A stretch of DNA of 64,000 nucleotides from Terriglobia bacterium. Its GTDB lineage: Bacteria; Acidobacteriota; Terriglobia; UBA7540. The notes beneath the pieces are model-generated. The model had not been told where the DNA came from and ran no database searches. It saw nothing but the letters and a program-made list of their open reading frames with translations. Shown here piece after piece: positions 1 to 64,000 of the stretch. The stretch's first letter is position 1. Each line of letters opens with the position of its first letter. The DNA is taken from NCBI GenBank assembly GCA_035712365.1, contig DASTAW010000001.1, positions 1 to 64,000 on the forward strand. The letters are read 5' to 3'. The position numbers and the translations under genes are program-made.

Positions 1-198
1 CACCTCAGGAGCCATGTCGCGGTATTTCAACTTGAATGGCGGCTCGTGCTCGGTGAAATTCTTGTCCGACTGCTGGCGCCCGGCATCAACCAGCGCAACC
101 TTCAGTCCCGCCTCTGCCAGCCGCTTGCACGCCCACCCGCCGGATGCTCCCGACCCCACCACCAGCACATCATAAATCTGCTTTCCGCTCTGGTTCAT
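1..198 (-). CDS. GMC-type oxidoreductase, N-terminal part (cut by window edge)
   Basis: Only the first 66 codons are present; the gene runs off the left edge. Residues 9-21 form the dinucleotide-binding beta-alpha-beta start (YDVLVVGSGASGG), followed by a helix and a second strand ending in VDAG, as in FAD-binding glucose-methanol-choline oxidoreductases and the alpha subunit of gluconate/sorbitol dehydrogenases. The ATG at 198 is preceded by a GGAGAGG ribosome site. It is divergent from a gluconate 2-dehydrogenase subunit 3 homologue, the usual small partner of these membrane-bound flavoproteins, which supports the subfamily. The substrate cannot be inferred. Confidence 0.85.
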   Translation of the reverse strand, partial: MNQSGKQIYDVLVVGSGASGGWACKRLAEAGLKVALVDAGRQQSDKNFTEHEPPFKLKYRDMAPEV

Positions 199-486
199 TG
201 ACCTCTCCCATGCCGCTTCGATCTGAAGACCAGATCAGGCGGCCAAAGACCTTCCTGGCAACCAATTCTCCCTCACTTGCGGCGCCCACCGGAATGCCCA
301 GACGCAATTCACACTACGAGACGACTGATCGTAACAATCAGGTGTACAAACGTCAACCTGAGCAAGAACAAAGACTCATGATGATGTGTTGTGCTGTACT
401 GCGCTTCAGTGGTAGCATGAGGCACTCAAGGGCTCAGGGAAAGGCCCCAACGCGGAGAGTTTGAATCAAACTCAGGGCAGGAAAAC

Positions 487-1140
487 ATGAACAAGAACCA
501 GGATCCGGCAATTGTCGGCAAACACTCACGCTCAGAAAGCGGAATCAGCCGGCGCGAGCTGGTGCGCCGACTGATGATTGCCGGAGGCGCCGGATGTTCC
601 CTCCCGGCCATAGCCGAAGCTCGTCGCATAGCCGGGCATCTCGCAAACCACAGCGCAGTTGCCGAGGCCGGCGCCCAGACTGCAAAAGCCGTTTGGTCTC
701 CGGTATTTCTTGACCGTCATCAGAGCGAGACTCTGGAAGTGCTGGGCGAGCGCATTATTCCAGGTTCATCTGAGGCCCAGGCGAATCGCTTCATTGACCT
801 TCTGCTTTCAGTAGACACTCAGGACGCGCAAACAAAATTCCTCGCGTCCCTCTCCGCCTTTGAAGCCGAATCCCTCAAGCGCTTTTCTCGTCCCTACAAA
901 GACAGCACCGAGACCCAGCAAAACGAAATCCTCGCCTTCGCTTCCGCTGCGAAGCCCGGGGAAACTGCAGAGGGCCAGTCGCAGCGGGTGAGTATTGGCG
1001 ACCACTTTGAGAACATCAAGCGCTGGGTTGCCGAAGCATATTTCTCATCCGAGATCGGCATGAAGGAACTTGGCTGGACGGGCAATGTCTTCTTCACAAG
1101 CTTTCCGGGATGCCCTGATTCCAGCGGTCATCGCCCGTGA
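487..1140 (+). CDS. Gluconate 2-dehydrogenase subunit 3 family protein, Tat-exported
   Basis: The 217-residue protein has a twin-arginine motif (SRRELV, Arg22-Arg23) followed by a short hydrophobic stretch to about residue 45, so it is probably exported folded. The C-terminal half carries the family hallmarks: an ERIIPGS-type segment near residue 88, a long helical middle, and a final GMKELGWTG...FFTSFPGC stretch. In known systems this subunit helps export and anchor the GMC flavoprotein, which it accompanies here on the opposite strand. The 288-bp gap between them should hold both promoters. AGGA lies just before the ATG. The end at GCPDSSGHRP fits the family's usual end, so it looks complete. 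Confidence 0.85.
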   Translation: MNKNQDPAIVGKHSRSESGISRRELVRRLMIAGGAGCSLPAIAEARRIAGHLANHSAVAEAGAQTAKAVWSPVFLDRHQSETLEVLGERIIPGSSEAQANRFIDLLLSVDTQDAQTKFLASLSAFEAESLKRFSRPYKDSTETQQNEILAFASAAKPGETAEGQSQRVSIGDHFENIKRWVAEAYFSSEIGMKELGWTGNVFFTSFPGCPDSSGHRP

Positions 1141-1642
1141 TAACTCCTTAATCCTATCTCAAGCAGTAAATTATGTTGTTAGTTGCCACGCTGTCAGGAA
1201 TGGAGAGAGGAACCGGCTAAACATTAGGACATTCTTAGAATGACCAGCGCCCCCGTACTACACTGAGATGACAGGACTTTGACCATATTCCAACGCAATA
1301 ATGTGGTGAGGCATGCTGGAATACCCCCTCGATGGATCTCTCATGCTGCAGAATTTAATGGGTTTAGCGTCGTTAACTCAAGGTGATACAAAGCATGTTC
1401 AGACGGTCTGCCGCAGGAGCCGATGGAGTGCGCAAAGGGCCCATTTCAGGAGCGTTTGCAACTTTTCTATTAACCCGGTATGATTGCGAGGTTGCCGTTT
1501 TTGCTTGACTTGCCGCAGTATTGTGGCACAATTGATAACGGTGGTTTAGAAGTTACCTATTGACTCAGGAGGTATTCTAGCGTAGGCTCTCTTCCGAAGC
1601 GGGAATTTTTCGAACCCAAAAATTCACCTGGAGGAGAGTCTG
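1141..1642. other. 500-bp non-coding gap upstream of the repeat-peptide gene
   Basis: No convincing gene is seen. A weak inverted repeat TATTCCA/TGGAATA lies at 1286-1292 and 1317-1323. The gap is more AT-rich than its surroundings and ends with the likely promoter and ribosome site of the small secreted peptide gene. Confidence 0.5.
1505..1532 (+). promoter_or_regulatory. Possible sigma-70 promoter of the repeat-peptide gene
   Basis: TTGACT at 1505-1510 and CACAAT at 1527-1532 are separated by 16 bp. The -10 element is weak, so this is a tentative call. It leaves a leader of about 105 nt before the ATG at 1643, which has a strong GGAGGAGA site at 1630-1637. Confidence 0.3.
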
Positions 1643-1891
1643 ATGAGAAACTACATCCTGACCTTAGTGTTGGCCGTGTTGGTTGTTCTGGCAAGCGTAT
1701 CATTGCGGAGAATGCTAACAGCTAACAGTGTTGATGTTAACAGCGCTGCAACGCTCGTAGCCATTGGCCCGTCACCTGCACCGATTCCGCCGCGTGGTAT
1801 GTTTGCCATCGGACCGTCACCGGCGCCGATTCCGCCGCGCGAGGCAATGGCAATCGGTCCTTCACCTGCACCGATTCCGCCACGCAAGTAA
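1643..1891 (+). CDS. Small secreted protein with three AIGPSPAPIPPR repeats
   Basis: This 82-residue product has an N-terminal hydrophobic signal or anchor (residues about 4-20), a short linker, and then three copies of the 12-residue unit AIGPSPAPIPPR at a 15-residue spacing, ending one residue (Lys) after the third copy. The units are identical in protein but differ in 8 of 12 codons, all silently. A near-ideal GGAGGAGA lies 5 bp before the ATG. The layout (signal, linker, proline-rich repeated units separated by three residues beginning after Arg) resembles a precursor of several identical peptides, but could equally be a proline-rich surface or structural protein. I do not recognise the family. 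Two membrane-protein genes follow on the same strand. Confidence 0.75.
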   Translation: MRNYILTLVLAVLVVLASVSLRRMLTANSVDVNSAATLVAIGPSPAPIPPRGMFAIGPSPAPIPPREAMAIGPSPAPIPPRK

Positions 1892-1959
1892 CGCAAGGCT
1901 GGCTTGATATAAGCAGCCTTGCGAGGCCACCACAGGCCAGGTGATCTAGCAGGCTGCTT

Positions 1960-2700
1960 ATGAGCGGTACTTTAACCAGCGATGTTCTTAGCTACGCCGG
2001 GTACATACTCGAGGCGGGCCTGTTGGTGTATCTGTTGGTCCGTGGCCATGCGAAGCCTCTCTGGGAACTGGTTCTTTATCTCGCAATGTCGCTGGGTGTG
2101 GCGGGATCTCGCTCTTTTACTCTGGCGCGGTACGGCCTGGCCTCACCTCAATATGGCAACTGCTACTGGACGACGGACCTGCTGCTCGTACTTGCAGCGT
2201 ATGTTTTGGTAGCGTCCTTTTTCAGGCGTGCCTGTTCCCACAACCAGGAAATGTGGCAATTCGTAAGGCTGCTGCTTGGAGCAGTCCTGCTCGCCATCGC
2301 GGCAGTGTCTTATTTCTCGCTCTCCAGCCACCAGGGCAAGCTGTTCTCCTTTTTCATCGTTGAGTTCTCCCAAAACCTGTACTTTGCCAGCCTCGTGCTG
2401 ACTACCCTCTTGTACCTCATGACTCTTCGGATGGATATTGCCGATGAGCGATTAGGAATGCTGGTTTGCGGCCTTGGAATTGAATTTGCGGGACCGGCCG
2501 CCGGTCTGGCATTAATCTATTTGTCAGGTGGAGCTGAAATTTCCCGTGTCATCGGCGTTTACTTTTTCCCGCTTTGCGATATCGGGATGATTCTGACGTG
2601 GTTTTACGCCATTTCGAGGGTACCGGGTGCGGCAATACCCGCCCGGCCAAGGATCGAGACAGCCCCTGCGTTTGCGCGAGGCAACATTTCTCACTTTTGA
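1960..2700 (+). CDS. Multi-pass membrane protein of unknown function
   Basis: The 246-residue protein has about seven hydrophobic segments (roughly residues 10-28, 34-52, 73-91, 102-120, 135-155, 167-187 and 196-216) and a short polar C-terminal tail. No catalytic motif is visible. A seven-helix layout without soluble domains could be a receptor-like or carrier-like protein, but no function can be assigned. It lies 68 bp after the repeat-peptide gene on the same strand, and its stop is 12 bp before the next start, so the three may be co-transcribed. No good Shine-Dalgarno sequence is visible. Confidence 0.65.
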   Translation: MSGTLTSDVLSYAGYILEAGLLVYLLVRGHAKPLWELVLYLAMSLGVAGSRSFTLARYGLASPQYGNCYWTTDLLLVLAAYVLVASFFRRACSHNQEMWQFVRLLLGAVLLAIAAVSYFSLSSHQGKLFSFFIVEFSQNLYFASLVLTTLLYLMTLRMDIADERLGMLVCGLGIEFAGPAAGLALIYLSGGAEISRVIGVYFFPLCDIGMILTWFYAISRVPGAAIPARPRIETAPAFARGNISHF

Positions 2701-2712
2701 TTGAGGCGTTCC

Positions 2713-3189
2713 ATGTTTCTTCCTGTCTTGATATTGACATTGTCGATCGCGATGCTCTTCTTTTATCTCCAGACAATTTGTCTGAAGATCCTGCGGCAAG
2801 AGTTTGACCGGGACTACTTTCTCCCGATCGTCAATGCGAACCGCCTGGAATTCCCGTCTGTCCGCAGGGCTGTTGAGGAATTTGATGCTCCGGTCGATTA
2901 CGCCCGGTTTTGTATGATGTTAAAGTGCGACTTTCTGGCATTGAGCTATCTGCTGAGGAACGCCGCCAACGATAGTCACCGCTACTCGACGCAAGACCGG
3001 CTTTTGATCCTCTACTTTCATTTGACCTATTTCATTCTGCGGCTCCGGCATTTCCTGAAGATTGATGAGAAGGCGCCGCTTCTTCGGCTCACTTCAATCC
3101 TTCAGTTTTTCGGCAACGTTGTCGGCCTGAGAGTAAATTCCTCGAGCTTCAGGGACATCAGCGCGTCCGATTATCTTCTCACCCTGTAG
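2713..3189 (+). CDS. Membrane-anchored hypothetical protein
   Basis: A 158-residue product is read from the ATG at 2713, with a purine-rich GAGGCG just upstream; a TTG at 2701 in the same frame would add four residues and is less likely. An N-terminal hydrophobic helix (residues about 2-24) is followed by a soluble, helix-rich, charged domain containing paired aromatic and leucine positions. No known motif was recognised. Its close spacing to the preceding membrane-protein gene suggests a shared transcript with the repeat-peptide locus. Confidence 0.6.
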   Translation: MFLPVLILTLSIAMLFFYLQTICLKILRQEFDRDYFLPIVNANRLEFPSVRRAVEEFDAPVDYARFCMMLKCDFLALSYLLRNAANDSHRYSTQDRLLILYFHLTYFILRLRHFLKIDEKAPLLRLTSILQFFGNVVGLRVNSSSFRDISASDYLLTL

Positions 3190-3428
3190 ACTGATCTGCT
3201 CCAAACACGGTATCGACGGGCCGCGCGGAGACGTGTGAATTCTACGTCCCGAATCTGAAGTGTCGCTCAATTCGGCTGGCGATCTCAATTTGGGCTGATG
3301 CAGCTCTTGTGCGAATCGGCGGTGTCCGATGCCGCAAGGCTCCAGAGATCACACACTTTCAGACAGTCAAAATACGGCCTTATGCCAGTTTCCTTTCCTG
3401 CAATTGCGGCAGCCAATATACTGAATGG

Positions 3429-4889
3429 ATGAACTCACTTTCGAAGCTTTCAATCACCACCGCTGAATCCCGCCGAGCCAGGATCGTCTGCACGCTCGGG
3501 CCAGCAACCGACAACACTGAAGTGCTTGCCGCGCTCCTGAATGCCGGGATGGACATCGCGCGCCTTAATTTCTCCCATGGATCGCACTCGGAACATGCCC
3601 GGCGGCTCCGAAAGCTTCGAAAGGTGTCGTCCGCCTGTGGTCGGGTTGTGGCTGTCATGCAGGACCTGCAAGGACCGAAGATTCGTACTGGCACACTGGA
3701 AGGGGGCATCCGCGTCGAGCTTCGGGATGGGGACCCCGTCACCATCACCACCAGGCCTGTTCCAGGTAATGCCCGCTGCATATCAACCACGTTCACGCGC
3801 CTTCCCCACGAGGTGCATGCCGGCAGCAGCATTCTGCTGTCGGACGGTCTCATCGAACTCCGGGTAGAAACTGTAAAAGGAACCGAGGTCCAGTGCCGCG
3901 TAGTGAATGGGGGCGAACTGGGAGAGCACCAGGGGATCAACCTCCCGGGGCTGGCGTTGCAGATCTCTGCTCTTACGAAAAAAGACCGCGAAGATCTCAA
4001 GTTCGGTATTCAAAACCGGGTGGATTACATTGCCCTTTCTTTCGTCCGAAGGGCTGAAGATATTCTTGCACTTAAGCGCATCCTCGCACGGGCGGACCGC
4101 GCCATTCCCGTGGTGGCCAAGCTCGAAAAGCCCGAGGCCATCGGCCAGCTAGATGAGATTTTGCGGGCAGCGGACGCTGTGATGGTAGCACGGGGCGACC
4201 TGGGAGTTGAATTGCCGCCGGAGACGGTGCCCGCCCTCCAGAAGCGGATCATCAATCGGGCCTCTGCCATGCGCGTGCCCGTTATTACCGCTACGCAAAT
4301 GCTGGAATCCATGACAGTGCACCCACGACCCACTCGCGCGGAGACTTCCGATGTGGCTAATGCAGTTATTGACGGGACCGACGCCCTGATGCTCTCGGGT
4401 GAAACCGCCACTGGCCACTACCCCGTGAAGGCCGTCGAGATGATGGCGCGAATCATCGCGGTAACAGAAGGGACGCAGCGTGAAGCGGGAATCCATGACG
4501 TCTGGGATCGTGCGGAGGCACTGGACGTTCCGGAGGCCATCTGCGAGATCGCTGCGCACCTTGCCGCTGAACTGGACCTGAAAGCGGTCGCGGTGTTTAC
4601 GCAATCAGGTTCAAGTGCCCGGCTCATTTCAAAATACCGTCCCAGGGTCCCCGTCTTTGCCTTTTCCCCTTTTGATAACGTTTTGCGCAGGACTGCACTC
4701 TATTGGGGTGTGAGACCCGTTCACATGGGGAGGCTGCAATCCACCGACAAGATGGTGGAGGCAGCCGCCCGGAGTCTGCGGGACATGGGGGTGGTTCGCC
4801 GGGGCGACTTTATTGCGGTGATTGCTGGAAAGCCCGTCGCCAAACAGGGGAGCACCAATATCCTGAAAGTGCACTGCGTTAAGGAATGA
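3429..4889 (+). CDS. pyk: Pyruvate kinase
   Basis: This enzyme converts phosphoenolpyruvate and ADP to pyruvate and ATP, the last step of glycolysis. The 486-residue product shows the N-terminal strand RIVCTLGPAT, the RLNFSHG segment, the QDLQGPKIRTG loop, the acid-base Lys region (VVAKLEKPEA), the MVARGDLGVE metal site, the ITATQMLESM segment with TRAETSDVANAV, and MLSGETATG. The C-terminal domain is present and the length is normal. The frame is open upstream to a GTG at 3309, but conserved sequence begins only after the ATG at 3429, which is therefore chosen. Confidence 0.96.
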   Translation: MNSLSKLSITTAESRRARIVCTLGPATDNTEVLAALLNAGMDIARLNFSHGSHSEHARRLRKLRKVSSACGRVVAVMQDLQGPKIRTGTLEGGIRVELRDGDPVTITTRPVPGNARCISTTFTRLPHEVHAGSSILLSDGLIELRVETVKGTEVQCRVVNGGELGEHQGINLPGLALQISALTKKDREDLKFGIQNRVDYIALSFVRRAEDILALKRILARADRAIPVVAKLEKPEAIGQLDEILRAADAVMVARGDLGVELPPETVPALQKRIINRASAMRVPVITATQMLESMTVHPRPTRAETSDVANAVIDGTDALMLSGETATGHYPVKAVEMMARIIAVTEGTQREAGIHDVWDRAEALDVPEAICEIAAHLAAELDLKAVAVFTQSGSSARLISKYRPRVPVFAFSPFDNVLRRTALYWGVRPVHMGRLQSTDKMVEAAARSLRDMGVVRRGDFIAVIAGKPVAKQGSTNILKVHCVKE

Positions 4890-4970
4890 ACCACAGGAGT
4901 GGTCGGGTTTGAAGCGCCCGGCCACGGTTCAGATTTTGCAGCCGACCTCAGTATTGATAGACTGTCTGGC

Positions 4971-5891
4971 ATGCGCATCTGCTCACTTCTACCATCCGCC
5001 ACCGAAATACTTTTTGAGCTTGGCGCCGGCGACTCGGTGGCTGGAGTCACGTTTGAATGCGACTTCCCTCCGGAGGCGAGGAACAAACGCGTTGTGGTTC
5101 GCACTCGCCTGGAGCATTCCGAAGACCCGGTCGAGATTGATCGCCAGGTACAAGACTTCGTCGCGCGGGGAGAGAGCCTCTATGAGATTGACCGTGCAGC
5201 GGTCCAAGCCATTGAGCCGGACCTGATCATCACTCAGGATTTGTGCCACGTCTGCGCAGCTTCTCCGGGCGACCTGGCTTCCGTCTTGTCAGACCTTCGA
5301 CGGAAGCCGGAGGTCCTGTCTTTAAATCCCCAGTCCCTTGGAGATGTGTGGAAAGACATCCTGGCCGTCGGTAGTGCCATTGGTCGCACCGGCCAGGCCC
5401 GCGAGCTTGTCGATGAGCTGGAAGGGCGGGTTTTGGCCGTCGTGCAGGCTGTTTCCGGGTCCTCAACCCGGCCCCGTGTTGCCTGTCTTGAGTGGTTAGA
5501 TCCGGTCTATGTAGCCGGACATTGGGTGCCTGAAATGGTAGCGTGCGCCGGGGGAGTGGATGTTTTCGGCAAAGCCGCGGAACCGAGCTTCCGTCAAACC
5601 TGGGAGGCCGTCCTGAAGGCAAATCCGGAAGTAATTGTCATTATGCCCTGCGGTTACGGACTTCAACAGGCAGTCAAGGATTTCAACATCATGACACCGC
5701 CGGAAGGATGGGAATCGATACAGGCAGTGAGGGACGGACGGGTTTACGGAGTTGACGCGTCCGGTTATTTTTCCCGTCCCGGCCCCCGCCTTGCCGGCGG
5801 CGTCGAAATTCTGGCAAGCATCCTGCACCCCGGGTTGCTGTCCGCGCCACGCGAAGCAGGCGCCTCGACGGTGGCGCGGATCACACGGTAG
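4971..5891 (+). CDS. BtuF-like cobalamin (corrinoid) binding protein
   Basis: The 306-residue product starts MRICSLLPSATEIL, the typical beginning of the helical-backbone-metal-receptor fold in BtuF-like proteins, and contains VAGVTFECDFP, LIITQDLCHVC and the C-terminal WESIQAVRDGRVYGVD segment. No signal peptide is seen even if the open frame is extended to 4899, so it may be cytoplasmic or misannotated in its family as a transporter component. No permease or ATPase genes are next to it. It lies tail to tail with the riboswitch-controlled B12 receptor operon, which supports a corrinoid-related role by inference. Confidence 0.85.
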   Translation: MRICSLLPSATEILFELGAGDSVAGVTFECDFPPEARNKRVVVRTRLEHSEDPVEIDRQVQDFVARGESLYEIDRAAVQAIEPDLIITQDLCHVCAASPGDLASVLSDLRRKPEVLSLNPQSLGDVWKDILAVGSAIGRTGQARELVDELEGRVLAVVQAVSGSSTRPRVACLEWLDPVYVAGHWVPEMVACAGGVDVFGKAAEPSFRQTWEAVLKANPEVIVIMPCGYGLQQAVKDFNIMTPPEGWESIQAVRDGRVYGVDASGYFSRPGPRLAGGVEILASILHPGLLSAPREAGASTVARITR

Positions 5892-5939
5892 CCAGCAACA
5901 AACAGCTTCAGTCTCGCTGCCAGTCAGACGCTCCGACGT

Positions 5940-6455
5940 TTAGCGCGCGGCCATCTCGTGGCTGCGGGCCCTGCGAAGGTAGTACTCATAAGCGCCAAAC
6001 AGAATGCCGCTGAAGAGAATGGCGCTGATCAGCGAATTTCCATAGAACGGAATCGCGGCCGCGAAGCAGGCTGCAAGGCCACCGAAGGTGGGCGGGTACA
6101 GTCCTCCGCCGATCCAGACGGCGAAGTTGCTGATCAGGAAAAAGATGCTCGAGCCGGCCACCGAGGCCGCCACGACATTGCGCACCGAAACGCGCTTCCG
6201 CAGCCACCAGCCCACCAGCACGATAGCGGCAAAAGCCACCCAGTTGAGGGTCTGCATCCACTCAAACGATGTGTGGTACAGAAGTGAATTCACGAGCAGG
6301 TCGCTCCCGGCCAGAAGCGAAAGCGGAAACCAGATGGAGTCTCGCCTTTTGAGATAGGCCCCACTGAACAAGAGTCCCGCGTAAACAGGGCTGAAGTTCG
6401 CTGCGCCGGGGATAAAACGTGCAGCAATCGCCAGTGCAATGATGAGATAAGTCAT
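5940..6455 (-). CDS. DUF6580-type membrane protein of the B12 operon
   Basis: The 171-residue protein has about five hydrophobic helices and the segments IPGAANFSPVYAG and NFAVWIGGGLYP, which I associate with the DUF6580 putative transport family. It starts 15 bp after the stop of the TonB receptor, so it shares its transcript and the cobalamin riboswitch. That control suggests a part in corrinoid or cobalt handling, for example an S-component-like membrane carrier, but this is an inference from context. Only one other gene lies in the operon; no energising subunits are seen nearby. Confidence 0.75.
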   Translation of the reverse strand: MTYLIIALAIAARFIPGAANFSPVYAGLLFSGAYLKRRDSIWFPLSLLAGSDLLVNSLLYHTSFEWMQTLNWVAFAAIVLVGWWLRKRVSVRNVVAASVAGSSIFFLISNFAVWIGGGLYPPTFGGLAACFAAAIPFYGNSLISAILFSGILFGAYEYYLRRARSHEMAAR

Positions 6456-6470
6456 CCTCGTCTCCTTCGC

Positions 6471-8702
6471 TCAAAATTCCAGGCGTATGCCGGCGCGGCC
6501 GCTCAGCTTCAGCGCCGGGTAGCCCAGGATTTGCATATATTCCCGATTGAACAAATTTTCCACCGTCCCAAAGTATGTCATATGCCCGAAAGCCCTGTAG
6601 CTCCAGGACAAACTCGAGTCCGTGTAACCACTATTCCAGATCAGCGGGGGCTCCAGCCCGACAAAATCACTGTCCTGCCGCCGCCCCACGATCACCGTGG
6701 TTGAAGTCAGATTCATCCGCCGCCAGTTCCACAGGATCTGGATGGAACCGGAATGCCGCGGCCGTCTCAAGAGCCATCGCCCGGCCTCCAGCGCGGGCGT
6801 GAAGGGGTTGCCGCTTTCGATGACTTCTGAATCAAGATAAGTGTAGCTCCCGATGGCTCGCAAGCCTTTCACAGGAGCAAGCTCCAGCGAAACTTCCCCG
6901 CCTTTCGCGCTGGCGCGGCCGATGTTAAAATACGTGCCGCTGAAGGTCTGGAAGTCAGTGACCTCAAACGCGATCTGATCGCGGAAAAGGTTGTCAAATC
7001 CGTCGAGCTCCAGCCGGCCTCGCCCGTTCCAGAACCGTTGCTCCACGCCATAATCGAGAGTCCGCGTTCGTTCAGGGGCCAGGTTCGGATTGCCCACAAA
7101 GTAGGGCGTGTTGGCGTATGATTCCTGAAAGCTGGGTTCTTTCACGCCCAAACCGAAGTTAAACTTCAGCGTGGTAGCTCCGAAGAAGCCTCGGCCATTA
7201 CTCACCAGATACGCCAGCGAACTCCGCGGGACAAGCACGGTGCCGAAGCTTCCATTGTCGTCGATGCGGACGCCGTTGGCCAGCGAAAGCCGTCCCCACA
7301 GGGTCTGATCCTGAAAAGTATATCCGAAGTTATTCCGCCGCGCACGGGTTGCAGGGGCCTGGGCGAACCGGTCAACCAGGAAGCCGTGCTCGCCGTCCCA
7401 ATCAAACGCAAAGGTATCGACATGCTGCCCGAACCGGCCGCCGAACGGTGATGCTTCCCAGTTGGTCTGGTAACTTACGTGGTCGCGCCACTCGTCATCA
7501 AGATAGTTGCTGGCGAAATCGAAGTACTGAAATGCAGCCGTGCGGCCGTCAAAAGAGGGCGTAAACGGGGGGTTCTGGCCCAGGTCAACGGACACCTGGC
7601 GGGACTTGGAGAAGGTATAAGTCAGTTGCTGTTCCCAGGATGAGGTGGTCTGATTGTGGAGAGAAAAAACGCCGTATCCTGTCCGATGCCTGTACGATGC
7701 GTCAGTGATGGGAGGCCCAAAAGCCGTCTGCCCCGGGGTTCCCGCCAGGCCAAAACCGCCCATCATGATGGCGCGCAGTGTGGTGGCTTTTCCCAGCCTC
7801 AGGCCAAAATTTGCCGATAGCGTGCTGACGTGGAAAAAATCGTTCGGCACCTGGTTATCGGTGCTGAACTTTCCTCCCTCCAGCATGTAATCGAATGGCC
7901 CATAGCCACCTGAGACAGATCCATCTCCGGCCCAGGTGGAATTTTTGCCGCCTTCTCCGCTAAAGGAGAAGTGCGGGCGCCTGGTTTCTGCCTTGCCCTG
8001 CCGCGTAAACAGTTGGATGACGCTGGTCATGGCGTCTGAGCCGAACAAAGCAGACTCCGCGCTGCGGACCACTTCAATCTTTTCCAGGTTTCCGCTGGTC
8101 AGTGTATTGAAGTCAAGTGCGCCGCCGGCCAGATTGAGCGGGGCGCCGTCCAGCAGCACCTTGTTGTAATCGCTTTCGCCGCCGCGGGCAAATACGCTGG
8201 TGACGCCGCCCGGCGCGCCGTTGCGCGCTACTGTGACGCCCGGCAGGGACTGGAGCAGGTCGCTCACCAGCGGCGTGCCCCGGTCCACGATCTGTTGGCG
8301 CGTAATCACGCTGGTGCTCGCGCCAAGCTGGCTGGTGGCCGCAGCCGTGCGCGTGGCGGTCACCACCACCCGTTCATGCACTGGAGCCAATGGCAAAACA
8401 ATACGAATGTTTTCCCCGGCCCTGGCCGTCGCCGTCGTCGCGCCAAAACCCGCCAGAGAAATCTTCACGGTATAGGCGCCGGGGGTAATATCCTGAAAAC
8501 GAAATTGCCCCCGTTCGCCGGTCGTCGTGTGCGCGATTTCCGTGCCTTGCGAGCCAACCAGTAGCACCGTCGCTCCGGGAACATCAGCGCCTTCCGGGTC
8601 CAGAATCGTCCCCTGAAGCGTTGCAGCGCTTCCAGCGATAGCGCTCGTCAGGAAAACTAGCAAGAAAAGAAACAACCCCCACTTGTAACGGCTTGCCCTC
8701 AT
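6471..8702 (-). CDS. btuB: TonB-dependent cobalamin receptor, BtuB-like
   Basis: The start at 8702 gives a 743-residue product with a signal peptide (MRASRYKWGLFLF..., cleaved near SAA-TLQG), a carboxypeptidase-regulatory-like beta-sandwich at about 24-110, a plug domain with VVVTATR, LLQSLPGVTV and VFARGGESDYNKVLLDGAPLN, and a beta-barrel that ends in the aromatic residue Phe. The frame is open to 8798, but that ATG lies in the loop of the riboswitch terminator, so it is rejected. The cobalamin riboswitch directly upstream and the BtuF-like gene beyond indicate B12 as the ligand. Receptor class is seen in sequence; the ligand is inferred. Confidence 0.9.
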   Translation of the reverse strand: MRASRYKWGLFLFLLVFLTSAIAGSAATLQGTILDPEGADVPGATVLLVGSQGTEIAHTTTGERGQFRFQDITPGAYTVKISLAGFGATTATARAGENIRIVLPLAPVHERVVVTATRTAAATSQLGASTSVITRQQIVDRGTPLVSDLLQSLPGVTVARNGAPGGVTSVFARGGESDYNKVLLDGAPLNLAGGALDFNTLTSGNLEKIEVVRSAESALFGSDAMTSVIQLFTRQGKAETRRPHFSFSGEGGKNSTWAGDGSVSGGYGPFDYMLEGGKFSTDNQVPNDFFHVSTLSANFGLRLGKATTLRAIMMGGFGLAGTPGQTAFGPPITDASYRHRTGYGVFSLHNQTTSSWEQQLTYTFSKSRQVSVDLGQNPPFTPSFDGRTAAFQYFDFASNYLDDEWRDHVSYQTNWEASPFGGRFGQHVDTFAFDWDGEHGFLVDRFAQAPATRARRNNFGYTFQDQTLWGRLSLANGVRIDDNGSFGTVLVPRSSLAYLVSNGRGFFGATTLKFNFGLGVKEPSFQESYANTPYFVGNPNLAPERTRTLDYGVEQRFWNGRGRLELDGFDNLFRDQIAFEVTDFQTFSGTYFNIGRASAKGGEVSLELAPVKGLRAIGSYTYLDSEVIESGNPFTPALEAGRWLLRRPRHSGSIQILWNWRRMNLTSTTVIVGRRQDSDFVGLEPPLIWNSGYTDSSLSWSYRAFGHMTYFGTVENLFNREYMQILGYPALKLSGRAGIRLEF

Positions 8703-8771
8703 AGTTCCATCCCTTCTGCCCGCACATCTGGCGGGCTTCCCGGACGGAAGGACGCACGAAGAAACAGCCTC

Positions 8772-8812
8772 AAAAACAAAAACCTTCCAATTCCTCATAC
8801 GGAACCGGAAGG
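8772..8812 (-). terminator. Intrinsic terminator of the cobalamin riboswitch
   Basis: Read on the minus strand, CCTTCCGGTTCC and GGAATTGGAAGG form a 12-bp stem (two G-U pairs) around a 6-nt loop, followed by TTTTTGTTTTT. It sits about 50 nt downstream of the aptamer and 70 nt before the btuB start, so it is the expression platform. A segment at 8863-8871, beside the B12 box, can pair with the ascending arm of the stem with one bulge and would act as antiterminator. Confidence 0.88.
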
Positions 8813-8862
8813 CTTCGGCAGCTCTCCCTCAGTCCTCTTTCCGTCGAAGAGTCAGTCTGAGT

Positions 8863-9050
8863 TTCCGTTCCTGGGCAGGCTTCCTGGCTTTCGGGTCATC
8901 GCGGGACCTTCTGCCTTCCCGTCCCGGACTTAAGGGACAGTGGCTTTTTGAATCGAAGGTCCAACTCGCCGATTACAGTGGCGGGACCGCGGCCGATTTA
9001 CACGGCCTTCCCTTTTATCCCCGCACTCGCGGGGCACCACAGGAACTCAA
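8863..9050 (-). promoter_or_regulatory. Cobalamin riboswitch upstream of btuB
   Basis: On the minus strand the conserved order is clear: GGTGCC (9033-9038), GGGAA with following stem, the core GGTCCCGCCACTGTAA (around 8970-8990), GCCACTG (near 8941), and the B12 box AGCCAGGAAGCCTGCC (8874-8889). This aptamer class binds adenosylcobalamin and usually switches off uptake genes when B12 is plentiful. The terminator downstream shows control at transcription elongation. Confidence 0.93.
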
Positions 9051-9098
9051 ATTTTCAAAGAACAACTAACGAAATTGAATCTAGCACCAGGCAGGGCC

Positions 9099-9338
9099 AT
9101 GCGTCAACCGGATTGTATCCATTCCCAATGAGGTATTTGAATGTGCAGAACGCCTGTGGCCCGCCGCACCGGGAAATCGCGCAGCCAGTTGTTCAGCGAT
9201 ACGCTTAACGGGTATCTGGCGCGTCACGCCCCCCACGAGATTACCGAAGCAATGAACCGGGCCTCGGTTGAGGTGGAGGAAACGAAGAATCCATTTGTTT
9301 CCACCGCTGCCCGCCCTATCCTGAGGCAGAGCGAATAA
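9099..9338 (+). pseudogene. Relic of a MazE-like ribbon-helix-helix antitoxin
   Basis: From 9156 one frame reads RRTGKSRSQLFSDTLNGYLA and on to AMNRA...NPFVSTAARPILRQSE, the typical C-terminal body of MazE6-like antitoxins. The expected N-terminal strand (RIVSIPNEVFECAERL) is present just upstream but in another frame (9106-9158), with no start codon in that frame. One shift near 9160 and another near 9102, after an ATG at 9099, would be needed to restore the gene. No toxin gene follows; the next gene is a rhomboid protease on the other strand. It is best read as a decayed, orphaned antitoxin. Confidence 0.7.
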
Positions 9339-9355
9339 CGCTCTGCAAATCCCTC

Positions 9356-10093
9356 TTAATTGAGCCAGCGGTCAGGGTCGTCCTTTTTTTCGCGGTCTCG
9401 CATGTAGACATCAAACTTTCGCCGCAGCCGGGCCCGCCGCCATTCATCGTACTGCCCTTGCATGCGCCCGGAAAGCCCGCTTCCCCGCAGATAAAGGTAG
9501 GCCACCAGCATTCCGCCCAGATGCGCCAGATGAGCAACGTTGGACCCGGGGCCGCCAATCTCGCTCAGAAATTCGATCCCGCCGATAATCAGCACAAACC
9601 ATTTTGCCTTGATGGGAATGACAAACCAGAGAAAAATCGGCCGGTTGGGGAAGATGACGCCGAAGGCTAGCAGCAGCCCATAAATGGCCCCCGACGCCCC
9701 GATTGTGAGCGATAAAGGTGACCCGAAGAGGGTGGTCAGAGCCACGTCGAGTACGCCGGCGCCGATTCCCGTCACGAAGTAAAACTTGAGGAATTCCGAC
9801 CCTCCCCACAACTGTTCGAGGTCCGGCCCGAACATCCACAGGGCAAACATGTTGAACAGGATGTGGAAAAATCCTCCGTGCAGGAAAAGATATGTGGCAA
9901 GCTGCCAAAGGTAAAGGCGATGGACCACCAGGTAGGGCTGCAAACCCAGATAGACAAACGGCGCCTGCCAGCCAAACAGCCGATACGGCAAGTAAGTCAA
10001 AACAAAAACGGCGGTCGTGACAATAATCAGGGCCTTCACCATTCGCGTGAAGGGCGGAAAAAACGACATGTACGATTGGGTGTATCGAGGCAT
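9356..10093 (-). CDS. Rhomboid family intramembrane serine protease
   Basis: The 245-residue protein has six or so membrane helices. It carries the diagnostic features of rhomboids: HGGFFHILFNMFALWMFG (residues 72-89), the nucleophile in GASGAIYG (Ser134), and the catalytic His in NVAHLAHLGG (probably His191). A basic, charged cytoplasmic tail follows (residues 205-245). Rhomboids cleave membrane-anchored proteins inside the bilayer; the substrate here is unknown. It is monocistronic by appearance, with a 72-bp gap to the downstream OPT transporter's end. Confidence 0.93.
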   Translation of the reverse strand: MPRYTQSYMSFFPPFTRMVKALIIVTTAVFVLTYLPYRLFGWQAPFVYLGLQPYLVVHRLYLWQLATYLFLHGGFFHILFNMFALWMFGPDLEQLWGGSEFLKFYFVTGIGAGVLDVALTTLFGSPLSLTIGASGAIYGLLLAFGVIFPNRPIFLWFVIPIKAKWFVLIIGGIEFLSEIGGPGSNVAHLAHLGGMLVAYLYLRGSGLSGRMQGQYDEWRRARLRRKFDVYMRDREKKDDPDRWLN

Positions 10094-10165
10094 TAATTGA
10101 AGCCTACCATATTAAGGGGGTGAGGGGGAAAGCCAGCGGCCAATCGAAGACTGAGGCGCCGCACA

Positions 10166-12319
10166 TCACGTTTCCGGGACCCTGACTGGGCGACCTTTGG
10201 ATTTTGCCACGAAGTAGAGCAGCGCAGCGAGGCCGATAAAGATCACCAGCGCGGCAAAATCGCTCTGCGCAAAACGCGGGAACCAGCGCGCGCCGAGGGC
10301 AACCAACTCTTCCTTCTTAAAGCCGACCACAGTGGCCAGGGCCAGGCCACCGAGCGATCCGCCCGCAATCAATCCCGAACTGAACAGGGCCCCGCTTCCG
10401 GTTTCGGAAACCGTTGCCTCGTCTTCCGTGCGCCCGCCCCGGTCCACAAGCCATTTGACAACGCCGCCCGCAAAGATCGGCGCCGTAGTCGAAATCGGCA
10501 GGTAGAGTCCCACCGCGAAGGCCAGCGAATGGATGCCACACAATTCAAGGACAATCACGGTGAAAGCGCCGAACAGCACCAGCGTCCATGGCAGCTTGCG
10601 GGTCAGGATGCCGTTGATCACCACGCTCATAAGGGTCGCCTGCGGGGCTGGATAATCGGTCGAACCGATGCCCTCCACCTGCTGCCACTCAATTTGCTTG
10701 CTGGCGGGATCGTAGAAGTAACGGCCGTCGGGAATTTCGGCCGACCCGATCACGCTGATCACTTCATACTTGCGCCCCTGGTAGGTGGTGGGTCCCTGCG
10801 ACTTCATCGCGGAGGTGATCGAGACGCCGGAAATGTGCAGGGGCTTCACTTTTGTCGCGCTGCTGTTCAGCAGTTGCATGGTGAGTCCGACCACAAAAAC
10901 CGAGGTCATCACGCCGATAGCGTACCCAAGTTCCTGTTTGCTGGGTGTTCCTCCCACCAGGAATCCTGTCTTCAGGTCCTGGGTGGTCGCGCCTGCGCTC
11001 GCGCCGCCGATGGCGACCACTGCGCCGATGCTCAGGGCGATAGCGGAATACATACCGCCCGTCCAGCCCACCACTACGAAGATCAGGCAGGTGCCCATCA
11101 GCGTGGCAATGGTCATTCCTGAAACCGGGTTCGAGGAACTCCCGATCAGGCCCACAATTCGCGCCGACACCGTGGCAAAGAAGAACCCGAACAAGACCAT
11201 CAGCAGCGCCGACACCAGGTTGCCGCTGGCGTGGGGATTGATGTGGAATGCCAGCAGCGCCCACAGAAAGCCCACCACCAGCACAGCGCCTCCGGCAATG
11301 ATCGGCAGGGGAAGGTCGCGGGCCGTGCGTTTCACCTGCAGGGCGCTCACCACCTTGCTGCTTTTGAGCTGGCCGAACGTGGATTTAAATGAGCCGATGA
11401 TGGTCGGCATCGCCCTCACCAGCATGATGATCCCCGCCGCCGTCACCGCGCCGGCGCCGATATACCGGATGTAGCTGCTCCAGATTTGAGTCTCGGTCAT
11501 CTGCCCGATGGGAAAGGTGCCCGGGTACATCGCGCCCGGAACGTGCGCCCCAAAAAACTTGATGACGGGAATCAGCACCAGCCAAGAGAGGACGCCGCCC
11601 GCAACCATAATTCCGGCCACGCGCGTCCCGATGATATAACCTACGCCCAGGTACTCTGGCGTGATTTCACCTGCAAACGTCGAGCCGGGATACCAGGCCG
11701 GGTGCCACTCCGGCGTGGCCTTCCAGAAGGACAGGCCGCCCTGCTCGCCCATCAGGAATTTGTAGACGATCCCGATTGCCGCTCCGCCGAAAACTTTGCC
11801 AGCCTGGATGCCGCCCCTTTCGCCGGTGATCAGCACGTCGGCACAGGCCTTGCCCTCAGGGAACGTGAGGTTCCCATGTTCCTTCACCACCAGCGCGTTG
11901 CGAAGCGGAACAACAAACAGCACGCCCAGCAGGCCGCCGCCCAGCGCCAGCGGGAAAATCCGCCAGTAATCGAGCGTGTAGCCGAGGAAAATCAGCGCGG
12001 GCAGCGTAAAGACCGTGCCGGCGGCAATCGATTCGCCCGCCGAGCCCACAGTCTGCACGATATTGTTTTCAAGAATGGTCGATTTGCCCAGCCATTTGAA
12101 GATCGTGATGGAAATCACCGCGACGGGAATGGAGGCGCTGACCGTCAGGCCCGCGCGCAGGGCCAGATAGACGGAGACTGCGCCGAAGATGATTCCCAGG
12201 AAGGCCCCCAGCAGAATGGCGCGCGGAGTAAACTCCGGGAGAACGACATCCGCTGGTACGAAAGGTTTGTAGGAGGCTGCGGCGTCTGCCTCACTCTGGA
12301 TGATCGGTTCAGGTGCCAT
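10166..12319 (-). CDS. OPT family oligopeptide transporter
   Basis: The 717-residue polytopic membrane protein begins with a short polar segment followed by PRAILLGAFLGIIFGAVSVYLALRAG, and contains ENNIVQTVGSAGESIAAG, FPEGKACADVL and NPVSGMTIATL, all typical of the prokaryotic OPT branch. These secondary carriers import oligopeptides or metal chelates with protons. A soluble insert near residues 500-560 (KYEVISVIGSAEIPDGRYFYD...) is hydrophilic and interrupts the helices, as seen in this branch. No peptidase lies next to it, so the substrate is open. Confidence 0.93.
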   Translation of the reverse strand: MAPEPIIQSEADAAASYKPFVPADVVLPEFTPRAILLGAFLGIIFGAVSVYLALRAGLTVSASIPVAVISITIFKWLGKSTILENNIVQTVGSAGESIAAGTVFTLPALIFLGYTLDYWRIFPLALGGGLLGVLFVVPLRNALVVKEHGNLTFPEGKACADVLITGERGGIQAGKVFGGAAIGIVYKFLMGEQGGLSFWKATPEWHPAWYPGSTFAGEITPEYLGVGYIIGTRVAGIMVAGGVLSWLVLIPVIKFFGAHVPGAMYPGTFPIGQMTETQIWSSYIRYIGAGAVTAAGIIMLVRAMPTIIGSFKSTFGQLKSSKVVSALQVKRTARDLPLPIIAGGAVLVVGFLWALLAFHINPHASGNLVSALLMVLFGFFFATVSARIVGLIGSSSNPVSGMTIATLMGTCLIFVVVGWTGGMYSAIALSIGAVVAIGGASAGATTQDLKTGFLVGGTPSKQELGYAIGVMTSVFVVGLTMQLLNSSATKVKPLHISGVSITSAMKSQGPTTYQGRKYEVISVIGSAEIPDGRYFYDPASKQIEWQQVEGIGSTDYPAPQATLMSVVINGILTRKLPWTLVLFGAFTVIVLELCGIHSLAFAVGLYLPISTTAPIFAGGVVKWLVDRGGRTEDEATVSETGSGALFSSGLIAGGSLGGLALATVVGFKKEELVALGARWFPRFAQSDFAALVIFIGLAALLYFVAKSKGRPVRVPET

Positions 12320-12380
12320 GCGTCAAGGTCACTACGGTGCTTGAAGTATGCGCCTCCGGCTGAAGGCAGCGGTGGTCATG

Positions 12381-12830
12381 CTATCCGCCAAGCCGGGTGC
12401 GGACCGTCTGGCTCACCCGTTTGCCGTCAGCATTTTTGCCCGCCAGTTTCTGCATGGCGACTTTCATCACTTTGCCCAGGTCCTGCGGCCCGCCGGCGCC
12501 GGTTTCTGCGATGGCGGCAGCCACTGCGGAGCCGATTTCTTCATCGCTCGCTTCGGCGGGCAAGTAAGTCTGGAGGATTTCTGTTTCCGCTTCCTCTTTG
12601 GCGGCCAGGTCTTCGCGCCCGCCCTTGCGGAACTGCTCCACCGAATCCCGCCGTTGCTTCACCAGTGTCCGCAGCACGGCAATGGCCTCATCATCACTGA
12701 GTGCCTTGCCGAGTTCAACCTGTTTGTGCTTGAGAGCGGTTTTGGCCATGCGCAGCACGGAGAGCCGGAGTTCTTCCCGCGCTTTCATGGCGGCTACGAG
12801 GTCTTTTTCCACCCGTTCCGAAATCGTCAT
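12381..12830 (-). CDS. GatB/YqeY domain protein
   Basis: Starting at the ATG at 12830 (AGAAGGAT upstream) gives 149 residues, the normal YqeY length. The sequence MTISERVEKDLVAAMKAREELRLSVLRMAKTALK, the QRRDSVEQFRKGGREDLA segment, YLPAEASDEEI and GPQDLGKVMKVAMQKLAGKNADGK match the family, which resembles the tRNA-binding tail domain of GatB. Its exact cell role is not known. The open frame extends to 12935, but that N-terminal addition lacks family similarity. Confidence 0.92.
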   Translation of the reverse strand: MTISERVEKDLVAAMKAREELRLSVLRMAKTALKHKQVELGKALSDDEAIAVLRTLVKQRRDSVEQFRKGGREDLAAKEEAETEILQTYLPAEASDEEIGSAVAAAIAETGAGGPQDLGKVMKVAMQKLAGKNADGKRVSQTVRTRLGG

Positions 12831-13053
12831 CGGCAGTAATCCTTCTGACGAACTCCCGGCGAATATATCATAAACGCGCCCTTTCGCGCCCGTTCGGCAA
12901 TCTCCAAGATATACTTCTCCCGAGGGATCACGCAAACATCCATTCGCGTCGTCACACCACGAAGCCGCAATTCATCTCGATTCCTCCTGTTTGCATTCAT
13001 GGGTTCCCTGCCGATATTCTGCTTGTATGCGAGCATTATCGATTTGAGGTGCT

Positions 13054-14025
13054 ATGAACAGCGCGCATCTGCCTGTGGGAATGGCCCTGGTTGGCGTCAC
13101 CGTCGGGTTTCTGAGTGTAAGGTATATCAGCAGAACAAAGACGGGCGAGTTCCGCCTGTGGGGCTGGGTGGGACTGGCGATGCTCGCCCTCTTTGAGGTC
13201 TTGCTCTTTCTCCGCGTGGGATGGGCCTCTCTCTATTTCACTCCTCTGTGCTGGACGGCATACCTGCTGCTGGCTGATGCCGCCGTCTACAGTCTGAAAG
13301 GCTCATCCCGGCTATCCGGTTCGCCGCGCGATCTTTTTCTGCTGGCCCTGGCATCCATTCCACTGTGGTTGATCTTTGAAGCCTACAACCTGCGAATGCA
13401 GAACTGGACCTACGTAGGCTTGCCCTCCAATTCCATACTCCGCACTTTCGGATACGCGTGGTCATTCGCCACGATCTGGCCGGCGATCTTTGAGACTGCG
13501 GACCTCCTCCAGGCGATGGGCCTTTTCAGCCGGCCGATACGTCCTCACCCCCCCTTCAGCCGCACCTGGCGAACCACTCTTTGCCTGACAGGCCTCCTGT
13601 TCCTCACTGCACCGGTGCTGCTCCCGGTGGGCATCGGGCAGTATCTCTTTGCGCCGGTCTGGGCGGGATTCGTTCTCCTGCTCGATCCCCTCAACTACGC
13701 CTGGGGAGGCCGCTCGCTTCTGCGCGATTGGGAAAGGGGCGATTCGTCGCTCTTCTGGAATCTGATGGTCGCGGGCCTCGTTTGCGGAGTTTTCTGGGAA
13801 TTCTGGAACTACTGGGCCGCCGCCCGGTGGCTCTACATCTTCCCCATTCTTCAAGGATGGAAGATTTTTGAAATGCCGCTGCCCGGCTTTTTGGGATTTC
13901 CCGCTTTTGCCGTGGAATGCTTCGTCATGTTTGAATCGCTCAAGGTTCTTGGCAAGGGACTCTTCGGCGTGCGCCGGGGTGAGCAGCCCATGCGATCTTT
14001 TTCCCACGCTGCGAAGGGAGAGTAG
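13054..14025 (+). CDS. Integral membrane protein of unknown function
   Basis: The 323-residue protein has about eight hydrophobic helices and many tryptophans, with the segments WLIFEAYNLRMQNWTYVGLP and FWEFWNYWAAARWLY, which look like a conserved membrane core. No known family was recognised. It ends only 5 bp before the Rieske protein start, so the two are probably co-translated, which might point to a redox-linked membrane function, but that is speculation. Start chosen at the first ATG of the frame; no strong ribosome site is visible. Confidence 0.75.
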   Translation: MNSAHLPVGMALVGVTVGFLSVRYISRTKTGEFRLWGWVGLAMLALFEVLLFLRVGWASLYFTPLCWTAYLLLADAAVYSLKGSSRLSGSPRDLFLLALASIPLWLIFEAYNLRMQNWTYVGLPSNSILRTFGYAWSFATIWPAIFETADLLQAMGLFSRPIRPHPPFSRTWRTTLCLTGLLFLTAPVLLPVGIGQYLFAPVWAGFVLLLDPLNYAWGGRSLLRDWERGDSSLFWNLMVAGLVCGVFWEFWNYWAAARWLYIFPILQGWKIFEMPLPGFLGFPAFAVECFVMFESLKVLGKGLFGVRRGEQPMRSFSHAAKGE

Positions 14026-14029
14026 CGTT

Positions 14030-14362
14030 TTGAGCAAACGACCGCCTTTTATCAAAGTCGCGAGCGTCGCCGATATGCCAGCGGGTGCTGTCAGGCACAT
14101 TGTGGTTCACGACAAGCCCATGGCGCTGTGCAACGTGGAGGGACAATTCTTCGCGGTGAATGCCGTCTGTCCTCACATGGGCGGACCACTGGCCAGCGGC
14201 CGCCTCGATGGATGCGTGATCACATGCCCATGGCATGGATGGACCTATGACGTCCGGACGGGCCTTCCCGACCACCCAGGCGGTCATTCCATTTCCGCCT
14301 ATGAAGTCCGCATCGAGGGCCAGGACGTTCTGGTCGGCTGGCTCAAGCTCCCTGGCCAATAG
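14030..14362 (+). CDS. Rieske [2Fe-2S] ferredoxin, NirD-like
   Basis: From a TTG at 14030 the 110-residue product carries both Rieske motifs: CPHMGGPL (Cys-x-His) and CPWHGWTYD (Cys-x2-His), spaced by 17 residues, as in small soluble Rieske ferredoxins and the NirD-type family. GAAGGGAG lies just upstream of the TTG, and conserved sequence (FIKVASVADMPAG) begins immediately after it. The frame is open upstream inside the preceding gene, but those residues are shadow. No oxygenase or nitrite reductase large subunit is present, so its electron partner is unknown. Confidence 0.85.
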   Translation: MSKRPPFIKVASVADMPAGAVRHIVVHDKPMALCNVEGQFFAVNAVCPHMGGPLASGRLDGCVITCPWHGWTYDVRTGLPDHPGGHSISAYEVRIEGQDVLVGWLKLPGQ

Positions 14363-14451
14363 ATTTTCGGCCCACGGCGAAGGTCGTCGAATGTCATTCC
14401 GATCCCGCCTTGCGGGAGAGGAATCTGCTTTCCTTTAAACATGCTATCGAC

Positions 14452-15426
14452 ATGAAATCTCTGCTGATCGCGCTCGTTTCGTTGCTGATGACCGCCACCG
14501 CCGCTCGCGCCGCCGCCCATCCTCAAACCACCGAGGCTGAGCAGATCAAGGTAGCGCAGCAAGGGCTCGATCTGCTGATGAACGGCGACGCCGAACCCGC
14601 CATCAAAGTCTTCCAGAAAATCGAAACGGACGACCCGAGTTCTGCGCTGGGCTATCTGATGGAAGCAAACGCCGTGTGGTGGGAAATCTATTTCACCACG
14701 GGCAACCTCATCGATCCCGATGTTTTCATCGTTTCTTCTGGTTCCACCACACGTTACGACGCGCATTTCAATAAGCTCGTCGATTCGGCCATGGCCAAGG
14801 CGCGCGCGAATAGAAGCGCAAAACGCGATGTGGCGAGAAATTATCTCTACGAAGGAATGGCCTACGGGCTTCGCGGCCGGCTGGCTTCCATGCGGCAAAG
14901 CAACCTTGCCGCCGCGCGTGCCGCCAGACAGATGCGCTCGCTCCTGATCAGCGCCCTGCATCAGGACCGTAACCTGCGCGACGCATACGCGGGGTTGGGA
15001 CTCTATGACTATTTCGTGGATACCCTGCCGACCATTGTCAAGCTCCTGCGGTGGATGGTCGGCCTTCCGGGCGGAAGCCGCGAGCGCGGACTTCAGGAGA
15101 TTGAGTACGCGGCAAAATACGGTGAATTGACACGCGGGGAAGCCCTCTACTACCTGGCCAAGGACTATTCCCGGGCCAGTGAAAAGCAGTACGCCAAGTC
15201 GCTTGAACTCTTCCAGCAGTTACGCGCCCATTACCCCGGCAACGGCCTTTGGGCACTGATGGTGGGAAGCCTCAAAATCCGCACGGGCCACGCCGACGAA
15301 GGCGAGGCCCTTTACCGCGAGGTTCTGGGGCAGGAACGCGGCAAACAAACCGTCAGCGGCAAAGCCCTCTACAAAGCCGCTCAAAAGGCCCTCGATCTGC
15401 GGCATCCAGGCGAGCAGATTCAATGA
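14452..15426 (+). CDS. Secreted TPR-like repeat protein
   Basis: The 324-residue product from the ATG at 14452 begins with a signal peptide (MKSLLIALVSLLMTATAARA). The mature part is all-helical with TPR-like repeats, for example near residues 35-60 and 240-300 (ELFQQLRAHYPGNGLWALMVGSLKIRTGHADEGEALYREVL). A central segment rich in Arg and Ala contains GLGLYDYFVDTLPTIVKLLRWMVGLPGG, which I regard as a conserved core of an acidobacterial hypothetical family. It is probably periplasmic and a binding scaffold. No partner is identified. Confidence 0.75.
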   Translation: MKSLLIALVSLLMTATAARAAAHPQTTEAEQIKVAQQGLDLLMNGDAEPAIKVFQKIETDDPSSALGYLMEANAVWWEIYFTTGNLIDPDVFIVSSGSTTRYDAHFNKLVDSAMAKARANRSAKRDVARNYLYEGMAYGLRGRLASMRQSNLAAARAARQMRSLLISALHQDRNLRDAYAGLGLYDYFVDTLPTIVKLLRWMVGLPGGSRERGLQEIEYAAKYGELTRGEALYYLAKDYSRASEKQYAKSLELFQQLRAHYPGNGLWALMVGSLKIRTGHADEGEALYREVLGQERGKQTVSGKALYKAAQKALDLRHPGEQIQ

Positions 15427-15527
15427 TTGCTTTCCTCCGTGTCCTCTGTCTGGAAAAGCTCAACGCTGAGAATGCGGACGCTCTGCGATCTCTGTGTTGA
15501 GGCATTGAAAGCAGAGAATTCACCCGT

Positions 15528-16442
15528 CTATTGCGTCAACTGTGAATCGAGAGAAGAAGATTGTTCATGGGCATGGTAGGAGCTGCGGACGAGCGGCCCG
15601 GACTCGACGTGCCGTATGCCGCGGCGCAGGCCTTCCTGCTTCAGGATTGCAAACTCTTCCGGCGTATAGAAGCGCGCCACTGGCAACTGCTCGCCCGAGG
15701 GCCGCAGGTACTGCCCGACGGTGACGATATCGACGCCGACGCCGGCCAGATCGCCCAGCACACCGAAAAGCTCTTCCATGGTTTCGCCCAGGCCCGCCAT
15801 CAGGCCGGATTTTGTGGGGATTGCGGGATCGACTTCGCGCGAATGCCGCAGCAGGCGCAGCGACCGGTCATAGCGTGAACCGCGCCGCGCCACGGGATAC
15901 ATCCGCGGGACGGTCTCAATGTTGTGGTTCAGAACATCGGGCCGAGCGTTGAGCACGGTTTCAAGCGCTTCGTCCGAGCCGCGGAAATCAGGGATCAGGA
16001 CCTCAACCTTACAACCTTCAAGCCGTCGCCGCAGGGCTTCAATCGTTTGCGCGAAGATGGTTGAACCGCCGTCCTTCAGGTCGTCGCGGTCCACTGAAGT
16101 CACCACGATGTACTTCAACCCCATGCTCTCGGCGGCCTCGGCCACGCGATCCGGCTCCGACCAATCCACCTGGCCAGCGGGGCGTCCCTTCGGCACCGCG
16201 CAAAAGCCACAACGGCGCGTGCAAAGCTCTCCGAGAATCATAAAGGTGGCCGTGCGGTGCTGCCAGCACTCCGCAATATTGGGACAGCGGGCGCTCTCGC
16301 AGACGGTGTGGAGCTGGAGCCCCCGCATCAGGTCCTTCAGCTCAAAATAATTGTCGCCGGAAGGAATGCGCACCTTCAGCCACTCCGGCCGCCGCGCCGG
16401 ACGCGAATCAGTGCCGATCTGTATCAGTTCCGCCATTGCCAA
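15528..16442 (-). CDS. lipA: Lipoyl synthase
   Basis: This radical SAM enzyme inserts two sulfurs into octanoylated proteins to make lipoate. The 304-residue sequence has the auxiliary-cluster motif Cys48-x4-Cys53-x5-Cys59 (TVCESARCPNIAECW) and the SAM cluster motif Cys74-x3-Cys78-x2-Cys81 (CTRRCGFCAV), plus NHNIETV and the C-terminal GPLVRSSYHA with the final cluster-binding Ser. Length is normal. Either the first ATG or the one two codons later (16436) could be the start. No lipB is next to it. Confidence 0.96.
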   Translation of the reverse strand: MAMAELIQIGTDSRPARRPEWLKVRIPSGDNYFELKDLMRGLQLHTVCESARCPNIAECWQHRTATFMILGELCTRRCGFCAVPKGRPAGQVDWSEPDRVAEAAESMGLKYIVVTSVDRDDLKDGGSTIFAQTIEALRRRLEGCKVEVLIPDFRGSDEALETVLNARPDVLNHNIETVPRMYPVARRGSRYDRSLRLLRHSREVDPAIPTKSGLMAGLGETMEELFGVLGDLAGVGVDIVTVGQYLRPSGEQLPVARFYTPEEFAILKQEGLRRGIRHVESGPLVRSSYHAHEQSSSLDSQLTQ

Positions 16443-16499
16443 ACTCTAATTCTAGCCTGAACGCAGAGTGCGAACAACCGGCCGAACTTCCCGCTCGGC

Positions 16500-16556
16500 G
16501 TAGAGGCGGCTTTACGCCGCCATCTGGCGATCCCGCCTCGGCGGGATTGCCGCTAC
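16500..16556. repeat. GTAG-type REP pair (inverted)
   Basis: GTAG at 16500-16503 opens a GC-rich hairpin (AGGCGGCTTTACGCCGCC), followed by a second hairpin (CCCGCCTCGGCGGG) that closes with CTAC at 16553-16556. The head-to-head arrangement is that of a BIME. Confidence 0.75.
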
Positions 16557-16576
16557 GGGCCGGTGTCCGCTGCCCG

Positions 16577-17818
16577 CTACTTGATTTCCAGCAGAGCGCC
16601 CTGGCCAGGCGCAAGCCAGTTCATTTCTCCAGCGAAGGAAACAAGCTGGCCGGTGTAAGGAGAAACCAGAACCAGGTGCTGGCCATTGTCCTTCAGGTCA
16701 ATCGCGTAGCGCATGGAATACTTCAACGACTTGTTCACCACCATCAGGAACGGATGGCCTTCGTTATCGCGAAACTCGCCGATCAAATACTCCGGCGCGA
16801 CCGGAGGGCTTTGAAAAGTTGTCGCCCGCACCTGCCTGATCAGCGGGCTTTGCGCAACGGGCTCAGCCCCCTCCGGCAGCGGCGCCGAATGGTAAACGCC
16901 CGTGCTGCGCAGTTTGATCAGCCAGGGAGCCAGTTCGCGAATCTGACTGTTCAGCCGCCGCAGCATGTACCAGGTGGCCGTACGGTGCCCGAACTGGTCC
17001 ACCGGCGCCAGCCTGAAATTTCCGACCTTCGGCGAAAAGTAAGTGAAGTACTCGATTCCGCGTCCGCCGTAAGCGATGGTGCTGTAAGCCTGCAGGCTAA
17101 GGGTGGCGTCGCTCGGCTCCATGTAGCTGAAGCAGCTATTGGCGAGGATTACGTTCCAGAAGGGAATGCCGGCTTTCTGCGCCGCGCTCCGGACGGTTGC
17201 CAGATTGGTGAAGAAGCGGCCCAGCATCTCGCCGTTGAACAGCGAATAGTTGTCATAACTCAGCAGCGGCGGGCGAACCTCTTCCATATACTTTTGCACG
17301 TAGGCGTCATAGGCTGGCGCTCCCATGCGCTCGGCCGACCCGTAATTCGGCAGAAGGTTAACGTATGACCACGCGCCGGGCATGGCCTTCCGCAACATCT
17401 CCGCCACTTCGCCCAGACCCGGCATCATCTGGGCCTGCGGCTCATCGTAGAGGAAAAATCCCAAAGCCGCCGGCCGGTTCCGCACCTCGGCCACGAGGGC
17501 TTCGATCTTGTTCTGCAACTCCTTTCTGTTCGGCATCCCGGTCCACTCGTAGCCATTCGCGCGTTCGTCAGTCACAAAGCAGGCCATCTTTGCAGCCTGC
17601 ACCTGCTCAAGCTCGCCCGGCGTGCAGAACCCCGAAATGTTCAGCCCCGCCTGGCGCATTAAATCGAGCTGGTGCGGATCGGCCGGAGACTGGTCCCATG
17701 CCATCAGAGCAAAATCCCGCGGAGAGATTTCGGGCGGCTCGGCGAAAGTCTGTGCGCTTGCCGGAAATAGCGAACCCGCCAGCAGCAGGCTCAAAGCAGC
17801 GTTTAGAAGGGCCTTCAT
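16577..17818 (-). CDS. Secreted glycosidase-like TIM-barrel protein
   Basis: The start at 17818 is chosen because GGAGG lies 5 bp upstream; an ATG four codons earlier overlaps that site. The 413-residue product has a signal peptide (MKALLNAALSLLLAGSLFPASAQ). The mature part resembles a (beta/alpha)8 barrel of the beta-galactosidase/GH42-like type: ALGFFLYDEP (a strand ending in Asp-Glu), PLLSYDNYSLF, GIPFWNVILAN and GGRGIEYFTYFSP follow in order, then a C-terminal beta domain. The Glu of YDEP is a candidate acid catalyst. The exact family and substrate are uncertain. Confidence 0.6.
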   Translation of the reverse strand: MKALLNAALSLLLAGSLFPASAQTFAEPPEISPRDFALMAWDQSPADPHQLDLMRQAGLNISGFCTPGELEQVQAAKMACFVTDERANGYEWTGMPNRKELQNKIEALVAEVRNRPAALGFFLYDEPQAQMMPGLGEVAEMLRKAMPGAWSYVNLLPNYGSAERMGAPAYDAYVQKYMEEVRPPLLSYDNYSLFNGEMLGRFFTNLATVRSAAQKAGIPFWNVILANSCFSYMEPSDATLSLQAYSTIAYGGRGIEYFTYFSPKVGNFRLAPVDQFGHRTATWYMLRRLNSQIRELAPWLIKLRSTGVYHSAPLPEGAEPVAQSPLIRQVRATTFQSPPVAPEYLIGEFRDNEGHPFLMVVNKSLKYSMRYAIDLKDNGQHLVLVSPYTGQLVSFAGEMNWLAPGQGALLEIK

Positions 17819-17910
17819 CAACGCCTCCATTGCAACAAGACATAAGAAATCAAAGTTTGTATTATACCTACGCGGATGATCGGGTCTGTAGCGTCGGACG
17901 GGAGGCCATC

Positions 17911-18477
17911 ATGGCATGGATCAAAATTATCGAACCCAAAGACGCAACCGGCGAGTTGAAGAAAGAATACTCAGCGGCTGTCAAGCGCGCCGGAAAAGTT
18001 TTCAACATTCTGCAGATCCAGAGCCTGAACCCGAAAACCCTTCGCGCTTCGATGCGCCTCTACCTGGCAACCATGCACGCTCCGTCCGGGCTTTCCCGCG
18101 CCGAACGCGAGTTGCTGGCCGTCGTGGTCTCCCGGGCCAACAATTGCTTTTATTGAATCGAAGCTCACGGGGAGGATCTCCGTCGAGAAAGCGGCGACGC
18201 AAAGCTGGCCGAACACGCCAAGCACAATTATATGCGCGCCAGGCTTCCGGCCCGCAGCAAAGCCCTGGCAAAATTCGCCGAACTCGTCACGCGCGCTCCG
18301 GCTACCGTTCGCAAGAAGCATGTTGACATGCTTCGCAAACACGGCCTTGGCGACCGCGACATCCTCGACGCCGTTGAAATTATCGCCTATTTCAATTACA
18401 TCAACCGCGTAGCCGACGCGCTGGGCATCGATCCCGAACCCGAAATGCGCGCGGCCTACGAGTACAGGCTGGAGTAG
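17911..18477 (+). CDS. AhpD-family peroxidase-related protein, predicted selenoprotein (in-frame TGA)
   Basis: Reading through the TGA at 18154-18156 gives a single 188-residue protein homologous throughout to AhpD-like, carboxymuconolactone-decarboxylase-type peroxidase-related enzymes. The AhpD catalytic signature E-x11-C-x2-C-x3-H is met as Glu67, Cys79, the TGA codon at 82, and His86, so the stop falls exactly on the second redox Cys and would be selenocysteine. Similarity continues after it (IEAHGEDLRRESGD..., YFNYINRVADALGIDPEPEM). GGGAGG lies 5 bp before the ATG at 17911. A hairpin directly after the TGA fits a bacterial SECIS. The alternative is a nonsense mutation or sequencing error; selenocysteine genes are not in this window. 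Confidence 0.8.
18157..18187 (+). promoter_or_regulatory. Predicted bacterial SECIS hairpin
   Basis: Starting just after the TGA, TCG (18158-18160) pairs with CGA (18184-18186) and ACGG (18167-18170) with CCGT (18180-18183), leaving a 9-nt apical loop (18171-18179) that contains GG. The loop begins 14 nt past the TGA, close to the range reported for SelB-binding elements. The lower stem has an asymmetric bulge and is weak. Confidence 0.5.
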
Positions 18478-18517
18478 GCTGTTGGCATATAGGGCTGTCA
18501 CCGGAGCGTATCTGTTT

Positions 18518-18579
18518 GTAGCGCCGCCGTCCCGGCGGCATTTTTCGCGGCCGGCACCGCTTGGCGGGACCGGCGCTAC
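18518..18579. repeat. GTAG-type REP pair (inverted)
   Basis: GTAG at 18518-18521 starts the hairpin GCGCCGCCGTCCCGGCGGC; a second GC-rich hairpin ends in CTAC at 18576-18579. It sits in the gap between the AhpD-like gene and the following secreted protein gene. Confidence 0.75.
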
Positions 18580-18700
18580 GGAAATCCGTCGCTCTATTAT
18601 GCAATCTCTTTCGCCCCCTCTGTCGCTGTACTGCGGTGCGGGCGTAGCCCGTGTTACATGGGCCTTTGTGTTATAATGCGCACACAGTCGAGGGTCCGCC

Positions 18701-20335
18701 ATGTTCGCGCTCCTGCTCAGCATGGCTCTTCTGCTCGCGCCGCAAGCCAATCCCGCGAACCCGCAAATCCCTGTCCCGCCGCAGCAAAAATGCACCGTTT
18801 CCGGCAGCGTGCTTTCAGCGGCCACAGGCCAGCCGCTGCGCGATGCTTCCGTCAGCTTGCGTAAGGCGGGTGTAAGCAGCACGCCACTCGAAACCATGAC
18901 AGGCGCCGACGGCCGGTTTGAGATCAACAACGTTGACCCCGCACGTTATTACCTGTTCGTCAGCAAAGCCGGCTATGTTTCCCTGGAATACGGCCAGAAG
19001 TCACCCGACGATCCCCTCAGGCTGCTGGCGCTCGCGCCCGGCCAGTCGATCCGCGACATCTCCTTCCAGCTTATCCGCGGAGCCGTCATCACCGGCTACG
19101 TGTATAACGAAGATGGCGAACCCATCGAAAACATGCAGGTCCGTGCCGAACGTTACCGTTACTATAAGGGGAAGCGCCGCCTTATGCCGACCGGCTATGG
19201 GCAGACGGACGATCGCGGCAAGTATCGGATCTTTGATCTTGCTCCGGGCGACTATTACATCAGTGCTTCTGCGGAGCCGATGAGTTATGGGGGATCTGCC
19301 AGCTACGAACGGACGTATTATCCCGGCGTAGCAGATCCCACTCAGTCCTCGCCTCTCGGCATCCGGGCCGGAGATGAGTTTCCGGACGTAGATGTCACCT
19401 TGCATCGAGTTGGTGTCTTCCACGTTAGAGGCCGGGTGACGAACGGAATCGCCAACGCTTCACTGACAAGCGCCAGAGTATTTCTCGATACTACTCTCGA
19501 GCCTTGGGAAGAATTCGGCGCGGCAGGCACCATTCGTGATGCGAGCGGCGACTTCGATGTTGAGGGCGTTCGCCCCGGAACTTACGACCTGATCGCCCAG
19601 TTTTCTTATAAGGGCACCGAGTACCAGGCGCGGCAGAAGGTGACGCTTACCGATTCGGATGTGAACGGGATTCGTTTGGTTCTCACGCCGGGGGCTACGC
19701 TCAAGGGCGATATTCAAACCGAGGGCAGCGTGGATCTCTCCAAGGCACGCGTTGAGTTGCGCCCGCCCAGCGGAATGTTTTTCGGCACCTCCAACATGTC
19801 CCCGGTCGCCCCCGACGGGACGGTCGAGTTTGATGCCATGCCGGATGGGCATTACCTTGCCGAAGTGGATGGCCTTTCGCAGAACGCTTACGTCAAATCC
19901 GTGACCCTAGGTGACGAGGACGTGCTCGACTCGGGGTTCGACATCGCGAACGGCCAGGCGCCCGGCACATCGCTCAAGATCGTTGTGAGCGCGAATGGCG
20001 CGCAAATCGGCGGAACGGTCATGCTGGACGGCAAGCCCTTCAACGATGCCCTGGTGACGCTGCTCCCCGCCGACTTCTCCAAGCTTTCAGACGATCTCTG
20101 GTTCAAAACAGCCACCACGGACCAGTACGGCAATTATTCCCTTACCGGCATCCGGCCGGGAGACTATCTCCTCTTTGGGTGGGAAAAAATCGAAAGCGGC
20201 AGAGAGCGCGACCCGGACTTCATCAGCCAGTTCAAAGATCAGGGCCAGCAAGTCCATATGGGCCCGGGGGCCGCGCTCAACTTCCAGCTCAAGGCCCTCC
20301 CCGCCAGCGAAATTCACGCCGCAGAAGGGCAGTAG
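18701..20335 (+). CDS. Secreted protein with carboxypeptidase-regulatory-like repeats
   Basis: The 544-residue product has a short signal peptide (MFALLLSMALLLAPQA) and then at least four beta-sandwich modules of the carboxypeptidase-regulatory or Cna-B-like type, each with the typical SGSVLSAATGQPLRDASVSL, DGRFEINNVDPARYYL, DDRGKYRIFDLAPGDYYI and DQYGNYSLTGIRPGDYLLF signatures. No catalytic domain is present. Such proteins are abundant in Acidobacteriota and probably act outside the cell in adhesion or as binding scaffolds; this is inference. The stop TAG is part of a GTAG repeat foot. Confidence 0.8.
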   Translation: MFALLLSMALLLAPQANPANPQIPVPPQQKCTVSGSVLSAATGQPLRDASVSLRKAGVSSTPLETMTGADGRFEINNVDPARYYLFVSKAGYVSLEYGQKSPDDPLRLLALAPGQSIRDISFQLIRGAVITGYVYNEDGEPIENMQVRAERYRYYKGKRRLMPTGYGQTDDRGKYRIFDLAPGDYYISASAEPMSYGGSASYERTYYPGVADPTQSSPLGIRAGDEFPDVDVTLHRVGVFHVRGRVTNGIANASLTSARVFLDTTLEPWEEFGAAGTIRDASGDFDVEGVRPGTYDLIAQFSYKGTEYQARQKVTLTDSDVNGIRLVLTPGATLKGDIQTEGSVDLSKARVELRPPSGMFFGTSNMSPVAPDGTVEFDAMPDGHYLAEVDGLSQNAYVKSVTLGDEDVLDSGFDIANGQAPGTSLKIVVSANGAQIGGTVMLDGKPFNDALVTLLPADFSKLSDDLWFKTATTDQYGNYSLTGIRPGDYLLFGWEKIESGRERDPDFISQFKDQGQQVHMGPGAALNFQLKALPASEIHAAEGQ

Positions 20336-20374
20336 CGGCAAGCCCGCACAGCCAGGAGTGGCTGTGCCACAGCT
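20332..20374. repeat. GTAG-headed palindrome overlapping a stop codon
   Basis: GTAG at 20332-20335 supplies the stop of the preceding gene. It is followed by the stem CACAGCCA (20347-20354) / TGGCTGTG (20359-20366) with a GGAG loop. Confidence 0.5.
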
Positions 20375-20409
20375 TTGGGAAAACCGCAGGCGCCTGCTAC
20401 ACTGGCTGC

Positions 20410-21165
20410 ATGTTTCGCACCAGGTTCAGAAAGGAAATCGTTGCCGAATTTCTGCCTCCCGTCCGGCAGGGCAAAAAGCACAAGGTGATTATCCTTTGTG
20501 ACGGCATGCCCTCGGTTCCCTCGAAGCAGCCGCTCGCGGAATTCCTGGCCCGCCGGGGTTACTGGGTTTTCCATCCGCGATATCGCGGAGCGTGGGAAAG
20601 CGGCGGGAAGTTTCTGGAAAAATCTCCGGTGGAAGACATCGCCGACGTCATCAGCGGAATCACCAGGGGCCACATCAGAGAGAGCGCCTTCGGGCAGGAA
20701 TTCCGCGTGATGCCGGATTCGATTTCTGTGATCGGCGGAAGCTTCGGCGGCGCGGCGGCGATTCTTGCTTCGCTCGACGATCGCGTGAAGAAGGTGATCG
20801 CCATCTGCCCGGTGGTTGACTGGAGCCTTCTCGGAGAAGAGCAGGAAAAAGAGACCTCCAGCAAAAGCTATCCGGCTTACATCCGTGAAGCCTTCGGCAA
20901 CGGCTACCGGCTCACGGACAGAAACTGGAACAAGCTTCGGCGCGGCGATTTTTTCAATCCTGCGCGCCACGTCGGCGAACTCACTGCTTCAAAGATGATG
21001 CTGTTCCACGCCAAGGATGATCCTTACATCCCCTGGAAGCAGGTGGACGCCTTTGCCCGGCAGGCGGGAATCAGACTGAACCTGCGCGCGCGCGGCGGCC
21101 ACCTCAGCACCAGCAGAACCGTGCAGCAATACTGGCCCCGCATCAAACGGTTCCTCCCATCGTAG
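20410..21165 (+). CDS. Alpha/beta hydrolase, prolyl-oligopeptidase-like
   Basis: The 251-residue protein from the ATG at 20410 has an alpha/beta-hydrolase core: the nucleophile elbow GGSFGG (Ser111), a DD acid pair in AKDDPYIP (Asp203/204) and the catalytic His in GGHLS (His231). The early segment KVIILCDGMPSVPSKQPLAEFLARRGYWVFHPRYRGAWESGG matches the S9 peptidase or dienelactone-hydrolase-like layout without a propeller domain. It lacks a signal peptide, so it is probably cytoplasmic. The substrate is unknown. Its stop codon lies in a REP element. Confidence 0.85.
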   Translation: MFRTRFRKEIVAEFLPPVRQGKKHKVIILCDGMPSVPSKQPLAEFLARRGYWVFHPRYRGAWESGGKFLEKSPVEDIADVISGITRGHIRESAFGQEFRVMPDSISVIGGSFGGAAAILASLDDRVKKVIAICPVVDWSLLGEEQEKETSSKSYPAYIREAFGNGYRLTDRNWNKLRRGDFFNPARHVGELTASKMMLFHAKDDPYIPWKQVDAFARQAGIRLNLRARGGHLSTSRTVQQYWPRIKRFLPS

Positions 21166-21225
21166 GGGTACGGCTTGCCGTACCCTGGCTTGCCGTACCC
21201 TGGGTAGGGCAAGCCCTACCCCTAC
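21162..21225. repeat. GTAGGGG REP element with internal duplication
   Basis: GTAGGGG at the left and CCCCTAC at the right pair with each other and enclose two hairpins (TACGGCTTGCCGTA and GTAGGGCAAGCCCTAC). The first hairpin's right arm is duplicated. The TAG of the hydrolase stop (21163-21165) lies in its foot. Confidence 0.8.
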
Positions 21226-21334
21226 CGTTCTCGTGGGCGGGTCGCGCATGGAGAATGTCGCGACGCCCCGGCAGAAACCCTGCAACACATTCTCTTCATT
21301 CCGGTGTGCGACGTGCAGTTCGGTTCCGGCAGAT

Positions 21335-21634
21335 CTATTCGACGAGTGTGAAAATCTCGCGGTAGCCGGATTCCACCAGCGCAGCGAACTTCTGATAATT
21401 GGCCTGCCAGTCCTTGTCGCCCATTATTTTCGACATGATGCCTTCCTGGGCGCCCAGGCTGGGGCTTGTCAACTCGAGGACCAGGGTGTAAAACGGTCCG
21501 ACCATGTCGGTCAGGATGCGCTGGTTCATGTCCACGCCGGCGCGCTTCTGGATCGCGATGCCTTCCTTCATCAGGGCGACGGCCTCTTTGGTCTTTCCAA
21601 ATTTCAACCGGAACACGTTGCGGATAACGATCAT
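21335..21634 (-). CDS. Small dimeric alpha/beta-barrel-type protein
   Basis: The 99-residue product begins MIVIRNVFRLKFGKTKEAVALMKEG and has the beta-alpha-beta-beta-alpha-beta pattern expected of NIPSNAP- or antibiotic-monooxygenase-like ferredoxin-fold proteins, including the ILTDMVGPFYTLVLELT central strands. No catalytic residues are identifiable and no function can be assigned. GGAGAG lies before the ATG. It stands alone between REP elements. Confidence 0.7.
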   Translation of the reverse strand: MIVIRNVFRLKFGKTKEAVALMKEGIAIQKRAGVDMNQRILTDMVGPFYTLVLELTSPSLGAQEGIMSKIMGDKDWQANYQKFAALVESGYREIFTLVE

Positions 21635-21707
21635 GTAAATCTCCTCTCCGAAGGTAAATTAAACTTTGGGGGTTTCGCCGCTTGAAATTATAAACCAGCT
21701 CGCGCCT

Positions 21708-21756
21708 GTAGGGGCACGGCTTGCCGTGCCCTGGGTAGGGCAAGCCCTACCCCTAC
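21708..21756. repeat. GTAGGGG REP element at the RAYT stop codon
   Basis: A single 49-bp unit, GTAGGGGCACGG...CCCCTAC, with two internal hairpins. The RAYT stop codon (21753-21755 on the minus strand) is the TAG of its right foot. Confidence 0.85.
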
Positions 21757-22394
21757 GGCATATTCGGGTTTTCGGGATCTTCCAACCAATGCTGAGGATT
21801 GTGAGCGATATAATCCCGAATCATCTCCAGCTCGCCGACGTCGCGTATGATGTGCTCGTAAAAATTCTTTTGCAAAGGGCGCGCTCCCGGGCGCGACCCC
21901 AATTGGTTCAGGGCGATGGTGCTGATCGATTTAAACGCTCCCACCACGTCACCCATGCTGGTGCGGCGGGGCGTCGTGTGTTGTAGGGGCACGGCTTGCC
22001 GTGCCCTGGGTAGGGCAAGCCCTACCCCTACGGTTCTCGTGGGCGGGTCAAGCCCCGCCCCTACGCCGGATGGTTGAATCACGGGGGCGCCCGTCGCCAC
22101 GGCTATGGCGGGTTCCAATCCAAGTCCCGGCAAAACAAAAATCGCGTGCAAATGGTTCGGCATCATCTGAAACGCATCCAGAACCACTGACCCGAACCGC
22201 TGCGGCAATCCATGCCAGACTCGCTGCACAAACCTCCCGACCTCATTCAAGATCATGCTGCCCTCGACGATTTCACCGAACAGGCATTTCCTGGCCTGGG
22301 TGCATATGGTGACAAAATACGCGCCGCCTCCCGCGTAATCGTATCCGCGCAGGCGAATGGACCGTCGATGATGTATTCGCGGATCGAACGCCAT
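21753..22394 (-). CDS. REP-associated tyrosine transposase (RAYT)
   Basis: The 213-residue product is an IS200/IS605-like Y1 HUH nuclease of the RAYT type: GYDYAGGGAYFVTICT at 18-32, the HUH motif HLH at 81-83 (MMPNHLHAIF), and the catalytic Tyr in FYEHIIRD (Tyr179), followed by IRDYIAHNPQHW. Known RAYTs act on REP palindromes with a GTAG foot. Residues about 111-139 are encoded by a REP element lying inside the gene in frame, between the HUH motif and the catalytic Tyr. The frame is open upstream to 22571, but only because it crosses another REP; the ATG at 22394 begins the conserved sequence. Confidence 0.9.
   Translation of the reverse strand: MAFDPRIHHRRSIRLRGYDYAGGGAYFVTICTQARKCLFGEIVEGSMILNEVGRFVQRVWHGLPQRFGSVVLDAFQMMPNHLHAIFVLPGLGLEPAIAVATGAPVIQPSGVGAGLDPPTRTVGVGLALPRARQAVPLQHTTPRRTSMGDVVGAFKSISTIALNQLGSRPGARPLQKNFYEHIIRDVGELEMIRDYIAHNPQHWLEDPENPNMP
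21983..22064. repeat. GTAGGGG REP pair inside the RAYT gene
   Basis: The first unit (21983-22031) is the same 49-bp element as at 21708. A second, shorter hairpin (GGGCGGGTCAAGCCCCGCCC) ends in CTAC at 22061-22064. It lies wholly within the RAYT coding region and keeps the frame open. Confidence 0.9.
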
Positions 22395-22416
22395 TGTTGT
22401 CACCTCACGTCCGGCT

Positions 22417-22498
22417 GTAGGGGCACGGCTTGCCGTGCCCTGGGTAGGGCAAGCCCTACCCCTACCGTTCCCTGGGGCGGGGCAAGCCCCGCCCCTAC
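22417..22498. repeat. GTAGGGG REP pair upstream of RAYT
   Basis: The same two-part structure as at 21983-22064, with GTAG at 22417-22420, a middle CTAC at 22462-22465 and a final CTAC at 22495-22498. It starts 23 bp from the RAYT start codon. Confidence 0.88.
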
Positions 22499-22627
22499 AA
22501 CGTGCGGCCTTGCCTCGATGGCGGCGACATCGTGGAAACCACCTGATTCTTTTCCACCGCACGTTTGTCAAAAACCTCAGGGAGAATGTGCTTAAGGCGA
22601 TATCATGCCTTTAGTTTTACCACATGT

Positions 22628-22658
22628 GCCGACCCCACCCCGGCGGGGTCGGCGCTAC
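22628..22658. repeat. CTAC-ended REP hairpin, GCCGACCCC type
   Basis: GCCGACCCC and GGGGTCGGC form a stem; the element ends GCTAC. A near-identical copy lies at 23584-23615, so the two bracket the TPR-like gene. Confidence 0.75.
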
Positions 22659-22674
22659 AAACATTAACAACTCC

Positions 22675-23538
22675 TCAGCCTGATGTCGGACGCGGAGGAG
22701 GTGGCGGCGGTGGTGGAGCAGCCAGCGGGGGCGGCGGCGCATTCGGCTGAAGCTCTGGCTGCGTCGAAGCGCCGGCGAGCGGTTGCCGCGTAGTTCCTGC
22801 CTTGGCGGCCAGCATGTCGGCCTCGGCAATCGTCCTGCGATAACTTTCCTCATTTTCTGCGAAGGCAGCACTCTCTCGAAGCAACATATTCTCGAATATC
22901 ATCGCTGCACTGAGGTTCGGGTCAAGCTGACGGGCTTTTCGAGCGGCCTGCAGTCCCGCCGTGATCAGCGGGGACTGAGCTGCTCGGTACTTTTCACGCA
23001 GGCTGGTATTCCTGATGAATCCCGGTTGCCCCGGCTTCAATCCGGCCTCCCTAAGAGTTTCGAGGTATGGCTTGAAGCTGAGTTCCCAGTCCAGCATGCC
23101 CAGGAGATACCAGGCATTGGCGTTCGTGCCATCGACTTGAATTAGTTTTTCACAACTTTGCTTGCTGGCCTGCGGGTGACCGGCGGCAAGCGAGAAGACG
23201 GCAAGGTCCCACAGAGCAAGTTTGTTGGAGGGATCAAGCCTGAGCGCCGAGTCGTATGCCTTGATTGCCTGTTCAGCCAATGCTTCAGACCGGGAGGCTG
23301 GCGGCCCTGCCATATACTCGCGCGCATAGGCGCTCGCCAGGTGAAGACGGGCGAGAAGCGAATTCGGCTGGAGCCGGGCGGCACTCTGAAAATGCCCGGC
23401 TGCTTGCGAAAAATTGCCAGTGTTGGCAGCTTCGGCGCCGAGGCGGAGTTCCTCGCTCGCCGAACGTTGTGCGAAGGCCGTCGCCGCAGCCAGGGTCAGA
23501 AATAAAGTGATCGCCAGAAACGATTTTACAATGTGCAT
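22675..23538 (-). CDS. Secreted TPR protein with proline-rich tail
   Basis: The 287-residue product from the ATG at 23538 (AAAGGAG upstream) has a signal peptide (MHIVKSFLAITLFLTLAAATAFA) followed by TPR-like repeats from about residue 25 to 145 (GAEAANTGNFSQAAGHFQSAARLQPNSLLARLHLASAY and similar), an all-helical domain, and a C-terminal tail with runs of proline. It is probably periplasmic or surface exposed. Acidobacterial genomes often carry such proteins. The frame extends upstream to 23640 through a REP element and is not used. Confidence 0.8.
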   Translation of the reverse strand: MHIVKSFLAITLFLTLAAATAFAQRSASEELRLGAEAANTGNFSQAAGHFQSAARLQPNSLLARLHLASAYAREYMAGPPASRSEALAEQAIKAYDSALRLDPSNKLALWDLAVFSLAAGHPQASKQSCEKLIQVDGTNANAWYLLGMLDWELSFKPYLETLREAGLKPGQPGFIRNTSLREKYRAAQSPLITAGLQAARKARQLDPNLSAAMIFENMLLRESAAFAENEESYRRTIAEADMLAAKAGTTRQPLAGASTQPELQPNAPPPPLAAPPPPPPPPRPTSG

Positions 23539-23583
23539 CGTGAATCTCCTTTCAGATAAGCATTCTTTTGCCCTTACCACCCG

Positions 23584-23615
23584 TGCCGACCCCGCCCCGG
23601 CGGGGTCGGCGCTAC
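23584..23615. repeat. CTAC-ended REP hairpin, GCCGACCCC type
   Basis: GCCGACCCC / GGGGTCGGC stem ending in CTAC at 23612-23615. It differs by one base in the stem region from the copy at 22628-22658. Confidence 0.75.
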
Positions 23616-23659
23616 AAAGACATATTTCCTGCGCTGCCATGCCGGCTGAAGGTCTGGTT

Positions 23660-23682
23660 GTAGCGCCGGGCTTCAGCCCGGC
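23660..23682. repeat. GTAG-headed REP hairpin
   Basis: GTAG at 23660-23663 begins the hairpin GCCGGGCTTCAGCCCGGC. With the previous element it forms a tail-to-tail pair. Confidence 0.7.
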
Positions 23683-23756
23683 ATTCTTTTGCCGTCACCA
23701 CACATGCCGACACTACTCCGCGAACGCGCCGAGACAGCCGCGCCCCAACCCCAAAC

Positions 23757-25247
23757 CTAATTGCTTTTTGTCATCTCAAGGCCTGAGTAAAACTCAAGGC
23801 CGCCCGGGAAAATGATCGTTAGCCTCGCCTGACCGTGGCCAACCATCCGCAGCCGGTAATCCGCTTGCACGCCGCCACGGTCGGGCGCCACCGCGAAGGA
23901 GAGCGTGTCGCCTTGAAGAGTGGCGCGCAAAACCCTTCCACTCGGCGGAGGAGGTGGCGGAGGCGCAGCGGGACGCAGCGGAACTCGACCGAGACCCGGC
24001 TGGTCTCCCCCGGACGGATGGCTCTGGGCAAACCGATTTATAGCAATGCCCAGCAGCTTTCTGCCGCGCTGTTTAAATGCGAGAGTGATAAGGACAGGGT
24101 CTTGTTCGCCCTGCCATCTACCCTCGAAAGAATGCATCGCGATTTTCTCCGGCAGGGCCAGCGGCGCCTGGGTGCTCGAACCGTGCCCAATCCTTTTGCT
24201 GCGGGCGTGTAGAGCGGCCAATGAACCTGTGAAGATCGGAGCAAGTATCAGAATCGAAGCCAGCGCTGGCCGGGACAACCTCGCTGAAAACCCGCCCTGT
24301 GCCTGAAGAATTCTCTCAATTCGCTTGCTGGTCGGGCCGCGACTCGCCATGGCAAGGCCCTGCCAGCGAACCCGGCCGCCGGCATTTTTCGCGCGTGCAG
24401 CAAAAGACAACAGCACGTCCGCATAGTCATGACGGTCGGCCGTGATATTCAGAGCGCAATCATCGCTCGCTTCCTCGGCAAGGTCCTTCAAATGGCGATC
24501 AAGCCACCAGGCAAGCGGGTGAAACCAGAAGAGACATTTGTTGAGCGCCGAAAGATTTTGAGTGACAAAGTCCCGCCGCCGCACATGCGAGACCTCGTGA
24601 GCTATGACGGCCCGAAGCTTTTCGCGCTCCCAGGTTGGCCAGTCCGGCGGCAGGATGATCGTTGACCTGACGAGCCCCACGGTCACCGGCGCCTGGACCA
24701 GGTCCGACTCAAAAATATGCGGCGAGATTCCACGCTGCGAAAAGAGTTCCTGCGCCAATACGAGCAGATCGTCGGACCCGATTTGCCGGGAGCAACGAAC
24801 CAATCGCCAGGCGAGGTAGCGCCCCAGGCCCTGTCGCACGAAAAGGACAGCAACGACCTCCGCGTAAACGATCAGGGTCAGCAGAGCCCAGAGTGGACGA
24901 GGAGTCACGGGAGAATTCTGAGTGAGGCTGAAATCCGTGCGATCAACCTGGATGGAATCGGGTGGCTTTTCTGACCCAGCAGCAGAAGCCAGAGTTTTAC
25001 TGAGGAAGCTCGCACCGGTTGCCGGCAAGACCTTGATCGGGATGGAAGGCAGGGCGATCCGAAGCAAGGGCATCGCCATCATGCTCAAAAGCACAGCCGT
25101 CCAGGTTGCGTGGCGGACGCAGGCGCTGCGCACCCGGAAAAGCCGAATAATGAGCCAGCAGGCGCCGGCCAAAACGAGCGATCGGATGCTGCTGTCAAAC
25201 AGCAGGACCAGCACGCGCGCCGCCGAACTGTCGTTCCAATGGGTCAT
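23757..25247 (-). CDS. BlaR1/MecR1-like M56 membrane metalloprotease
   Basis: The 496-residue protein has N-terminal membrane helices (about 18-36, 46-65 and 119-137), then a cytosolic M56 protease domain with the zinc motif HEVSH (217-221), the segment FWFHPLAWWLDR and the downstream acidic ligand region EEASDDCAL. Two overlapping features are unusual: there is no penicillin-binding sensor domain, and the C-terminal 120 residues form a short beta-rich domain preceded by a run of prolines. It probably degrades the BlaI-like repressor encoded just upstream. The signal it senses is unknown; no beta-lactamase gene is nearby. Confidence 0.88.
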   Translation of the reverse strand: MTHWNDSSAARVLVLLFDSSIRSLVLAGACWLIIRLFRVRSACVRHATWTAVLLSMMAMPLLRIALPSIPIKVLPATGASFLSKTLASAAGSEKPPDSIQVDRTDFSLTQNSPVTPRPLWALLTLIVYAEVVAVLFVRQGLGRYLAWRLVRCSRQIGSDDLLVLAQELFSQRGISPHIFESDLVQAPVTVGLVRSTIILPPDWPTWEREKLRAVIAHEVSHVRRRDFVTQNLSALNKCLFWFHPLAWWLDRHLKDLAEEASDDCALNITADRHDYADVLLSFAARAKNAGGRVRWQGLAMASRGPTSKRIERILQAQGGFSARLSRPALASILILAPIFTGSLAALHARSKRIGHGSSTQAPLALPEKIAMHSFEGRWQGEQDPVLITLAFKQRGRKLLGIAINRFAQSHPSGGDQPGLGRVPLRPAAPPPPPPPSGRVLRATLQGDTLSFAVAPDRGGVQADYRLRMVGHGQARLTIIFPGGLEFYSGLEMTKSN

Positions 25248-25648
25248 CAGGACTTCCGCTGCTTCCGGGACTGCGCAACCCGCCGCGCCAGACGCTCAAG
25301 TTCCTTGCCATCGACGATTTTGTTGTCAACCATGCCCGCGAGGAGCTGTTCCGCCGAACCGCCGCAGAACCGGTCGATGATCTGTTGAACGGCGCGTACG
25401 GCCACACTCTGGCGCGCCTGAGTGCTGCGGTAGAGATAAGTGCGCCCGTCGACCTCATGCACGAGATAGCCCTTCTGTTCGAGGCGGCGAAGAATCGTGC
25501 GCGCGGTCGACTCTTTCATCGGCCACTCGGGCCGGAGGGCCTCACGAACAGACTCGGCGCTGCAAGGGCCCTTGGACCAGACCAAATCCATGACCAAGTG
25601 TTCGAGCTTGCTGAGCGGTTTCTGCATCTTTGAAGTATTGTTATTCAT
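25247..25648 (-). CDS. BlaI/MecI/CopY-family repressor
   Basis: This 133-residue winged-helix repressor reads LSKLEHLVMDLVWSKGPCSAESVREAL, ESTARTILRRLEQKGYLVHE and DGRTYLYRS, the standard BlaI DNA-binding domain, with a C-terminal dimerisation helix region. It shares one base with the BlaR1-like gene that follows, so they are co-translated. The ATG at 25648 overlaps a perfect palindrome, so the transcript may be nearly leaderless; another ATG seven codons in is possible. It likely represses its own operon. Confidence 0.9.
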   Translation of the reverse strand: MNNNTSKMQKPLSKLEHLVMDLVWSKGPCSAESVREALRPEWPMKESTARTILRRLEQKGYLVHEVDGRTYLYRSTQARQSVAVRAVQQIIDRFCGGSAEQLLAGMVDNKIVDGKELERLARRVAQSRKQRKS

Positions 25649-25690
25649 TGTAGCGCTACAATATGTAACATATAGGGAATGGGCTGTCAA
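25647..25690 (-). promoter_or_regulatory. Promoter and palindromic operator of the BlaI-like operon
   Basis: On the minus strand TTGACA (25685-25690) is followed 17 bp later by TACATA as a weak -10. A perfect 16-bp palindrome ATTGTAGCGCTACAAT covers 25647-25662, and a second short dyad TATGTAACATA covers 25662-25672. Their place between the promoter and the start codon, with TGTA/TACA ends, suits BlaI-type operators and autorepression. Confidence 0.65.
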
Positions 25691-26263
25691 GCATTATTTG
25701 AGATGGCGGCAAAACGGGCGGGCCAAGGGCGCCGATCGCAGGGCTTGCGAGTGCGCAGATGTGTCCCCAACGAAGACCGCACACGGCCCGTCAGCGGCGC
25801 GGCGCCTGCCCCGCTATCCTGGCGCCGAGGGCATGATCTCTGTCAGGATGGCGGCACGCAAACCACGGGGAATTTAACAAAGATTTCAGATTGCAGAACA
25901 AAGTCGTCTTACCGTCGGCTCGCCTGAGGGGATCGTCCAATTCTTCCTCGGCTCGCCCGCGCGGTCGCGCCGGTTGGCGGGGGCGGCGAGGGAAATGCTT
26001 TATGCATAGCCTTCATACATAGGCTATGTATCGGCTCTGGAGCTCCCCAATGGGACGCATGGGATTTTCACTTGGAAGATTAACAATTTTGTAAGTTGCT
26101 GAAAATAAACAGCTCAACTCTCACTGAATTGAATGCTTCCGCGATTTGTGCTTATTTTTGGCACAGCGGGTAAAATTTACTGATCGCCTGGTTCTATTTG
26201 AACATGGCCGCGGTTCCGCCATGTTGGTGACGTGGTTCTGACGATTCTGCGGGAAGGTGCCCG
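25691..26263. other. 570-bp gap with two hairpins, no gene seen
   Basis: No credible coding frame was found. Two inverted repeats stand out: TGCATAGCC/GGCTATGTA (26003-26011 and 26022-26030, 10-nt loop) and AACATGGC/GCCATGTT (26201-26208 and 26218-26225, 9-nt loop). The latter lies 40 bp past the gltB stop and could aid termination, though it lacks a T-run. The rest holds the upstream side of the BlaI-like promoter. Confidence 0.5.
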
Positions 26264-29200
26264 CTACACCTGGGCAGGCTGGTTTGAAGATCGGGGAACC
26301 GCCTCAGCAGGAGCGTCTGCCGGTTTTGATCGTGGGTGTACTTTCCAGAATGACAGCAGGCTCGAAGACCAGTTCTCGAGGATGTCCCATGCCGCTTGGC
26401 TGCCGGTTTTTTCGGCATGTGCCATCACCAGCTGCCGAAGCAGATGAGAATCTCCCGGCTCAATCACGCGCTCGATCCCGACCAGCTCAGGATTGTAACG
26501 CTGTTCAAAACGGCCGGCGGAATCAAGGACGAAAGCGATTCCATTGGTCATGCCGGCGCCGAAATTTCTTCCGGTCTCGCCCAGAATGACGACGACGCCT
26601 CCGGTCATGTACTCGCAGGCATGATCGCCGGCGCCTTCGACGACGGCCGTTGCTCCGCTGTTGCGCACGGCAAAACGTTCTCCGGCGCGCCCGGCGGCAA
26701 ACAGTTTGCCAGCCGTAGCGCCATAGAGCACGGCGTTGCCCATGATGACGTTCTCATTTGATGCGAAAGCAGATTCCTTCGGCGGCCGGATGATGACTTC
26801 TCCTCCACCCAATCCTTTGCCCACGTAATCGTTGGCTTCGCCGTCCAGCACCAACCGCAGGCCTTCAGTGAGGAAAGCTCCAAAGCTCTGCCCGGCGCTG
26901 CCGCGGAAACGGAATTCCGCCGTCTGGTCTATCATTCCGCGGTTGCCGTAGCGGAGGGCGATGGCATTCGCGGCGCGGGCGCCGATGGTCCGATTGATGT
27001 TGCTGATCTCGTATTCGCGAACAATCGACGTGCCCTGGTCAAGGGCCTGCTTCACATCCTCCGCCATGCGCAGCGCCAGCGGATCAAGGTTCCGCGCGGG
27101 AGTCCGGGCCCGAACGCTGGAGCGGATTTCAGGATCGGGCCGGTGAAGCAGAGGACGAAGATCGAACTGTCCGCGGCGGCCTTCGACCCTATGGCCGGTT
27201 GGAACCAGCAGGTCCGTGCGGCCCACAATCTCTTCGAGAGAACGGAACCCGAGTTGGGCAAGTAGTTCGCGAATGTTTTGGGCGACGTGCCGCATGTAAT
27301 TCACCAGCCGCTCCGGCTCATTCGGGAATTTCTTCCGCAGGTCTTCGCGCTGGGTCGCCACGCCCACGGGACAGGTGTTCAGGTGGCACTGCCTCGCCAT
27401 CACGCAAGCCAGCGCCACCAGGGCTGAGGTGCCGAACCCAAATTCGTCCGCGCCCAGCATTGCCGCCACCACAACATCTCTCCCGGTTTTCAATCCGCCA
27501 TCGGCCCGCAGCCGTACCCGGCTCCGCAAGCCACTTTCAACCAGACACTGATGGGCTTCGGCAAGCCCCATTTCCCATGGAGAGCCCGTGTTCTTGACCG
27601 AGATCAGCGGCGATGCCCCCGTGCCGCCGTCGTGACCGCTGATGAGCACCACATCCGCATTCGCCTTCGCGACACCGGAAGCCACGGTACCCACACCGGC
27701 CTGCGACACCAGTTTGACGGCAATGGTGGCGCTCGGGTTGATTTCTCGGAGGTCGTAGATCAACTGAGCCAGGTCCTCGATGGAATAAATGTCGTGATGA
27801 GGAGGCGGCGAGATCAGCGAAATGCCTTCCACGGCGCGGCGTACGCGGGCGATCATGGGCGTGACTTTGTGGGAGGGCAACTGGCCGCCTTCGCCGGGCT
27901 TCGAGCCCTGGGCCATTTTGATTTCCAGTTGCTCGGCCCGAACCAGGTATTCGGGCGTCACGCCGAATCGCGCTGAAGCCACCTGCTTGATCTTGTTTTC
28001 GGCGGAGTCGCCGCTCTCAAGTTCGATGAAGTAAACGTTCGGATCTTCCCCGCCCTCGCCAGTGTTTGAGCGCGCGCCGATCCGGTTCATGGCCACTGCC
28101 AGCGTGTGCTGGGTCTCAGGGCTCAGGGCGCCGAGGGACATCGCCTGCGACGTGAAGCGCTTCCAGATGCTCTCGACGGGCTCCACTTCCTCAATGGGAA
28201 TAGGCTTGGCAGGGACAAACTTTAGCAAGTCGCGCAGGGTGATGGGCTCTCGCTCGTCCACCTCTCGCGCGAAAGCCCTATAACTCTCCTCATCGCCTTC
28301 CTTGGCGGCCTTCTGCAGGTTGCGAATCACCTGCGGGCTGAAGGCGTGGCGTTCAAACCCTTTTCGGAACCGATAGTAGCCTGCGAACTCCGGTTTATCG
28401 GCCACGGCCGGAAAAGCTTCACGGTGACGCGCAATAACGTCGTGTGCCAGATCCACCAACTTGCGGCCGCCGATCAGAGAACGAGTGTCTGGGAAGAACT
28501 CCTTCACCACGTCCTGGTCAAGGCCGATGATCTCAAAAAATTTGCCGCCCTGATAGCTTGCCAGCGTCGAGATGCCCATTTTTGACATGATCTTCTTGAT
28601 GCCTGTCTCGATGCCGCTCCGGAAATTTTCCAGCGCCTGAGCCATGGAAATCTGCCCCAACTCGCCCCGGCCCGCAAGGTCGGCCACAGCTTCGAGGACC
28701 AGATAAGGATTGATGCCGGCTGCGCCATAGGCCACCAGGCAAGCAAACTGATGGGATTCCCAGGCTTCAGCGGTTTCGAGCACCAGGTCGGCCTTATTGC
28801 CAACGCCCTCGGCGATCAAGTGCTCAACCACGGCCCCAACAACCAGCAGCATCGGAACCGCGGCATGGCCGGCGTCCAATCCGCGATCGCTCAGAATCAG
28901 GATGGAACTGCCCTGCTTCACGGCAGCCAGGCATTCCTGTCTGATTCGGTCGATGGCTGCCGACATGCCTTCCGGCCCCTGGCTGGCGGGGAATAGGACT
29001 GAGACCGTCACAGGCTTGAACTTCTCTTCCCCAAGCTGCTTCAGTTCGGTGAGTTCTGCATCAAAAAGTAATGGCGATTCCAGCCGTATCATGCGGGCGT
29101 GCTCGGGTGATTCAATGAGCACCGAGTGGCGGGCGCCCAGATAAAGATTCAGAGACATCACCAGCGACTCGCGCAGCGGATCGATCGGCGGATTGGTAAC

Positions 29201-30811
29201 CTGGGCAAACATCTGCCGGAAATAATGGTAGACAGGGCGCGGGCGCGTGGAGAGGGCGGCAAGCGGTGTGTCGTCGCCCATGGAACCGGTCGCCTCTTTC
29301 TTCATGCCGGCCAGGGGTTTGATCAGCAACTCCAGATCTTCCTCGGTATATCCGGCTGCGCGCTGCAAGGCGATGAAGCTTGCGCGGTCAGTGGACGAAA
29401 GCCGGTCCGCGGCAGCTTCCGCCAGCCCGCTTTGCTCTGCCCTGAACCGCGGTAGGAACAGCATCTGGTTCCGAATCCATTTCCGGTATTTCCGGGCGTG
29501 CGAAACCTGCTTTTTGAGCTGCTCGTTCTTGAAAACCTTTTTATGTTCCAGGTCCACCAGAAGAATCTGGCCGGGGCCGAGCCTTCCCTTCTCCTGCACT
29601 CGTTCGGGCTCGATGGGCAGCAAGCCAACCTCGGACCCCAGGACCACCAAGCCGTCCCGCGTGATGGTGTAACGGGCGGGGCGCAATCCGTTGCGATCGA
29701 GCGCCGCCCCCACCAGCGGGCCGTCCAGAAATGCCATGGCGGCAGGCCCGTCCCACGGCTCCATCAGGCAGGAGTGGTAATGATAGAAAGCCTGAACGTC
29801 CGCGGGGATTTCAACTGAACCCTCCCAGGCCTCCGGGATCATCATCAACAGCGCGTGATGCACCGCGCGGCCCGAACGGGTGAGCAATTCGAGGACATTA
29901 TCGAAGCTTGCGGAATCGCTCCCTCCGGGCTGTATCACCGGCTTCAGCCACTCGGATTCGCTACCCCAGATGGGGTGATCCAGCACGGCTTCACGGGCCC
30001 GCATCCAGTTGCGGTTTCCCAGCAGAGTGTTGATCTCGCCGTTGTGCGCGACCAGCCGGAAGGGCTGCGCCAGAAACCACGTGGGCGAAGTGTTGGTGCT
30101 GTAACGCTGATGGTAAAGAGCAGCGGAAGTCTTGAATTCCGGGTCCCCAAGATCTTTGTAGAAAATCCCAAGCTGCGAGGGCGCCATCAAACCTTTGTAG
30201 ACAATATTGCGCGAGGAGAATGAAGGGATGTAACAGTCTGCAAGCTTTGCTTCGGCAATCCGCCGCTCGATTTCCTTGCGAGTTAGGTAAAGAATCTGTT
30301 CAAATTCGCGTTCCTGGTCGGCCGGCTGCGCCACCAGCAGGTGCCAGATGGCCGGCTGGCTCTCGCGAGCCTGGGGACCAAGCGCGTCCGGATTCACAGG
30401 AACCTGGCGCCAACCCGCCACATAAAGCCCCCGATTGCGGACCGCTTCTTCGGCGGCAAACATGGCCTGCGCGCGTGCTACTCCGTCGGACGGGAAGAAA
30501 AATACGCCGACAGCGGTGCGCCAGTGCGGTTGAAATCCAGAATTAAGGCGGCGCGCTTCCCGGGCAAAGAAATCCGAAGGAAGCTGTACCGTAATACCCG
30601 CGCCGTCACCACTGGCCCCGTCAGCATCCACACCACCACGGTGCGTCAGACACCCCAGACATTCGAGCGCCTGAGTAACAACACGGTGCGACGCGGGAGC
30701 ATTGAGATCAGCGACAAATCCCACTCCGCAGGCGTCGTGCTCATCGTGCTGATTAAGGCCGCGAGAACGTTCGCCTCTCGTTTTTTCATCCATTGAATCG
30801 TGTTTAGACAC
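26264..30811 (-). CDS. gltB: Glutamate synthase large subunit
   Basis: This 1515-residue enzyme makes two glutamates from glutamine and 2-oxoglutarate. A short propeptide precedes the conserved CGVGF, whose Cys (about residue 28) becomes the N-terminal nucleophile of the glutaminase domain. The central and synthase domains follow with SNTGEGGEDP, GAKPGEGG-like QGSKPGEGGQLPSHKV, SPPPHHDIYSIEDL, GHDGGTGASP, and a C-terminal beta-helix domain with repeated G-x-x-G. The 3Fe-4S ligands lie in CVMARQCHLNTCPVG. Two starts are possible, 30811 and 30793. No gltD small subunit is adjacent. Confidence 0.97.
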   Translation of the reverse strand: MSKHDSMDEKTRGERSRGLNQHDEHDACGVGFVADLNAPASHRVVTQALECLGCLTHRGGVDADGASGDGAGITVQLPSDFFAREARRLNSGFQPHWRTAVGVFFFPSDGVARAQAMFAAEEAVRNRGLYVAGWRQVPVNPDALGPQARESQPAIWHLLVAQPADQEREFEQILYLTRKEIERRIAEAKLADCYIPSFSSRNIVYKGLMAPSQLGIFYKDLGDPEFKTSAALYHQRYSTNTSPTWFLAQPFRLVAHNGEINTLLGNRNWMRAREAVLDHPIWGSESEWLKPVIQPGGSDSASFDNVLELLTRSGRAVHHALLMMIPEAWEGSVEIPADVQAFYHYHSCLMEPWDGPAAMAFLDGPLVGAALDRNGLRPARYTITRDGLVVLGSEVGLLPIEPERVQEKGRLGPGQILLVDLEHKKVFKNEQLKKQVSHARKYRKWIRNQMLFLPRFRAEQSGLAEAAADRLSSTDRASFIALQRAAGYTEEDLELLIKPLAGMKKEATGSMGDDTPLAALSTRPRPVYHYFRQMFAQVTNPPIDPLRESLVMSLNLYLGARHSVLIESPEHARMIRLESPLLFDAELTELKQLGEEKFKPVTVSVLFPASQGPEGMSAAIDRIRQECLAAVKQGSSILILSDRGLDAGHAAVPMLLVVGAVVEHLIAEGVGNKADLVLETAEAWESHQFACLVAYGAAGINPYLVLEAVADLAGRGELGQISMAQALENFRSGIETGIKKIMSKMGISTLASYQGGKFFEIIGLDQDVVKEFFPDTRSLIGGRKLVDLAHDVIARHREAFPAVADKPEFAGYYRFRKGFERHAFSPQVIRNLQKAAKEGDEESYRAFAREVDEREPITLRDLLKFVPAKPIPIEEVEPVESIWKRFTSQAMSLGALSPETQHTLAVAMNRIGARSNTGEGGEDPNVYFIELESGDSAENKIKQVASARFGVTPEYLVRAEQLEIKMAQGSKPGEGGQLPSHKVTPMIARVRRAVEGISLISPPPHHDIYSIEDLAQLIYDLREINPSATIAVKLVSQAGVGTVASGVAKANADVVLISGHDGGTGASPLISVKNTGSPWEMGLAEAHQCLVESGLRSRVRLRADGGLKTGRDVVVAAMLGADEFGFGTSALVALACVMARQCHLNTCPVGVATQREDLRKKFPNEPERLVNYMRHVAQNIRELLAQLGFRSLEEIVGRTDLLVPTGHRVEGRRGQFDLRPLLHRPDPEIRSSVRARTPARNLDPLALRMAEDVKQALDQGTSIVREYEISNINRTIGARAANAIALRYGNRGMIDQTAEFRFRGSAGQSFGAFLTEGLRLVLDGEANDYVGKGLGGGEVIIRPPKESAFASNENVIMGNAVLYGATAGKLFAAGRAGERFAVRNSGATAVVEGAGDHACEYMTGGVVVILGETGRNFGAGMTNGIAFVLDSAGRFEQRYNPELVGIERVIEPGDSHLLRQLVMAHAEKTGSQAAWDILENWSSSLLSFWKVHPRSKPADAPAEAVPRSSNQPAQV

Positions 30812-30961
30812 TACTCCTCCGACCAGAAGACCTATTTTCTTTCTTCCTGGCAGGATCTGAGAAATGAATAGTTTTTATAGTTCGCATAAACGGCTGCATG
30901 GGTTCCATCTTCAAACGTAAACCAATTAAAATCAAGCTGATTAGCGGATAGGCTGGCGCCT

Positions 30962-31981
30962 TTATGCTTCCCCATGGCGGCCAGAGGTGGCTTTCGAGCC
31001 CCGGCTCCTCGATCTGGCAAGATCCAGCAGCAAACGGGCGAGCCGGTTTGCGTCGTGGCGCGCAACTCCATTCTCCGTCTGAAGCAGTGGAGCACAGATA
31101 GGAGAGACCCCGAGGGACCGGATCTCCACCAGGTCATTAGTGACGGGCTCAGCCTGCCCAGCGGCGTACCGCCTACGCATCGAAATTGGAAACGGGCGGT
31201 TGTTCAGGACAGCGAAGTCAAAGAGGTTGCTCCCGACATGCTGGATGATCGGCTCAAGGTGTTCAGCAGCGGTGTAACCTCGCGTCTCGCCGGGCTGTGT
31301 CATGAGGTTGCCAATAAAGACCCTGGTAGCCTTCGAACGCGCGATCTGCTCCGCAATACGTGAAACCAGCAGGTTGGGAAGGAGCGAGGTGTACAGCGAT
31401 CCCGGCCCCACCGTGATGAGATCGGCTTCGGCTACAGCGTCGAGGGTCTCCGGCATGGGACGGCACCGCGCCGGCGCCATCGACAGCTTGCGGATGGGCA
31501 CACGGGTGTTGTGAATCTGAGTTTCTCCCTCCGCGCGCCGGCCGTCAGCAAGCTGGGCAGTGAGGCGGACATCCGCCAGAGTTGCGGGGAATATCTCTCC
31601 TCTCACCGCCAGCACTTCGCTCGCCAGCCTGACCGCCAGCGAAAAATCACCTGTCAGCTTGGTTAGAGCCGTGAGAAATAGATTGCCGAGGCTGTGTCCG
31701 CGAAGGCCTTTCCCCGCCGAGAAACGATAATTGAACAACCTGGTCAGGACCTTTTCGTCCTCAGCAAGCGCTACCAGGCAGTTGCGAATGTCGCCCGGCG
31801 GCAGCATGCCGAAGTCGCGCCGCAGGCGTCCTGAACTCCCGCCCTCGTCCGTCACTGTGACGACAGCCGTCAACCGGGTTATTGACCGCTGTCCCTGGGA
31901 GCTTTCGGGGATGACCAACTGCTTCAAACCGCGCAGCAGAACGGCCAAGCCAGTACCGCCCCCGATAGCGACAACCCTCAT
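30962..31981 (-). CDS. yvcK: YvcK/CofD-like gluconeogenesis factor
   Basis: The 339-residue protein starts MRVVAIGGGTGLAVLLRGLK and contains VTVTDEGGSSGRLR, GMLPPGDIRNCLVAL, LRGHSLGNLFLTAL and ITVGPGSLYTSLLPNLLV, the set that marks the YvcK family of UDP-sugar-binding proteins. In Gram-positive bacteria it is needed for growth on gluconeogenic carbon sources and for cell shape; its biochemical activity is unsettled. It lacks neighbours rapZ and whiA found in Firmicutes and Actinobacteria. The normal length and the start at the first ATG support the call. Confidence 0.92.
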   Translation of the reverse strand: MRVVAIGGGTGLAVLLRGLKQLVIPESSQGQRSITRLTAVVTVTDEGGSSGRLRRDFGMLPPGDIRNCLVALAEDEKVLTRLFNYRFSAGKGLRGHSLGNLFLTALTKLTGDFSLAVRLASEVLAVRGEIFPATLADVRLTAQLADGRRAEGETQIHNTRVPIRKLSMAPARCRPMPETLDAVAEADLITVGPGSLYTSLLPNLLVSRIAEQIARSKATRVFIGNLMTQPGETRGYTAAEHLEPIIQHVGSNLFDFAVLNNRPFPISMRRRYAAGQAEPVTNDLVEIRSLGVSPICAPLLQTENGVARHDANRLARLLLDLARSRSRGSKATSGRHGEA

Positions 31982-32040
31982 CTATTGCACCTGTGTCGAT
32001 GAGTTGGTGAAAGCGATGATCGCGGAAAAATTCAGGCGCC

Positions 32041-32697
32041 TTATCTCAGCGGCTGGCGCGCATCAGCACCCAGAAGTCGAGTGAAGCGCGGGTCGGCTGA
32101 TAGCGTCTGGAAATCTTCATCGTGGCGTGCCTGGACCTGGTTCTGCGGACGGAGTCTGATCGCTTCCTCAAGGTGGCTGAAGGCATTGTCCGGATCGCCC
32201 TGGAGTCCATAAACAGCAGCCAGAGCGTAATGAACGTATTCCTGACCAGGGACCAGTTTATCCGACTTTTTGAGATACTCACGGGCCTGATCGAGGTCAC
32301 GGCTGTTGAGTGCCGCAACTCCGCGGGCGTAGCATCCCTCCGCCGTTTTGGGATGTCTTTCCTGGTACCACTGGCGTTCGCAAAAGCTTAGATGGACCCT
32401 TGCTCTGTCAGCTATCTCACGGACCGGTGCCCTCGCAACCTTCTCAAACAGCTCAGATGCTCTTTGATAATCTCTTTTTTGAAAATACCGGATTGCGATT
32501 CCAAAATCCTTCAGCGCTGCTTCGCGCTCAACGTCGTGGGGATTTTGAACTACCACGGGAGACGTTTTCCGAGTCCTCACTGGCTGCGCAACGTGGTCCC
32601 GTGAGGCGCTTCTTGAGGCTGCATTCCTGGGGCCTGAAGAAGTCTTCCTCCGCCGTGGGGAGAGCCTGGTCTGCTTGTGTCGGGTTCCTCTGATCAT
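32041..32697 (-). CDS. TPR-repeat protein, cytoplasmic
   Basis: The 218-residue protein has a basic, low-complexity N-terminus (about residues 1-55) and then TPR-like repeats: KDFGIAIRYFQKRDYQRASELFEKVA, GVAALNSRDLDQAREYLKKSDKLVPG and VYGLQGDPDNAFSHLEEAIRLRP. No signal peptide or membrane segment is seen. It lies 59 bp upstream of yvcK on the same strand, so the two may be co-transcribed. It is likely a protein-interaction scaffold; the partner is unknown. The start could lie further in, because the basic N-terminus is not a conserved-looking region. Confidence 0.75.
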   Translation of the reverse strand: MIRGTRHKQTRLSPRRRKTSSGPRNAASRSASRDHVAQPVRTRKTSPVVVQNPHDVEREAALKDFGIAIRYFQKRDYQRASELFEKVARAPVREIADRARVHLSFCERQWYQERHPKTAEGCYARGVAALNSRDLDQAREYLKKSDKLVPGQEYVHYALAAVYGLQGDPDNAFSHLEEAIRLRPQNQVQARHDEDFQTLSADPRFTRLLGADARQPLR

Positions 32698-33003
32698 TAA
32701 CCCTCCAACCAGATACTACTCTGCTGATTGCCTGCGATGCTTGTATGTTAGCAGCTTTCCGGCGGCCAGTCAAACCGCCCATTTCCTGCCGTTTACGAGT
32801 GCGGGGCGGCCCCGGCGCGGCAGGACGATGGGCAGTATCATCTTTGAATTCCTAGGCTTGCGGGCCTTGGGAGGCCAGGTTTACCCCGAGGTTCGGCGGT
32901 GTACACCCGATCATCGCGGGTTCCACCCGGCCGCCATCGCTTCTCATCCGTCTGTAAACAATGAAGAAGTCTGGTGAGGTTCCCCACGACGCTTCGGATT
33001 TAC
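32698..33003. other. Gap without recognised features
   Basis: About 300 bp between a TPR-protein gene starting leftwards and the end of the deoxyhypusine-synthase-like gene. It must hold the promoter of the TPR/yvcK unit. No hairpin followed by a T-run or other motif was identified. Confidence 0.4.
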
Positions 33004-34041
33004 TCATTTCGGGAAGGAGAACTTAAGCTCAGGGCCCATTTCGAAGATCGGCTTCTTCCGTTTGCTGATCAGTTCCCGTTCTTCAGACAGTGCCGTGACC
33101 AGGATGGGCATGGCGATGGTCGAATCGCAGTTGCATGTGACCATGCTGGCGTCATGAGCGATCTTCCCCCAACTCTGGGCTTCTTCGAACGTGCAGCCCG
33201 AAAGGCCGCCCCATTGAGGCATGTCGGTAACAACCTGAACGGCATACTTGTGGCCGTTTGCGGCGTTCCGCATGAAGGTTGCCGTCACCTCGCTCTGCTG
33301 CACAAAATTCTTGGGCGTGCCCCCGCCAAAGTAGATGACGCCGGTGGCGGGTGATTCGCCTGCCAGGTGTGCCGTTTCAAGCACATCGCCAATCACATCA
33401 AAGGTGAAGCGGTTTTTGCCGAGGTGCCGATTTTCGGCGATGCCGATGCCGATCGACGAATCGCCGATGGCAGGGCAATAGAGCGGGACCCGCGCCTTAT
33501 AGGCTGAAGTAACAATGCCGTCCTCTTTGGCGCGCTTCGAGACTTCCTTGCCCAGCAGATACAGAAACTCGCGCGTGGTGTAAGGTCGCGACTGGTCAAG
33601 TGTTGCGGCGAACCGCCCGATGAATTCATCCTCTTCCCGGAACTCCTCCTCGTCCACCAGGGTGTCATACATGCGGTCGATCAGGTTTTTCTGCAGGTGA
33701 ACGTCATTCATGCTGGGAGAACACTGATAGTGCAGCCGCCCCAGCGTTTCATGGATGTCATGGAAAAAATTGGCCCCGGTTGACACCACGCAGTCCACCA
33801 GCCGATGCTTGATCATGTAAGCCACCAGGCGCCGCATGCCGCCCGGGATCATGGCTCCGGACAGCCCCATCATGATGATGACCCGGTCATCCAGCATGCG
33901 TTTCCAGATCTGGAATGCAATGCCGAGGTTTCGCCCCTGGAAGGAGATGCCTTGCATCTTCTCCAGCAGCGACGCAGCGTTCTTCTTCCGGTCGATTTCC
34001 AGCGGGCGAGTTGGGACAGTCAAGATCTCATGTTTGCGCAT
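33004..34041 (-). CDS. Deoxyhypusine synthase-like protein
   Basis: From the ATG at 34041 the 345-residue protein shows the DHS fold markers: MMGLSGAMIPGGMRRLVAYMI, VVSTGANFFHD, CPAIGDSSIG, GVIYFGGGTPKNFVQQ and DMPQWGGLSGCTFEEAQSWGKI, where Lys293 matches the lysine that carries the aminobutyl group. Bacteria lack eIF5A, so bacterial homologues must act otherwise; some are homospermidine synthases. It lies 99 bp after a pyruvoyl arginine decarboxylase, which makes agmatine, on the same strand, so a polyamine role is likely. The exact product cannot be told from the sequence. Confidence 0.88.
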   Translation of the reverse strand: MRKHEILTVPTRPLEIDRKKNAASLLEKMQGISFQGRNLGIAFQIWKRMLDDRVIIMMGLSGAMIPGGMRRLVAYMIKHRLVDCVVSTGANFFHDIHETLGRLHYQCSPSMNDVHLQKNLIDRMYDTLVDEEEFREEDEFIGRFAATLDQSRPYTTREFLYLLGKEVSKRAKEDGIVTSAYKARVPLYCPAIGDSSIGIGIAENRHLGKNRFTFDVIGDVLETAHLAGESPATGVIYFGGGTPKNFVQQSEVTATFMRNAANGHKYAVQVVTDMPQWGGLSGCTFEEAQSWGKIAHDASMVTCNCDSTIAMPILVTALSEERELISKRKKPIFEMGPELKFSFPK

Positions 34042-34140
34042 GATATGGCTCCTGTTTATTTTTATCGCGGGGCTCGGAGGGAAAATGCGATGGCTGTGAC
34101 GGATTCCCCTGAACGGTCCTCCTGGGCGCACCCGCAGGCG

Positions 34141-34695
34141 TCAACCTTCAATACCCAGCAGAACGGCCGCAGACAAAACTGTCGTCCAAAGGCCCCGCTT
34201 GTCGCCGATCGCCGATTGGGTGATCTCCGAGGTTCGGACAATCTTGTTCGAGATGCGGTAGATTTCCTTCTTTTCGTCCCAGCTTTGGTCCGGATCGAAC
34301 TCCACGCCCAGGGTTGTGGCCAGCATCTCGGCGGCCAGCTCTTCGGCGTATTCTCCGGCCACCTGTTCGGTCTGGCCAAAGGAGTGGTGCTCGGAAAGGT
34401 AGCCGTAGGTGTTGCGGTCGGCAGGCATCGCAACTCCGATGGATGCAGCAATCAAACGGTGAGGCTCGCGTGTGGAATTTTCACTGATCACGACGAACGT
34501 AACCTGGCCGGGCTGCAATTCCTTGATGCCCTCAGCACGCGGAACCATCTTGCAGCGGGGTGGAAAGATGCTGGAAACCCGGACCAGATTGCAGGCTGCG
34601 ATTCCAGCCGATCGAAGCGCCAGCTCAAAACTCGTCAGCTTTTCCCGGTGCTTCCCAACCCCTTTGGTCAGAAACATTCTCTGCGGCACAAACAT
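34141..34695 (-). CDS. Pyruvoyl-dependent arginine decarboxylase
   Basis: The 184-residue proenzyme matches the PvlArgDC family: [47 protein letters not shown] and [24 protein letters not shown]. Self-cleavage between Ser41 and Ser42 would give the pyruvoyl group on the alpha chain. It turns arginine into agmatine, the first step to putrescine. The next gene is a deoxyhypusine-synthase-like enzyme. A second ATG at residue 7 is possible, but the stretch before it (MFVPQR) is a common start in relatives. Confidence 0.93.
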
Positions 34696-35022
34696 CCTGG
34701 TTCACCAGCTTCTCGCCCCTTCAGTGGCCCTTTATGGCACGCTTGCTGCGGTCGGGAAGCTTCCTCTCCAATTCCGTCAGTTGCAAGCTTTTGAACGTAG
34801 CAAAAAGCTGAGAAAAGTGTCAACGGATTTCTGGACGCCGGGGGTGGCTCAGCTTGGTTCCTTTGTAAGGCGGAGGCCTTTGCCGCGTCGTCTGACCGAA
34901 GAACGGGTGAGACAGCGCGCCGTAAGTCGAACAGTCACGACCTGGGTGCCGGCCAGAATCTTGCACGGCTGGCGCATTTATGGACGGGGCTTCTGCCTGA
35001 TAGGTCGGGCTGTCTCGCTGGA
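34696..35022. other. Gap without recognised features
   Basis: About 330 bp between the OmpA-like gene (transcribed towards it) and the arginine decarboxylase start. It should carry the promoter of the polyamine pair. No clear terminator, tRNA or repeat was found. Confidence 0.4.
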
Positions 35023-35883
35023 TTACTGGTTCAGAGACGAAAGGGGTTTGATGGTGGAATCGACAATGCCGATCTCGACCCGGCGGTTTGTCGCTCGAGC
35101 CTGCTCGGAATCCCCGGCCACCAGTGGATCGGCTTCCCCAAAGCCTTTGGTCGACATGATGGTGGGATCCAGGCCGTTCTGCACGAGATAGCCATAAACG
35201 GATTGTGCCCGCCGTTCCGAAAGCTTCTGGTTGTAATCTTTGGTGCCGATGTCGTCCGTGTAACCGTAAACGGAGATCTGGTATCCCTTCAGCGTTGAAA
35301 GGATGCCTGCGATGCGGCTCAGCACCTCCCTGTCTTCGGGCCGCAAACTCGATTTGTCAAAGGCAAAACGGATGGACTTGCTTCCCAGGGTCATCACCAG
35401 GCCCATCGCCGTCCGGCGCGTCGAGGCAATCTGGCCCAGGCTCTGCTGCAAGCGGTCGAGTTCAGCTTCTCGCTGCTTCCGGTAGTCCTCCGCCTTGGCC
35501 TCAGCCTGCGTGGCCTGCTGCTGCGCCGCCTGCGCCTGCTGTTCGGCCTGCTGCGCCTGCTGCTGGGCCTGAGACTTCTGCTGCTCCGCCTGGTCGCGCT
35601 GGTGGGCGGCCTGCTGGGCGCTCTGTTCGGCAGTGGAAGCCCGATCGAGAGCGGCGGCCGCATTCGCCGCAGCGGCATCCGCCTTCATGCTCGTCTGGTC
35701 AGTCTGGGTGTTGAGGTGGCGGACTTCCCGGTCGACACGGTCCAGCCGCGCCAGCACGACGTAAAAAAGCACCGCGAGCGCGACAAGCACGAGTCCCGCG
35801 AACCACATGAATCCCGACTTCGCGGATCCCCGATCGTGTTCCCGGCGGCCTTCCGGTACGGGCTGGTTCCGGAGGTACTTCAT
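35023..35883 (-). CDS. OmpA-family protein with membrane anchor and coiled coil
   Basis: The 286-residue protein has an N-terminal membrane helix (FMWFAGLVLVALAVLFYVVLA, about residues 25-45), a long Ala/Gln-rich coiled coil (about 60-150), and a C-terminal OmpA domain with FAFDKSSLRPEDREVL, ISVYGYTDDIGTKDYNQKLSERRAQSVYGYL and ARATNRRVEIGI. OmpA domains bind diaminopimelate-type peptidoglycan, so the protein likely ties the inner membrane to the wall. The repetitive CAG-like codons across the coiled coil reflect its Gln/Ala bias. No partner gene is adjacent. Confidence 0.9.
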   Translation of the reverse strand: MKYLRNQPVPEGRREHDRGSAKSGFMWFAGLVLVALAVLFYVVLARLDRVDREVRHLNTQTDQTSMKADAAAANAAAALDRASTAEQSAQQAAHQRDQAEQQKSQAQQQAQQAEQQAQAAQQQATQAEAKAEDYRKQREAELDRLQQSLGQIASTRRTAMGLVMTLGSKSIRFAFDKSSLRPEDREVLSRIAGILSTLKGYQISVYGYTDDIGTKDYNQKLSERRAQSVYGYLVQNGLDPTIMSTKGFGEADPLVAGDSEQARATNRRVEIGIVDSTIKPLSSLNQ

Positions 35884-36053
35884 TGTGCATTATTGTATCG
35901 CAGGCTTGCCTTCTCGATCTAGCTTTCAACACAAAATCAAAATGCAAACAGGTTGGTAAGCCGATTGTGGTGCAGCACTTAGAAAAGTCACGGCAGTCCA
36001 TGGCAAGACTGTTCATCCAGTTGTCGCGGACGACGGCGTGTACGCTTTGTGTG

Positions 36054-37460
36054 TTAATCGCCGCCCCCAGCCAGCTCTTTGACGATCCCACTCACAAAAG
36101 ACTTCGCGTCCCCAAAAAGCATCAGGGTCTTGTCCATGTAAAACAGCGGGTTATCGATACCCGCGAAGCCGGGACTCAGGCTCCGTTTGATCACCATCAC
36201 CGTCCGCGCGTTGTTCACTTCGATGATAGGCATGCCGTAGATGGGGCTGCCCTGGTCGGTTTTTGCGGCCGGATTGGTGACGTCATTAGCGCCGATAATC
36301 AATGCCACGTCCGTCTGGGGCATTTCGCTGTTGGCATCGTCCATTTCGACCAGTTTGTCATAAGGAACGTCGGCTTCAGCAAGGAGGACGTTCATGTGGC
36401 CCGGCATGCGCCCGGCAACCGGGTGGATGCCAAATTTCACGTCAATGCCCTTTTTGGTGAGCACATCGAACATTTCTCGGACCTTGTGTTGGGCCTGGGC
36501 CACCGCCATGCCGTAGCCGGGTACGACCAGCACCGTGTTTGCGGCGCCGATGATCGCGGCAGCTTCTTCTGGCGAGGCGCTGTGGACAACCTTTTCTTCT
36601 TCCTCGCCCTTGGCAGAAACCTGGAGCTGGCCGAAGGCCCCGAACAGAACATTAGTAAACGAGCGGTTCATGGCCTTGCACATGATGACGGCCAGGATGA
36701 AGCCGGAAGAACCATCCAGAGCACCGGCAACCACCAGCACCTTCGAATTAAGCACGAACCCGAGCAGGGCTGCGGTGAGGCCGACGTAGGAGTTCAAAAG
36801 CGCAATCACCGTCGGCATATCAGCGCCGCCGATGGGCGTCACCAGCATCACGCCGAACAGCAGCGAGATGATCACCATGGCCGGGAAAAGGAAGGGCGCC
36901 ACGGGGTTGATGATGAGAATCAAAGCCGACGCGACGGCGGCGGTCAGCACCGTGAAGCTCACATAATTCTGGCCCTTGTAAACAATAGGACGCTGCGGGA
37001 GCCATTCCTGCAGCTTGCCGGCCGCGATCAGGCTGCCCGTAAAGCTGAGGCAGCCGATGATCACTTCCAGCGAGATTTCCGTCATCTCGAACTTGTTGAC
37101 GTGGGGGATGCGCATGTAATACTCGGCAATCCCGATCAGGGCCGCGGCCAGAGCGCCGAAGGCGTGGCTCATGGCCGTCCGCTGGGGAACGGCCGTCATG
37201 TGGACCATGCCGAGGGGAATGCCGATAATCACGCCAATCAGCAACGCGATCAGGATCCACTTGAACCGAACGAGATCGGGGTTGAAAAAGGTGGTAACCA
37301 CGGCGATCGCCGCGCCGATCTCGCCGATCAGGACCCCGTGGCGCGCAGTCGAGGGTGAGCTCAGCCATTTCAGCGACAGGATGAAAAAGGCAATGGCGAT
37401 GATGTAGGCGAAATCGGTAAGGTACTGAACGGTGGTCAGGTGCAATAGGGATGTGTTCAT
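36054..37460 (-). CDS. pntB: NAD(P) transhydrogenase subunit beta
   Basis: This is the membrane and NADP(H)-binding subunit of the proton-translocating transhydrogenase. The 468-residue protein has about nine N-terminal helices and the C-terminal dIII domain with VLVVPGYGMAVAQAQHKV, GIHPVAGRMPGHMNVLLAEA, ALIIGANDVTNPAA and VMVIKRSLSPGFAGIDNPLF. Its start overlaps the stop of the pntAB gene by 4 bp, showing translational coupling. The three-gene arrangement is typical of many bacteria. It supplies NADPH at the cost of the proton gradient. Confidence 0.97.
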   Translation of the reverse strand: MNTSLLHLTTVQYLTDFAYIIAIAFFILSLKWLSSPSTARHGVLIGEIGAAIAVVTTFFNPDLVRFKWILIALLIGVIIGIPLGMVHMTAVPQRTAMSHAFGALAAALIGIAEYYMRIPHVNKFEMTEISLEVIIGCLSFTGSLIAAGKLQEWLPQRPIVYKGQNYVSFTVLTAAVASALILIINPVAPFLFPAMVIISLLFGVMLVTPIGGADMPTVIALLNSYVGLTAALLGFVLNSKVLVVAGALDGSSGFILAVIMCKAMNRSFTNVLFGAFGQLQVSAKGEEEEKVVHSASPEEAAAIIGAANTVLVVPGYGMAVAQAQHKVREMFDVLTKKGIDVKFGIHPVAGRMPGHMNVLLAEADVPYDKLVEMDDANSEMPQTDVALIIGANDVTNPAAKTDQGSPIYGMPIIEVNNARTVMVIKRSLSPGFAGIDNPLFYMDKTLMLFGDAKSFVSGIVKELAGGGD

Positions 37461-37753
37461 TGTCTCTTACGTCCGCTCAGTTTGAACATCCGCAGCATGC
37501 GGTCCGTAATCAGAAAACCGCCGATCATGTTGCTGAAGGCGGCAGCAACGGCGATGGCCCCGAGGACCAGGGAAAGCGTCGAGCCTTCGCGCCCCGCGAT
37601 GATGATGGCGGCAACCACCACGATGGCGTCCAGGGCGTTGGTCAGAGCCATCAGCGGCGTGTGCAGCAGTGGTGAAACCCGGCGGATAACTTCAAACCCG
37701 AGGAAAGCTGCCAACACAAAAACATACAAGTTTGAGATAAAACCTTCTGGCAC
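37457..37753 (-). CDS. pntAB: NAD(P) transhydrogenase subunit alpha, membrane part
   Basis: The 98-residue protein has three hydrophobic helices and the conserved segments NLYVFVLAAFLGFEVIRRVSPLLHTPLMALTNALD and NMIGGFLITDRMLRMF, which match the PntA C-terminal membrane domain encoded as a separate gene in three-subunit enzymes. It lies 73 bp after the soluble alpha subunit and overlaps pntB by 4 bp. The start codon is ATG with a GGAGGG-type site upstream. Confidence 0.95.
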   Translation of the reverse strand: MPEGFISNLYVFVLAAFLGFEVIRRVSPLLHTPLMALTNALDAIVVVAAIIIAGREGSTLSLVLGAIAVAAAFSNMIGGFLITDRMLRMFKLSGRKRQ

Positions 37754-37826
37754 CGTACCCTCCTTTAACTAAATTTCGCAATGCGGACTGCGGGAACTGC
37801 TTTGAGCAGCCAGCACACAACCCCAA

Positions 37827-39005
37827 TTAAGCATTCTGCCGCGCACTCCGGGCAGGCAATGAGAAAAATTCCCGCACGCGGCCATGTACGATTTCTCCGC
37901 CCCGCGTAATCAACGTTTCGCGGGTAATCTCGTCTCCCAGATCGATTTCCGGTTTCCCATCCTTGAACACATGGCGCAGATACGTGCTGATGTTCCGCGC
38001 GTACATCTGGCTGGCGTGATAAGGGACCGTGCTGGCCAGGTTGATGGTGCCTACGATGCTGACATTGTGCTTCACCACAACCTTGCTGGCTTCCGTCAAT
38101 TCACAGTTCCCGCCACGCTCCGCAGCAAGGTCCACGATCACCGAACCTGGCGCCATGCCTTTCACCATCTCCTCCGTCACCAGGACCGGCGGCTTCTTGC
38201 CGGGGATGACGGCCGTGGTGATCACCACGTCGCTTTCCGCCACTACCCGCCCCAGCAGTTCCCGCTGGCGTTGATAAAAGCTTTCATCCTGAGCCGTGGC
38301 ATATCCACGGGCGTCCTGGGCGTCTTTGGCCTCGATTGGCAGCTCAACAAAACGGCCGCCGAGACTCTGCACCTGCTCCTTGACGGCCGGACGCACGTCA
38401 TACGCCGAGGCGACGGCCCCCAATCGGCGCGAGGTGGCAATGGCCTGAAGCCCGGCCACCCCCGCTCCAACGATGAAAACGCGGGCTGGGGTGATGGTGC
38501 CTGCGGCGGTGGTCAGCATGGGGCAAAGCCGCGGCAGCGTATCCGCGGCAAGCAGTACCGCCTTGTAGCCGCAGACGGTCGACATCGATGAAAGCGCGTC
38601 CATGCTCTGCGCCCGGGTGATCCTGGGCATCAATTCGATACTGAACGACGATACCCCCTTGGCGGCGATGTCCTGCAGGGTCTCCACCGCTCCCAGCGGG
38701 CGCAGGAAGCCCACAAGAAACTGGCCCTCGCGATAGAGCGCAACGTCGTCTTTTCCCGTCCTGTCATTCGAACCATAGCAGAGGACCTGCACGACGATGT
38801 CGGCTGTCTTGAAGATCTCCGCGCGACTGCCCAGGACCCTGGCCCCCTTGTCGGCATAGTCCGCGTCCAGGTATCCCGCGCTGACGCCCGCTCCGGCTTC
38901 AATAACAACTTCGAATCCTGCTTTCGCCAGTGAAGGGACAGCGGAGGGCACCATGCCCACACGCCTCTCTCCTGGAAAACTCTCCGTGGGAACACCGATG
39001 ATCAT
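37827..39005 (-). CDS. pntAA: NAD(P) transhydrogenase subunit alpha, NAD(H)-binding part
   Basis: The 392-residue soluble dI subunit begins MIIGVPTESFPGERRVGMVPS and contains the Rossmann motif VFIVGAGVAGLQAIATSRRLGAVASAYDVR, with SMDALSSMSTVCGY and GSVIVDLAAERGGNCE, as in PntA and alanine dehydrogenase. It transfers hydride between NAD(H) and NADP(H) together with the PntB dIII domain. GAGGAG lies before the ATG at 39005; the open frame 11 codons further up is not conserved. It is the first gene of the pnt operon and is divergent from the enolase-superfamily operon. Confidence 0.96.
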   Translation of the reverse strand: MIIGVPTESFPGERRVGMVPSAVPSLAKAGFEVVIEAGAGVSAGYLDADYADKGARVLGSRAEIFKTADIVVQVLCYGSNDRTGKDDVALYREGQFLVGFLRPLGAVETLQDIAAKGVSSFSIELMPRITRAQSMDALSSMSTVCGYKAVLLAADTLPRLCPMLTTAAGTITPARVFIVGAGVAGLQAIATSRRLGAVASAYDVRPAVKEQVQSLGGRFVELPIEAKDAQDARGYATAQDESFYQRQRELLGRVVAESDVVITTAVIPGKKPPVLVTEEMVKGMAPGSVIVDLAAERGGNCELTEASKVVVKHNVSIVGTINLASTVPYHASQMYARNISTYLRHVFKDGKPEIDLGDEITRETLITRGGEIVHGRVREFFSLPARSARQNA

Positions 39006-39151
39006 GACAACTCCTCTCCTTTTCCCTTTCCCGGCCAACAGAGCCCACTATTTCACCACAAAACGGCGGCGACCAAAATATGTTGTAGCACATTCGGTGT
39101 TGCCGTTGAAACAGGCCCTCTCGTGCGGATTGCGGTCCTGACATTAATTTA

Positions 39152-39181
39152 TTGACTTACCTGCACCGGCCAGAATAGATT
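39152..39181 (+). promoter_or_regulatory. Possible promoter of the enolase/DapA operon
   Basis: TTGACT (39152-39157) and TAGATT (39176-39181) are spaced by 18 bp and lie 19 bp before the ATG of the first gene. The spacing is at the long limit, so the call is tentative. Confidence 0.4.
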
Positions 39182-39199
39182 TTTCTGGATCAGGCCCCT

Positions 39200-40324
39200 A
39201 TGTCGAAAGCCATCTATCTTTCAGCAATTCGTCTGCACTGGGTGCAGGTCGCACTGCACGAACCTTTCAAAATATCGAATGGCGAAGTCTCCGTCAAAGA
39301 CGCTGTCCTGGTGGAATTGCAGGGCGAAAACGGCGCCGCTGGCTGGGGAGAAGCCTCGCCCATGGGCGGCTCATTTTATTCCTCCGAAACGCCCGGGACG
39401 ACCTGGGATTTCCTTCGCAGCAAAGTTGCCCCGGGATTACTAGAACGGCCCATTCCCGAGGCCGGCCGGTGCTTCGAGTGGCTCTCGCAATTCCCCGGCG
39501 AGCCGTTTGCCAAGGCCGGAGTTGAAGGAGCGGTCTGGGATTTCTGGGCCAACCTCGTCTCCGTGCCGCTGTATGAAATGCTCTGCGGAAGCAGGCGGCC
39601 GCTCGCCTCCGGCGCTGCCATCGGCTTGATGCCGTCCATCGATGAGCTGCTCGACCGCGTGGGCACTTTCCTCCAACAGGGATATCGCCGCATCAAGATC
39701 AAGATCATGCCGGGCCATGACGTGGAACTCGTGCGGGCTGTGCGCAGCCGGTTTGGAGACATCCCGTTGATGGTTGACGCCAACGCCGCATACCGGCTGG
39801 AAGATGCGGCGATTTTTGAACAACTCGACAAGTACGGCCTGATGATGTTTGAACAGCCGCTTGCCCGCAAGGCGCTCGACGAACATGCTGAGCTCCAACG
39901 CCGCCTGAAAACTCCCATCTGCATCGACGAATCCGCCGAAGACCTGGAATCCATCGCCACGGCCATCCGGCTGGGGAGCGCAAAAATTATTAACATCAAG
40001 GTGCAGCGCATGGGAGGACTCGCGCCCGCCAAGCAGGCCCACGACGCCGCGCGGACGGCAGGTATTCCCTGCTGGATGGGGACCATGCCTGAACTCGGCG
40101 TGGCTTCCGCGCAGGCGTTGCATCTCGCGACGCTCGGCAATTTTGCTTTCCCCACGGATGTTGAAGCTTCTGCTCGCTGGTTCAAGGATGATATCATTGG
40201 GCCTCCCATTGAGATCTCCGGTGAGGGCTTCATCCATCTGCCCGAGGGCCCGGGCATGGGCTATAAAATCGACCTGAAAAAAGTCGAGAGATACCGAATT
40301 CGGTTTGAGGAGTTCCGGGCATGA
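39200..40324 (+). CDS. Enolase-superfamily enzyme, MenC2/MLE-like
   Basis: The 374-residue protein has the capping domain with GWGEASPM and the barrel with all superfamily residues: KIKIK (Lys166 and Lys168), metal ligands Asp193, Glu218 and Asp243, and Lys267. The KxK motif and second lysine place it in the muconate-lactonising subgroup, with o-succinylbenzoate synthase, N-acylamino-acid racemase and dipeptide epimerase as options. The neighbours are catabolic-looking and not menaquinone genes, so a menC role is unlikely. Its last 4 bp overlap the next start. Confidence 0.88.
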   Translation: MSKAIYLSAIRLHWVQVALHEPFKISNGEVSVKDAVLVELQGENGAAGWGEASPMGGSFYSSETPGTTWDFLRSKVAPGLLERPIPEAGRCFEWLSQFPGEPFAKAGVEGAVWDFWANLVSVPLYEMLCGSRRPLASGAAIGLMPSIDELLDRVGTFLQQGYRRIKIKIMPGHDVELVRAVRSRFGDIPLMVDANAAYRLEDAAIFEQLDKYGLMMFEQPLARKALDEHAELQRRLKTPICIDESAEDLESIATAIRLGSAKIINIKVQRMGGLAPAKQAHDAARTAGIPCWMGTMPELGVASAQALHLATLGNFAFPTDVEASARWFKDDIIGPPIEISGEGFIHLPEGPGMGYKIDLKKVERYRIRFEEFRA

Positions 40325-41328
40325 AACCGCTCACGGTTGACGAATGCGGCCGTCGCCTCTGGCACGGCCTGGTTCCTGCGGTTCCTGTGCCGATGACTTC
40401 CGACGGACAGGTCGATGCCGCTGCGCAGGAGAAGTACATCGCCTACATGCGCCTGCAGCCCATTGCGGGCGTTGCGTTGTGGGCGCACACGGGGCGCGGT
40501 CTGCACCTCAGCCGCGACCAGCGTCTCCAGGTTTTGCAGGCCTGGGCAGAGGGAATCGGCGCCGACAAGCTGATTATTGCCGGCGTCGGAGGCTCCCACC
40601 AGGCCGCCACGTCGTTTTCGGCTTATGCCGATTCGGCGCTCGAAATGGCCGATGACGCTCTCCGGCACGGCGCGAATGCGTTGCTGGTTTATGCTCCTTC
40701 GCCGCTTCGAAAAATTGCGGAAGAAGGCGAACTTGAAAAACGGGTGCTCGATTATCACCAACAGCTTGCTTCACTCCACGAGCCCATTATTCTCTTTTAC
40801 CTCTACGAGGCCGCCGGTGGAATTTCATATTCTCCAGGGCTTCTTCGCCGGCTCTTTGCCTTGCCCGAAGTTATGGGCATCAAGCTTGCCACGCTCGACA
40901 GCGTGATGACCTACCAGAATGTGGCAAACCTGATCGGCGAAGAGTTCCCGGAAAAACTCCTGATCACCGGCGAGGACCGCTTTCTCGGTTACAGCCTGAT
41001 GGCTGGCGCGCAGGCGGCCCTGATCGGCATGGGAGCGGCCTGCACCGAGCTTCAATACAACATGATGGATGCCTACTTCAGCGGCCATTCCGTAGAATTC
41101 CTGGACCTTTCAGGGGCCGTTGACCGCCTGTCCCAGGTGCTGTTTATTCCGCCGATGGAAGGCTACATCCGCAGGATGCTCTGGACGCTGGCGCATCTGG
41201 GCGTCATCGGGCGCGAGTCCACTTATGATCCGTGGGGGCCCGAGCTGCCGGAAAGCGAGTTCGCGAAAATCGGAGAATCGCTTGCGAACATCGGCGAATT
41301 GGACGGTCCAAAAGGCGAAAAGGATTGA
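40321..41328 (+). CDS. Dihydrodipicolinate synthase (DapA) superfamily aldolase
   Basis: The 335-residue protein has the DapA barrel: WHGLVPAVPVPMTSDGQVD at the N-terminus, the GRGLHLSRDQRLQVL segment in place of the usual GExxxL, Tyr160 in LFYLYEAAGG, and the Schiff-base lysine in MGIKLATLD (Lys188). The motif variants place it outside true DapA, among the less defined class I aldolases and lyases acting on keto acids. It overlaps the enolase-superfamily gene by 4 bp and is followed 7 bp later by a DHODH-like gene, so they form an operon. Confidence 0.88.
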   Translation: MKPLTVDECGRRLWHGLVPAVPVPMTSDGQVDAAAQEKYIAYMRLQPIAGVALWAHTGRGLHLSRDQRLQVLQAWAEGIGADKLIIAGVGGSHQAATSFSAYADSALEMADDALRHGANALLVYAPSPLRKIAEEGELEKRVLDYHQQLASLHEPIILFYLYEAAGGISYSPGLLRRLFALPEVMGIKLATLDSVMTYQNVANLIGEEFPEKLLITGEDRFLGYSLMAGAQAALIGMGAACTELQYNMMDAYFSGHSVEFLDLSGAVDRLSQVLFIPPMEGYIRRMLWTLAHLGVIGRESTYDPWGPELPESEFAKIGESLANIGELDGPKGEKD

Positions 41329-41335
41329 ATTGTTC

Positions 41336-42643
41336 ATGGAGGACTATTGCCCGCCTCGAGTCCGGCTTCGCGGCAAGCCAAAGCTAAGCCAGCAGGATTC
41401 CGCTCAGCTTCAAAAGGATTTTGACGATTTCCGCCACGGCCTTCCGCGGCCGCTCGAACCTCGCGTTCTTTCAACATACGGCATCGACCTTCAGAGCGAA
41501 TACGGCGGCCTGCCTGTCAAGAACCCTTTCGGCAAGGCGTCGGGTCAGCTCTCGCTGGCCGCGCATCAGGTGGAAAAGGATGCAGTCGCAGGCCTCGGCT
41601 TTGTCATCCTCAAGACCGTCATCGCGCAGGACAGCCAGGGCGAGCAGAGCATGTGGGAGTGGGCCATCCCGGAAACGCGCATGACCGTCGAGCGAATCCG
41701 CGGGCGCGGCGGAGAAGAAGGCTGGACCGTCACCTGGAAAGGCCGCGGCTGGTACAACACGCTGGAGGCCTACCGCGACTTTTTCGACCAGGCGCTTGCC
41801 ATCGGCGCCGGCCCCGGGATGCTGATCGTCCCTTCGGTCAAGTATCATCTGCCAACACCCGAGGAAGACTTCTGGAAAGAGGATGAGTACGTTTTCACCA
41901 CCAGGCTCCTGCTGGGACCCTGGAAGAAACACTGGCCGGCTCTGGCCCTGCCGCTCGAAAAAGATTTCAGCCCCACGCTTGCGGGCTCGGGGCGCGCGGC
42001 GCAGCAGGCCAAAATTCTGGAGTGGCTGGCGAAGGCGCCGGCGCTGATCCACGCGGTCGAACCCGGAAAGGTTCGCGTCGGCCTCAAGATGTTCAACGCG
42101 CTGTTTGAAGATGATTTTCAGCTCCGCATGCTCAATGCCGTTCACGTGGCTTCGGGCGAAAGCCAGCCGGAGTTTCTGATCTATGCCAATCGGCTTTTCG
42201 ATCCGAACAGACCATACCTGGACAAGGTGGGCGTCGCCTACGGCGGTCCGGACCTGAGCGACCGCAATTTGAGCGTGCTGGAAAAATTCCTGGCCGCGCG
42301 GTTCGCCTCGCACGCAAAACGCGAATTCCTCCCCGTCAGCGCCACCGGTGACATCCACTCCGGCCGCATCGCCGCTGAGTATCTCCTTCGCGGCTGCTCC
42401 ACTTTCCAGATGCACACAATCTTCCAGTTGCCGGACAGCGAATACGCAATGAACTCGGGAGGCAAGGCGGAAAAGGCGCTCCACCTGCTGCTCTTTCATC
42501 CCGAGGAGGGCCTGATTGCCTGGCTGCTGCACCTTCACGCCGCGTTTGGATGGAAGAGCGGCATGCGCGTTCTTGAAATGGCAGAGTGGTGCCGCGATCA
42601 CTGGCCCGACGTCGAAGCACAATTTGCTTGCGATAGCCGGTAG
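41336..42643 (+). CDS. Dihydroorotate dehydrogenase-like flavoprotein
   Basis: The 435-residue product from the ATG at 41336 carries a DHODH-like FMN barrel: KNPFGKASGQLSLAAHQVEKDAVAGLGFVILKTV, the late strand PVSATGDIHSGRIAAEYLLRGCSTFQMHTIF, and a long inserted region between. The usual substrate-binding NxSxPN loop is not seen, so a true PyrD role is unlikely. It may reduce or oxidise a different heterocycle or keto acid. It is the third gene of the operon. The open frame upstream lies within the DapA-like gene and is not used. Confidence 0.7.
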   Translation: MEDYCPPRVRLRGKPKLSQQDSAQLQKDFDDFRHGLPRPLEPRVLSTYGIDLQSEYGGLPVKNPFGKASGQLSLAAHQVEKDAVAGLGFVILKTVIAQDSQGEQSMWEWAIPETRMTVERIRGRGGEEGWTVTWKGRGWYNTLEAYRDFFDQALAIGAGPGMLIVPSVKYHLPTPEEDFWKEDEYVFTTRLLLGPWKKHWPALALPLEKDFSPTLAGSGRAAQQAKILEWLAKAPALIHAVEPGKVRVGLKMFNALFEDDFQLRMLNAVHVASGESQPEFLIYANRLFDPNRPYLDKVGVAYGGPDLSDRNLSVLEKFLAARFASHAKREFLPVSATGDIHSGRIAAEYLLRGCSTFQMHTIFQLPDSEYAMNSGGKAEKALHLLLFHPEEGLIAWLLHLHAAFGWKSGMRVLEMAEWCRDHWPDVEAQFACDSR

Positions 42644-42718
42644 CACGCCGCTCTGCCGCGTCTCTTTGCACCTTGCCGCCTTTGCGCGAGCTGCTTTGAG
42701 AAAAAGAAGGGAAACCTC

Positions 42719-43963
42719 ATGCGCATCTTTTATGGCTGGTGGGTTGTTGCCGCGGCGTTCCTGAACCTCTTTTTTGGGGTCGGGATCGTATTTTACGGCA
42801 TGCCCGTCTTCTATCCGGAACTGGTGAGAAACCTCGGATTCTCGCGCAGCCAGGTGACGTTGGGCATTTTGATCGGGTTCCTGATCGTTGCTCCGTTTGT
42901 GGGCTACCTCGGTTCGTTGATCGACCGCCGCGGCGCGCGCGCCATCATTCGCTTCGGTCTGATATTTGTGGGCGGTCCGCTCATACTGATGGGATGGATG
43001 ACGCACCTGTGGCAGTATTACCTGCTTTCCATCGCCGAGGTTTTTGGCTACATCCTCACCGGGCCCATCCCCAATCAGGTGCTCATCGCCCGCTGGTTTC
43101 GCGCGGCGCGCGGGCGCGCAATGGGCTATGCCTACCTGGGCCTGGGAGTCGGCGGCGCGGTATCGCCCATCCTCGTCCATTTCCTCATTTCGCATTACGG
43201 CTGGCGGCGCGCCTTTGAAGCGGTGGGGCTTCTCATCCTGGTTGTGCTTCTTCCCGTCGCGCAGTGGGTCACGCGCTCCGCTCCGGAAGATATGGGACTC
43301 GCTCCAGACGGCGCGGAAGTCGCTGCGGCCCAACCCTCCGCGCCCGCGGTGGTGTTTGACCTTCGCCGCGTAGCGCGCTCGGCCAACTTCTGGCTGATCC
43401 TTCTCGGCAGCACGCTGGTGATCGGGGCCATTGGCACCGTCATCCAGCAGTTTGTGCTCTTTTTGCACGACCAGAAATATACCCTCGGCCAGGCTTCTGT
43501 GATTTCGAGCGGCCTGCTGTTTGCCGGCCTCGCCGGGCGCGTGATTGTCGGTTATCTGGCCGACCGCTTCCAGAAGAAGAACGTGATGGCCACCTTCTAC
43601 CTGGTGCTGGCGCTGGCAATTCCGCTGCTGTTCGTTGCCCGCTATCCCATCGCCGCGTGGTCGTTTGCCATCATCTTTGGCTTCGCCATGGGCGCCGACT
43701 ACATGCTGATTCCACTGGTCACGGCAGAGTGCTTTGGCCTCGCCACGCTCGGCAAACTGCTGGCCGTCATCATCATGGCCAATTCGCTGGGACAGTGGAT
43801 CGGGCCATGGACGGCAGGACTGATTTTCGACGCCACGCACAGCTACAACATCGCCTGGGCGGCCGTAACCATCGGCGGCGTGGTGGGCGCATTTCTGATC
43901 TATTCCATCAACGTCAACCGCGAACAACGAACCAGCAAGTCCGTCAGCGCCGCCTCGGCATAG
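42719..43963 (+). CDS. MFS transporter, oxalate/monocarboxylate-like
   Basis: The 414-residue protein has about 12 membrane helices with a cytoplasmic loop in the middle (around residues 190-215). The first half carries FYGWWVVAAAFLNLFFGVGIVFYGMPVFYPELVRNLGFSRSQVTLG and the motif-A-like GYLGSLIDRRGAR, and the second half RVIVGYLADRFQKKN, typical of the monocarboxylate/oxalate-formate branch. It probably imports the compound handled by the three enzymes upstream, 75 bp away on the same strand. Confidence 0.9.
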   Translation: MRIFYGWWVVAAAFLNLFFGVGIVFYGMPVFYPELVRNLGFSRSQVTLGILIGFLIVAPFVGYLGSLIDRRGARAIIRFGLIFVGGPLILMGWMTHLWQYYLLSIAEVFGYILTGPIPNQVLIARWFRAARGRAMGYAYLGLGVGGAVSPILVHFLISHYGWRRAFEAVGLLILVVLLPVAQWVTRSAPEDMGLAPDGAEVAAAQPSAPAVVFDLRRVARSANFWLILLGSTLVIGAIGTVIQQFVLFLHDQKYTLGQASVISSGLLFAGLAGRVIVGYLADRFQKKNVMATFYLVLALAIPLLFVARYPIAAWSFAIIFGFAMGADYMLIPLVTAECFGLATLGKLLAVIIMANSLGQWIGPWTAGLIFDATHSYNIAWAAVTIGGVVGAFLIYSINVNREQRTSKSVSAASA

Positions 43964-43977
43964 CCTCGAATTTTGTC

Positions 43978-44001
43978 GTAGCGGCGAGTTTATCTCGTCA
44001 C
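43978..44001. repeat. GTAG-headed REP-like hairpin
   Basis: GTAG at 43978-43981 starts a palindrome (GCGGCGAGTTTATCTCGTC) just past the MFS gene stop. A similar unit forms the right half of the pair at 45082-45129. Confidence 0.5.
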
Positions 44002-44608
44002 GTACCACCTGGTACGGGGCCTCGCCACCTGGCCGCAGGAAGGCAAATCTACCTCCAACTCTTCCGAGGTGCTTGTTTTGGGTACGGGACTTAAGACTGG
44101 CCGGTTCTTGCGGATTGGTTCATGGAAGGCGCTCTGTCCACTAATGTCCTAGCCCTCGGGAAGGCTCCGGTTCGTTTTAGGGTTGATTTTTAGGGTTTCT
44201 AATGATTTCAATAAGATCGGTAGCTTAGTTTTCCGGTTCGTTCCGGTTCGTTTTTTCCACAGCCACGTGTTTTCAACAACTTCTCCGCTTTGTTTTCCGG
44301 TTTGTTCCGGTTTGCTTTTTGGCCATTTCTCTTTGTTTTCAACAACCTCTCCGGTTTGTTTTGCAAAAAACGTGTTTTTTTGTCCCATTTTGTCTCTTTT
44401 AGTCCCGGAAAACTCGATGCTTGCAGGCATTGAGATGAGGCTACCATGCTAGGCCAGTGTTTGTCAAGCAAATTCCGCTGGTGCGGCTATTGCTGCAGTG
44501 GCTGAAGCTCCGACCTCCTGAGGAAAGAGCTAACGCCTTGGCTGAGTGAGATGAGAGGGTCGGGATCTTCAGGCCCGACAAAATACAGCAGGCCAACGCG
44601 CTTAACGA
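44002..44608. other. T-rich non-coding stretch with tandem units
   Basis: No credible gene was found on the plus strand. A T-rich section at about 44160-44400 contains the tandem repeat listed separately, and an open frame of 93 codons on the minus strand (44149-44430) crosses it. The remainder shows nothing recognisable. Confidence 0.5.
44228..44360. repeat. Two imperfect 64-66-bp tandem repeats, T-rich
   Basis: GTTTTCCGGTTCGTTCCGGTT at 44228 recurs from 44292 as GTTTTCCGGTTTGTTCCGGTT, and GTTTTCAACAACTTCTCCG at 44269 recurs at 44335 as GTTTTCAACAACCTCTCCG. On the minus strand the period corresponds to 22 codons, giving the peptide pair TGEVVENKEKWPKSKPEQ and SGEVVENTWLWKKRTGTN. It is not clear that it is translated. 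Confidence 0.7.
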
Positions 44609-44657
44609 GCCGTCATCCTAGGGCCGGTTTCCGGCCGAGGATCCGCTTTTGAACTCC
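44609..44657. repeat. Dispersed 50-bp repeat, copy 1
   Basis: The stretch from GCCGTCATCCTAGGGCC to ATCCGCTTTTGAACTCC matches 47963-48013 closely. Both copies lie 34-43 bp upstream of a TTGACA element. Confidence 0.6.
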
Positions 44658-44699
44658 AGGCTCATGCTTCACGAAAACCAGAAATGGACTAAAAGCCGC

Positions 44700-44740
44700 T
44701 TGACATTCGAGCGCCCCGGCAGTATATGTAGATATTCTAG
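44700..44740 (+). promoter_or_regulatory. Promoter and likely operator of padR
   Basis: TTGACA (44700-44705), a 17-bp spacer and TATATG (44723-44728) form a near-consensus sigma-70 promoter. The dyad TAGATATTCTA (44729-44739) overlaps the expected transcription start and could be the PadR operator. Confidence 0.7.
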
Positions 44741-44749
44741 GTGTTATTT

Positions 44750-45085
44750 ATGGCCGAAGAAAAAGCTGAACTTCTCAAGGGAACGCTGGACATGCTGGTC
44801 CTGAAGGTTGTGGCGCTGGGCCCGATCCACGGCTACGCCATTGCTCAGCGCATCCAGCAGATCTCCCGCGACTTCTTCCAACTCCAACAAGGCTCGCTCT
44901 ATCCCGCGCTCCACCGGCTGGAGGACCGCGGCTGGCTGCGCGCGCAGTGGAAGGCCACAGAGACAGGCCGTGAGGCGAAGTTTTACGCGCTCACTCCCAA
45001 GGGTCGGAAACAGCTGGCGGCCGAGGTCAGGGGTTGGGAGCAGATGATCGATGCGGTCGCGTTGATTCTCAGGACAGCGGAGTAG
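44750..45085 (+). CDS. PadR-family transcriptional regulator
   Basis: The 111-residue product has the winged-helix PadR domain in full: LLKGTLDMLVLKVVALGPIHGYAIAQRIQQIS, LQQGSLYPALHRLEDRGWLRAQWK and REAKFYALTPKGRKQL, followed by a short C-terminal helix. It is the small PadR-s2 type. An ADOP-type permease gene follows 63 bp downstream, a pairing that is very frequent in Acidobacteriota. It probably represses its own promoter. The ATG at 44750 is preferred over the GTG at 44741. The stop is the TAG of a REP foot. Confidence 0.93.
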   Translation: MAEEKAELLKGTLDMLVLKVVALGPIHGYAIAQRIQQISRDFFQLQQGSLYPALHRLEDRGWLRAQWKATETGREAKFYALTPKGRKQLAAEVRGWEQMIDAVALILRTAE

Positions 45086-45129
45086 AGGCGGCCTTACGCC
45101 GCCACATGGCGACGTAAACTCGTCGCTAC
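45082..45129. repeat. GTAG-type REP pair (inverted)
   Basis: GTAG (45082-45085, giving the padR stop) heads the hairpin AGGCGGCCTTACGCCGCC; a second hairpin ends in CTAC at 45126-45129. It lies between padR and the permease gene. Confidence 0.75.
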
Positions 45130-45148
45130 TGTGGCTGAGGGCTGATTC

Positions 45149-47794
45149 ATGCGCTGGTACGAACGGTTTTTCCGAAGAGAGTTTACCGAAAAACGTCTCG
45201 ATGCCGAGCTGCGATTCCACCTTGAGCAGAGAATTGCCGACCTCGTGGCCGGAGGCATGACTGCGAAAGAAGCGTGGCGCCAGGCACGGATCGAGTTCGG
45301 AGGACTGGAGCACGTGAAAGAAGAATGCCGCGACGTCGGCGGTTCGCACATCATTGAAACAGTCATCCAGGACCTGCGCTACGGCCTGCGCCAGCTTCGC
45401 CGCAATCCGGGCTTCACAACCGTTGCCGTTCTGACGCTTGCTCTCGGCATCGGCACGAACACCACAATATTCAGCGCCGTCAGCGCAATCCTGCTGCGAA
45501 AGCCCCCGGTCAAAGAGCCGGATCGTTTGTGTGCGGTCTCCTCGAAGAACCTGATCAAAGGATGTGACCTGGAGCCCGTTTCCCCGCTCGATTTCGAGTC
45601 CTGGCGCGAGCAGAACAATGTTTTTGAAGCCGTGGCCGCCGATGCCGGCGCCTCGTTTACGCTGACGGGCGATGGAGAGCCGGAATCAGTGGCCGGCGAC
45701 CGCGTCACGCCGGGATACTTCAAAATCCTCGGGGTTCTGCCAACTCTCGGGCGCGCATTCCTGCCGGGCGAAGCGACGGCCGGAAACGATCGTGTGGTTA
45801 TTCTGAGCAACCCCCTTTGGCGCGAGCGCTTCAACTCGGACCCGAATGTGATTGGAAAGAATCTCGAGATCAACGGCGAGCCTTACACGGTCGTTGGCGT
45901 CATGCCGCCGGTGGCGTCTTCGTTTTCGTGGCTCGCGTTTCCGCGGCTATGGACCCCGCTGGCGTTTGAGCCGAAAGACCTGGCCCCATCGTCGCGCGAC
46001 AACCGATATGTCGGCCTCGTTTTCGGCCGGCTCAAGCCCGGCGTGACAACAAAACAGGCGCAGGCGGAAATGGGTTCAATCGCCAGCCGGCTCGCGCAAG
46101 CCTATCCAAAGGCGGACAAAGGCTGGGGTATTACCGTCCAGACTCTCCAGGAGTACGAGATCCGGTCCGCATACGTGACCAATGGCTTGATGTTGTTAAT
46201 GACCGTGGTGGGCCTGGTGTTGCTGATTGCCTGCGCCAACATCGCGGGATTGCTGCTGGCGCGAGGCGCCGGCCGCGCACACGAATTGGCCGTCAGGGCT
46301 GCGGTCGGGGCAAGCCGCGTCCGCCTGCTTCGGCAGATGCTCGTTGAGAGCCTTCTTATCAGCGCGCTGGGCGGAGCGGCCGGGTTGCTGATGTCTGTCT
46401 GGGGAATCGATTTGCTCCGCGCCGGTTTCAATTTCAACGACTATGGCAGGCAGCAGGCCGCCGGCTTCCGCATGGACCCGGCGACGCTACTCTTCACCTT
46501 GATGGTTTCCTTGCTGGCGGCCTTCGTCTTTGGTCTTGTGCCCGCCCTACGCGCGTCGAAGGCGAACCCCGGCGATGCGCTGGGCGAGACCGGCCGGACG
46601 GGCTCCAGCGGATTTCCTTGCAGCCGCTTGCGCAGCGCGCTGGTGACTTGTGAAATTGCGCTTGCTCTTGTTTTGCTGGCCGGCGCGGGCATCGTCATCC
46701 GTGAAGTCATCCGCGAGTTCACTGAGCCAAACGGGTTTAACCCAAACCACGTCGTGGTTGCGCAAATTGACCTGAAAGGCAAGCCATACCAAAAGCCCGC
46801 CGCGCAAATCGCCCTCTTCCAGCAAGTTACCGGAAAAGTGCGGGGCATTGCCGGAGTCGAATCGGCCGGCGCCGACACGTGCGTTCCGACCGGTTGTAAC
46901 TCCAGTACGCCCTTCAGCATCCAGGGCGAACCGCCTGTGCCGGAAACGAAAAGGCCTTCGGCGGACTATTTCGTGGTGGGGCCGGGGTATTTCCGCACGA
47001 TGCAAATTCCTTTAATAAAGGGACGCGAATTTTCGGATTCTGACGACACGCGCGCGCCTGTCGTAGCGGTTGTTAATCAGGAATTTGCGCGGCGTTTTTT
47101 CCCCAAGAGCGATGCGATCGGCCGGCAATTTGAAGTGGATCGAGGCCAGAACAAAAAGGCCGAGATTGTGGGTATCGTTGGAAACGTGAATGACTATATC
47201 GGCCAGCTGACCCCTCGCCCACAGATCTACGAGTCCTATCTCCAGATGGCACAAGCAACCATGGCCCTTGTCGTCCGGTCGCGCCTTGCGCCTTCGGCGC
47301 TTGCGCCCATGCTGCGCCGCGCGGTGTGGTCGGTGGATAAAGGCCAGCCAGTGGGAAGAATTCAAACCATGCAAGACCTCGCGGCCGATAATATGGGCGG
47401 CGACAAGATGATGGTCGCCCTGATGGCAATCTTCGCCGGTCTCGCGCTCGTTCTTGCCGCTGTAGGAATCTACGGTGTGGTTGCTTACTCAGTAAATCAG
47501 CGCACCCGTGAGATAGGAATTCGCATGGCGCTGGGCGCCCAGAAAAAACAGGTGCTCGGCCTCGTCCTGCGGCAAGGCAACCTGCTCACCGGGATTGGAT
47601 GTGCCATCGGCATCGTTCTCACGCTTCCGCTGCCGCGCCTTTTTGCCGGAATGTTTAACGGTTTCGCGGACCATGGACCGCTTGTCTTGATCATCGTGCC
47701 CTTCCTCGTGGGGACTGTCTCATTGCTTGCGACTTACATCCCCGCGCGCCGCGCGACGAAGGTGGACCCGATGGTGGCCTTGAGACACGAATAA
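45149..47794 (+). CDS. ADOP-type ABC transporter permease (MacB/FtsX-like)
   Basis: The 881-residue protein starts with a soluble helix pair typical of ADOP proteins (MRWYERFFRREFTEKRLDAELRFHLEQRIADLV), then a first MacB-type membrane helix (RRNPGFTTVAVLTLALGIGTNTTIFS), a periplasmic domain, three helices with GLVLLIACANIAGLLLARG and ELAVRAAVGASRVRLLRQMLVESL, and a repeat of this unit with a second periplasmic domain, ending in REIGIRMALGAQKKQVLGLVLRQG and RRATKVDPMVALRHE. No ATPase is adjacent, as is usual for this family. Substrate is unknown. Confidence 0.93.
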   Translation: MRWYERFFRREFTEKRLDAELRFHLEQRIADLVAGGMTAKEAWRQARIEFGGLEHVKEECRDVGGSHIIETVIQDLRYGLRQLRRNPGFTTVAVLTLALGIGTNTTIFSAVSAILLRKPPVKEPDRLCAVSSKNLIKGCDLEPVSPLDFESWREQNNVFEAVAADAGASFTLTGDGEPESVAGDRVTPGYFKILGVLPTLGRAFLPGEATAGNDRVVILSNPLWRERFNSDPNVIGKNLEINGEPYTVVGVMPPVASSFSWLAFPRLWTPLAFEPKDLAPSSRDNRYVGLVFGRLKPGVTTKQAQAEMGSIASRLAQAYPKADKGWGITVQTLQEYEIRSAYVTNGLMLLMTVVGLVLLIACANIAGLLLARGAGRAHELAVRAAVGASRVRLLRQMLVESLLISALGGAAGLLMSVWGIDLLRAGFNFNDYGRQQAAGFRMDPATLLFTLMVSLLAAFVFGLVPALRASKANPGDALGETGRTGSSGFPCSRLRSALVTCEIALALVLLAGAGIVIREVIREFTEPNGFNPNHVVVAQIDLKGKPYQKPAAQIALFQQVTGKVRGIAGVESAGADTCVPTGCNSSTPFSIQGEPPVPETKRPSADYFVVGPGYFRTMQIPLIKGREFSDSDDTRAPVVAVVNQEFARRFFPKSDAIGRQFEVDRGQNKKAEIVGIVGNVNDYIGQLTPRPQIYESYLQMAQATMALVVRSRLAPSALAPMLRRAVWSVDKGQPVGRIQTMQDLAADNMGGDKMMVALMAIFAGLALVLAAVGIYGVVAYSVNQRTREIGIRMALGAQKKQVLGLVLRQGNLLTGIGCAIGIVLTLPLPRLFAGMFNGFADHGPLVLIIVPFLVGTVSLLATYIPARRATKVDPMVALRHE

Positions 47795-47962
47795 GGCAGT
47801 GGTTAGTGGTCAGTGGTTAGTGACGAGTAAGGAGGAATTGCAGAGTTCCGATTGCCGGCTGCCACAGCACAATCTCATCCGCCAGAATCACGATGATGAT
47901 TGCGCCATTTGCACGATCATGATCGGGCAGTCGGCAACAGGGACAGCCAGGGGCGTTTGGGG

Positions 47963-48013
47963 GCCGTCATTCTGAGGCCGCTTTCTGGCCGAAGAATCCG
48001 CTTTTCGAACTGC
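47963..48013. repeat. Dispersed 50-bp repeat, copy 2
   Basis: GCCGTCATTCTGAGGCC to AATCCGCTTTTCGAACTGC is closely related to 44609-44657. It contains GGCCGCTTTCTGGCC, a small palindrome, and ends 34 bp before the his promoter. Confidence 0.6.
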
Positions 48014-48046
48014 GGCGTGTGTTCCGCCGCCATGCCGACACGCCTG

Positions 48047-48075
48047 TTGACAAAACATGTGGCGTAGATTAATGT
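48047..48075 (+). promoter_or_regulatory. Likely promoter of the his operon
   Basis: TTGACA (48047-48052) is a perfect -35. The best-spaced -10 (TAATGT, 48070-48075) is poor, but ATTAAT overlaps it at 48068-48073. Transcription would start a few bases before the leader ATG at 48085, so the leader peptide may be translated from a nearly leaderless RNA. Confidence 0.5.
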
Positions 48076-48084
48076 AAGTTCTCT

Positions 48085-48156
48085 ATGCGGTACGCGCCGG
48101 CACATCACCATCACCATACGAACCACAAGGTGTGGTGTCAGTGGGTGCTGGCCTAA
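48085..48156 (+). CDS. hisL: His operon leader peptide
   Basis: This 23-codon frame reads MRYAPAHHHHHTNHKVWCQW and three more residues, with five consecutive His codons (48103-48117) and a sixth at 48124. Such a run is the hallmark of ribosome-mediated attenuation in enteric his operons. It lies 90 bp upstream of hisI, directly before a terminator that can form an alternative structure with the last part of the frame. No Shine-Dalgarno is evident. The role follows from design and position; no direct homology to the enteric peptide is needed or seen. Confidence 0.85.
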   Translation: MRYAPAHHHHHTNHKVWCQWVLA

Positions 48157-48217
48157 TCGGGAACCAGGATCGGAATTAAGTTAGGACCCGCTGACGATTA
48201 GAGTTAGCGGGTTTTTT
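48137..48217 (+). terminator. His attenuator: terminator with competing antiterminator
   Basis: The terminator stem pairs 48186-48195 (ACCCGCTGAC) with 48203-48212 (GTTAGCGGGT), 10 bp with one G-U, loop of 7, followed by a T-run. The segment 48137-48146 (GTCAGTGGGT), within the leader frame, can instead pair with 48186-48195 over 10 bp with one G-U, excluding the terminator. A further hairpin ACCACA/TGTGGT (48122-48136) lies just upstream. Stalling at the His codons would favour the antiterminator. Confidence 0.85.
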
Positions 48218-48245
48218 TATTTTTGGGCAATGGAGCATCAAGACC

Positions 48246-48635
48246 ATGGACTTGAAATTCCAGGACAATCTTATCCCAGCCATCGTCCAAGACTGGAAGA
48301 CCGGCGACGTGCTGATGCTGGGCTATATGAACAGCCAGGCTTACCAGACGACATTGAATACCGGGTTCGTCACCTTCTACAGCCGCAGCCGGCAGAAGCT
48401 CTGGACCAAGGGTGAAACCTCCGGCCACAAGCTGAAGGTCCGCGAAGTTCGCGTGGATTGCGACCAGGACGCGCTGCTAGTGCGCGCGGAGCTTGCGGGG
48501 CCCGGCTGCTGCCACATGGGTTATCGGTCGTGTTTCTTCCGCAAGGTGACGCCCCAGGGCGAAGAAGTCATCGCCCGGCAGGAATTCAATCCCAACGAGG
48601 TCTACCGCAGTTCGCAACAGGAGACGAAAGCATGA
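48246..48635 (+). CDS. hisI: Phosphoribosyl-AMP cyclohydrolase
   Basis: This enzyme opens the purine ring of PR-AMP, the third step of histidine synthesis. The 129-residue product has [27 protein letters not shown], the metal site VDCDQDALL and the zinc-binding [13 protein letters not shown]. It is the single-domain form; no HisE pyrophosphatase domain is fused to it or found in the window. It is the first structural gene after the attenuator, and its stop overlaps the hisG start by 4 bp. Confidence 0.96.
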
Positions 48636-49510
48636 GTTTGAAACTGGGAATCCCCAAGGGCAGCCTTCAGGAAGCCTCCCTGCAACTGTTTCGTCGCGCT
48701 GGTTATGAGATCACCTGCAACTCGCGGTCCTATTTTCCCGTGATTGATGACGGCGAAATGGAGTGCATGCTGATCCGCGCCCAGGAGATGGCCCGCTACG
48801 TGGAAGACGGCGTGCTCGACGCCGGCATGACGGGCCGGGACTGGATTCTGGAGAATAATGAAGCCGGCAACGGCGTGGTGGAAGTTGCTGACCTGATTTA
48901 CGCCAAAAACACTTTTGGTAAAGTTCGATGGGTGCTGGCGGTGCCGGAGAAGTCAGAGATCCAAGGCGTCAGGGACCTGGAAGGGAAAATCGTGGCCACC
49001 GAACTGGTGAATGTGACCCGTCGTTACCTGACGAAAAACGGTGTCAACGCCAAAGTGGAATTTTCCTGGGGAGCCACGGAAGTGAAGCCCCCGGTCCTTG
49101 CCGACGCCATCGTTGAGGTCACGGAGACCGGCTCATCACTGCGCGCCAACGGCCTGCGCATTGTCGAGACTGTGCTCGAATCGAACACCAAATTCATCGT
49201 CAACAAGGCCGCCTGGAACGACGCCTGGAAGCGGCAGAAAATTGAGACCCTGGTGATGCTGCTGAAGGGGGCCATCGACGCGGCCGGCAAGGTGGGCCTG
49301 ATGCTGAACGTGAAGCGCGCAGACCTGAAGGCCGTGCTCGATGTGCTGCCGGCGCTGAAGCGGCCCACCATCTCAGACCTCAGTGATTCGGATTGGGTGG
49401 CGGTCAATACCGTGATTGAAGAAAAGACGGCGCGGGAAATCATTCCACGGCTCAAGGCCGCGAACGCGCAGGGCATTGTGGAATATCCGTTGAACAAGAT
49501 CGTCCTTTAG
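48632..49510 (+). CDS. hisG: ATP phosphoribosyltransferase, long form
   Basis: HisG starts histidine synthesis by joining ATP and PRPP. The 292-residue product shows [49 protein letters not shown] and [29 protein letters not shown], and a C-terminal regulatory ACT-like domain (about residues 205-292), so it is the long, histidine-inhibited form that does not need HisZ. Both enzyme feedback and transcript attenuation therefore seem to control the pathway. ATG overlaps the hisI stop. Confidence 0.96.
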
Positions 49511-49552
49511 ATTGCACGTCCGGCCGGGATGGCAGGACAAGAGAGATGCCAT

Positions 49553-50140
49553 ATGGGAAACCGGAGAGTGTGCGTTTATTGCGGGTCGAGCTGCCAATGC
49601 GATGCCGCCTACCTGAAAGCTGCGGAGCGGCTGGGCCGCGTGCTGGCGCGGAACAATTTTACGGTGGTTTATGGCGGCGGGGCTGCGGGCTCGATGAAGA
49701 GCCTGGCCGACGGCGTGATGGCCGAAGGCGGCCGCCTGGTGGGCGTGATTCCGGAATTCATGGTGGAGCTCGAATGGGCGAACCCGCAGCTTTCTGAAAC
49801 CATCGTGGTGAACGGAATGCACGAGCGCAAGAAGCGGATGATTGATGGCGTAGACGCGGCGATCGCACTTCCCGGCGGATGCGGCACGCTGGAAGAACTG
49901 ATGGAGGCAATCACCTGGAAGCGGCTGGGCCTTTACCTGGGGGCCATCGTTATCCTGAATACGCAGTCATTCTACCAGCCGCTCATCCGCCTGCTCGAGC
50001 AGTGCATCGGAGAGCGCTTCATGGATTCCCGGCACGCCCGCATGTGGAGCGTTGTGGGTGAACCGGAAGAAGTCCCGCAGGCCATTTCCGCCGCCGAGCC
50101 CTGGAGCGAGGACTGCCGGAGCTTTGCGACGTTGAGGTGA
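49553..50140 (+). CDS. LOG-family / TIGR00730 Rossmann-fold protein
   Basis: The 195-residue product begins MGNRRVCVYCGSS and contains NFTVVYGGGAAGSMKSLADGVMAEGGRLVGVIPEF, the ERKKRMIDGVDAAIALPGGCGTLEELMEA motif (PGGxGTxxE) and KRLGLYLGAIVI, matching lysine-decarboxylase-like LOG proteins, which are cytokinin-type nucleoside 5'-monophosphate phosphoribohydrolases. It sits within the his operon between hisG and hisD, although it has no known role in the pathway. A start at 49529 is also possible; conserved sequence begins at 49553. Confidence 0.88.
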   Translation: MGNRRVCVYCGSSCQCDAAYLKAAERLGRVLARNNFTVVYGGGAAGSMKSLADGVMAEGGRLVGVIPEFMVELEWANPQLSETIVVNGMHERKKRMIDGVDAAIALPGGCGTLEELMEAITWKRLGLYLGAIVILNTQSFYQPLIRLLEQCIGERFMDSRHARMWSVVGEPEEVPQAISAAEPWSEDCRSFATLR

Positions 50141-50201
50141 ATTGAACATTCGACACGAACGCGGCCGTTGACTGGCGGACCGCCGCAACTGAGACATCGT
50201 G

Positions 50202-51497
50202 ATGATTCCAATCTTCCGCAGCAGCGACACCGAGAACGTCAAGCGAATTCTCCGCTCCGGAGAGGCTCAGATCAAAAAGGCTGAGGCCGCCGCCCGGCGC
50301 ATTCTGAACGACGTTCGGCGCGAGGGCGATCGCGCGCTCAAACGGTGGACTCTGCAACTCGACAACATTGACCTCGCCAGGGAAGGGTTCACGGTCAAGC
50401 GGCGCGAGATCGACAAAGCCTATCGCCAGGTTCCCGAAGGTTTCGTGGAAGTTGTCCAGTCTTCTGCGCGCAACATTCGCAAATCGGCGCGTGAGCAGTT
50501 GCCGCGTGCCTGGCAGATCAGCAACGGACCGGGCATAAAAATCAGGCAGATGGTCAGGCCGCTTGACCGCGTGGCGTGTTACGTGCCCGGCGGCCGTTTC
50601 CCGCTGCCCTCCACCGTGCTGATGAGTGTGATTCCAGCGCAGGTTGCTGGCGTCGAGGAAATCTTCGTCACTTCTCCGCGCCCGGCGCCCGCCGTGCTGG
50701 TCGCCGCCGACATTCTTGGGATCGAGAAGATTTTCCGGCTGGGCGGGGCGCAGGCCATCGGCGCGTTCGCCTACGGCACGGAGAGCGTTCCGCGCGCGGA
50801 CAAAATCGTGGGGCCCGGCAACCGCTTCGTCGCCGCTGCCAAAAAGCTGGTGTCCGGTGATTGCGGAATCGATTTTATCGCCGGGCCTTCGGAACTGATG
50901 GTGGTTGCGTCCGAGGGCAACGCCGAATGGATTGCTTCTGATCTGGTGGCGCAGGCGGAGCACGATCCCGACGCCGTGGCCATTTTCCTGACGCCATCTC
51001 GCAGGCTGGCGCTCGAAGTTCAGGGCGCGGCGGAAAGAATCCTGCATGAGGTTTTGGTCACCGAAACCGATGTTGCCGCAAGAGCGCTGAGCGGGCACGG
51101 GGCCGTGGTGGTGACGAAGAATCTGGAAGAAGCCATTGATCTCGTAAACGACTTTGCTCCCGAGCACCTCACTTTGCTTGATGGCGCGAGGCGGATGCTC
51201 GATCGTGTGCGCTCGGCAGGATCGATCTTTCTCGGCGAAACCAGCCCCGTTGCGGCAGGCGATTACGCTTCCGGCACCAATCACATTCTGCCCACCGCCG
51301 GTGCGGCGCGGCTGCGCGGTGGGTTGAGCGCCGCCGATTTCGTCAAGACCATTTCCGTGCAGGAACTCACTCCGCAGGGTCTCGGGCGCATTCGGAAAAC
51401 CATCACCACTCTGGCCCGCACCGAGGGCTTGAAAGCGCACGCGTATTCCATCGAAACGAGGTTCAAGGTCCATGCTTCGACCCCGAAGGGCCGTTGA
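50202..51497 (+). CDS. hisD: Histidinol dehydrogenase
   Basis: HisD oxidises L-histidinol to L-histidine in two NAD-dependent steps. The 431-residue product shows RPLDRVACYVPGGRFPLPSTVLMSVIPAQVAGV, GGAQAIGAFAYGTESVPRADKIVGPGN, DFIAGPSELMVVA, AQAEHDPDA, the metal and catalytic His region APEHLTL, and GDYASGTNHILPT. A GTG one codon earlier (50199) is an alternative start. The last 26 bp overlap the hisC start in another frame. Confidence 0.97.
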   Translation: MIPIFRSSDTENVKRILRSGEAQIKKAEAAARRILNDVRREGDRALKRWTLQLDNIDLAREGFTVKRREIDKAYRQVPEGFVEVVQSSARNIRKSAREQLPRAWQISNGPGIKIRQMVRPLDRVACYVPGGRFPLPSTVLMSVIPAQVAGVEEIFVTSPRPAPAVLVAADILGIEKIFRLGGAQAIGAFAYGTESVPRADKIVGPGNRFVAAAKKLVSGDCGIDFIAGPSELMVVASEGNAEWIASDLVAQAEHDPDAVAIFLTPSRRLALEVQGAAERILHEVLVTETDVAARALSGHGAVVVTKNLEEAIDLVNDFAPEHLTLLDGARRMLDRVRSAGSIFLGETSPVAAGDYASGTNHILPTAGAARLRGGLSAADFVKTISVQELTPQGLGRIRKTITTLARTEGLKAHAYSIETRFKVHASTPKGR

Positions 51498-52590
51498 GCG
51501 CCTGAAGGCTTACCGCCCTCCACGCGAGGGGCGCGGCGGAAAGCTCCGGCTGGATTTCAATGAAAATACCGTGGGCTGCGCGCCGCAGGTGATCCGGGCG
51601 CTGCGCAGCAAGCTGAACGGCGACTGGCTCTCGCGCTACCCGGAATACGAAGCGGCGCGCGAAACGCTTGCGGGCTATTTTGGCGTCGCCGCGGATGAAC
51701 TGCTGCTGGCCAACGGCACCGACGATGCCATCAAGATGGTCTGCGACACTTTCGTGGGCCCGGGCGATGAATTGATTGTTCCTGCGCCAACGTTCCCCGT
51801 CTATGAGTTCTTCCACACGGTCGCCGGGGGACGCACCACGCGCGTCCGGTATGACGAACAATTCCGCCTTACGGCGCGCATGCTGCTCGCTGCCGTCAAT
51901 AAGCGCACGCGCTGGATGGCCATCGCCAATCCCAACAATCCGACCGGTACCGTGGTTTCACAGCGCGACCTGCGCGCGATTCTGCGGGAAGCTCCCGACG
52001 TGCTGGTTTTGGTGGACGAAGCTTACGTCGATTTTTCCGGACAGACGGTCCTTTTCTGGATCAGAAAATATCCCAATCTGGTGGTGACACGAACGTTTTC
52101 AAAGGCCTTTGGCCTGGCCGCGCTGCGCCTGGGTTGCATCCTGACCAATGCTGAAATCGCTGAACCCATGCGGCGCGCGCAGAACCCGTTTGCGGTGAAT
52201 TCACTGGCACTGGCTTGCGCGCTGGAAGCCATCAAGCACGACAAATTCGTGGCCCGCTATGCCCGGGAGGTGTGTAACAATCGCGGCCAGCTCTGCAGGT
52301 TTCTCGACAAGATTGGCATTCCTTATGTGCCAAGCTTTTCCAATTTCGTGCTGGCGCGCGTGGGCGCAAAGGCTTCGGAAATCGCGCTCAAGCTGCGCGA
52401 CCGGGACATCCTGATCCGTGACTGGAGCTATGACCCGCGCCTGCAAGGCTACCTGCGATTCACCGTCGGCTCAACCGAACAGACGCGGCGGCTGATACAG
52501 GGGCTTGCGGAGTTTCGCTCGATGATGGAACCGCAGATGGACCACGGAGCGGGGACCCGGCGTAAGTCTTCACAAAGGCGGTCTTCATGA
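51472..52590 (+). CDS. hisC: Histidinol-phosphate aminotransferase
   Basis: This PLP enzyme makes histidinol phosphate from imidazole acetol phosphate. The 372-residue product has [44 protein letters not shown], the PLP lysine in [14 protein letters not shown] and [10 protein letters not shown] short basic tail (about residues 355-372) overlaps hisB's start and is not conserved in appearance. It overlaps hisD by 26 bp and hisB by 4 bp, so translation is tightly coupled. Confidence 0.95.
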
Positions 52591-53180
52591 AGCCCCGCGC
52601 GGCCACCCTCCACCGCAAGACTACGGAAACCGACATCCGCATCCGGCTCGATCTGGACGGCCGCGGGCGCTACTCGGTTTCCACCGGCATCCGGTTTCTC
52701 GACCATATGCTGGAGCTTTTTGCGCGCCACGGCGGTTTTGATCTGGAGCTCAAAGCGCGTGGGGACCTTGACGTTGACCAGCATCACACGGTTGAAGATG
52801 TAGGAATCGCATTAGGCGAGGCGCTGCTCAAGGCGCTGGGCGCTAAAAAAGGAATCAATCGCGCCGGCTACTTTGTGATGCCCATGGATGAGACGCTGGC
52901 GCTCGCTTCGGTTGACCTGAGCGGCCGGCCTTACCTGGTGCTGAATGCGCCGATCCGCGCGCGCCTGGTGGGCGATCTACAGTCCGAACTACTGGAGGAT
53001 TTTTTCCAGGGTTTTGCGACGAGCGCCAGGGCCAACGTGCATCTCAAGATTTTTTACGGCCGTTCAAGCCACCACGGCATTGAAGCGCTGTTCAAGGCGC
53101 TGGCGCGGGCCTTGCGCTACGCGTGCTCGCGCGACGCCCGGCTGAAAGACCAGCTTCCATCAACCAAGGGGCTCCTATGA
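52587..53180 (+). CDS. hisB: Imidazoleglycerol-phosphate dehydratase
   Basis: The single-domain HisB removes water from imidazole glycerol phosphate. The 197-residue product shows [16 protein letters not shown], the metal site [43 protein letters not shown] and [26 protein letters not shown]. No histidinol-phosphatase domain is fused, and no such phosphatase gene is found in the operon. It overlaps hisC and hisH by 4 bp each. Confidence 0.97.
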
Positions 53181-53770
53181 TCGGCGTGATCAACTACGGC
53201 GCAGGCAACGTCGGCTCCGTGCTGCGGGCTGTCCAATATCTCGGTTTCCCGGCGGAAGCCGTTGAGGACGTGGGACGGTTGCAGTCCGCCGACCGGCTCA
53301 TTCTTCCCGGCCAGGGACATTTCGGCGCTATGATGGACGCCCTGGAATCGAAGAAGATGATCGCTCCGCTGCGGGAGCAGATTGCGAGTGGGAAGCCCTT
53401 CCTCGGAATCTGTCTGGGACTCCAGGCGCTTTATGAATCGAGCGAAGAAGCTCCGGACCGCCCAGGTTTTGGGTTGCTGCCAGGCCGCGTAAAAAGGTTT
53501 GAGGGAGTCTTCAAGGTCCCACACCTCGGCTGGAGCCAGTTGGAGATTCGCCACGCCGACGGACTTTTCAAAGGCGTTCCCGGTGGCAGCTTCGCTTACT
53601 TCTGCCATTCGTATTATGGGCCTGTCACGGCGGAGACGACGGCGGTCACGGAATACGGCCAGGACTTTGCGGCCGCGGTCCGAGTGGGCCCCGCCTATGC
53701 CGTGCAGTTCCATCCCGAAAAATCGGGCGATGTGGGATTGAAGATACTGGAGAATTTTCTGAAATCGTGA
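53177..53770 (+). CDS. hisH: Imidazole glycerol phosphate synthase, glutaminase subunit
   Basis: HisH supplies ammonia to HisF. The 197-residue class I amidotransferase starts [18 protein letters not shown], has the nucleophile Cys in [11 protein letters not shown], a PGQGHFGA oxyanion region, [10 protein letters not shown], and the His-Glu pair in [12 protein letters not shown] overlaps the hisB stop by 4 bp. A gap of 64 bp precedes hisF, the widest in this part of the operon; it holds no clear motif. Confidence 0.97.
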
Positions 53771-53834
53771 CGTTGAGAGGAACGGGCGGCCTGCCTCGAG
53801 TTACCCCATTCGTCTCTCGGATTGCAAGAACTCC

Positions 53835-54608
53835 ATGTTTGCCAAGCGCATTATTCCGTGCCTCGATTGCAAAGACGGCCGGGTTGTCAAGGGAGTCCAG
53901 TTCGTCAATCTGCGCGATGCCGGCGACCCCGGCGAACTCGCCGCGATGTATAACGCCGAGGGCGCCGATGAACTGGTGATGCTCGACATCTCGGCGTCGC
54001 GCGAAGGCCGCGCCACCCTGATGGACACCGTTAACCGCGTGGCGCGGAGGCTCTTCATTCCGCTCACCGTGGGCGGCGGCGTCCGAACCCTCGAAGATGC
54101 GCGCCGGCTGCTTTCGGTGGGCGCCGACAAAGTAGCCATCAATACAGCCGCCGTTGAAAACCCTGAAATCGTGCGGCAACTCGCAGCGCAGTTCGGGCGG
54201 CAGGCGATTGTCGTCGCCATCGATGCGCGACGGCAACCCCGTTGCGATAAGGAAGCCACGCACTGGAACGTGGTGACCTACGGAGGCACGAAAGACACGG
54301 GCATTGACGCGCTCGAGTGGGCGCGCCGCATGGACCAGTTGGGAGCGGGGGAAATCCTGCTGACTTCGATGGACGCCGACGGCACGCGGGCTGGATTCGA
54401 TTGTGAGCTGACCGCCGCGATTGCCCGCGCCGTGCCCATTCCCGTGATCGCTTCGGGCGGCGCTGGAAATCTTGAGCATTTCGTCGACGTTTTCCTCGCA
54501 GGAGCGGCGGACGCAGCCCTGGCTGCTTCGATTTTCCATTTCGGCACGCACACCATCCGCAGCCTCAAAGAATATCTTCGATCCGAAGGAGTGTCAGTCC
54601 GCCTGTGA
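53835..54608 (+). CDS. hisF: Imidazole glycerol phosphate synthase, cyclase subunit
   Basis: HisF is the barrel subunit that forms imidazole glycerol phosphate and AICAR. The 257-residue product shows [79 protein letters not shown], the DAR segment, [21 protein letters not shown] and [13 protein letters not shown]. Its stop overlaps the GTG of hisA. An additional in-frame Met follows the start at no close distance, so 53835 is accepted. Confidence 0.97.
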
Positions 54609-55303
54609 TTATTCCGTGCATCGATTTGATGGACCGCAAGGTGGTCCAGCTTGTTCAGGGCAAACGCAAAGCACTTGAGCTGCCTGACCCTTTTGCGGTG
54701 CTGGAAAAGTTCAAAGAGTATCCGCAGATTCAGGTGATTGATCTCGACGGCGCTATGGGCCGCGACGCGCAGGCCGACATTGTCCGCGAGTTGTGCCGCC
54801 GCAAACCCTGCCGCGTGGGCGGCGGAATCCGCAGCCTGGAGCGTGCGCTGCAGGTTGAGCAGGACGGCGCGTACAAAATCATCGTGGGCAGTTCGGCGTT
54901 CACATCGAATGGCATCAACCCGGATTTCCTTCGCGGGCTTTCCGGCCGCGTCCCGCGCGAGAAGCTGATGATCGGTGTCGATTGTTTGGGCAACCGGGTG
55001 GCCATTCACGGCTGGAAGGAGACGCTGCCGATGGCACCCGCCGACGTCCTTCCGCAACTCGAGCCTTACTGCTCGGAGTTTCTGTGTACCTACATCGATG
55101 CGGAAGGCAAGCTGCAGGGCACCGATCTCGAATATTTCCGTGGACTGCGCGCCGCCACCAGCCTGCCCATCACGGCGGCGGGCGGCATCACAACTGACGA
55201 CGAGATTCAGGCGCTTGAAGCGATGGGCATGAACGCGGCGCTGGGAATGTCGATCTATCGCCAGACTTTCCCCGAATTGTTCGCCACGCGCGGGAAAAGC
55301 TAG
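54605..55303 (+). CDS. hisA: ProFAR isomerase, HisA
   Basis: HisA isomerises ProFAR to PRFAR. The 232-residue barrel reads [99 protein letters not shown] and [19 protein letters not shown]. The start codon is GTG, overlapping hisF by 4 bp. It departs from typical HisA in places (for example [10 protein letters not shown] in place of the usual ILYTDIxRDG), closer to eukaryote-like or divergent HisA, but the catalytic Asp in CIDL is present. It ends the operon. Confidence 0.92.
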
Positions 55304-55407
55304 CGGCCTGTTCGGGGCCGCGGTTTAGAATGAGAATCGTTTCTGATAAGGCGTCGAACCACCCTTTACCAGGGCGGCCCAAATCCAGATGACGCATTTG
55401 AGGTGCT

Positions 55408-56616
55408 ATGCGCTGGGCCATTGCGGCGGCTCTGGCAAGTTTGCGGGCTCCAATGATCTCTATGGCTGATCCGAGGCTGACGAGCGTGCGGACACTGATC
55501 TCGGACCTTGCCGTCCTGCTGTTGGTCATCAGCATCACCTGGGGCGGCCCAAGGGTTGACCGTGCCTTGGAGCGGCACCGGAAGCAGGCCGATCAGGCGG
55601 AGGTGTCAACGCTCCCGCCAATTCCGGTCGACGCTCCGTACGCCAAAGTCTTTTTCCAAAAAGGCGTCAGCCTTTCCGCGGAATTTCCAAATCCTTATGC
55701 CAGCCAGGGCGCGCGAAACATGCTCCGCACGCTGCACGCGGACGGTGTGGACGCCGTGGCGCTGGTTCCTTACGGCGGCATGCAGCTCGGTTCGCCGGAA
55801 GTGCGCGGCTTCGGGCAGCACAGTTGGGAAAGCGACGAAGGTCTCAGCGAACTTTCTCGCCTGGCCCATGCCATCGGAATGAAAGTGATGCTCAAGCCCG
55901 GCATCTGGATCCGCGGCGGGCACTTTGGCGGAGACATCGACTTTGCTTCCCAGGCTGACCGGGAAAAGTGGTTCGACAGTTACGGCCGGTTCATCGAGCG
56001 CTACGCAAAAGTTGCGGCGGATATCCACGCGGACCTGTTCTGCGTGGGCGGCGAGTTCGTCCGCATGTCACCGTACGAGGCGGAGTGGCGCAGGCTGATC
56101 GCGAACGTGCGGAGGATTTATCCCGGCCCGGTGACCTATGCCGCCAATTTCGGCGAGGAGTTTGAGGGCCTCAAGTTCTGGGACGCGCTCGACTACATCG
56201 GGCTGCAGGAGTATTACGCTCTGCCCAATGACCTTTCCACCGGCGTGCTGCTCGAAAGGGTTGAAGCCGTCGAGAAGCGGTTCAATAAACCCGTCATCTT
56301 CACCGAAGTCGGATTTCCCAGCGCGCCCGGCGCAAATCGCCGCCCCTGGACCGATGGTAAATCCGGTGAAGCTGACCTTCAACTCCAGGCCCGCTGCTAC
56401 CGCGCCATTTTCCAGGCCTTCTACAACAAGCCGTGGTTCGAAGGCATGTACTGGTGGAAGGTCGGGACGAACGGATTTGGCGGCCCGGCCGATGCATCCC
56501 TCACGCCCTGGGGCAAGCCAGCAATGGACGTGGTCGGGAAGTGGTATCGAAACGGCGACCGGGAGAACGCAAACCCAGGAAGGCCGATCAAGCAACCCGA
56601 ACAAGGCCGACGCTAA
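55408..56616 (+). CDS. Glycoside hydrolase, GH113-like
   Basis: The protein of up to 402 residues has an N-terminal hydrophobic segment (about residues 30-47) that may be an anchor or signal, and a (beta/alpha)8 barrel: KGVSLSAEFPNPY, DAVALVPYGG, GMKVMLKPGIWIRGG, the acid Glu in FCVGGEFVRM, ALDYIGLQEYYAL and the nucleophile strand FTEVGFPS, then GMYWWKVGT. This order resembles GH113 beta-mannanase-like proteins. Start may be the first ATG at 55408 or a later one at 55453. It is not part of the his operon. Its last 4 bp overlap the convergent alr gene. Confidence 0.8.
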   Translation: MRWAIAAALASLRAPMISMADPRLTSVRTLISDLAVLLLVISITWGGPRVDRALERHRKQADQAEVSTLPPIPVDAPYAKVFFQKGVSLSAEFPNPYASQGARNMLRTLHADGVDAVALVPYGGMQLGSPEVRGFGQHSWESDEGLSELSRLAHAIGMKVMLKPGIWIRGGHFGGDIDFASQADREKWFDSYGRFIERYAKVAADIHADLFCVGGEFVRMSPYEAEWRRLIANVRRIYPGPVTYAANFGEEFEGLKFWDALDYIGLQEYYALPNDLSTGVLLERVEAVEKRFNKPVIFTEVGFPSAPGANRRPWTDGKSGEADLQLQARCYRAIFQAFYNKPWFEGMYWWKVGTNGFGGPADASLTPWGKPAMDVVGKWYRNGDRENANPGRPIKQPEQGRR

Positions 56617-57842
56617 GAATCCAGATAGATGCGCGGGACGCGCCTGCCAATCGAACAGAGAATCTCGTAGGGGACCGTGCCCACCAGATCGGCGATTTCA
56701 AGCGCCGTAATCGAGCAGTGGTCCGACTGGCCAAGCAGGATAATCTCATCCCCGATGTCCACGCCCGGAACGTCGGTGACGTCCAACAGCGTAAGGTCCA
56801 TGCTGATGTTACCCACGATGCGTGCGACGCGGCCGCGCACGATGGCCCGTCCACGATTAGATAGCGCGCGCGTCAACCCGTCGGCATAGCCCACAGGCAC
56901 CGTGGCGATGCGCGAGCGGCGACGAGTGTGAAACGCCGCCCCATAACCGAGCGGCGTACCGCTGGGGACGTCTTTCAGATAAACGACGCGCGACTTTAAC
57001 GTGAGGATCGGTTCAACCTGCGGCGCTTGCGGTTCCTGCATGCCGGGCGGCAGCATGAGAGGCAGGCAATAGCCGTAGAGCAGCGCGCCAACCCGCACCA
57101 GGTTTTCCGTAAAGCGCCAACCCGCCACCAGGGCCGCGCTGTTAGCCACGTGCAACCATTCAGGATTGACGCCCAGCTCGCGCACCTGGCGCAGCGCTTT
57201 TTCGAATCGCGCAGCCTGGTCTTCCGTCTGCGACGCCACCAGATCTTCGGCGGAAGCGAGGTGCGTAAACAGGCCTTTCATCTCAAGGCCGGGAAGCTCG
57301 CGGTAATGCTCCACAAAAGCCGTCAGGCGGTCGGGAGGCACTCCCAGGCGGCCCATTCCCGTATCGACTTTCAGGTGGAACTCGATGGGCTTGCCAAAGC
57401 GCCGGGCGCATTCGGAATAAGTGTCGAGACGCGCCGTGGAAGAGAGAGTAGGGGTCAAGCGGTACTCAATCAGATGGGCCGGGTCGCTCATGTAAAGCCC
57501 GCCCAGCAGCAAGATGGGCTGTTCGACGCCGGCGGCCCGGAGTTCGAGCGCTTCCTCCACCGTGGCCACGCCGAACCAGTCGGCCCCGGCTGCGGCCAGC
57601 GTTTTGGCAATTCTCACCGCGCCGTGTCCGTAGGCATCTGCCTTCACCACGGCCATTACGCGGCGCGAGCCTGCCACACGCCGCACGTACTCGAAATTCT
57701 TGCGGAGCCCGGAAAGCGAGATTTCCGCCCAGGTCGGCCGCAACAGGTTTTGGGTATTTGGTGTCACTCGATGTTGTAAAGCCGCGACGGTAGTGCCGGT
57801 CGAAGGCCCATCACTTCCTGAGGATTGCACCATTTCATCCAC
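56613..57842 (-). CDS. alr: Alanine racemase
   Basis: This PLP enzyme converts L- to D-alanine for peptidoglycan. The 409-residue product has an N-terminal extension of about 35 residues, then RPTWAEISLSGLRKNFEYVR, the PLP lysine in VVKADAYGHG (Lys68), VATVEEALELRAAG, HLKVDTGMGRLG, SGVAH-like WLHVANSAAL, the second-subunit catalytic Tyr in PLGYGAAFHTRR, and VGNISMDLTLLDV. It is cytoplasmic. A second ATG three codons in may be the true start; the extension up to about residue 34 is not conserved. Confidence 0.96.
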   Translation of the reverse strand: MDEMVQSSGSDGPSTGTTVAALQHRVTPNTQNLLRPTWAEISLSGLRKNFEYVRRVAGSRRVMAVVKADAYGHGAVRIAKTLAAAGADWFGVATVEEALELRAAGVEQPILLLGGLYMSDPAHLIEYRLTPTLSSTARLDTYSECARRFGKPIEFHLKVDTGMGRLGVPPDRLTAFVEHYRELPGLEMKGLFTHLASAEDLVASQTEDQAARFEKALRQVRELGVNPEWLHVANSAALVAGWRFTENLVRVGALLYGYCLPLMLPPGMQEPQAPQVEPILTLKSRVVYLKDVPSGTPLGYGAAFHTRRRSRIATVPVGYADGLTRALSNRGRAIVRGRVARIVGNISMDLTLLDVTDVPGVDIGDEIILLGQSDHCSITALEIADLVGTVPYEILCSIGRRVPRIYLDS

Positions 57843-57878
57843 TCTTCCGGGGCAACCCCGGTGGAATGAAGAGTGAAA

Positions 57879-58397
57879 TCATATTCCCAGCAACTTACCG
57901 ATCATTTTCGGCGCCCCTGCCCGCAACTGCAAACCCTGAACATGACGATCAGCAGCGATGTACGCGCAGTCTTCGGCGTCATGCTTTCCGGTGCATGGAA
58001 AGCAGAGAGTTGCCCTGTGCTTCCGGCAGTGCAGCATGGCTTTGGGCCGGCCGCACGAATCGCAGGCAATTCCGGTTGGCGGGTTCTCCCAGGCGCCTGT
58101 TTCGGCCGCCTCCGGAGCATCCGAGGTCAGCAACTGCATCCGTTTCACCAGGTCTGCCAGCACTTCGCAGGTGATCGCCGCCTGGGACCGAGCGCTGCGA
58201 TCAGCTACCCAGAGCATCCCTCGGACGAGCACCCAAAACATGAATAACCCGGCAGTAACAACGGCCCAGGCCGCCACGATAGGCAGCAACGCCGGCGTTC
58301 TGGAAAGACCGGGGTCGAAGGCGATGCTCACTCCAAGCGCAACGGCCGAAGCCAGCGCTCCCAAGCCGACAAATCGTAACCACGACGGCTTTTTCAT
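57879..58397 (-). CDS. Membrane protein with B-box-like zinc finger
   Basis: From the ATG at 58397 (GAGGGAG upstream) the 172-residue product has two membrane helices (about residues 9-27 and 35-62), then a helical linker, and a C-terminal cysteine/histidine cluster CDSCGRPKAMLHCRKHRATLCFPC...HDAEDC with spacing close to B-box zinc fingers. Such a module is uncommon in bacteria and suggests protein binding on the cytoplasmic side. I do not recognise the family. It lies between dnaB and alr on the same strand; gaps of 65 and 36 bp allow one transcript. Confidence 0.75.
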   Translation of the reverse strand: MKKPSWLRFVGLGALASAVALGVSIAFDPGLSRTPALLPIVAAWAVVTAGLFMFWVLVRGMLWVADRSARSQAAITCEVLADLVKRMQLLTSDAPEAAETGAWENPPTGIACDSCGRPKAMLHCRKHRATLCFPCTGKHDAEDCAYIAADRHVQGLQLRAGAPKMIGKLLGI

Positions 58398-58462
58398 TGT
58401 TTTCACTCCCTCTTCAAGATGCATCCGGCCAGGACGAAAGGAGAGCGGCCTGGAACAGAAAA

Positions 58463-59827
58463 CTAATAGGGTTCGGCTTCGCGGCCGGTTGCCATATTTT
58501 CAAAACGGACATACGACTTCATGAACACAATGGGAATCTCCCCGGTAGGCCCGTTGCGTTGTTTTCCGATGATGAGCTTGGTTTCTTCTCCGGCGATATC
58601 CTCACCGTCTTCGCTTGACCGGCGCTCGCGAAAGATGAAGATGACGACATCGGCGTCCTGTTCAATCGAGCCCGACTCGCGCAGGTCGGAGAGCATCGGC
58701 TTCTGCCCCGGACGCTGCTCGGGAGCGCGGCTCAACTGGGAAAGGGCCAGCACGGGCACATTCAGTTCCTTTGCGATGCTCTTGAGTCCGCGCGAAATGT
58801 AGCTGACTTCCTGCGTGCGGTTTTCGTATCGTCCATGCCCGGTGGCAAGCTGAAGGTAATCGATAATCAGCAGGTCGAGGCCTTTTTCGGCCTTCAGCCT
58901 GCGTGCCTTGGCGCGAATCTGCATGATGCTCAGGGCCGGCGTGTCTTCAATGTAGAGGGGCGCTTCCGCCAGGCGGCGAAGCGCCTCGGACATCTTGGGC
59001 CAGTCGTCCCGCGTCGTGAAACCGGACCGGAGCTTATGGCTGTCAATACGCGCCTCCGAGCAAAGAAGCCGGAGAGCAAGCGACTCTTTACTCATTTCGA
59101 GCGAAAAGACCCCAACTTTCTTCCCACAGTTGATGCAGGCATGCGCCGCGATATTCAGGCACAGGGCAGTCTTCCCCAGCGAAGGGCGTGCGGCAAGAAC
59201 GATCAACTCACCCGGCTGGAACCCGGAGGTCATGTTGTCCAGCTCGATGAACCCGGTCTCAATCCCGGTGATCCGATGGCCACGGTCGAGCAGCTTCTCG
59301 AGGTCCCCAAAACTGGTCTTAACAATCTGGCGAATATCGAGAAAGCCTGACTGTGTCCTCTTCTCGGCTATCTCAAAAATCTGCCCCTGGGCCAGGTCGA
59401 TCAGAGTTTCGGGATCATCAACTCCCTCAAAGCACCGTGTGATGACGTTGTTCGAGGCGTTGATAAGCCGCCGGACCAGCGATTTCTCTTTGATAATGCG
59501 CGAATACTCTTCAATGCTGGCGGAAACGCCAATGGGAATCCCGTCTGTCAGCGCCGCCAGGTACCCCGCCCCGCCTACTTTTTCCAGCAGCCCTTCGCGC
59601 GAAAGGTCCTCAGAAAGCGTCACCAGATCAATGGTCCGGTTCTTCTCGGAAAGCAGCATCATCTTTTCGAAGATCGTGCGATGCCCGTCTGAAAAGAAAT
59701 CGTTCAGGTCGATGGTTTCCAGGACCTGGTTCAGCACACCATTGTCCAGCAGGATGGAACCCAGCAGCGCGCGTTCCGCTTCAAGGTTGTGGGGAAAGGC
59801 CCTCTCGGTGACGGTAGCGCTTGGCAT
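58463..59827 (-). CDS. dnaB: Replicative DNA helicase DnaB
   Basis: DnaB unwinds DNA ahead of the polymerase. The 454-residue protein has the N-terminal primase-binding domain (PHNLEAERALLGSILLDNGVL), the linker, and the RecA-like motor with Walker A in LAARPSLGKTALCLN (about 211-225), FSLEMSKESLALR, LLIIDYLQLATG and LSQLSRAPEQRPGQKPMLSDLRESGSIEQDADVVIFIFR. No intein is present. It follows rplI on the same strand with a gap of 133 bp, an arrangement common to many bacteria. Confidence 0.97.
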   Translation of the reverse strand: MPSATVTERAFPHNLEAERALLGSILLDNGVLNQVLETIDLNDFFSDGHRTIFEKMMLLSEKNRTIDLVTLSEDLSREGLLEKVGGAGYLAALTDGIPIGVSASIEEYSRIIKEKSLVRRLINASNNVITRCFEGVDDPETLIDLAQGQIFEIAEKRTQSGFLDIRQIVKTSFGDLEKLLDRGHRITGIETGFIELDNMTSGFQPGELIVLAARPSLGKTALCLNIAAHACINCGKKVGVFSLEMSKESLALRLLCSEARIDSHKLRSGFTTRDDWPKMSEALRRLAEAPLYIEDTPALSIMQIRAKARRLKAEKGLDLLIIDYLQLATGHGRYENRTQEVSYISRGLKSIAKELNVPVLALSQLSRAPEQRPGQKPMLSDLRESGSIEQDADVVIFIFRERRSSEDGEDIAGEETKLIIGKQRNGPTGEIPIVFMKSYVRFENMATGREAEPY

Positions 59828-59960
59828 GAAAAACGAACCCCGATGTGCGGTAGGAGGCGATTATAGCAGCGATGAATTTCAAGAGGAACAGATTCTTTGG
59901 CGACGCTGCTTCGAGAGATGTTTATCCCCAAGCCGAGACTTACCAGATCATCAGAAAAGG

Positions 59961-60539
59961 CTAAGATTGCGGAGCGGTCTCGTCGTTCTCGCTTTCAGTT
60001 TGCGCCTTAGCCTCGGGGGCGGCTTCCAGCTCGCTTGGGGGCCCAGCCGCGGCGGCCGCTTCAGCGGCGACGCTTTCCGGCGCGACTTCAGGTTCGCCAT
60101 CGCTTTCGACGCGCACCTTCACCGTGACCGTAACATCGCGGTGCAGCCTGACCGGAACGTCAACCTCACCGAGGGACTTCAGAGGGCTGCCCAGATGAAT
60201 CTTACGGCGGCTGATCGAGTAGCCCTGAGCTGCAAGACCTTCCTCGATATCCAAGGCGGTGACAGAACCGAAAAGCTGTCCCTTTTCACCGGAGCGGCGG
60301 GTAGCCACTACTGTGACGCCTTCCATCAGCTTGCCGAGATCTTCGGCTTCTCCCCGCTCGCTGGCTTCCAGCTTCAGGAAGCGCACCCGCTGCTGCTCAA
60401 CCCACTTTCGGTTCTGGGCCGTCGCGGCGATCGCCATCTTTCTGGGCAGCAGATAATTCCGCCCGTAGCCGTTTGCCACTTTGACGATCTGCCCACGCGA
60501 TCCAAGCGTTTCAACATTTTCAAGAAGAATGACTTCCAT
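59961..60539 (-). CDS. rplI: 50S ribosomal protein L9 with C-terminal extension
   Basis: The N-terminal domain MEVILLENVETLGSRGQIVKVANGYGRNYLLPRKMA and linking helix are typical, followed by the C-terminal rRNA-binding domain (LGKLMEGVTVVATRRSGEKGQLFGSVT...). At 192 residues it is longer than the usual 150; the excess is an acidic, alanine-rich tail (about residues 152-192) of low complexity. The gene belongs to the rpsF-rpsR-rplI cluster. Confidence 0.96.
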   Translation of the reverse strand: MEVILLENVETLGSRGQIVKVANGYGRNYLLPRKMAIAATAQNRKWVEQQRVRFLKLEASERGEAEDLGKLMEGVTVVATRRSGEKGQLFGSVTALDIEEGLAAQGYSISRRKIHLGSPLKSLGEVDVPVRLHRDVTVTVKVRVESDGEPEVAPESVAAEAAAAAGPPSELEAAPEAKAQTESENDETAPQS

Positions 60540-60609
60540 GTCCTGCCTCTCCGATTACCAATTTTCGCCTTGCTTTTCCCCCGCGCGCCTGCCAGCAGCC
60601 GGGAGGAAA

Positions 60610-60903
60610 CTAGACCTCCGACGCGAAAGGAAGCAGCGCAATATTGCGGGCCTGCTTGATGGCCCGGGTCAGCGCGCGCTGATGCGGCGAGCAGGTCCCC
60701 GTCAGCCGCCGGGGAAGGATCTTGCCCCGATCCGCGACAAACGACCCGATCAGCCTTACGTCCTTGTAGTCGATAAATCCGATCTTCTCCACGCAGAACT
60801 TGCAGACCTTGCGCCGGCGGAAGTATTGCCTCCGCCCGCCTGGTCCACCTGCCGGGCGCCTTCCGGGACCGCCTTCTGCCGATTTTGATCGATCATAAGC
60901 CAT
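60610..60903 (-). CDS. rpsR: 30S ribosomal protein S18
   Basis: The 97-residue protein has a Gly/Arg-rich N-terminal tail and the S18 core: [64 protein letters not shown]. The Cys residues in CKFC are typical of the zinc-type C+ paralogue. It lies 15 bp after rpsF and 70 bp before rplI on the same strand. Confidence 0.97.
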
Positions 60904-60918
60904 AGGTGTTACTCTCCC

Positions 60919-61311
60919 TTAACTCTGAGATGCCGTTTCCGTTCCGGACGGTGCTTCAGGCGCGGCGGGTGGCGGCGCTGCCGGGCGCTCTAACGAAGCT
61001 TTCTTTTCCGCTTCCGGCTTCACGCGCTCATCAACCCGGACAGTCTGATACTTGATCACCGCGTCGGTGACCTTCAGCCTCCGCTCGAATTCACGCACCG
61101 TGTCGCCGTTCCCTTCAAAGATGAAGAGGATGTAAAAACCCTCACGTTGCTTCTTCACGCGGTAAGCAAGCCGTCGCCGGCCCATCTTGTCGATCTTTTC
61201 AGTTTTTCCGCCCGCGCCCGAAACCACCGCGTCCATCTGGGCGGTCAGTTTATCAATTTCCGGCTCGGGCACGTCGGTCCGAGCAATAAACATCATTTCG
61301 TATTTCGCCAT
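60919..61311 (-). CDS. rpsF: 30S ribosomal protein S6
   Basis: The 130-residue product begins MAKYEMMFIARTDVPEPEIDKLTAQMDAVV, with the middle MGRRRLAYRVKKQREGFYILFIFEG and a VIKYQTVRVDE end to the ferredoxin-fold domain. An Ala/Pro/Glu-rich tail (about residues 100-130) follows, as often in high-GC bacteria. It forms the S6:S18 pair of the small subunit platform. No ssb gene lies between it and rpsR. Confidence 0.97.
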   Translation of the reverse strand: MAKYEMMFIARTDVPEPEIDKLTAQMDAVVSGAGGKTEKIDKMGRRRLAYRVKKQREGFYILFIFEGNGDTVREFERRLKVTDAVIKYQTVRVDERVKPEAEKKASLERPAAPPPAAPEAPSGTETASQS

Positions 61312-61317
61312 AAATTC

Positions 61318-61905
61318 TCACTGCTCCTCTGCCTGTGCCTGGACCTTTCGATTGAAAAGGTTCATTGCTTTTTCTACGCCTTCCTTCAGGATCACCCGGA
61401 CCGCCTCGACGGCCCGATCGACCATCTGCGCCACAACTTGCTGGTCCCTTTCACGGAAAGGAGAGAGGACGTAAGCGACCAGGTCCTCCGCCGGATTATC
61501 AGGCCCGACCCCCATGCGTATACGCGTAAAGAGGTCTGTCTCGAGCGCGCCGATTACCGACTTCAAACCGTTGTGGCCACCGGCGCTGCCCCTCGGGCGA
61601 ATCCGCAGCGAGCCCAGCGGAAGATCGACATCGTCTACCAGCACGATTAAATCCTCCAGAGGCACATCCAAGCTCCGCAAAAGGCCCGAAACCGAAACTC
61701 CACTCAGGTTCATGAACGTCTGAGGCTTTGCCAGAACCACCTGCTCGCCCTGAAACCGGGCGGAAGTAATTTTCGCGCGGGCTTCGCGGCGCGAGAATTC
61801 CGCCCGGCAAATTTCCGCCAGGCGGTCAACCGCCATGAACCCCAGATTGTGGGGCGTCAAATGGTATTCGCACCCGGGGTTACCCAGACCCACAATCAGT
61901 TTCAC
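61318..61905 (-). CDS. pth: Peptidyl-tRNA hydrolase
   Basis: Pth frees tRNA from prematurely released peptidyl-tRNA. Starting at the GTG at 61905 gives 195 residues beginning MKLIVGLGNPGCEYHLTPHNLGF, where the His of PHN is the catalytic base; the usual Arg before it is replaced by Pro. LAKPQTFMNLSG, LIVLVDDVDLPLGSLRIRPRGSAGGHNGLKSVIGAL and RIRMGVGP complete the set. An ATG at 61950 would add 15 residues and is the alternative. It is 6 bp from rpsF. Confidence 0.93.
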   Translation of the reverse strand: MKLIVGLGNPGCEYHLTPHNLGFMAVDRLAEICRAEFSRREARAKITSARFQGEQVVLAKPQTFMNLSGVSVSGLLRSLDVPLEDLIVLVDDVDLPLGSLRIRPRGSAGGHNGLKSVIGALETDLFTRIRMGVGPDNPAEDLVAYVLSPFRERDQQVVAQMVDRAVEAVRVILKEGVEKAMNLFNRKVQAQAEEQ

Positions 61906-61952
61906 CCCGCTTGTTCCATTCCCTTCTATACCAGCGGGCGCTGATCGCACGC

Positions 61953-62660
61953 TTATTTCTTTTCTTTCTTGCCTTCTGCCTTCGCTTCCTTCGCTTCTTC
62001 GGCGCCTTCCTCTTCTTCCGGCTTGCGCTTGCGGATCAATTCGGGTTCGGAAGGCACTGGCGCAGCTTCAGCCGTTTCCGCTGCCGGCTCAACCTCCGCC
62101 TTCGGGGCCACGACATGGGCCACAACGCGGCCCGGTTCCGCTACCACTTTCACGCTGGCTGCCACAGGCAGGTCAGAAACGCGAAGCTGGCGCCCGATCA
62201 CCAGGTCAGACACATCCACGGTGATGTGCTCCGGGATGTCGTCGGGAAGGCACTCCACCTCTACTTCGCGCAGGATGAACTCCAGTACGCCGCCCTGGAG
62301 TTTGACGCCCTGGGGCTCTCCGGTTATCCGGATGGGCACCCGCACCTTCAATTTTTCATCGCGGGCGATCCGGACCATATCGACGTGCATCAGGCCACCC
62401 TTGATGGGCTCCCACTGCCACTCACGCAGCATGACTCGCGCCGGGGCTTTGTCCGGGATTTGCAAAGTGAAGATGGCGTTGTGCCCGGCCTCGGAATGTA
62501 GAATGCGGACGATCGCCTTCGGATCGACGGTGAGAGAAACCGAAGGTCCTCCGCCGCCGTAGACCACCGCGGGAACGCGGCCGGAATGCCGCAGCCGCCT
62601 GGCGGCATTCTTGCCGAAACTTTCGCGTGCCTGGGCCTCAACGTTTAATATTTCAGCCAT
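61953..62660 (-). CDS. rplY: 50S ribosomal protein L25/general stress protein Ctc
   Basis: The 235-residue protein is the long CTC form: an N-terminal 5S-rRNA-binding beta barrel (LNVEAQARESFGKNAARRLRHSGRVPAVVYGGG ... EWQWEPIKGGLMHVDMVRI) and the C-terminal TL5-like domain (VPIRITGEPQGVKLQGGVLEFILREVEVECLPDDIPEHITVDVSDL). A Glu/Lys-rich tail (about 195-235) follows. It lies between prs and pth, a conserved gene order. Confidence 0.95.
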   Translation of the reverse strand: MAEILNVEAQARESFGKNAARRLRHSGRVPAVVYGGGGPSVSLTVDPKAIVRILHSEAGHNAIFTLQIPDKAPARVMLREWQWEPIKGGLMHVDMVRIARDEKLKVRVPIRITGEPQGVKLQGGVLEFILREVEVECLPDDIPEHITVDVSDLVIGRQLRVSDLPVAASVKVVAEPGRVVAHVVAPKAEVEPAAETAEAAPVPSEPELIRKRKPEEEEGAEEAKEAKAEGKKEKK

Positions 62661-62706
62661 GATTGTTTACACCTCGAAAATCAGACGCAAGCCAGCCGGT
62701 CGGGAG

Positions 62707-63660
62707 TTAGATAAACAACCTGCTCACCGACGTTTCCTTATAGATCGACTTGATGGCTTCCGCCAGCAGATTTGCCACGCTCAGGACCTTGATGCGTTCG
62801 CACGCCTGGGCTTCCGGGAGCAGGGGAATCGAGTTCGTAGCCACAACCTGTTCGAGCGGCGAATCCATGATGTTGTCGATCGCGCTCCCGGCAAAAACTC
62901 CATGGGTGCAGCAGGCAAGAACACGGCTGGCGCCCTTGGCCTTCAAAGCCTTTGCTCCCTGGCCGAGCGTACCGCCGGTCCCGATCATATCGTCGACGAT
63001 CAGGCAACTCTTGCCATCGACTTCGCCGATCACGTTGAACATCTCGACCACGTCCGCATCTTCCCGGCGCTTGTCGATGATGGCCAGAGGCACCTTCAAC
63101 CGTTTGGCAAAGGCCCTGGCCCGCTCCACTCCGCCGGGGTCGGGCGACACCACCACCAGGTTCTTAAGTCGCAGCTTTCGGAAATAATTCACCGTAACCG
63201 GCGTCGCATACAGATGATCGACCGGAATATCGAAATAACCCTGAATCTGCCCCGCGTGCAAATCGAGCGCCAGCACCCGGTTGGCTCCTGCTGAGGTCAA
63301 GAGATCGGCCACCAGCTTGGCTGAGATGGGCACGCGCGGCCGGTCTTTCCGGTCCTGACGGGCGTAGCCGTAATACGGCATCACCGCGGTAATCCGGTAA
63401 GCGGAAGCCCGCCGCAGAGCATCAAGAATGATCAGCAGCTCAACCAGGTTCTCATTCACGGGCCGGCAGGTCGGCTGCACGATAAAAACGTCCGCCCCGC
63501 GAACGTTTTCCATGATCTGGAGCCGCACTTCACCGTCGGGAAAGCGGCTGACGTTCATCCGCGCCAGCGGGACCCCCAGGTGCTGGCAGATTTCCCGTGC
63601 CAGGGCCGGGTGGGCATTTCCTGTCAGGATTTTCAGCGCGTGATGAATCCGATCAGCCAT
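62707..63660 (-). CDS. prs: Ribose-phosphate pyrophosphokinase
   Basis: Prs makes PRPP from ribose 5-phosphate and ATP, feeding nucleotide and histidine synthesis, including the HisG reaction encoded in this window. The 317-residue product shows SRFPDGEVRLQIMENVRGADVFIVQPTCRPVNENLVELLIILDALRRASA, PYYGYARQDRKDRPRVPISAKLVADLLTSAG, DLHAGQIQGYFDIPVDHL, VVVSPDPGGVERARAFAKRL and the PRPP loop LIVDDMIGTGGTL. Length is normal. Confidence 0.97.
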   Translation of the reverse strand: MADRIHHALKILTGNAHPALAREICQHLGVPLARMNVSRFPDGEVRLQIMENVRGADVFIVQPTCRPVNENLVELLIILDALRRASAYRITAVMPYYGYARQDRKDRPRVPISAKLVADLLTSAGANRVLALDLHAGQIQGYFDIPVDHLYATPVTVNYFRKLRLKNLVVVSPDPGGVERARAFAKRLKVPLAIIDKRREDADVVEMFNVIGEVDGKSCLIVDDMIGTGGTLGQGAKALKAKGASRVLACCTHGVFAGSAIDNIMDSPLEQVVATNSIPLLPEAQACERIKVLSVANLLAEAIKSIYKETSVSRLFI

Positions 63661-63696
63661 TCGCGTCCGTCAGCATTCTCTCCTGATCCTTAATTA

Positions 63697-63770
63697 TGGC
63701 TGGGAGGCCTGGATTCGAACCAGAGTTCCATGCTCCAAAGGCATGTGTCCTACCACTGGACGACCTCCCA
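63697..63770 (-). tRNA. tRNA-Gln (anticodon UUG)
   Basis: On the minus strand the acceptor stem TGGGAGG/CCTCCCA, D-stem GTCC/GGAC, anticodon stem CATGC/GCATG with loop CTTTGGA (anticodon TTG), a 4-nt variable loop and T-arm TCTGG TTCGAAT CCAGG form a complete cloverleaf. G73 and the CCA end are encoded. It precedes prs by 36 bp on the same strand. Confidence 0.97.
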
Positions 63771-63874
63771 GTACCCTGACCCGAAAGCGGGAGACGGTCC
63801 ATTAAAGCTTCGCCGCGCGCTAAGGGTACCGCCCGCGCCCGGGTATGGAACAGGTCCTTCTCACGCCGATTCCG

Positions 63875-64000
63875 TCAAACGTAAAGCCGCTTGAGATAGG
63901 CCGCGCGAGAAAGTGTCCGAACCTGAAACACCTTCCATCCAGCGGGTATCCGAGTTGCCGCTTCCCTCAGTTGTTGGGCAGATTCATAGACGGCGTATAG
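63875..64000 (-). CDS. C-terminal fragment, possibly IspE
   Basis: The open frame enters from the right edge and stops at a TGA (63875-63877), giving 41 residues, with the segment REAATRIPAGWKVFQVRTLSRAAYLKRL. The RTLSRAxY element resembles the end of 4-diphosphocytidyl-2-C-methyl-D-erythritol kinase (IspE), which often precedes prs with a tRNA-Gln in between. The identification rests on a short motif and gene order. Confidence 0.45.
   Translation of the reverse strand, partial: LYAVYESAQQLREAATRIPAGWKVFQVRTLSRAAYLKRLYV

Follow-up and report, generated by a model that had tools for sequence, protein, structure and literature searches.

A proline-rich repeat precursor and an adjacent seven-helix membrane protein as a candidate peptide-signalling pair in Acidobacteriota

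Genes and features of the locus

We analyzed a small locus near the start of a 64,000-nucleotide stretch of a Terriglobia genome (hereafter "the window", meaning the whole stretch at its full length). Three genes follow one another there: a short gene with internal repeats, which we treat as a peptide precursor, a gene for a seven-helix membrane protein, and a third gene, P162 (Table 1). An earlier note, made from the letters of this DNA, had drawn attention to the repeats and to the two membrane-associated neighbours. The neighbourhood proves to be a conserved cassette, with order and strand kept in relatives. In the subdivision-13 family of the Acidobacteria, every one of the 18 genomes of good quality has both the seven-helix and the P162 gene, the former in a single copy. 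The precursor, the seven-helix protein and P162 have no Pfam, NCBIfam or PADLOC assignment. A promoter scan of the locus returned weak sites only. Downstream of the cassette lies a same-strand gene for pyruvate kinase (window 3435-4889), an arrangement shared by at least 12 relatives' loci.

Table 1. Features of the cassette and their positions in the window
Feature	Position	Strand	Description	Basis
Shine-Dalgarno-like stretch GGAGGAGAG	1630..1638	+	5' of precursor start	read in sequence
Repeat-peptide precursor	1643..1891	+	82 aa	
Leader MRNYILTLVLAVLVVLASVSLRRMLTA	1643..1723	+	putative signal peptide or uncleaved anchor	sequence
Repeat copy 1, AIGPSPAPIPPR	1760..1795	+		sequence
Repeat copy 2, AIGPSPAPIPPR	1805..1840	+		sequence
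Repeat copy 3, AIGPSPAPIPPR	1850..1885	+	followed by final K	sequence
RNA hairpin	1892..1923	+	between precursor and seven-helix gene, without T-run	folding
Seven-helix membrane protein	1960..2700	+	246 aa, proposed receptor	
P162	2713..3189	+	158 aa, proposed signal partner; N-terminal transmembrane helix and helical domain	

The precursor consists of the leader, a linker, three copies of AIGPSPAPIPPR and a final K. Each copy is 12 aa long and perfect at the amino acid level, the period is 45 nt, and the spacers between copies are GMF and EAM. The leader had been described as a signal or anchor helix, and this reading is supported: it is hydrophobic and signal-peptide-like, and the hydrophobic stretch is kept in precursor homologues, although the secretion signal was judged by hydrophobicity only. 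A possible signal-peptidase site lies after A27, and several homologues carry A-x-A at that place. At the stretch corresponding to the Shine-Dalgarno-like element, several relatives read LEESLM. The stretch directly 3' of the precursor folds at -29 kcal/mol (z -4.25); several relatives, though not all, have a hairpin at the junction, and the hairpin may set expression of the precursor above that of the receptor.

Identity of the repeat copies and its cause

The three copies in the window differ at 8 of 12 codons (A, I, G, P, P, A, P and R), and every difference is silent, just as had been claimed for them. In a mutation simulation matched to the 9 silent changes among the copies, ~19 non-silent changes were expected, as against 0 observed (P ~1e-4).

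By whole-genome search, 32 of 61 relatives have a precursor homologue; almost all of them belong to one family, and the homologues occur across the subdivision-13 family. These precursors share a conserved leader, while the repeat itself varies (IGPSPMPIPPR, MGSSPAPIPPYRHVA, IGGSPMPPIPNAT, IGADPVPLPP, IGSAPMPTGKQGS, IGTSPVPTGGPH and others) and is present in 1 to 8 copies. Because the peptide is so variable, a locus search with the precursor alone as query gave no match, and P162 was the better query. In one genus (L048, L050, L053 and L055), single-unit precursors of the GPGPAPCPPSCGF type contain a Cys pair, and this peptide variant may form a disulfide loop.

Within a gene the copies agree, and between species they do not. 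The 10-aa core is identical in every copy in 23 of 30 multi-copy genes of the subdivision-13 family; mean core identity is 92% within genes and 57% between genes of different species, and 35 genes contain 32 distinct cores. The earlier note had named amino acid drift among the repeats of relatives as evidence against its reading, and the cores within genes are instead identical or nearly so. At core positions -1 to +7, the amino acid differs in only 16 of 683 comparisons of neighbouring copies (2.3%), versus 161 of 451 (36%) in the spacers, whereas silent differences are alike (32% in the core, 25% in the spacer). Anchoring the comparison on G..P.P forces positions 0, 3 and 5 to show no difference; the unanchored core positions show 1-5% amino acid difference. 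Silent-only divergence localised to the core argues that the repeats are held by selection, as had been proposed.

Could the identity be a mere by-product of slippage or gene conversion? Homogenisation does occur, for copies in L044, L046 and L085 are nearly identical in DNA too. However, conversion would also erase differences at silent sites, and in most copies many codons differ silently although the peptide is identical: inside the amino-acid-identical repeats of 80 repeat precursors, 744 of 1977 degenerate codons (38%) differ silently. Slippage or conversion alone is therefore insufficient, and as a general account it is very improbable, being already refuted for most genes. The same three loci qualify the idea that the duplication is old, which fits the window gene; arrays are evidently also renewed by recent duplication.

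The earlier note proposed that each unit ends in Arg and might be cut there. The ending applies only to this genus; elsewhere among the relatives the unit closes with M, N, H, PP, WK or other residues. Cleavage at Arg is thus not a general rule, since the residue is not conserved, and Arg as a universal cleavage mark can be discarded. No cleavage motif conserved across families was found, and the spacers, which vary between species, contain no dibasic protease site between units (GMF and EAM in the window).

In another reading, the repeat protein is never cut and instead acts as a multivalent periplasmic or surface polypeptide that docks through its repeats on the seven-helix protein or on the cell wall. 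Extended linkers often contain proline-rich repeats, and both the lack of a conserved cleavage motif and the arrays of 7-9 units in some cassettes would suit such a protein. However, a spacer or fibre would not be expected to have cores that are uniform within each gene and specific to the species, between spacers that vary freely, and single-unit precursors are also found in the same position in the cassette. We consider an uncut polypeptide unlikely.

The seven-helix protein and its pairing with precursors

The structural model of the seven-helix protein (pLDDT 87.6) has exactly seven helices and a short tail. Structure comparison placed it next to designed GPCR-like folds and to class C GPCRs (Foldseek E 0.013 or worse). 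VIA gave Z 16.2 (4.0 A over 214 residues) and Z 14.9 (4.4 A over 216), within a span of Z 13-16 that is near chance level for helical bundles. As such bundles match easily, the resemblance to a GPCR-like fold is suggestive only. By the positive-inside rule, the charges predict that the C-terminus lies inside together with loops 1 and 3, and that the N-terminus faces outward, which is the orientation of GPCRs; the fifth loop is short, acidic and uninformative for topology. Model and charges together thus predict the seven-helix bundle with N-out/C-in topology typical of the GPCR superfamily. PDB sequence searches returned no match to the protein, and 7TMR-DISM (PF07695) matched 1 of 35 family members (E 0.0015) and not the window protein.

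We then looked at the class as a whole. A profile search found homologues of the seven-helix protein in 128 of 349 genomes. Of 80 distant homologues, 55 lie downstream of a precursor that combines a hydrophobic leader with tandem repeats (51 found by script, and 4 by eye where the start was hidden by N-masking or a contig edge), about 15 further loci have one proline-rich unit, and about 7 have no precursor. The repeats of these distant precursors are wholly different in sequence from those in the window: 3x NGGAPAPPVPWK (L181), 3x NGGAPLPPNPWK (L182), 3x AAGPWPFPDDSAGGNI (L183), 5x units of the AHGLTPPPKDYDGFE type (L184), 8-9x units of the ISPLPPPDPWGDGLA type (L185) and 3x HGGAPIPPIPF (L222). 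A stricter version of the script accepted 44 of 65 distant loci. The same treatment of control ORFs (at least 200 aa) gave 14 of 305, and all 14 are cassette seven-helix genes, so that 0 of 291 other control genes follow a repeat precursor.

In the NGGAP-type family, the third gene encodes 133-136 aa with a P162-like layout and overlaps the stop codon of the seven-helix gene; its similarity to P162 (E 3e-4, probability 39%) concerns the N-terminal part only. Outside the class, the seven-helix matches were weak, and none showed a clear precursor.

Several loci depart from the usual layout. L223 and L235, in genomes of another family, carry a second type of seven-helix homologue without a visible precursor. 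At L272 (G352), three tandem genes for one 58-aa secreted-looking peptide (…RNSAMPVPRCAPDDPNACGMK) lie ~600 to 190 bases upstream of the seven-helix match, gene duplication here replacing repeat duplication. L262 (G448) has six units of the RSPSAPQPIPPAGDSF type just upstream of a seven-helix match (E ~5e-7); as the pairing is present despite the weak similarity, the system may reach beyond the profile.

Peptide and seven-helix protein also appear to vary together. Given P162 distance, peptide and seven-helix distances are correlated (partial r 0.38, p 0.001, 26 loci), and the correlation recurs in the other family given its third gene (partial r 0.28, p 0.003, 38 loci). Peptide versus third gene given the seven-helix protein is flat in both families. 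When the precursor leader serves as a second control, the peptide correlation is still 0.32 (p 0.01, 21 loci), and the leader itself is flat against the seven-helix protein. The outer half of the protein given the inner half retains a signal (p 0.036), compared with p 0.18 for inner given outer. These tests are exploratory and ignore phylogeny and the number of regions tried. Moreover, the seven-helix protein evolves faster than P162, and the covariation may therefore partly reflect a better clock.

A small precursor next to a membrane protein, with strong diversification between species and covariation of the two, is also what one might see if the peptide were bacteriocin-like and the seven-helix protein its immunity protein. 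Yet these short, nearly neutral or acidic, proline-rich units do not resemble cationic antimicrobial peptides. The cassette is, furthermore, a single-copy core feature of the family (18/18 genomes) rather than patchy, and relatives of the third gene accompany receiver proteins. A bacteriocin therefore seems distinctly unlikely to us.

P162, the proposed mechanism and known systems

P162 has a single transmembrane helix, then basic residues and then a helical domain, an arrangement that makes the domain probably cytoplasmic. It has no convincing fold match (the best, Z 8.1, is an alpha-catenin actin-binding domain), and a PDB sequence search was without match. An HPt-like phosphotransfer role was set aside, since the near-conserved His113 is replaced in several members. 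P162 paralogues lie beside receiver-like proteins in 11 of 20 cases in relatives and in both cases in this genome; one receiver-like neighbour is a Pfam Response_reg (E 2e-7), and the others are similar to that one or weak. The two in this genome (L103:7402-8313 on contig C8 and L104:5943-7763 on contig C41) are directly upstream of receiver-like proteins, and paralogue and neighbour may together form a small signalling module of their own.

Four points are established by computation: the repeats, their maintenance by selection, the conserved gene order and the class-wide pairing. The explanation that we prefer, with a probability of about 0.6, is that the cassette encodes a multi-copy peptide-signal precursor and its cognate receptor, working like yeast alpha-factor and Ste2; export, release, binding and output are the parts that we infer. 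The precursor would be exported via its leader, and its near-identical proline-rich units would be freed in or beyond the periplasm by a protease, each giving a linear peptide ligand of ~10-12 aa. The cassette itself encodes no protease and no output regulator. Single-copy precursors suggest that one unit can suffice. The adjacent seven-helix protein would read the ligand from the periplasmic side, a role suggested by its N-out/C-in topology, its pairing with the precursor and the covariation, and would hand the signal to membrane-anchored P162, whose relatives adjoin receiver-domain proteins. Since a single receptor has to recognise every copy, selection would keep the copies identical. To judge from the species-specific repeats, a change in one copy, followed by re-duplication and a change in the receptor, could yield a pair of new specificity.

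The closest system is that of the yeast alpha-factor and fission-yeast P-factor precursors with their GPCRs, together with the fungal Kex2-processed repeat proteins (PMC7329392, PMC6342294). Both have a signal sequence and tandem copies of one short unmodified peptide, the copy number varies, and peptide and seven-helix receptor vary between lineages. Here, too, a secretion signal, as judged by hydrophobicity only, precedes tandem near-identical short units. However, the cassette is bacterial and has neither a Kex2 site nor a G protein, and its precursor and seven-helix genes are adjacent in one operon-like cassette. It may work like the alpha-factor system without being a member of it.

Gram-positive quorum sensing of the Agr and ComABCDE type likewise combines a small precursor gene with a polytopic membrane protein, and its peptides and receptors covary in specificity groups. 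It differs in having one core per precursor, dedicated processing by an AgrB-like protein or a peptidase-transporter, and a histidine kinase as receptor. No counterpart of that processing or kinase was found in the cassette, whose three proteins have no AgrB-like protease or histidine-kinase domain in Pfam or NCBIfam.

Multi-core precursors are also known for RiPPs, e.g., the fungal ustiloxin type (PMC7329392), and the units could be modified core peptides processed or exported by the seven-helix protein and P162. The two-Cys single-unit peptides of one genus and further Cys-pair peptides in another family would accord with such modification. Nevertheless, Pfam and NCBIfam recognise no maturase, cyclase or ABC exporter among the three cassette proteins, the leader resembles a Sec signal rather than a recognition leader, and the seven-helix protein has no evident conserved catalytic motif. 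We regard a RiPP as more improbable still than a bacteriocin. These two readings and the uncut polypeptide are the main rivals to peptide signalling, and each shares part of the evidence; none of them accounts as well for the combination of near-universal single-copy presence in the family, single-unit variants and absence of maturation domains.

Bacterial seven-helix receptors of the 7TMR-DISM type have been described (PF07695; PMC6107284); they, too, are bacterial seven-helix proteins treated as receptors. In those proteins, extracytoplasmic DISMED domains and/or cytoplasmic signalling domains are fused to the helices, whereas the cassette protein stands alone: no such fused domain, and no other domain, was found in the window protein.

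The suspicion that the system is not described has held up: the class-wide pairing matches nothing in the libraries and papers searched, no description of a repeat precursor paired with a seven-helix protein was found in the open-access literature searched, and the precursor, the seven-helix protein and P162 are outside the described families in the libraries searched. The novelty concerns these families of genes and how they are arranged; signalling by peptides is in itself a known activity, proposed here for this locus. A broader claim, which we put forward tentatively at somewhat less than even odds, is that this is a bacterial pheromone system characteristic of an Acidobacteriota class and built like yeast alpha-factor, with three parts taken jointly: precursors with multiple copies of a linear peptide, a stand-alone GPCR-like receptor, and a membrane-anchored helical adaptor that links the receptor to regulators of the receiver type.

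Acidobacteriota rank among the most common bacteria of soils, and no peptide language has been described for them in the papers searched. The locus offers ligand-receptor candidates along with dozens of naturally occurring variants in specificity, which makes cell-cell signalling in Acidobacteriota, and the possible use of GPCR-like peptide receptors by bacteria, testable with synthetic peptides of 10-12 aa.

Follow-up and report, generated by a model that had tools for sequence, protein, structure and literature searches.

The interval 17911-18477 of the window (the whole stretch of 64,000 nucleotides that was analysed, from contig DASTAW010000001.1 of a Terriglobia bacterium) almost certainly encodes, about as firmly as sequence allows, an AhpD-like selenoprotein, in which an in-frame TGA at codon 82 would be read as selenocysteine (Sec). 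Computation establishes the gene, the conservation of its TGA, the constraint on a hairpin that follows, the genome's full Sec machinery and the fold family to which the product belongs. The locus has the following features:

17900-17905, forward strand: GGGAGG, ribosome-binding-site-like, just 5′ of ATG 17911 (direct sequence reading).
17911-18477, forward strand: predicted gene for an AhpD-like selenoprotein (TIGR01926 / COG2128) of 188 residues, Sec being residue 82 (translation, profiles and 29 homologues in other genomes).
18109-18111, forward strand: codon of Glu67, the proton-relay glutamate of the AhpD motif (invariant in alignment A2; counterpart of Glu118 in Mycobacterium tuberculosis AhpD, PMC3141380).
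18145-18147, forward strand: codon of Cys79, the first (partner) residue of CxxU (at least 90% conserved in alignment A2).
18154-18156, forward strand: in-frame TGA (codon 82) in place of the second Cys of CxxC, read as putative selenocysteine (TGA also in homologues, as counted below).
18164-18187, forward strand: bacterial SECIS-like hairpin with the apical loop GGA at 18174-18176 (fold, pairing conservation and codon constraint).
18166-18168, forward strand: codon of His86, the proton-relay histidine of the AhpD motif (invariant in alignment A2; counterpart of His137 in M. tuberculosis AhpD).
18475-18477, forward strand: stop TAG of the AhpD-like gene, codon 189 (translation).

The original prediction described an AhpD-family frame that opens at 17911 and is interrupted by TGA 18154-18156, and this description is borne out by the translation and by the profile matches. 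Exactly two stop triplets fall in frame between 17911 and 18477, namely the TGA at codon 82 and the terminal TAG. With the TGA taken as Cys, the full-length product matches TIGR01926 (‘peroxidase-related enzyme’) over residues 2-178 of 188 with 171.8 bits, the curated cut-off being 81.8 bits, and the Pfam family CMD over residues 41-93 with 60.3 bits; both matches span codon 82, and the similarity therefore runs on across the TGA. The translation also confirms that the TGA falls, as had been claimed, on the second Cys of the AhpD signature, Glu67, Cys79, codon 82 and His86 having the spacing E-x11-C-x2-C(U)-x3-H. Past the TGA the frame stays open for 106 codons, which composition alone predicts in about 3% of cases, so that the case is carried by conservation and not by the open frame alone.

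In 200 related genomes, 30 close loci were found, namely the window's own and 29 homologues with identities of 46-82%. Of these homologues, 28 have TGA at codon 82 and one (L048) has TGG; neither TGC nor TGT occurs there in any of them, so that an isolated sequencing error can be ruled out. Cys forms carry Cys at the Sec position (motifs CFYC, CLYC and CDYC). The two halves of the gene are under the same purifying selection, with median dN/dS values of 0.14 ahead of the TGA and 0.17 past it (153 sequence pairs). A nonsense mutation or a sequencing error in an ordinary Cys-type AhpD-like gene, i.e. a pseudogene, would produce just such a picture in one genome with a single stop in an otherwise intact frame, but it is in effect refuted by the conservation of the TGA across genomes, as well as by the equal dN/dS on its two sides and the frozen codons of the hairpin (see below), and its probability is close to nil.

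When the phylum was sampled more widely, a strong match was present in 74 of 297 genomes, in most of them with an internal TGA; a named relative among the homologue genomes is Acidobacteria MAG, isolate Ww59. Paralogues in related Acidobacteriota (L055-L085) fall into several additional AhpD-like subfamilies in which the Cys position of codon 82 is likewise TGA (motifs CVYU/CHYU-IESHAEFLRR and CPFU-IGSH), with Cys forms (CFYC/CYFC) alongside. Judging from these motifs, AhpD-like selenoproteins seem to be numerous in related Acidobacteriota. A UxxU motif was considered for the paralogues and rejected, the second TGA, TAA or TAG being the terminal stop in those inspected.

A hairpin with GG in its apical loop had been proposed immediately after the TGA, at 18158-18186. 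The hairpin is real, but these limits had to be corrected: the core stem is formed by 18167-18173 pairing with 18177-18183 around a GGA loop (ACGGGGA-GGA-TCTCCGT, 18167-18183), and in the fold it is lengthened by CTC/GAG (18164-18166 with 18185-18187), with one bulged base. The UGA and the GGA loop are 17 nt apart, and the apical loop contains G. Taken as a single sequence, the hairpin has an unremarkable fold energy (z -1.2), and its significance therefore rests on the comparison with relatives.

That comparison demonstrates constraint at the RNA level. In 18 close sequences, a single codon is used at five of the six hairpin codons (H, E, D, L and R; Leu and Arg have six codons each), and not one of the 82 other conserved degenerate codons of the gene is fixed in the same sequences. 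The sole variable hairpin codon is that of Gly (GGG or GGA), and its pairing is kept as G-U or A-U. Across 33 sequences, 99.6% of cells are paired, whereas sliding the partner gives 29-59%, two pairs are compensatory (G-C to C-G in L040 and A-U to C-G in L124) and none of 500 shuffles was as good. In the closest 25 sequences, where covariation amounts to one change, 17 of 500 shuffles were as good. The conserved hairpin is absent from the Cys relative L054 (SKYC, in the same family-level group) and from the CLYC and CDYC Cys forms. The rows of L100, L101 and L115, in which the motif had been located wrongly, were left out of the comparison of hairpins among homologues.

The majority of the Sec members examined use the 17-nt GGA-loop hairpin. 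Twelve homologues are without this stem and instead have CGACCTC-(CGGGCC)-GAGGTCG seven bases further on, with a G in a loop that begins 24 nt after the UGA. This second hairpin is 100% paired in the twelve, U-A replacing C-G in L119 as the one compensatory change, and 86 of 500 shuffles were as good because few positions vary; as a SECIS-like element it is thus suggested less firmly than the first. That one SECIS has given way to another of different register within a single AhpD-like selenoprotein family, Sec being kept, has in our estimate slightly better than an even chance of being correct.

The exceptional homologue L048 (G061:C29:44867-45409) differs at all of these points together: the TGA has become TGG, a G-G mismatch stands at the fourth stem pair and the loop reads GTA in place of GGA. 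In its congener L046 the TGA, the stem and the loop are all intact. The genome of L048 retains tRNA-Sec and SelB, so that the loss is limited to this gene. L048 is a probable case of the loss of Sec from one gene with its hairpin decayed alongside, a single event that is illustrative and not statistical.

A lack of selB or tRNA-Sec in the genome had been named in advance as a result on which the original prediction would fail; both were found, along with selA and selD, in the source genome (4.67 Mb, 98.9% complete). The tRNA-Sec scores 68.9 bits against a cut-off of 47 and is called by ARAGORN as tRNA-SeC with anticodon TCA; profile searches detect a full-length SelB (353.7 bits), SelA (580.5 bits) and SelD (377.6 bits). 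Together with the conserved TGA and the hairpin constraint, this machinery supports what had been proposed, namely a likely selenoprotein. The SelD gene (L017, G000:C33:124245-125168) has one in-frame TGA of its own, in the segment KAAG-U-AAK, and SelD itself is thus probably a selenoprotein, which makes it likely that the genome has at least two selenoprotein genes. Among the 29 genomes with the TGA gene, the window's genome included, 28 have tRNA-Sec or SelB, and the remaining one is an 80%-complete assembly in about 990 contigs. More generally, tRNA-Sec or SelB is found in 54 of 55 genomes with the CxxU homologues examined, compared with 98 of 145 other genomes (Fisher P = 5.5e-7, relatedness being ignored in this as in the other Fisher tests and in the E-values).

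A reading of the TGA that dispenses with selenium, either as tryptophan (genetic code 4 or 25) or through readthrough by a near-cognate tRNA, might appeal to the tryptophan codon TGG of L048, but that homologue is also the one without the hairpin, and the Cys homologues have Cys at this position. Moreover, TGA terminates 11 of the 21 long open frames in the window and release factor 2 is present in the genome (508 bits), so that TGA is an ordinary stop elsewhere. On this stop usage, on release factor 2, on the Sec machinery and on the Cys homologues the tryptophan assignment was rejected, and decoding without selenium is scarcely less improbable than the pseudogene dismissed above.

It is unlikely, albeit less so than these two, that the UGA acts as a regulated stop which mostly terminates translation to give an 81-residue product, with Sec readthrough being minor or dependent on selenium. 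The release factor 2 in the genome speaks for such a regime, and bacterial selenoprotein genes in general are subject to competition from this factor at their UGA. Yet a product of 81 residues would include neither the Sec position nor His86 and would consequently be without an active site, and selection past the TGA is as strong as ahead of it. Full-length translation with Sec at residue 82 is the preferred reading.

The predicted structure of the full-length protein (with Cys for Sec) has a mean pLDDT of 95, and its closest solved folds are the Cys-type AhpD-like proteins 6k40 (from Deinococcus radiodurans), 2pfx (from Silicibacter sp.), 3c1l, 2prr and 2oyo, with TM of about 0.8-0.9 (0.81-0.90 for the peroxidase-related proteins such as 6k40 and 2pfx); all of these have Cys where the window protein would have Sec. 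The CFYC motif of 2pfx aligns with CFYU of the window protein, and where 2pfx reads HGAAVR the family of the window gene has HGEDLR, encoded by the hairpin. The proton relay of M. tuberculosis AhpD consists of Glu118, Cys130, His132, Cys133 and His137, and in Pseudomonas aeruginosa PA0269 the position of His132 is occupied by Tyr (PMC3141380). The counterparts of these residues here are Glu67, Cys79, Tyr81, Sec82 and His86, with the same spacing of Glu, the CxxC or CxxU pair and His, the M. tuberculosis protein having Cys instead of Sec. By this equivalence Sec82 would occupy the place of Cys133, which we take to be the residue attacking peroxide.

We infer the actual incorporation of Sec, and likewise the catalytic activity, the substrate and the reductant of the AhpD-like protein, for which the following course is proposed. 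With the downstream GGA-loop hairpin as its guide, SelB would deliver Sec-tRNA(Sec) to a ribosome positioned at UGA 18154-18156; Sec would be put in at residue 82, and translation would go on to the TAG at 18475. In the all-helical fold, Cys79 and Sec82 would form a CxxU redox pair, with Glu67, Tyr81 and His86 arranged around it as they are in the proton relay of AhpD. A (hydro)peroxide or disulfide substrate would most likely be attacked by the selenol of Sec82; Cys79 would then resolve the oxidised selenium, giving a selenenylsulfide to be reduced by a cellular thiol system. The likely role is thus that of a selenol-based hydroperoxidase or thiol oxidoreductase.

As a variant of this explanation, the full-length selenoprotein may be a redox adaptor or a thiol-disulfide oxidoreductase and not a peroxidase, to which we give a substantial chance, if one somewhat short of even. 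For AhpD proper, the role described is that of an adaptor completing the AhpC/AhpD system, and the reduction of H2O2 by PA0269 is only weak (PMC3141380), which makes an adaptor role as possible as a peroxidase role. Against the adaptor counts that no partner gene adjoins the locus, the upstream neighbour being without a Pfam match and the downstream one matching CarboxypepD_reg in the profile search. As between peroxidase and adaptor or oxidoreductase activity, the balance appears near even.

Conserved operon partners were considered and set aside, the neighbours of the window gene being different from those of its relatives: at most nine relatives have common flanks, with (by eye) a sensor histidine kinase-like gene downstream and an amino-acid permease-like gene upstream, and no functional link is therefore drawn. 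About 40 bases 3′ of the stop of the selenoprotein gene, at 18518-18581, there is a GC-rich near-palindrome (TAGCGCCGCCGTCCCGGCGGC ... GGCGGGACCGGCGCTA), a candidate terminator or repeat element. Elsewhere in the window, four copies of a palindromic repeat of about 83 bases (GTAGGGGCACGGCTTGCCGTGCCC...GGGTAGGGCAAGCCCTACCCCTAC) lie between 21162 and 22499, around an open reading frame on the reverse strand (21753-22571) whose protein (FDPRIHHRRSIRLRGYDYAGGGAYFVTICTQ...) resembles by eye a REP-associated tyrosine transposase; repeats and reading frame are likely to constitute a mobile unit of the REP/RAYT type.

That AhpD-like selenoproteins were already known, as the original prediction stated, agrees with the literature in both model and motif. 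AhpD-like selenoproteins of COG2128 were counted in 2006 (PMC1794560), 299 marine sequences followed in 2008 (‘AhpD-like 1’ of the GOS survey; PMC2398784), a 2022 review contains the family under COG2128 (PMC9312934) and the selenoprotein table of a 2026 review has an entry ‘AhpD-like protein, TIGR01926, CxxU’ (PMC13188914). Compared by model and motif, this published family (TIGR01926 / COG2128 YciW; reference MCB9421940.1; PMC9312934, PMC13188914) has the same model and a CxxU motif with Sec second, the difference being that the lineage of the window gene belongs to the Acidobacteriota. The gene thus adds a member to an established family and does not represent a new kind of selenoprotein; a specific report of an AhpD-like selenoprotein gene in this lineage was not found in the literature searched. 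The model NF041238, AhpD-related (seleno)protein (CFYUT), has the C-F-Y-U motif in common with the window protein and matches it in part, but membership of AhpD_rel_CFYUT was rejected at 85.1 bits against a cut-off of 175, with a profile 357 positions long. With the AhpD subfamily model TIGR00777 the protein scores 29 bits, far below the cut-off of 192.

The finding widens the range of a known selenoprotein family to include a lineage that is represented mostly by metagenome assemblies. At this locus, gene callers for which every TGA is a stop would probably give two truncated genes and miss a Sec-dependent redox protein. The comparison also offers a clean case of RNA-level constraint within coding sequence, comprising hairpins in two registers and a single natural loss. 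If the replacement of one SECIS by another is true, the AhpD-like family would represent a natural series of SECIS elements moving and decaying under a conserved protein sequence.
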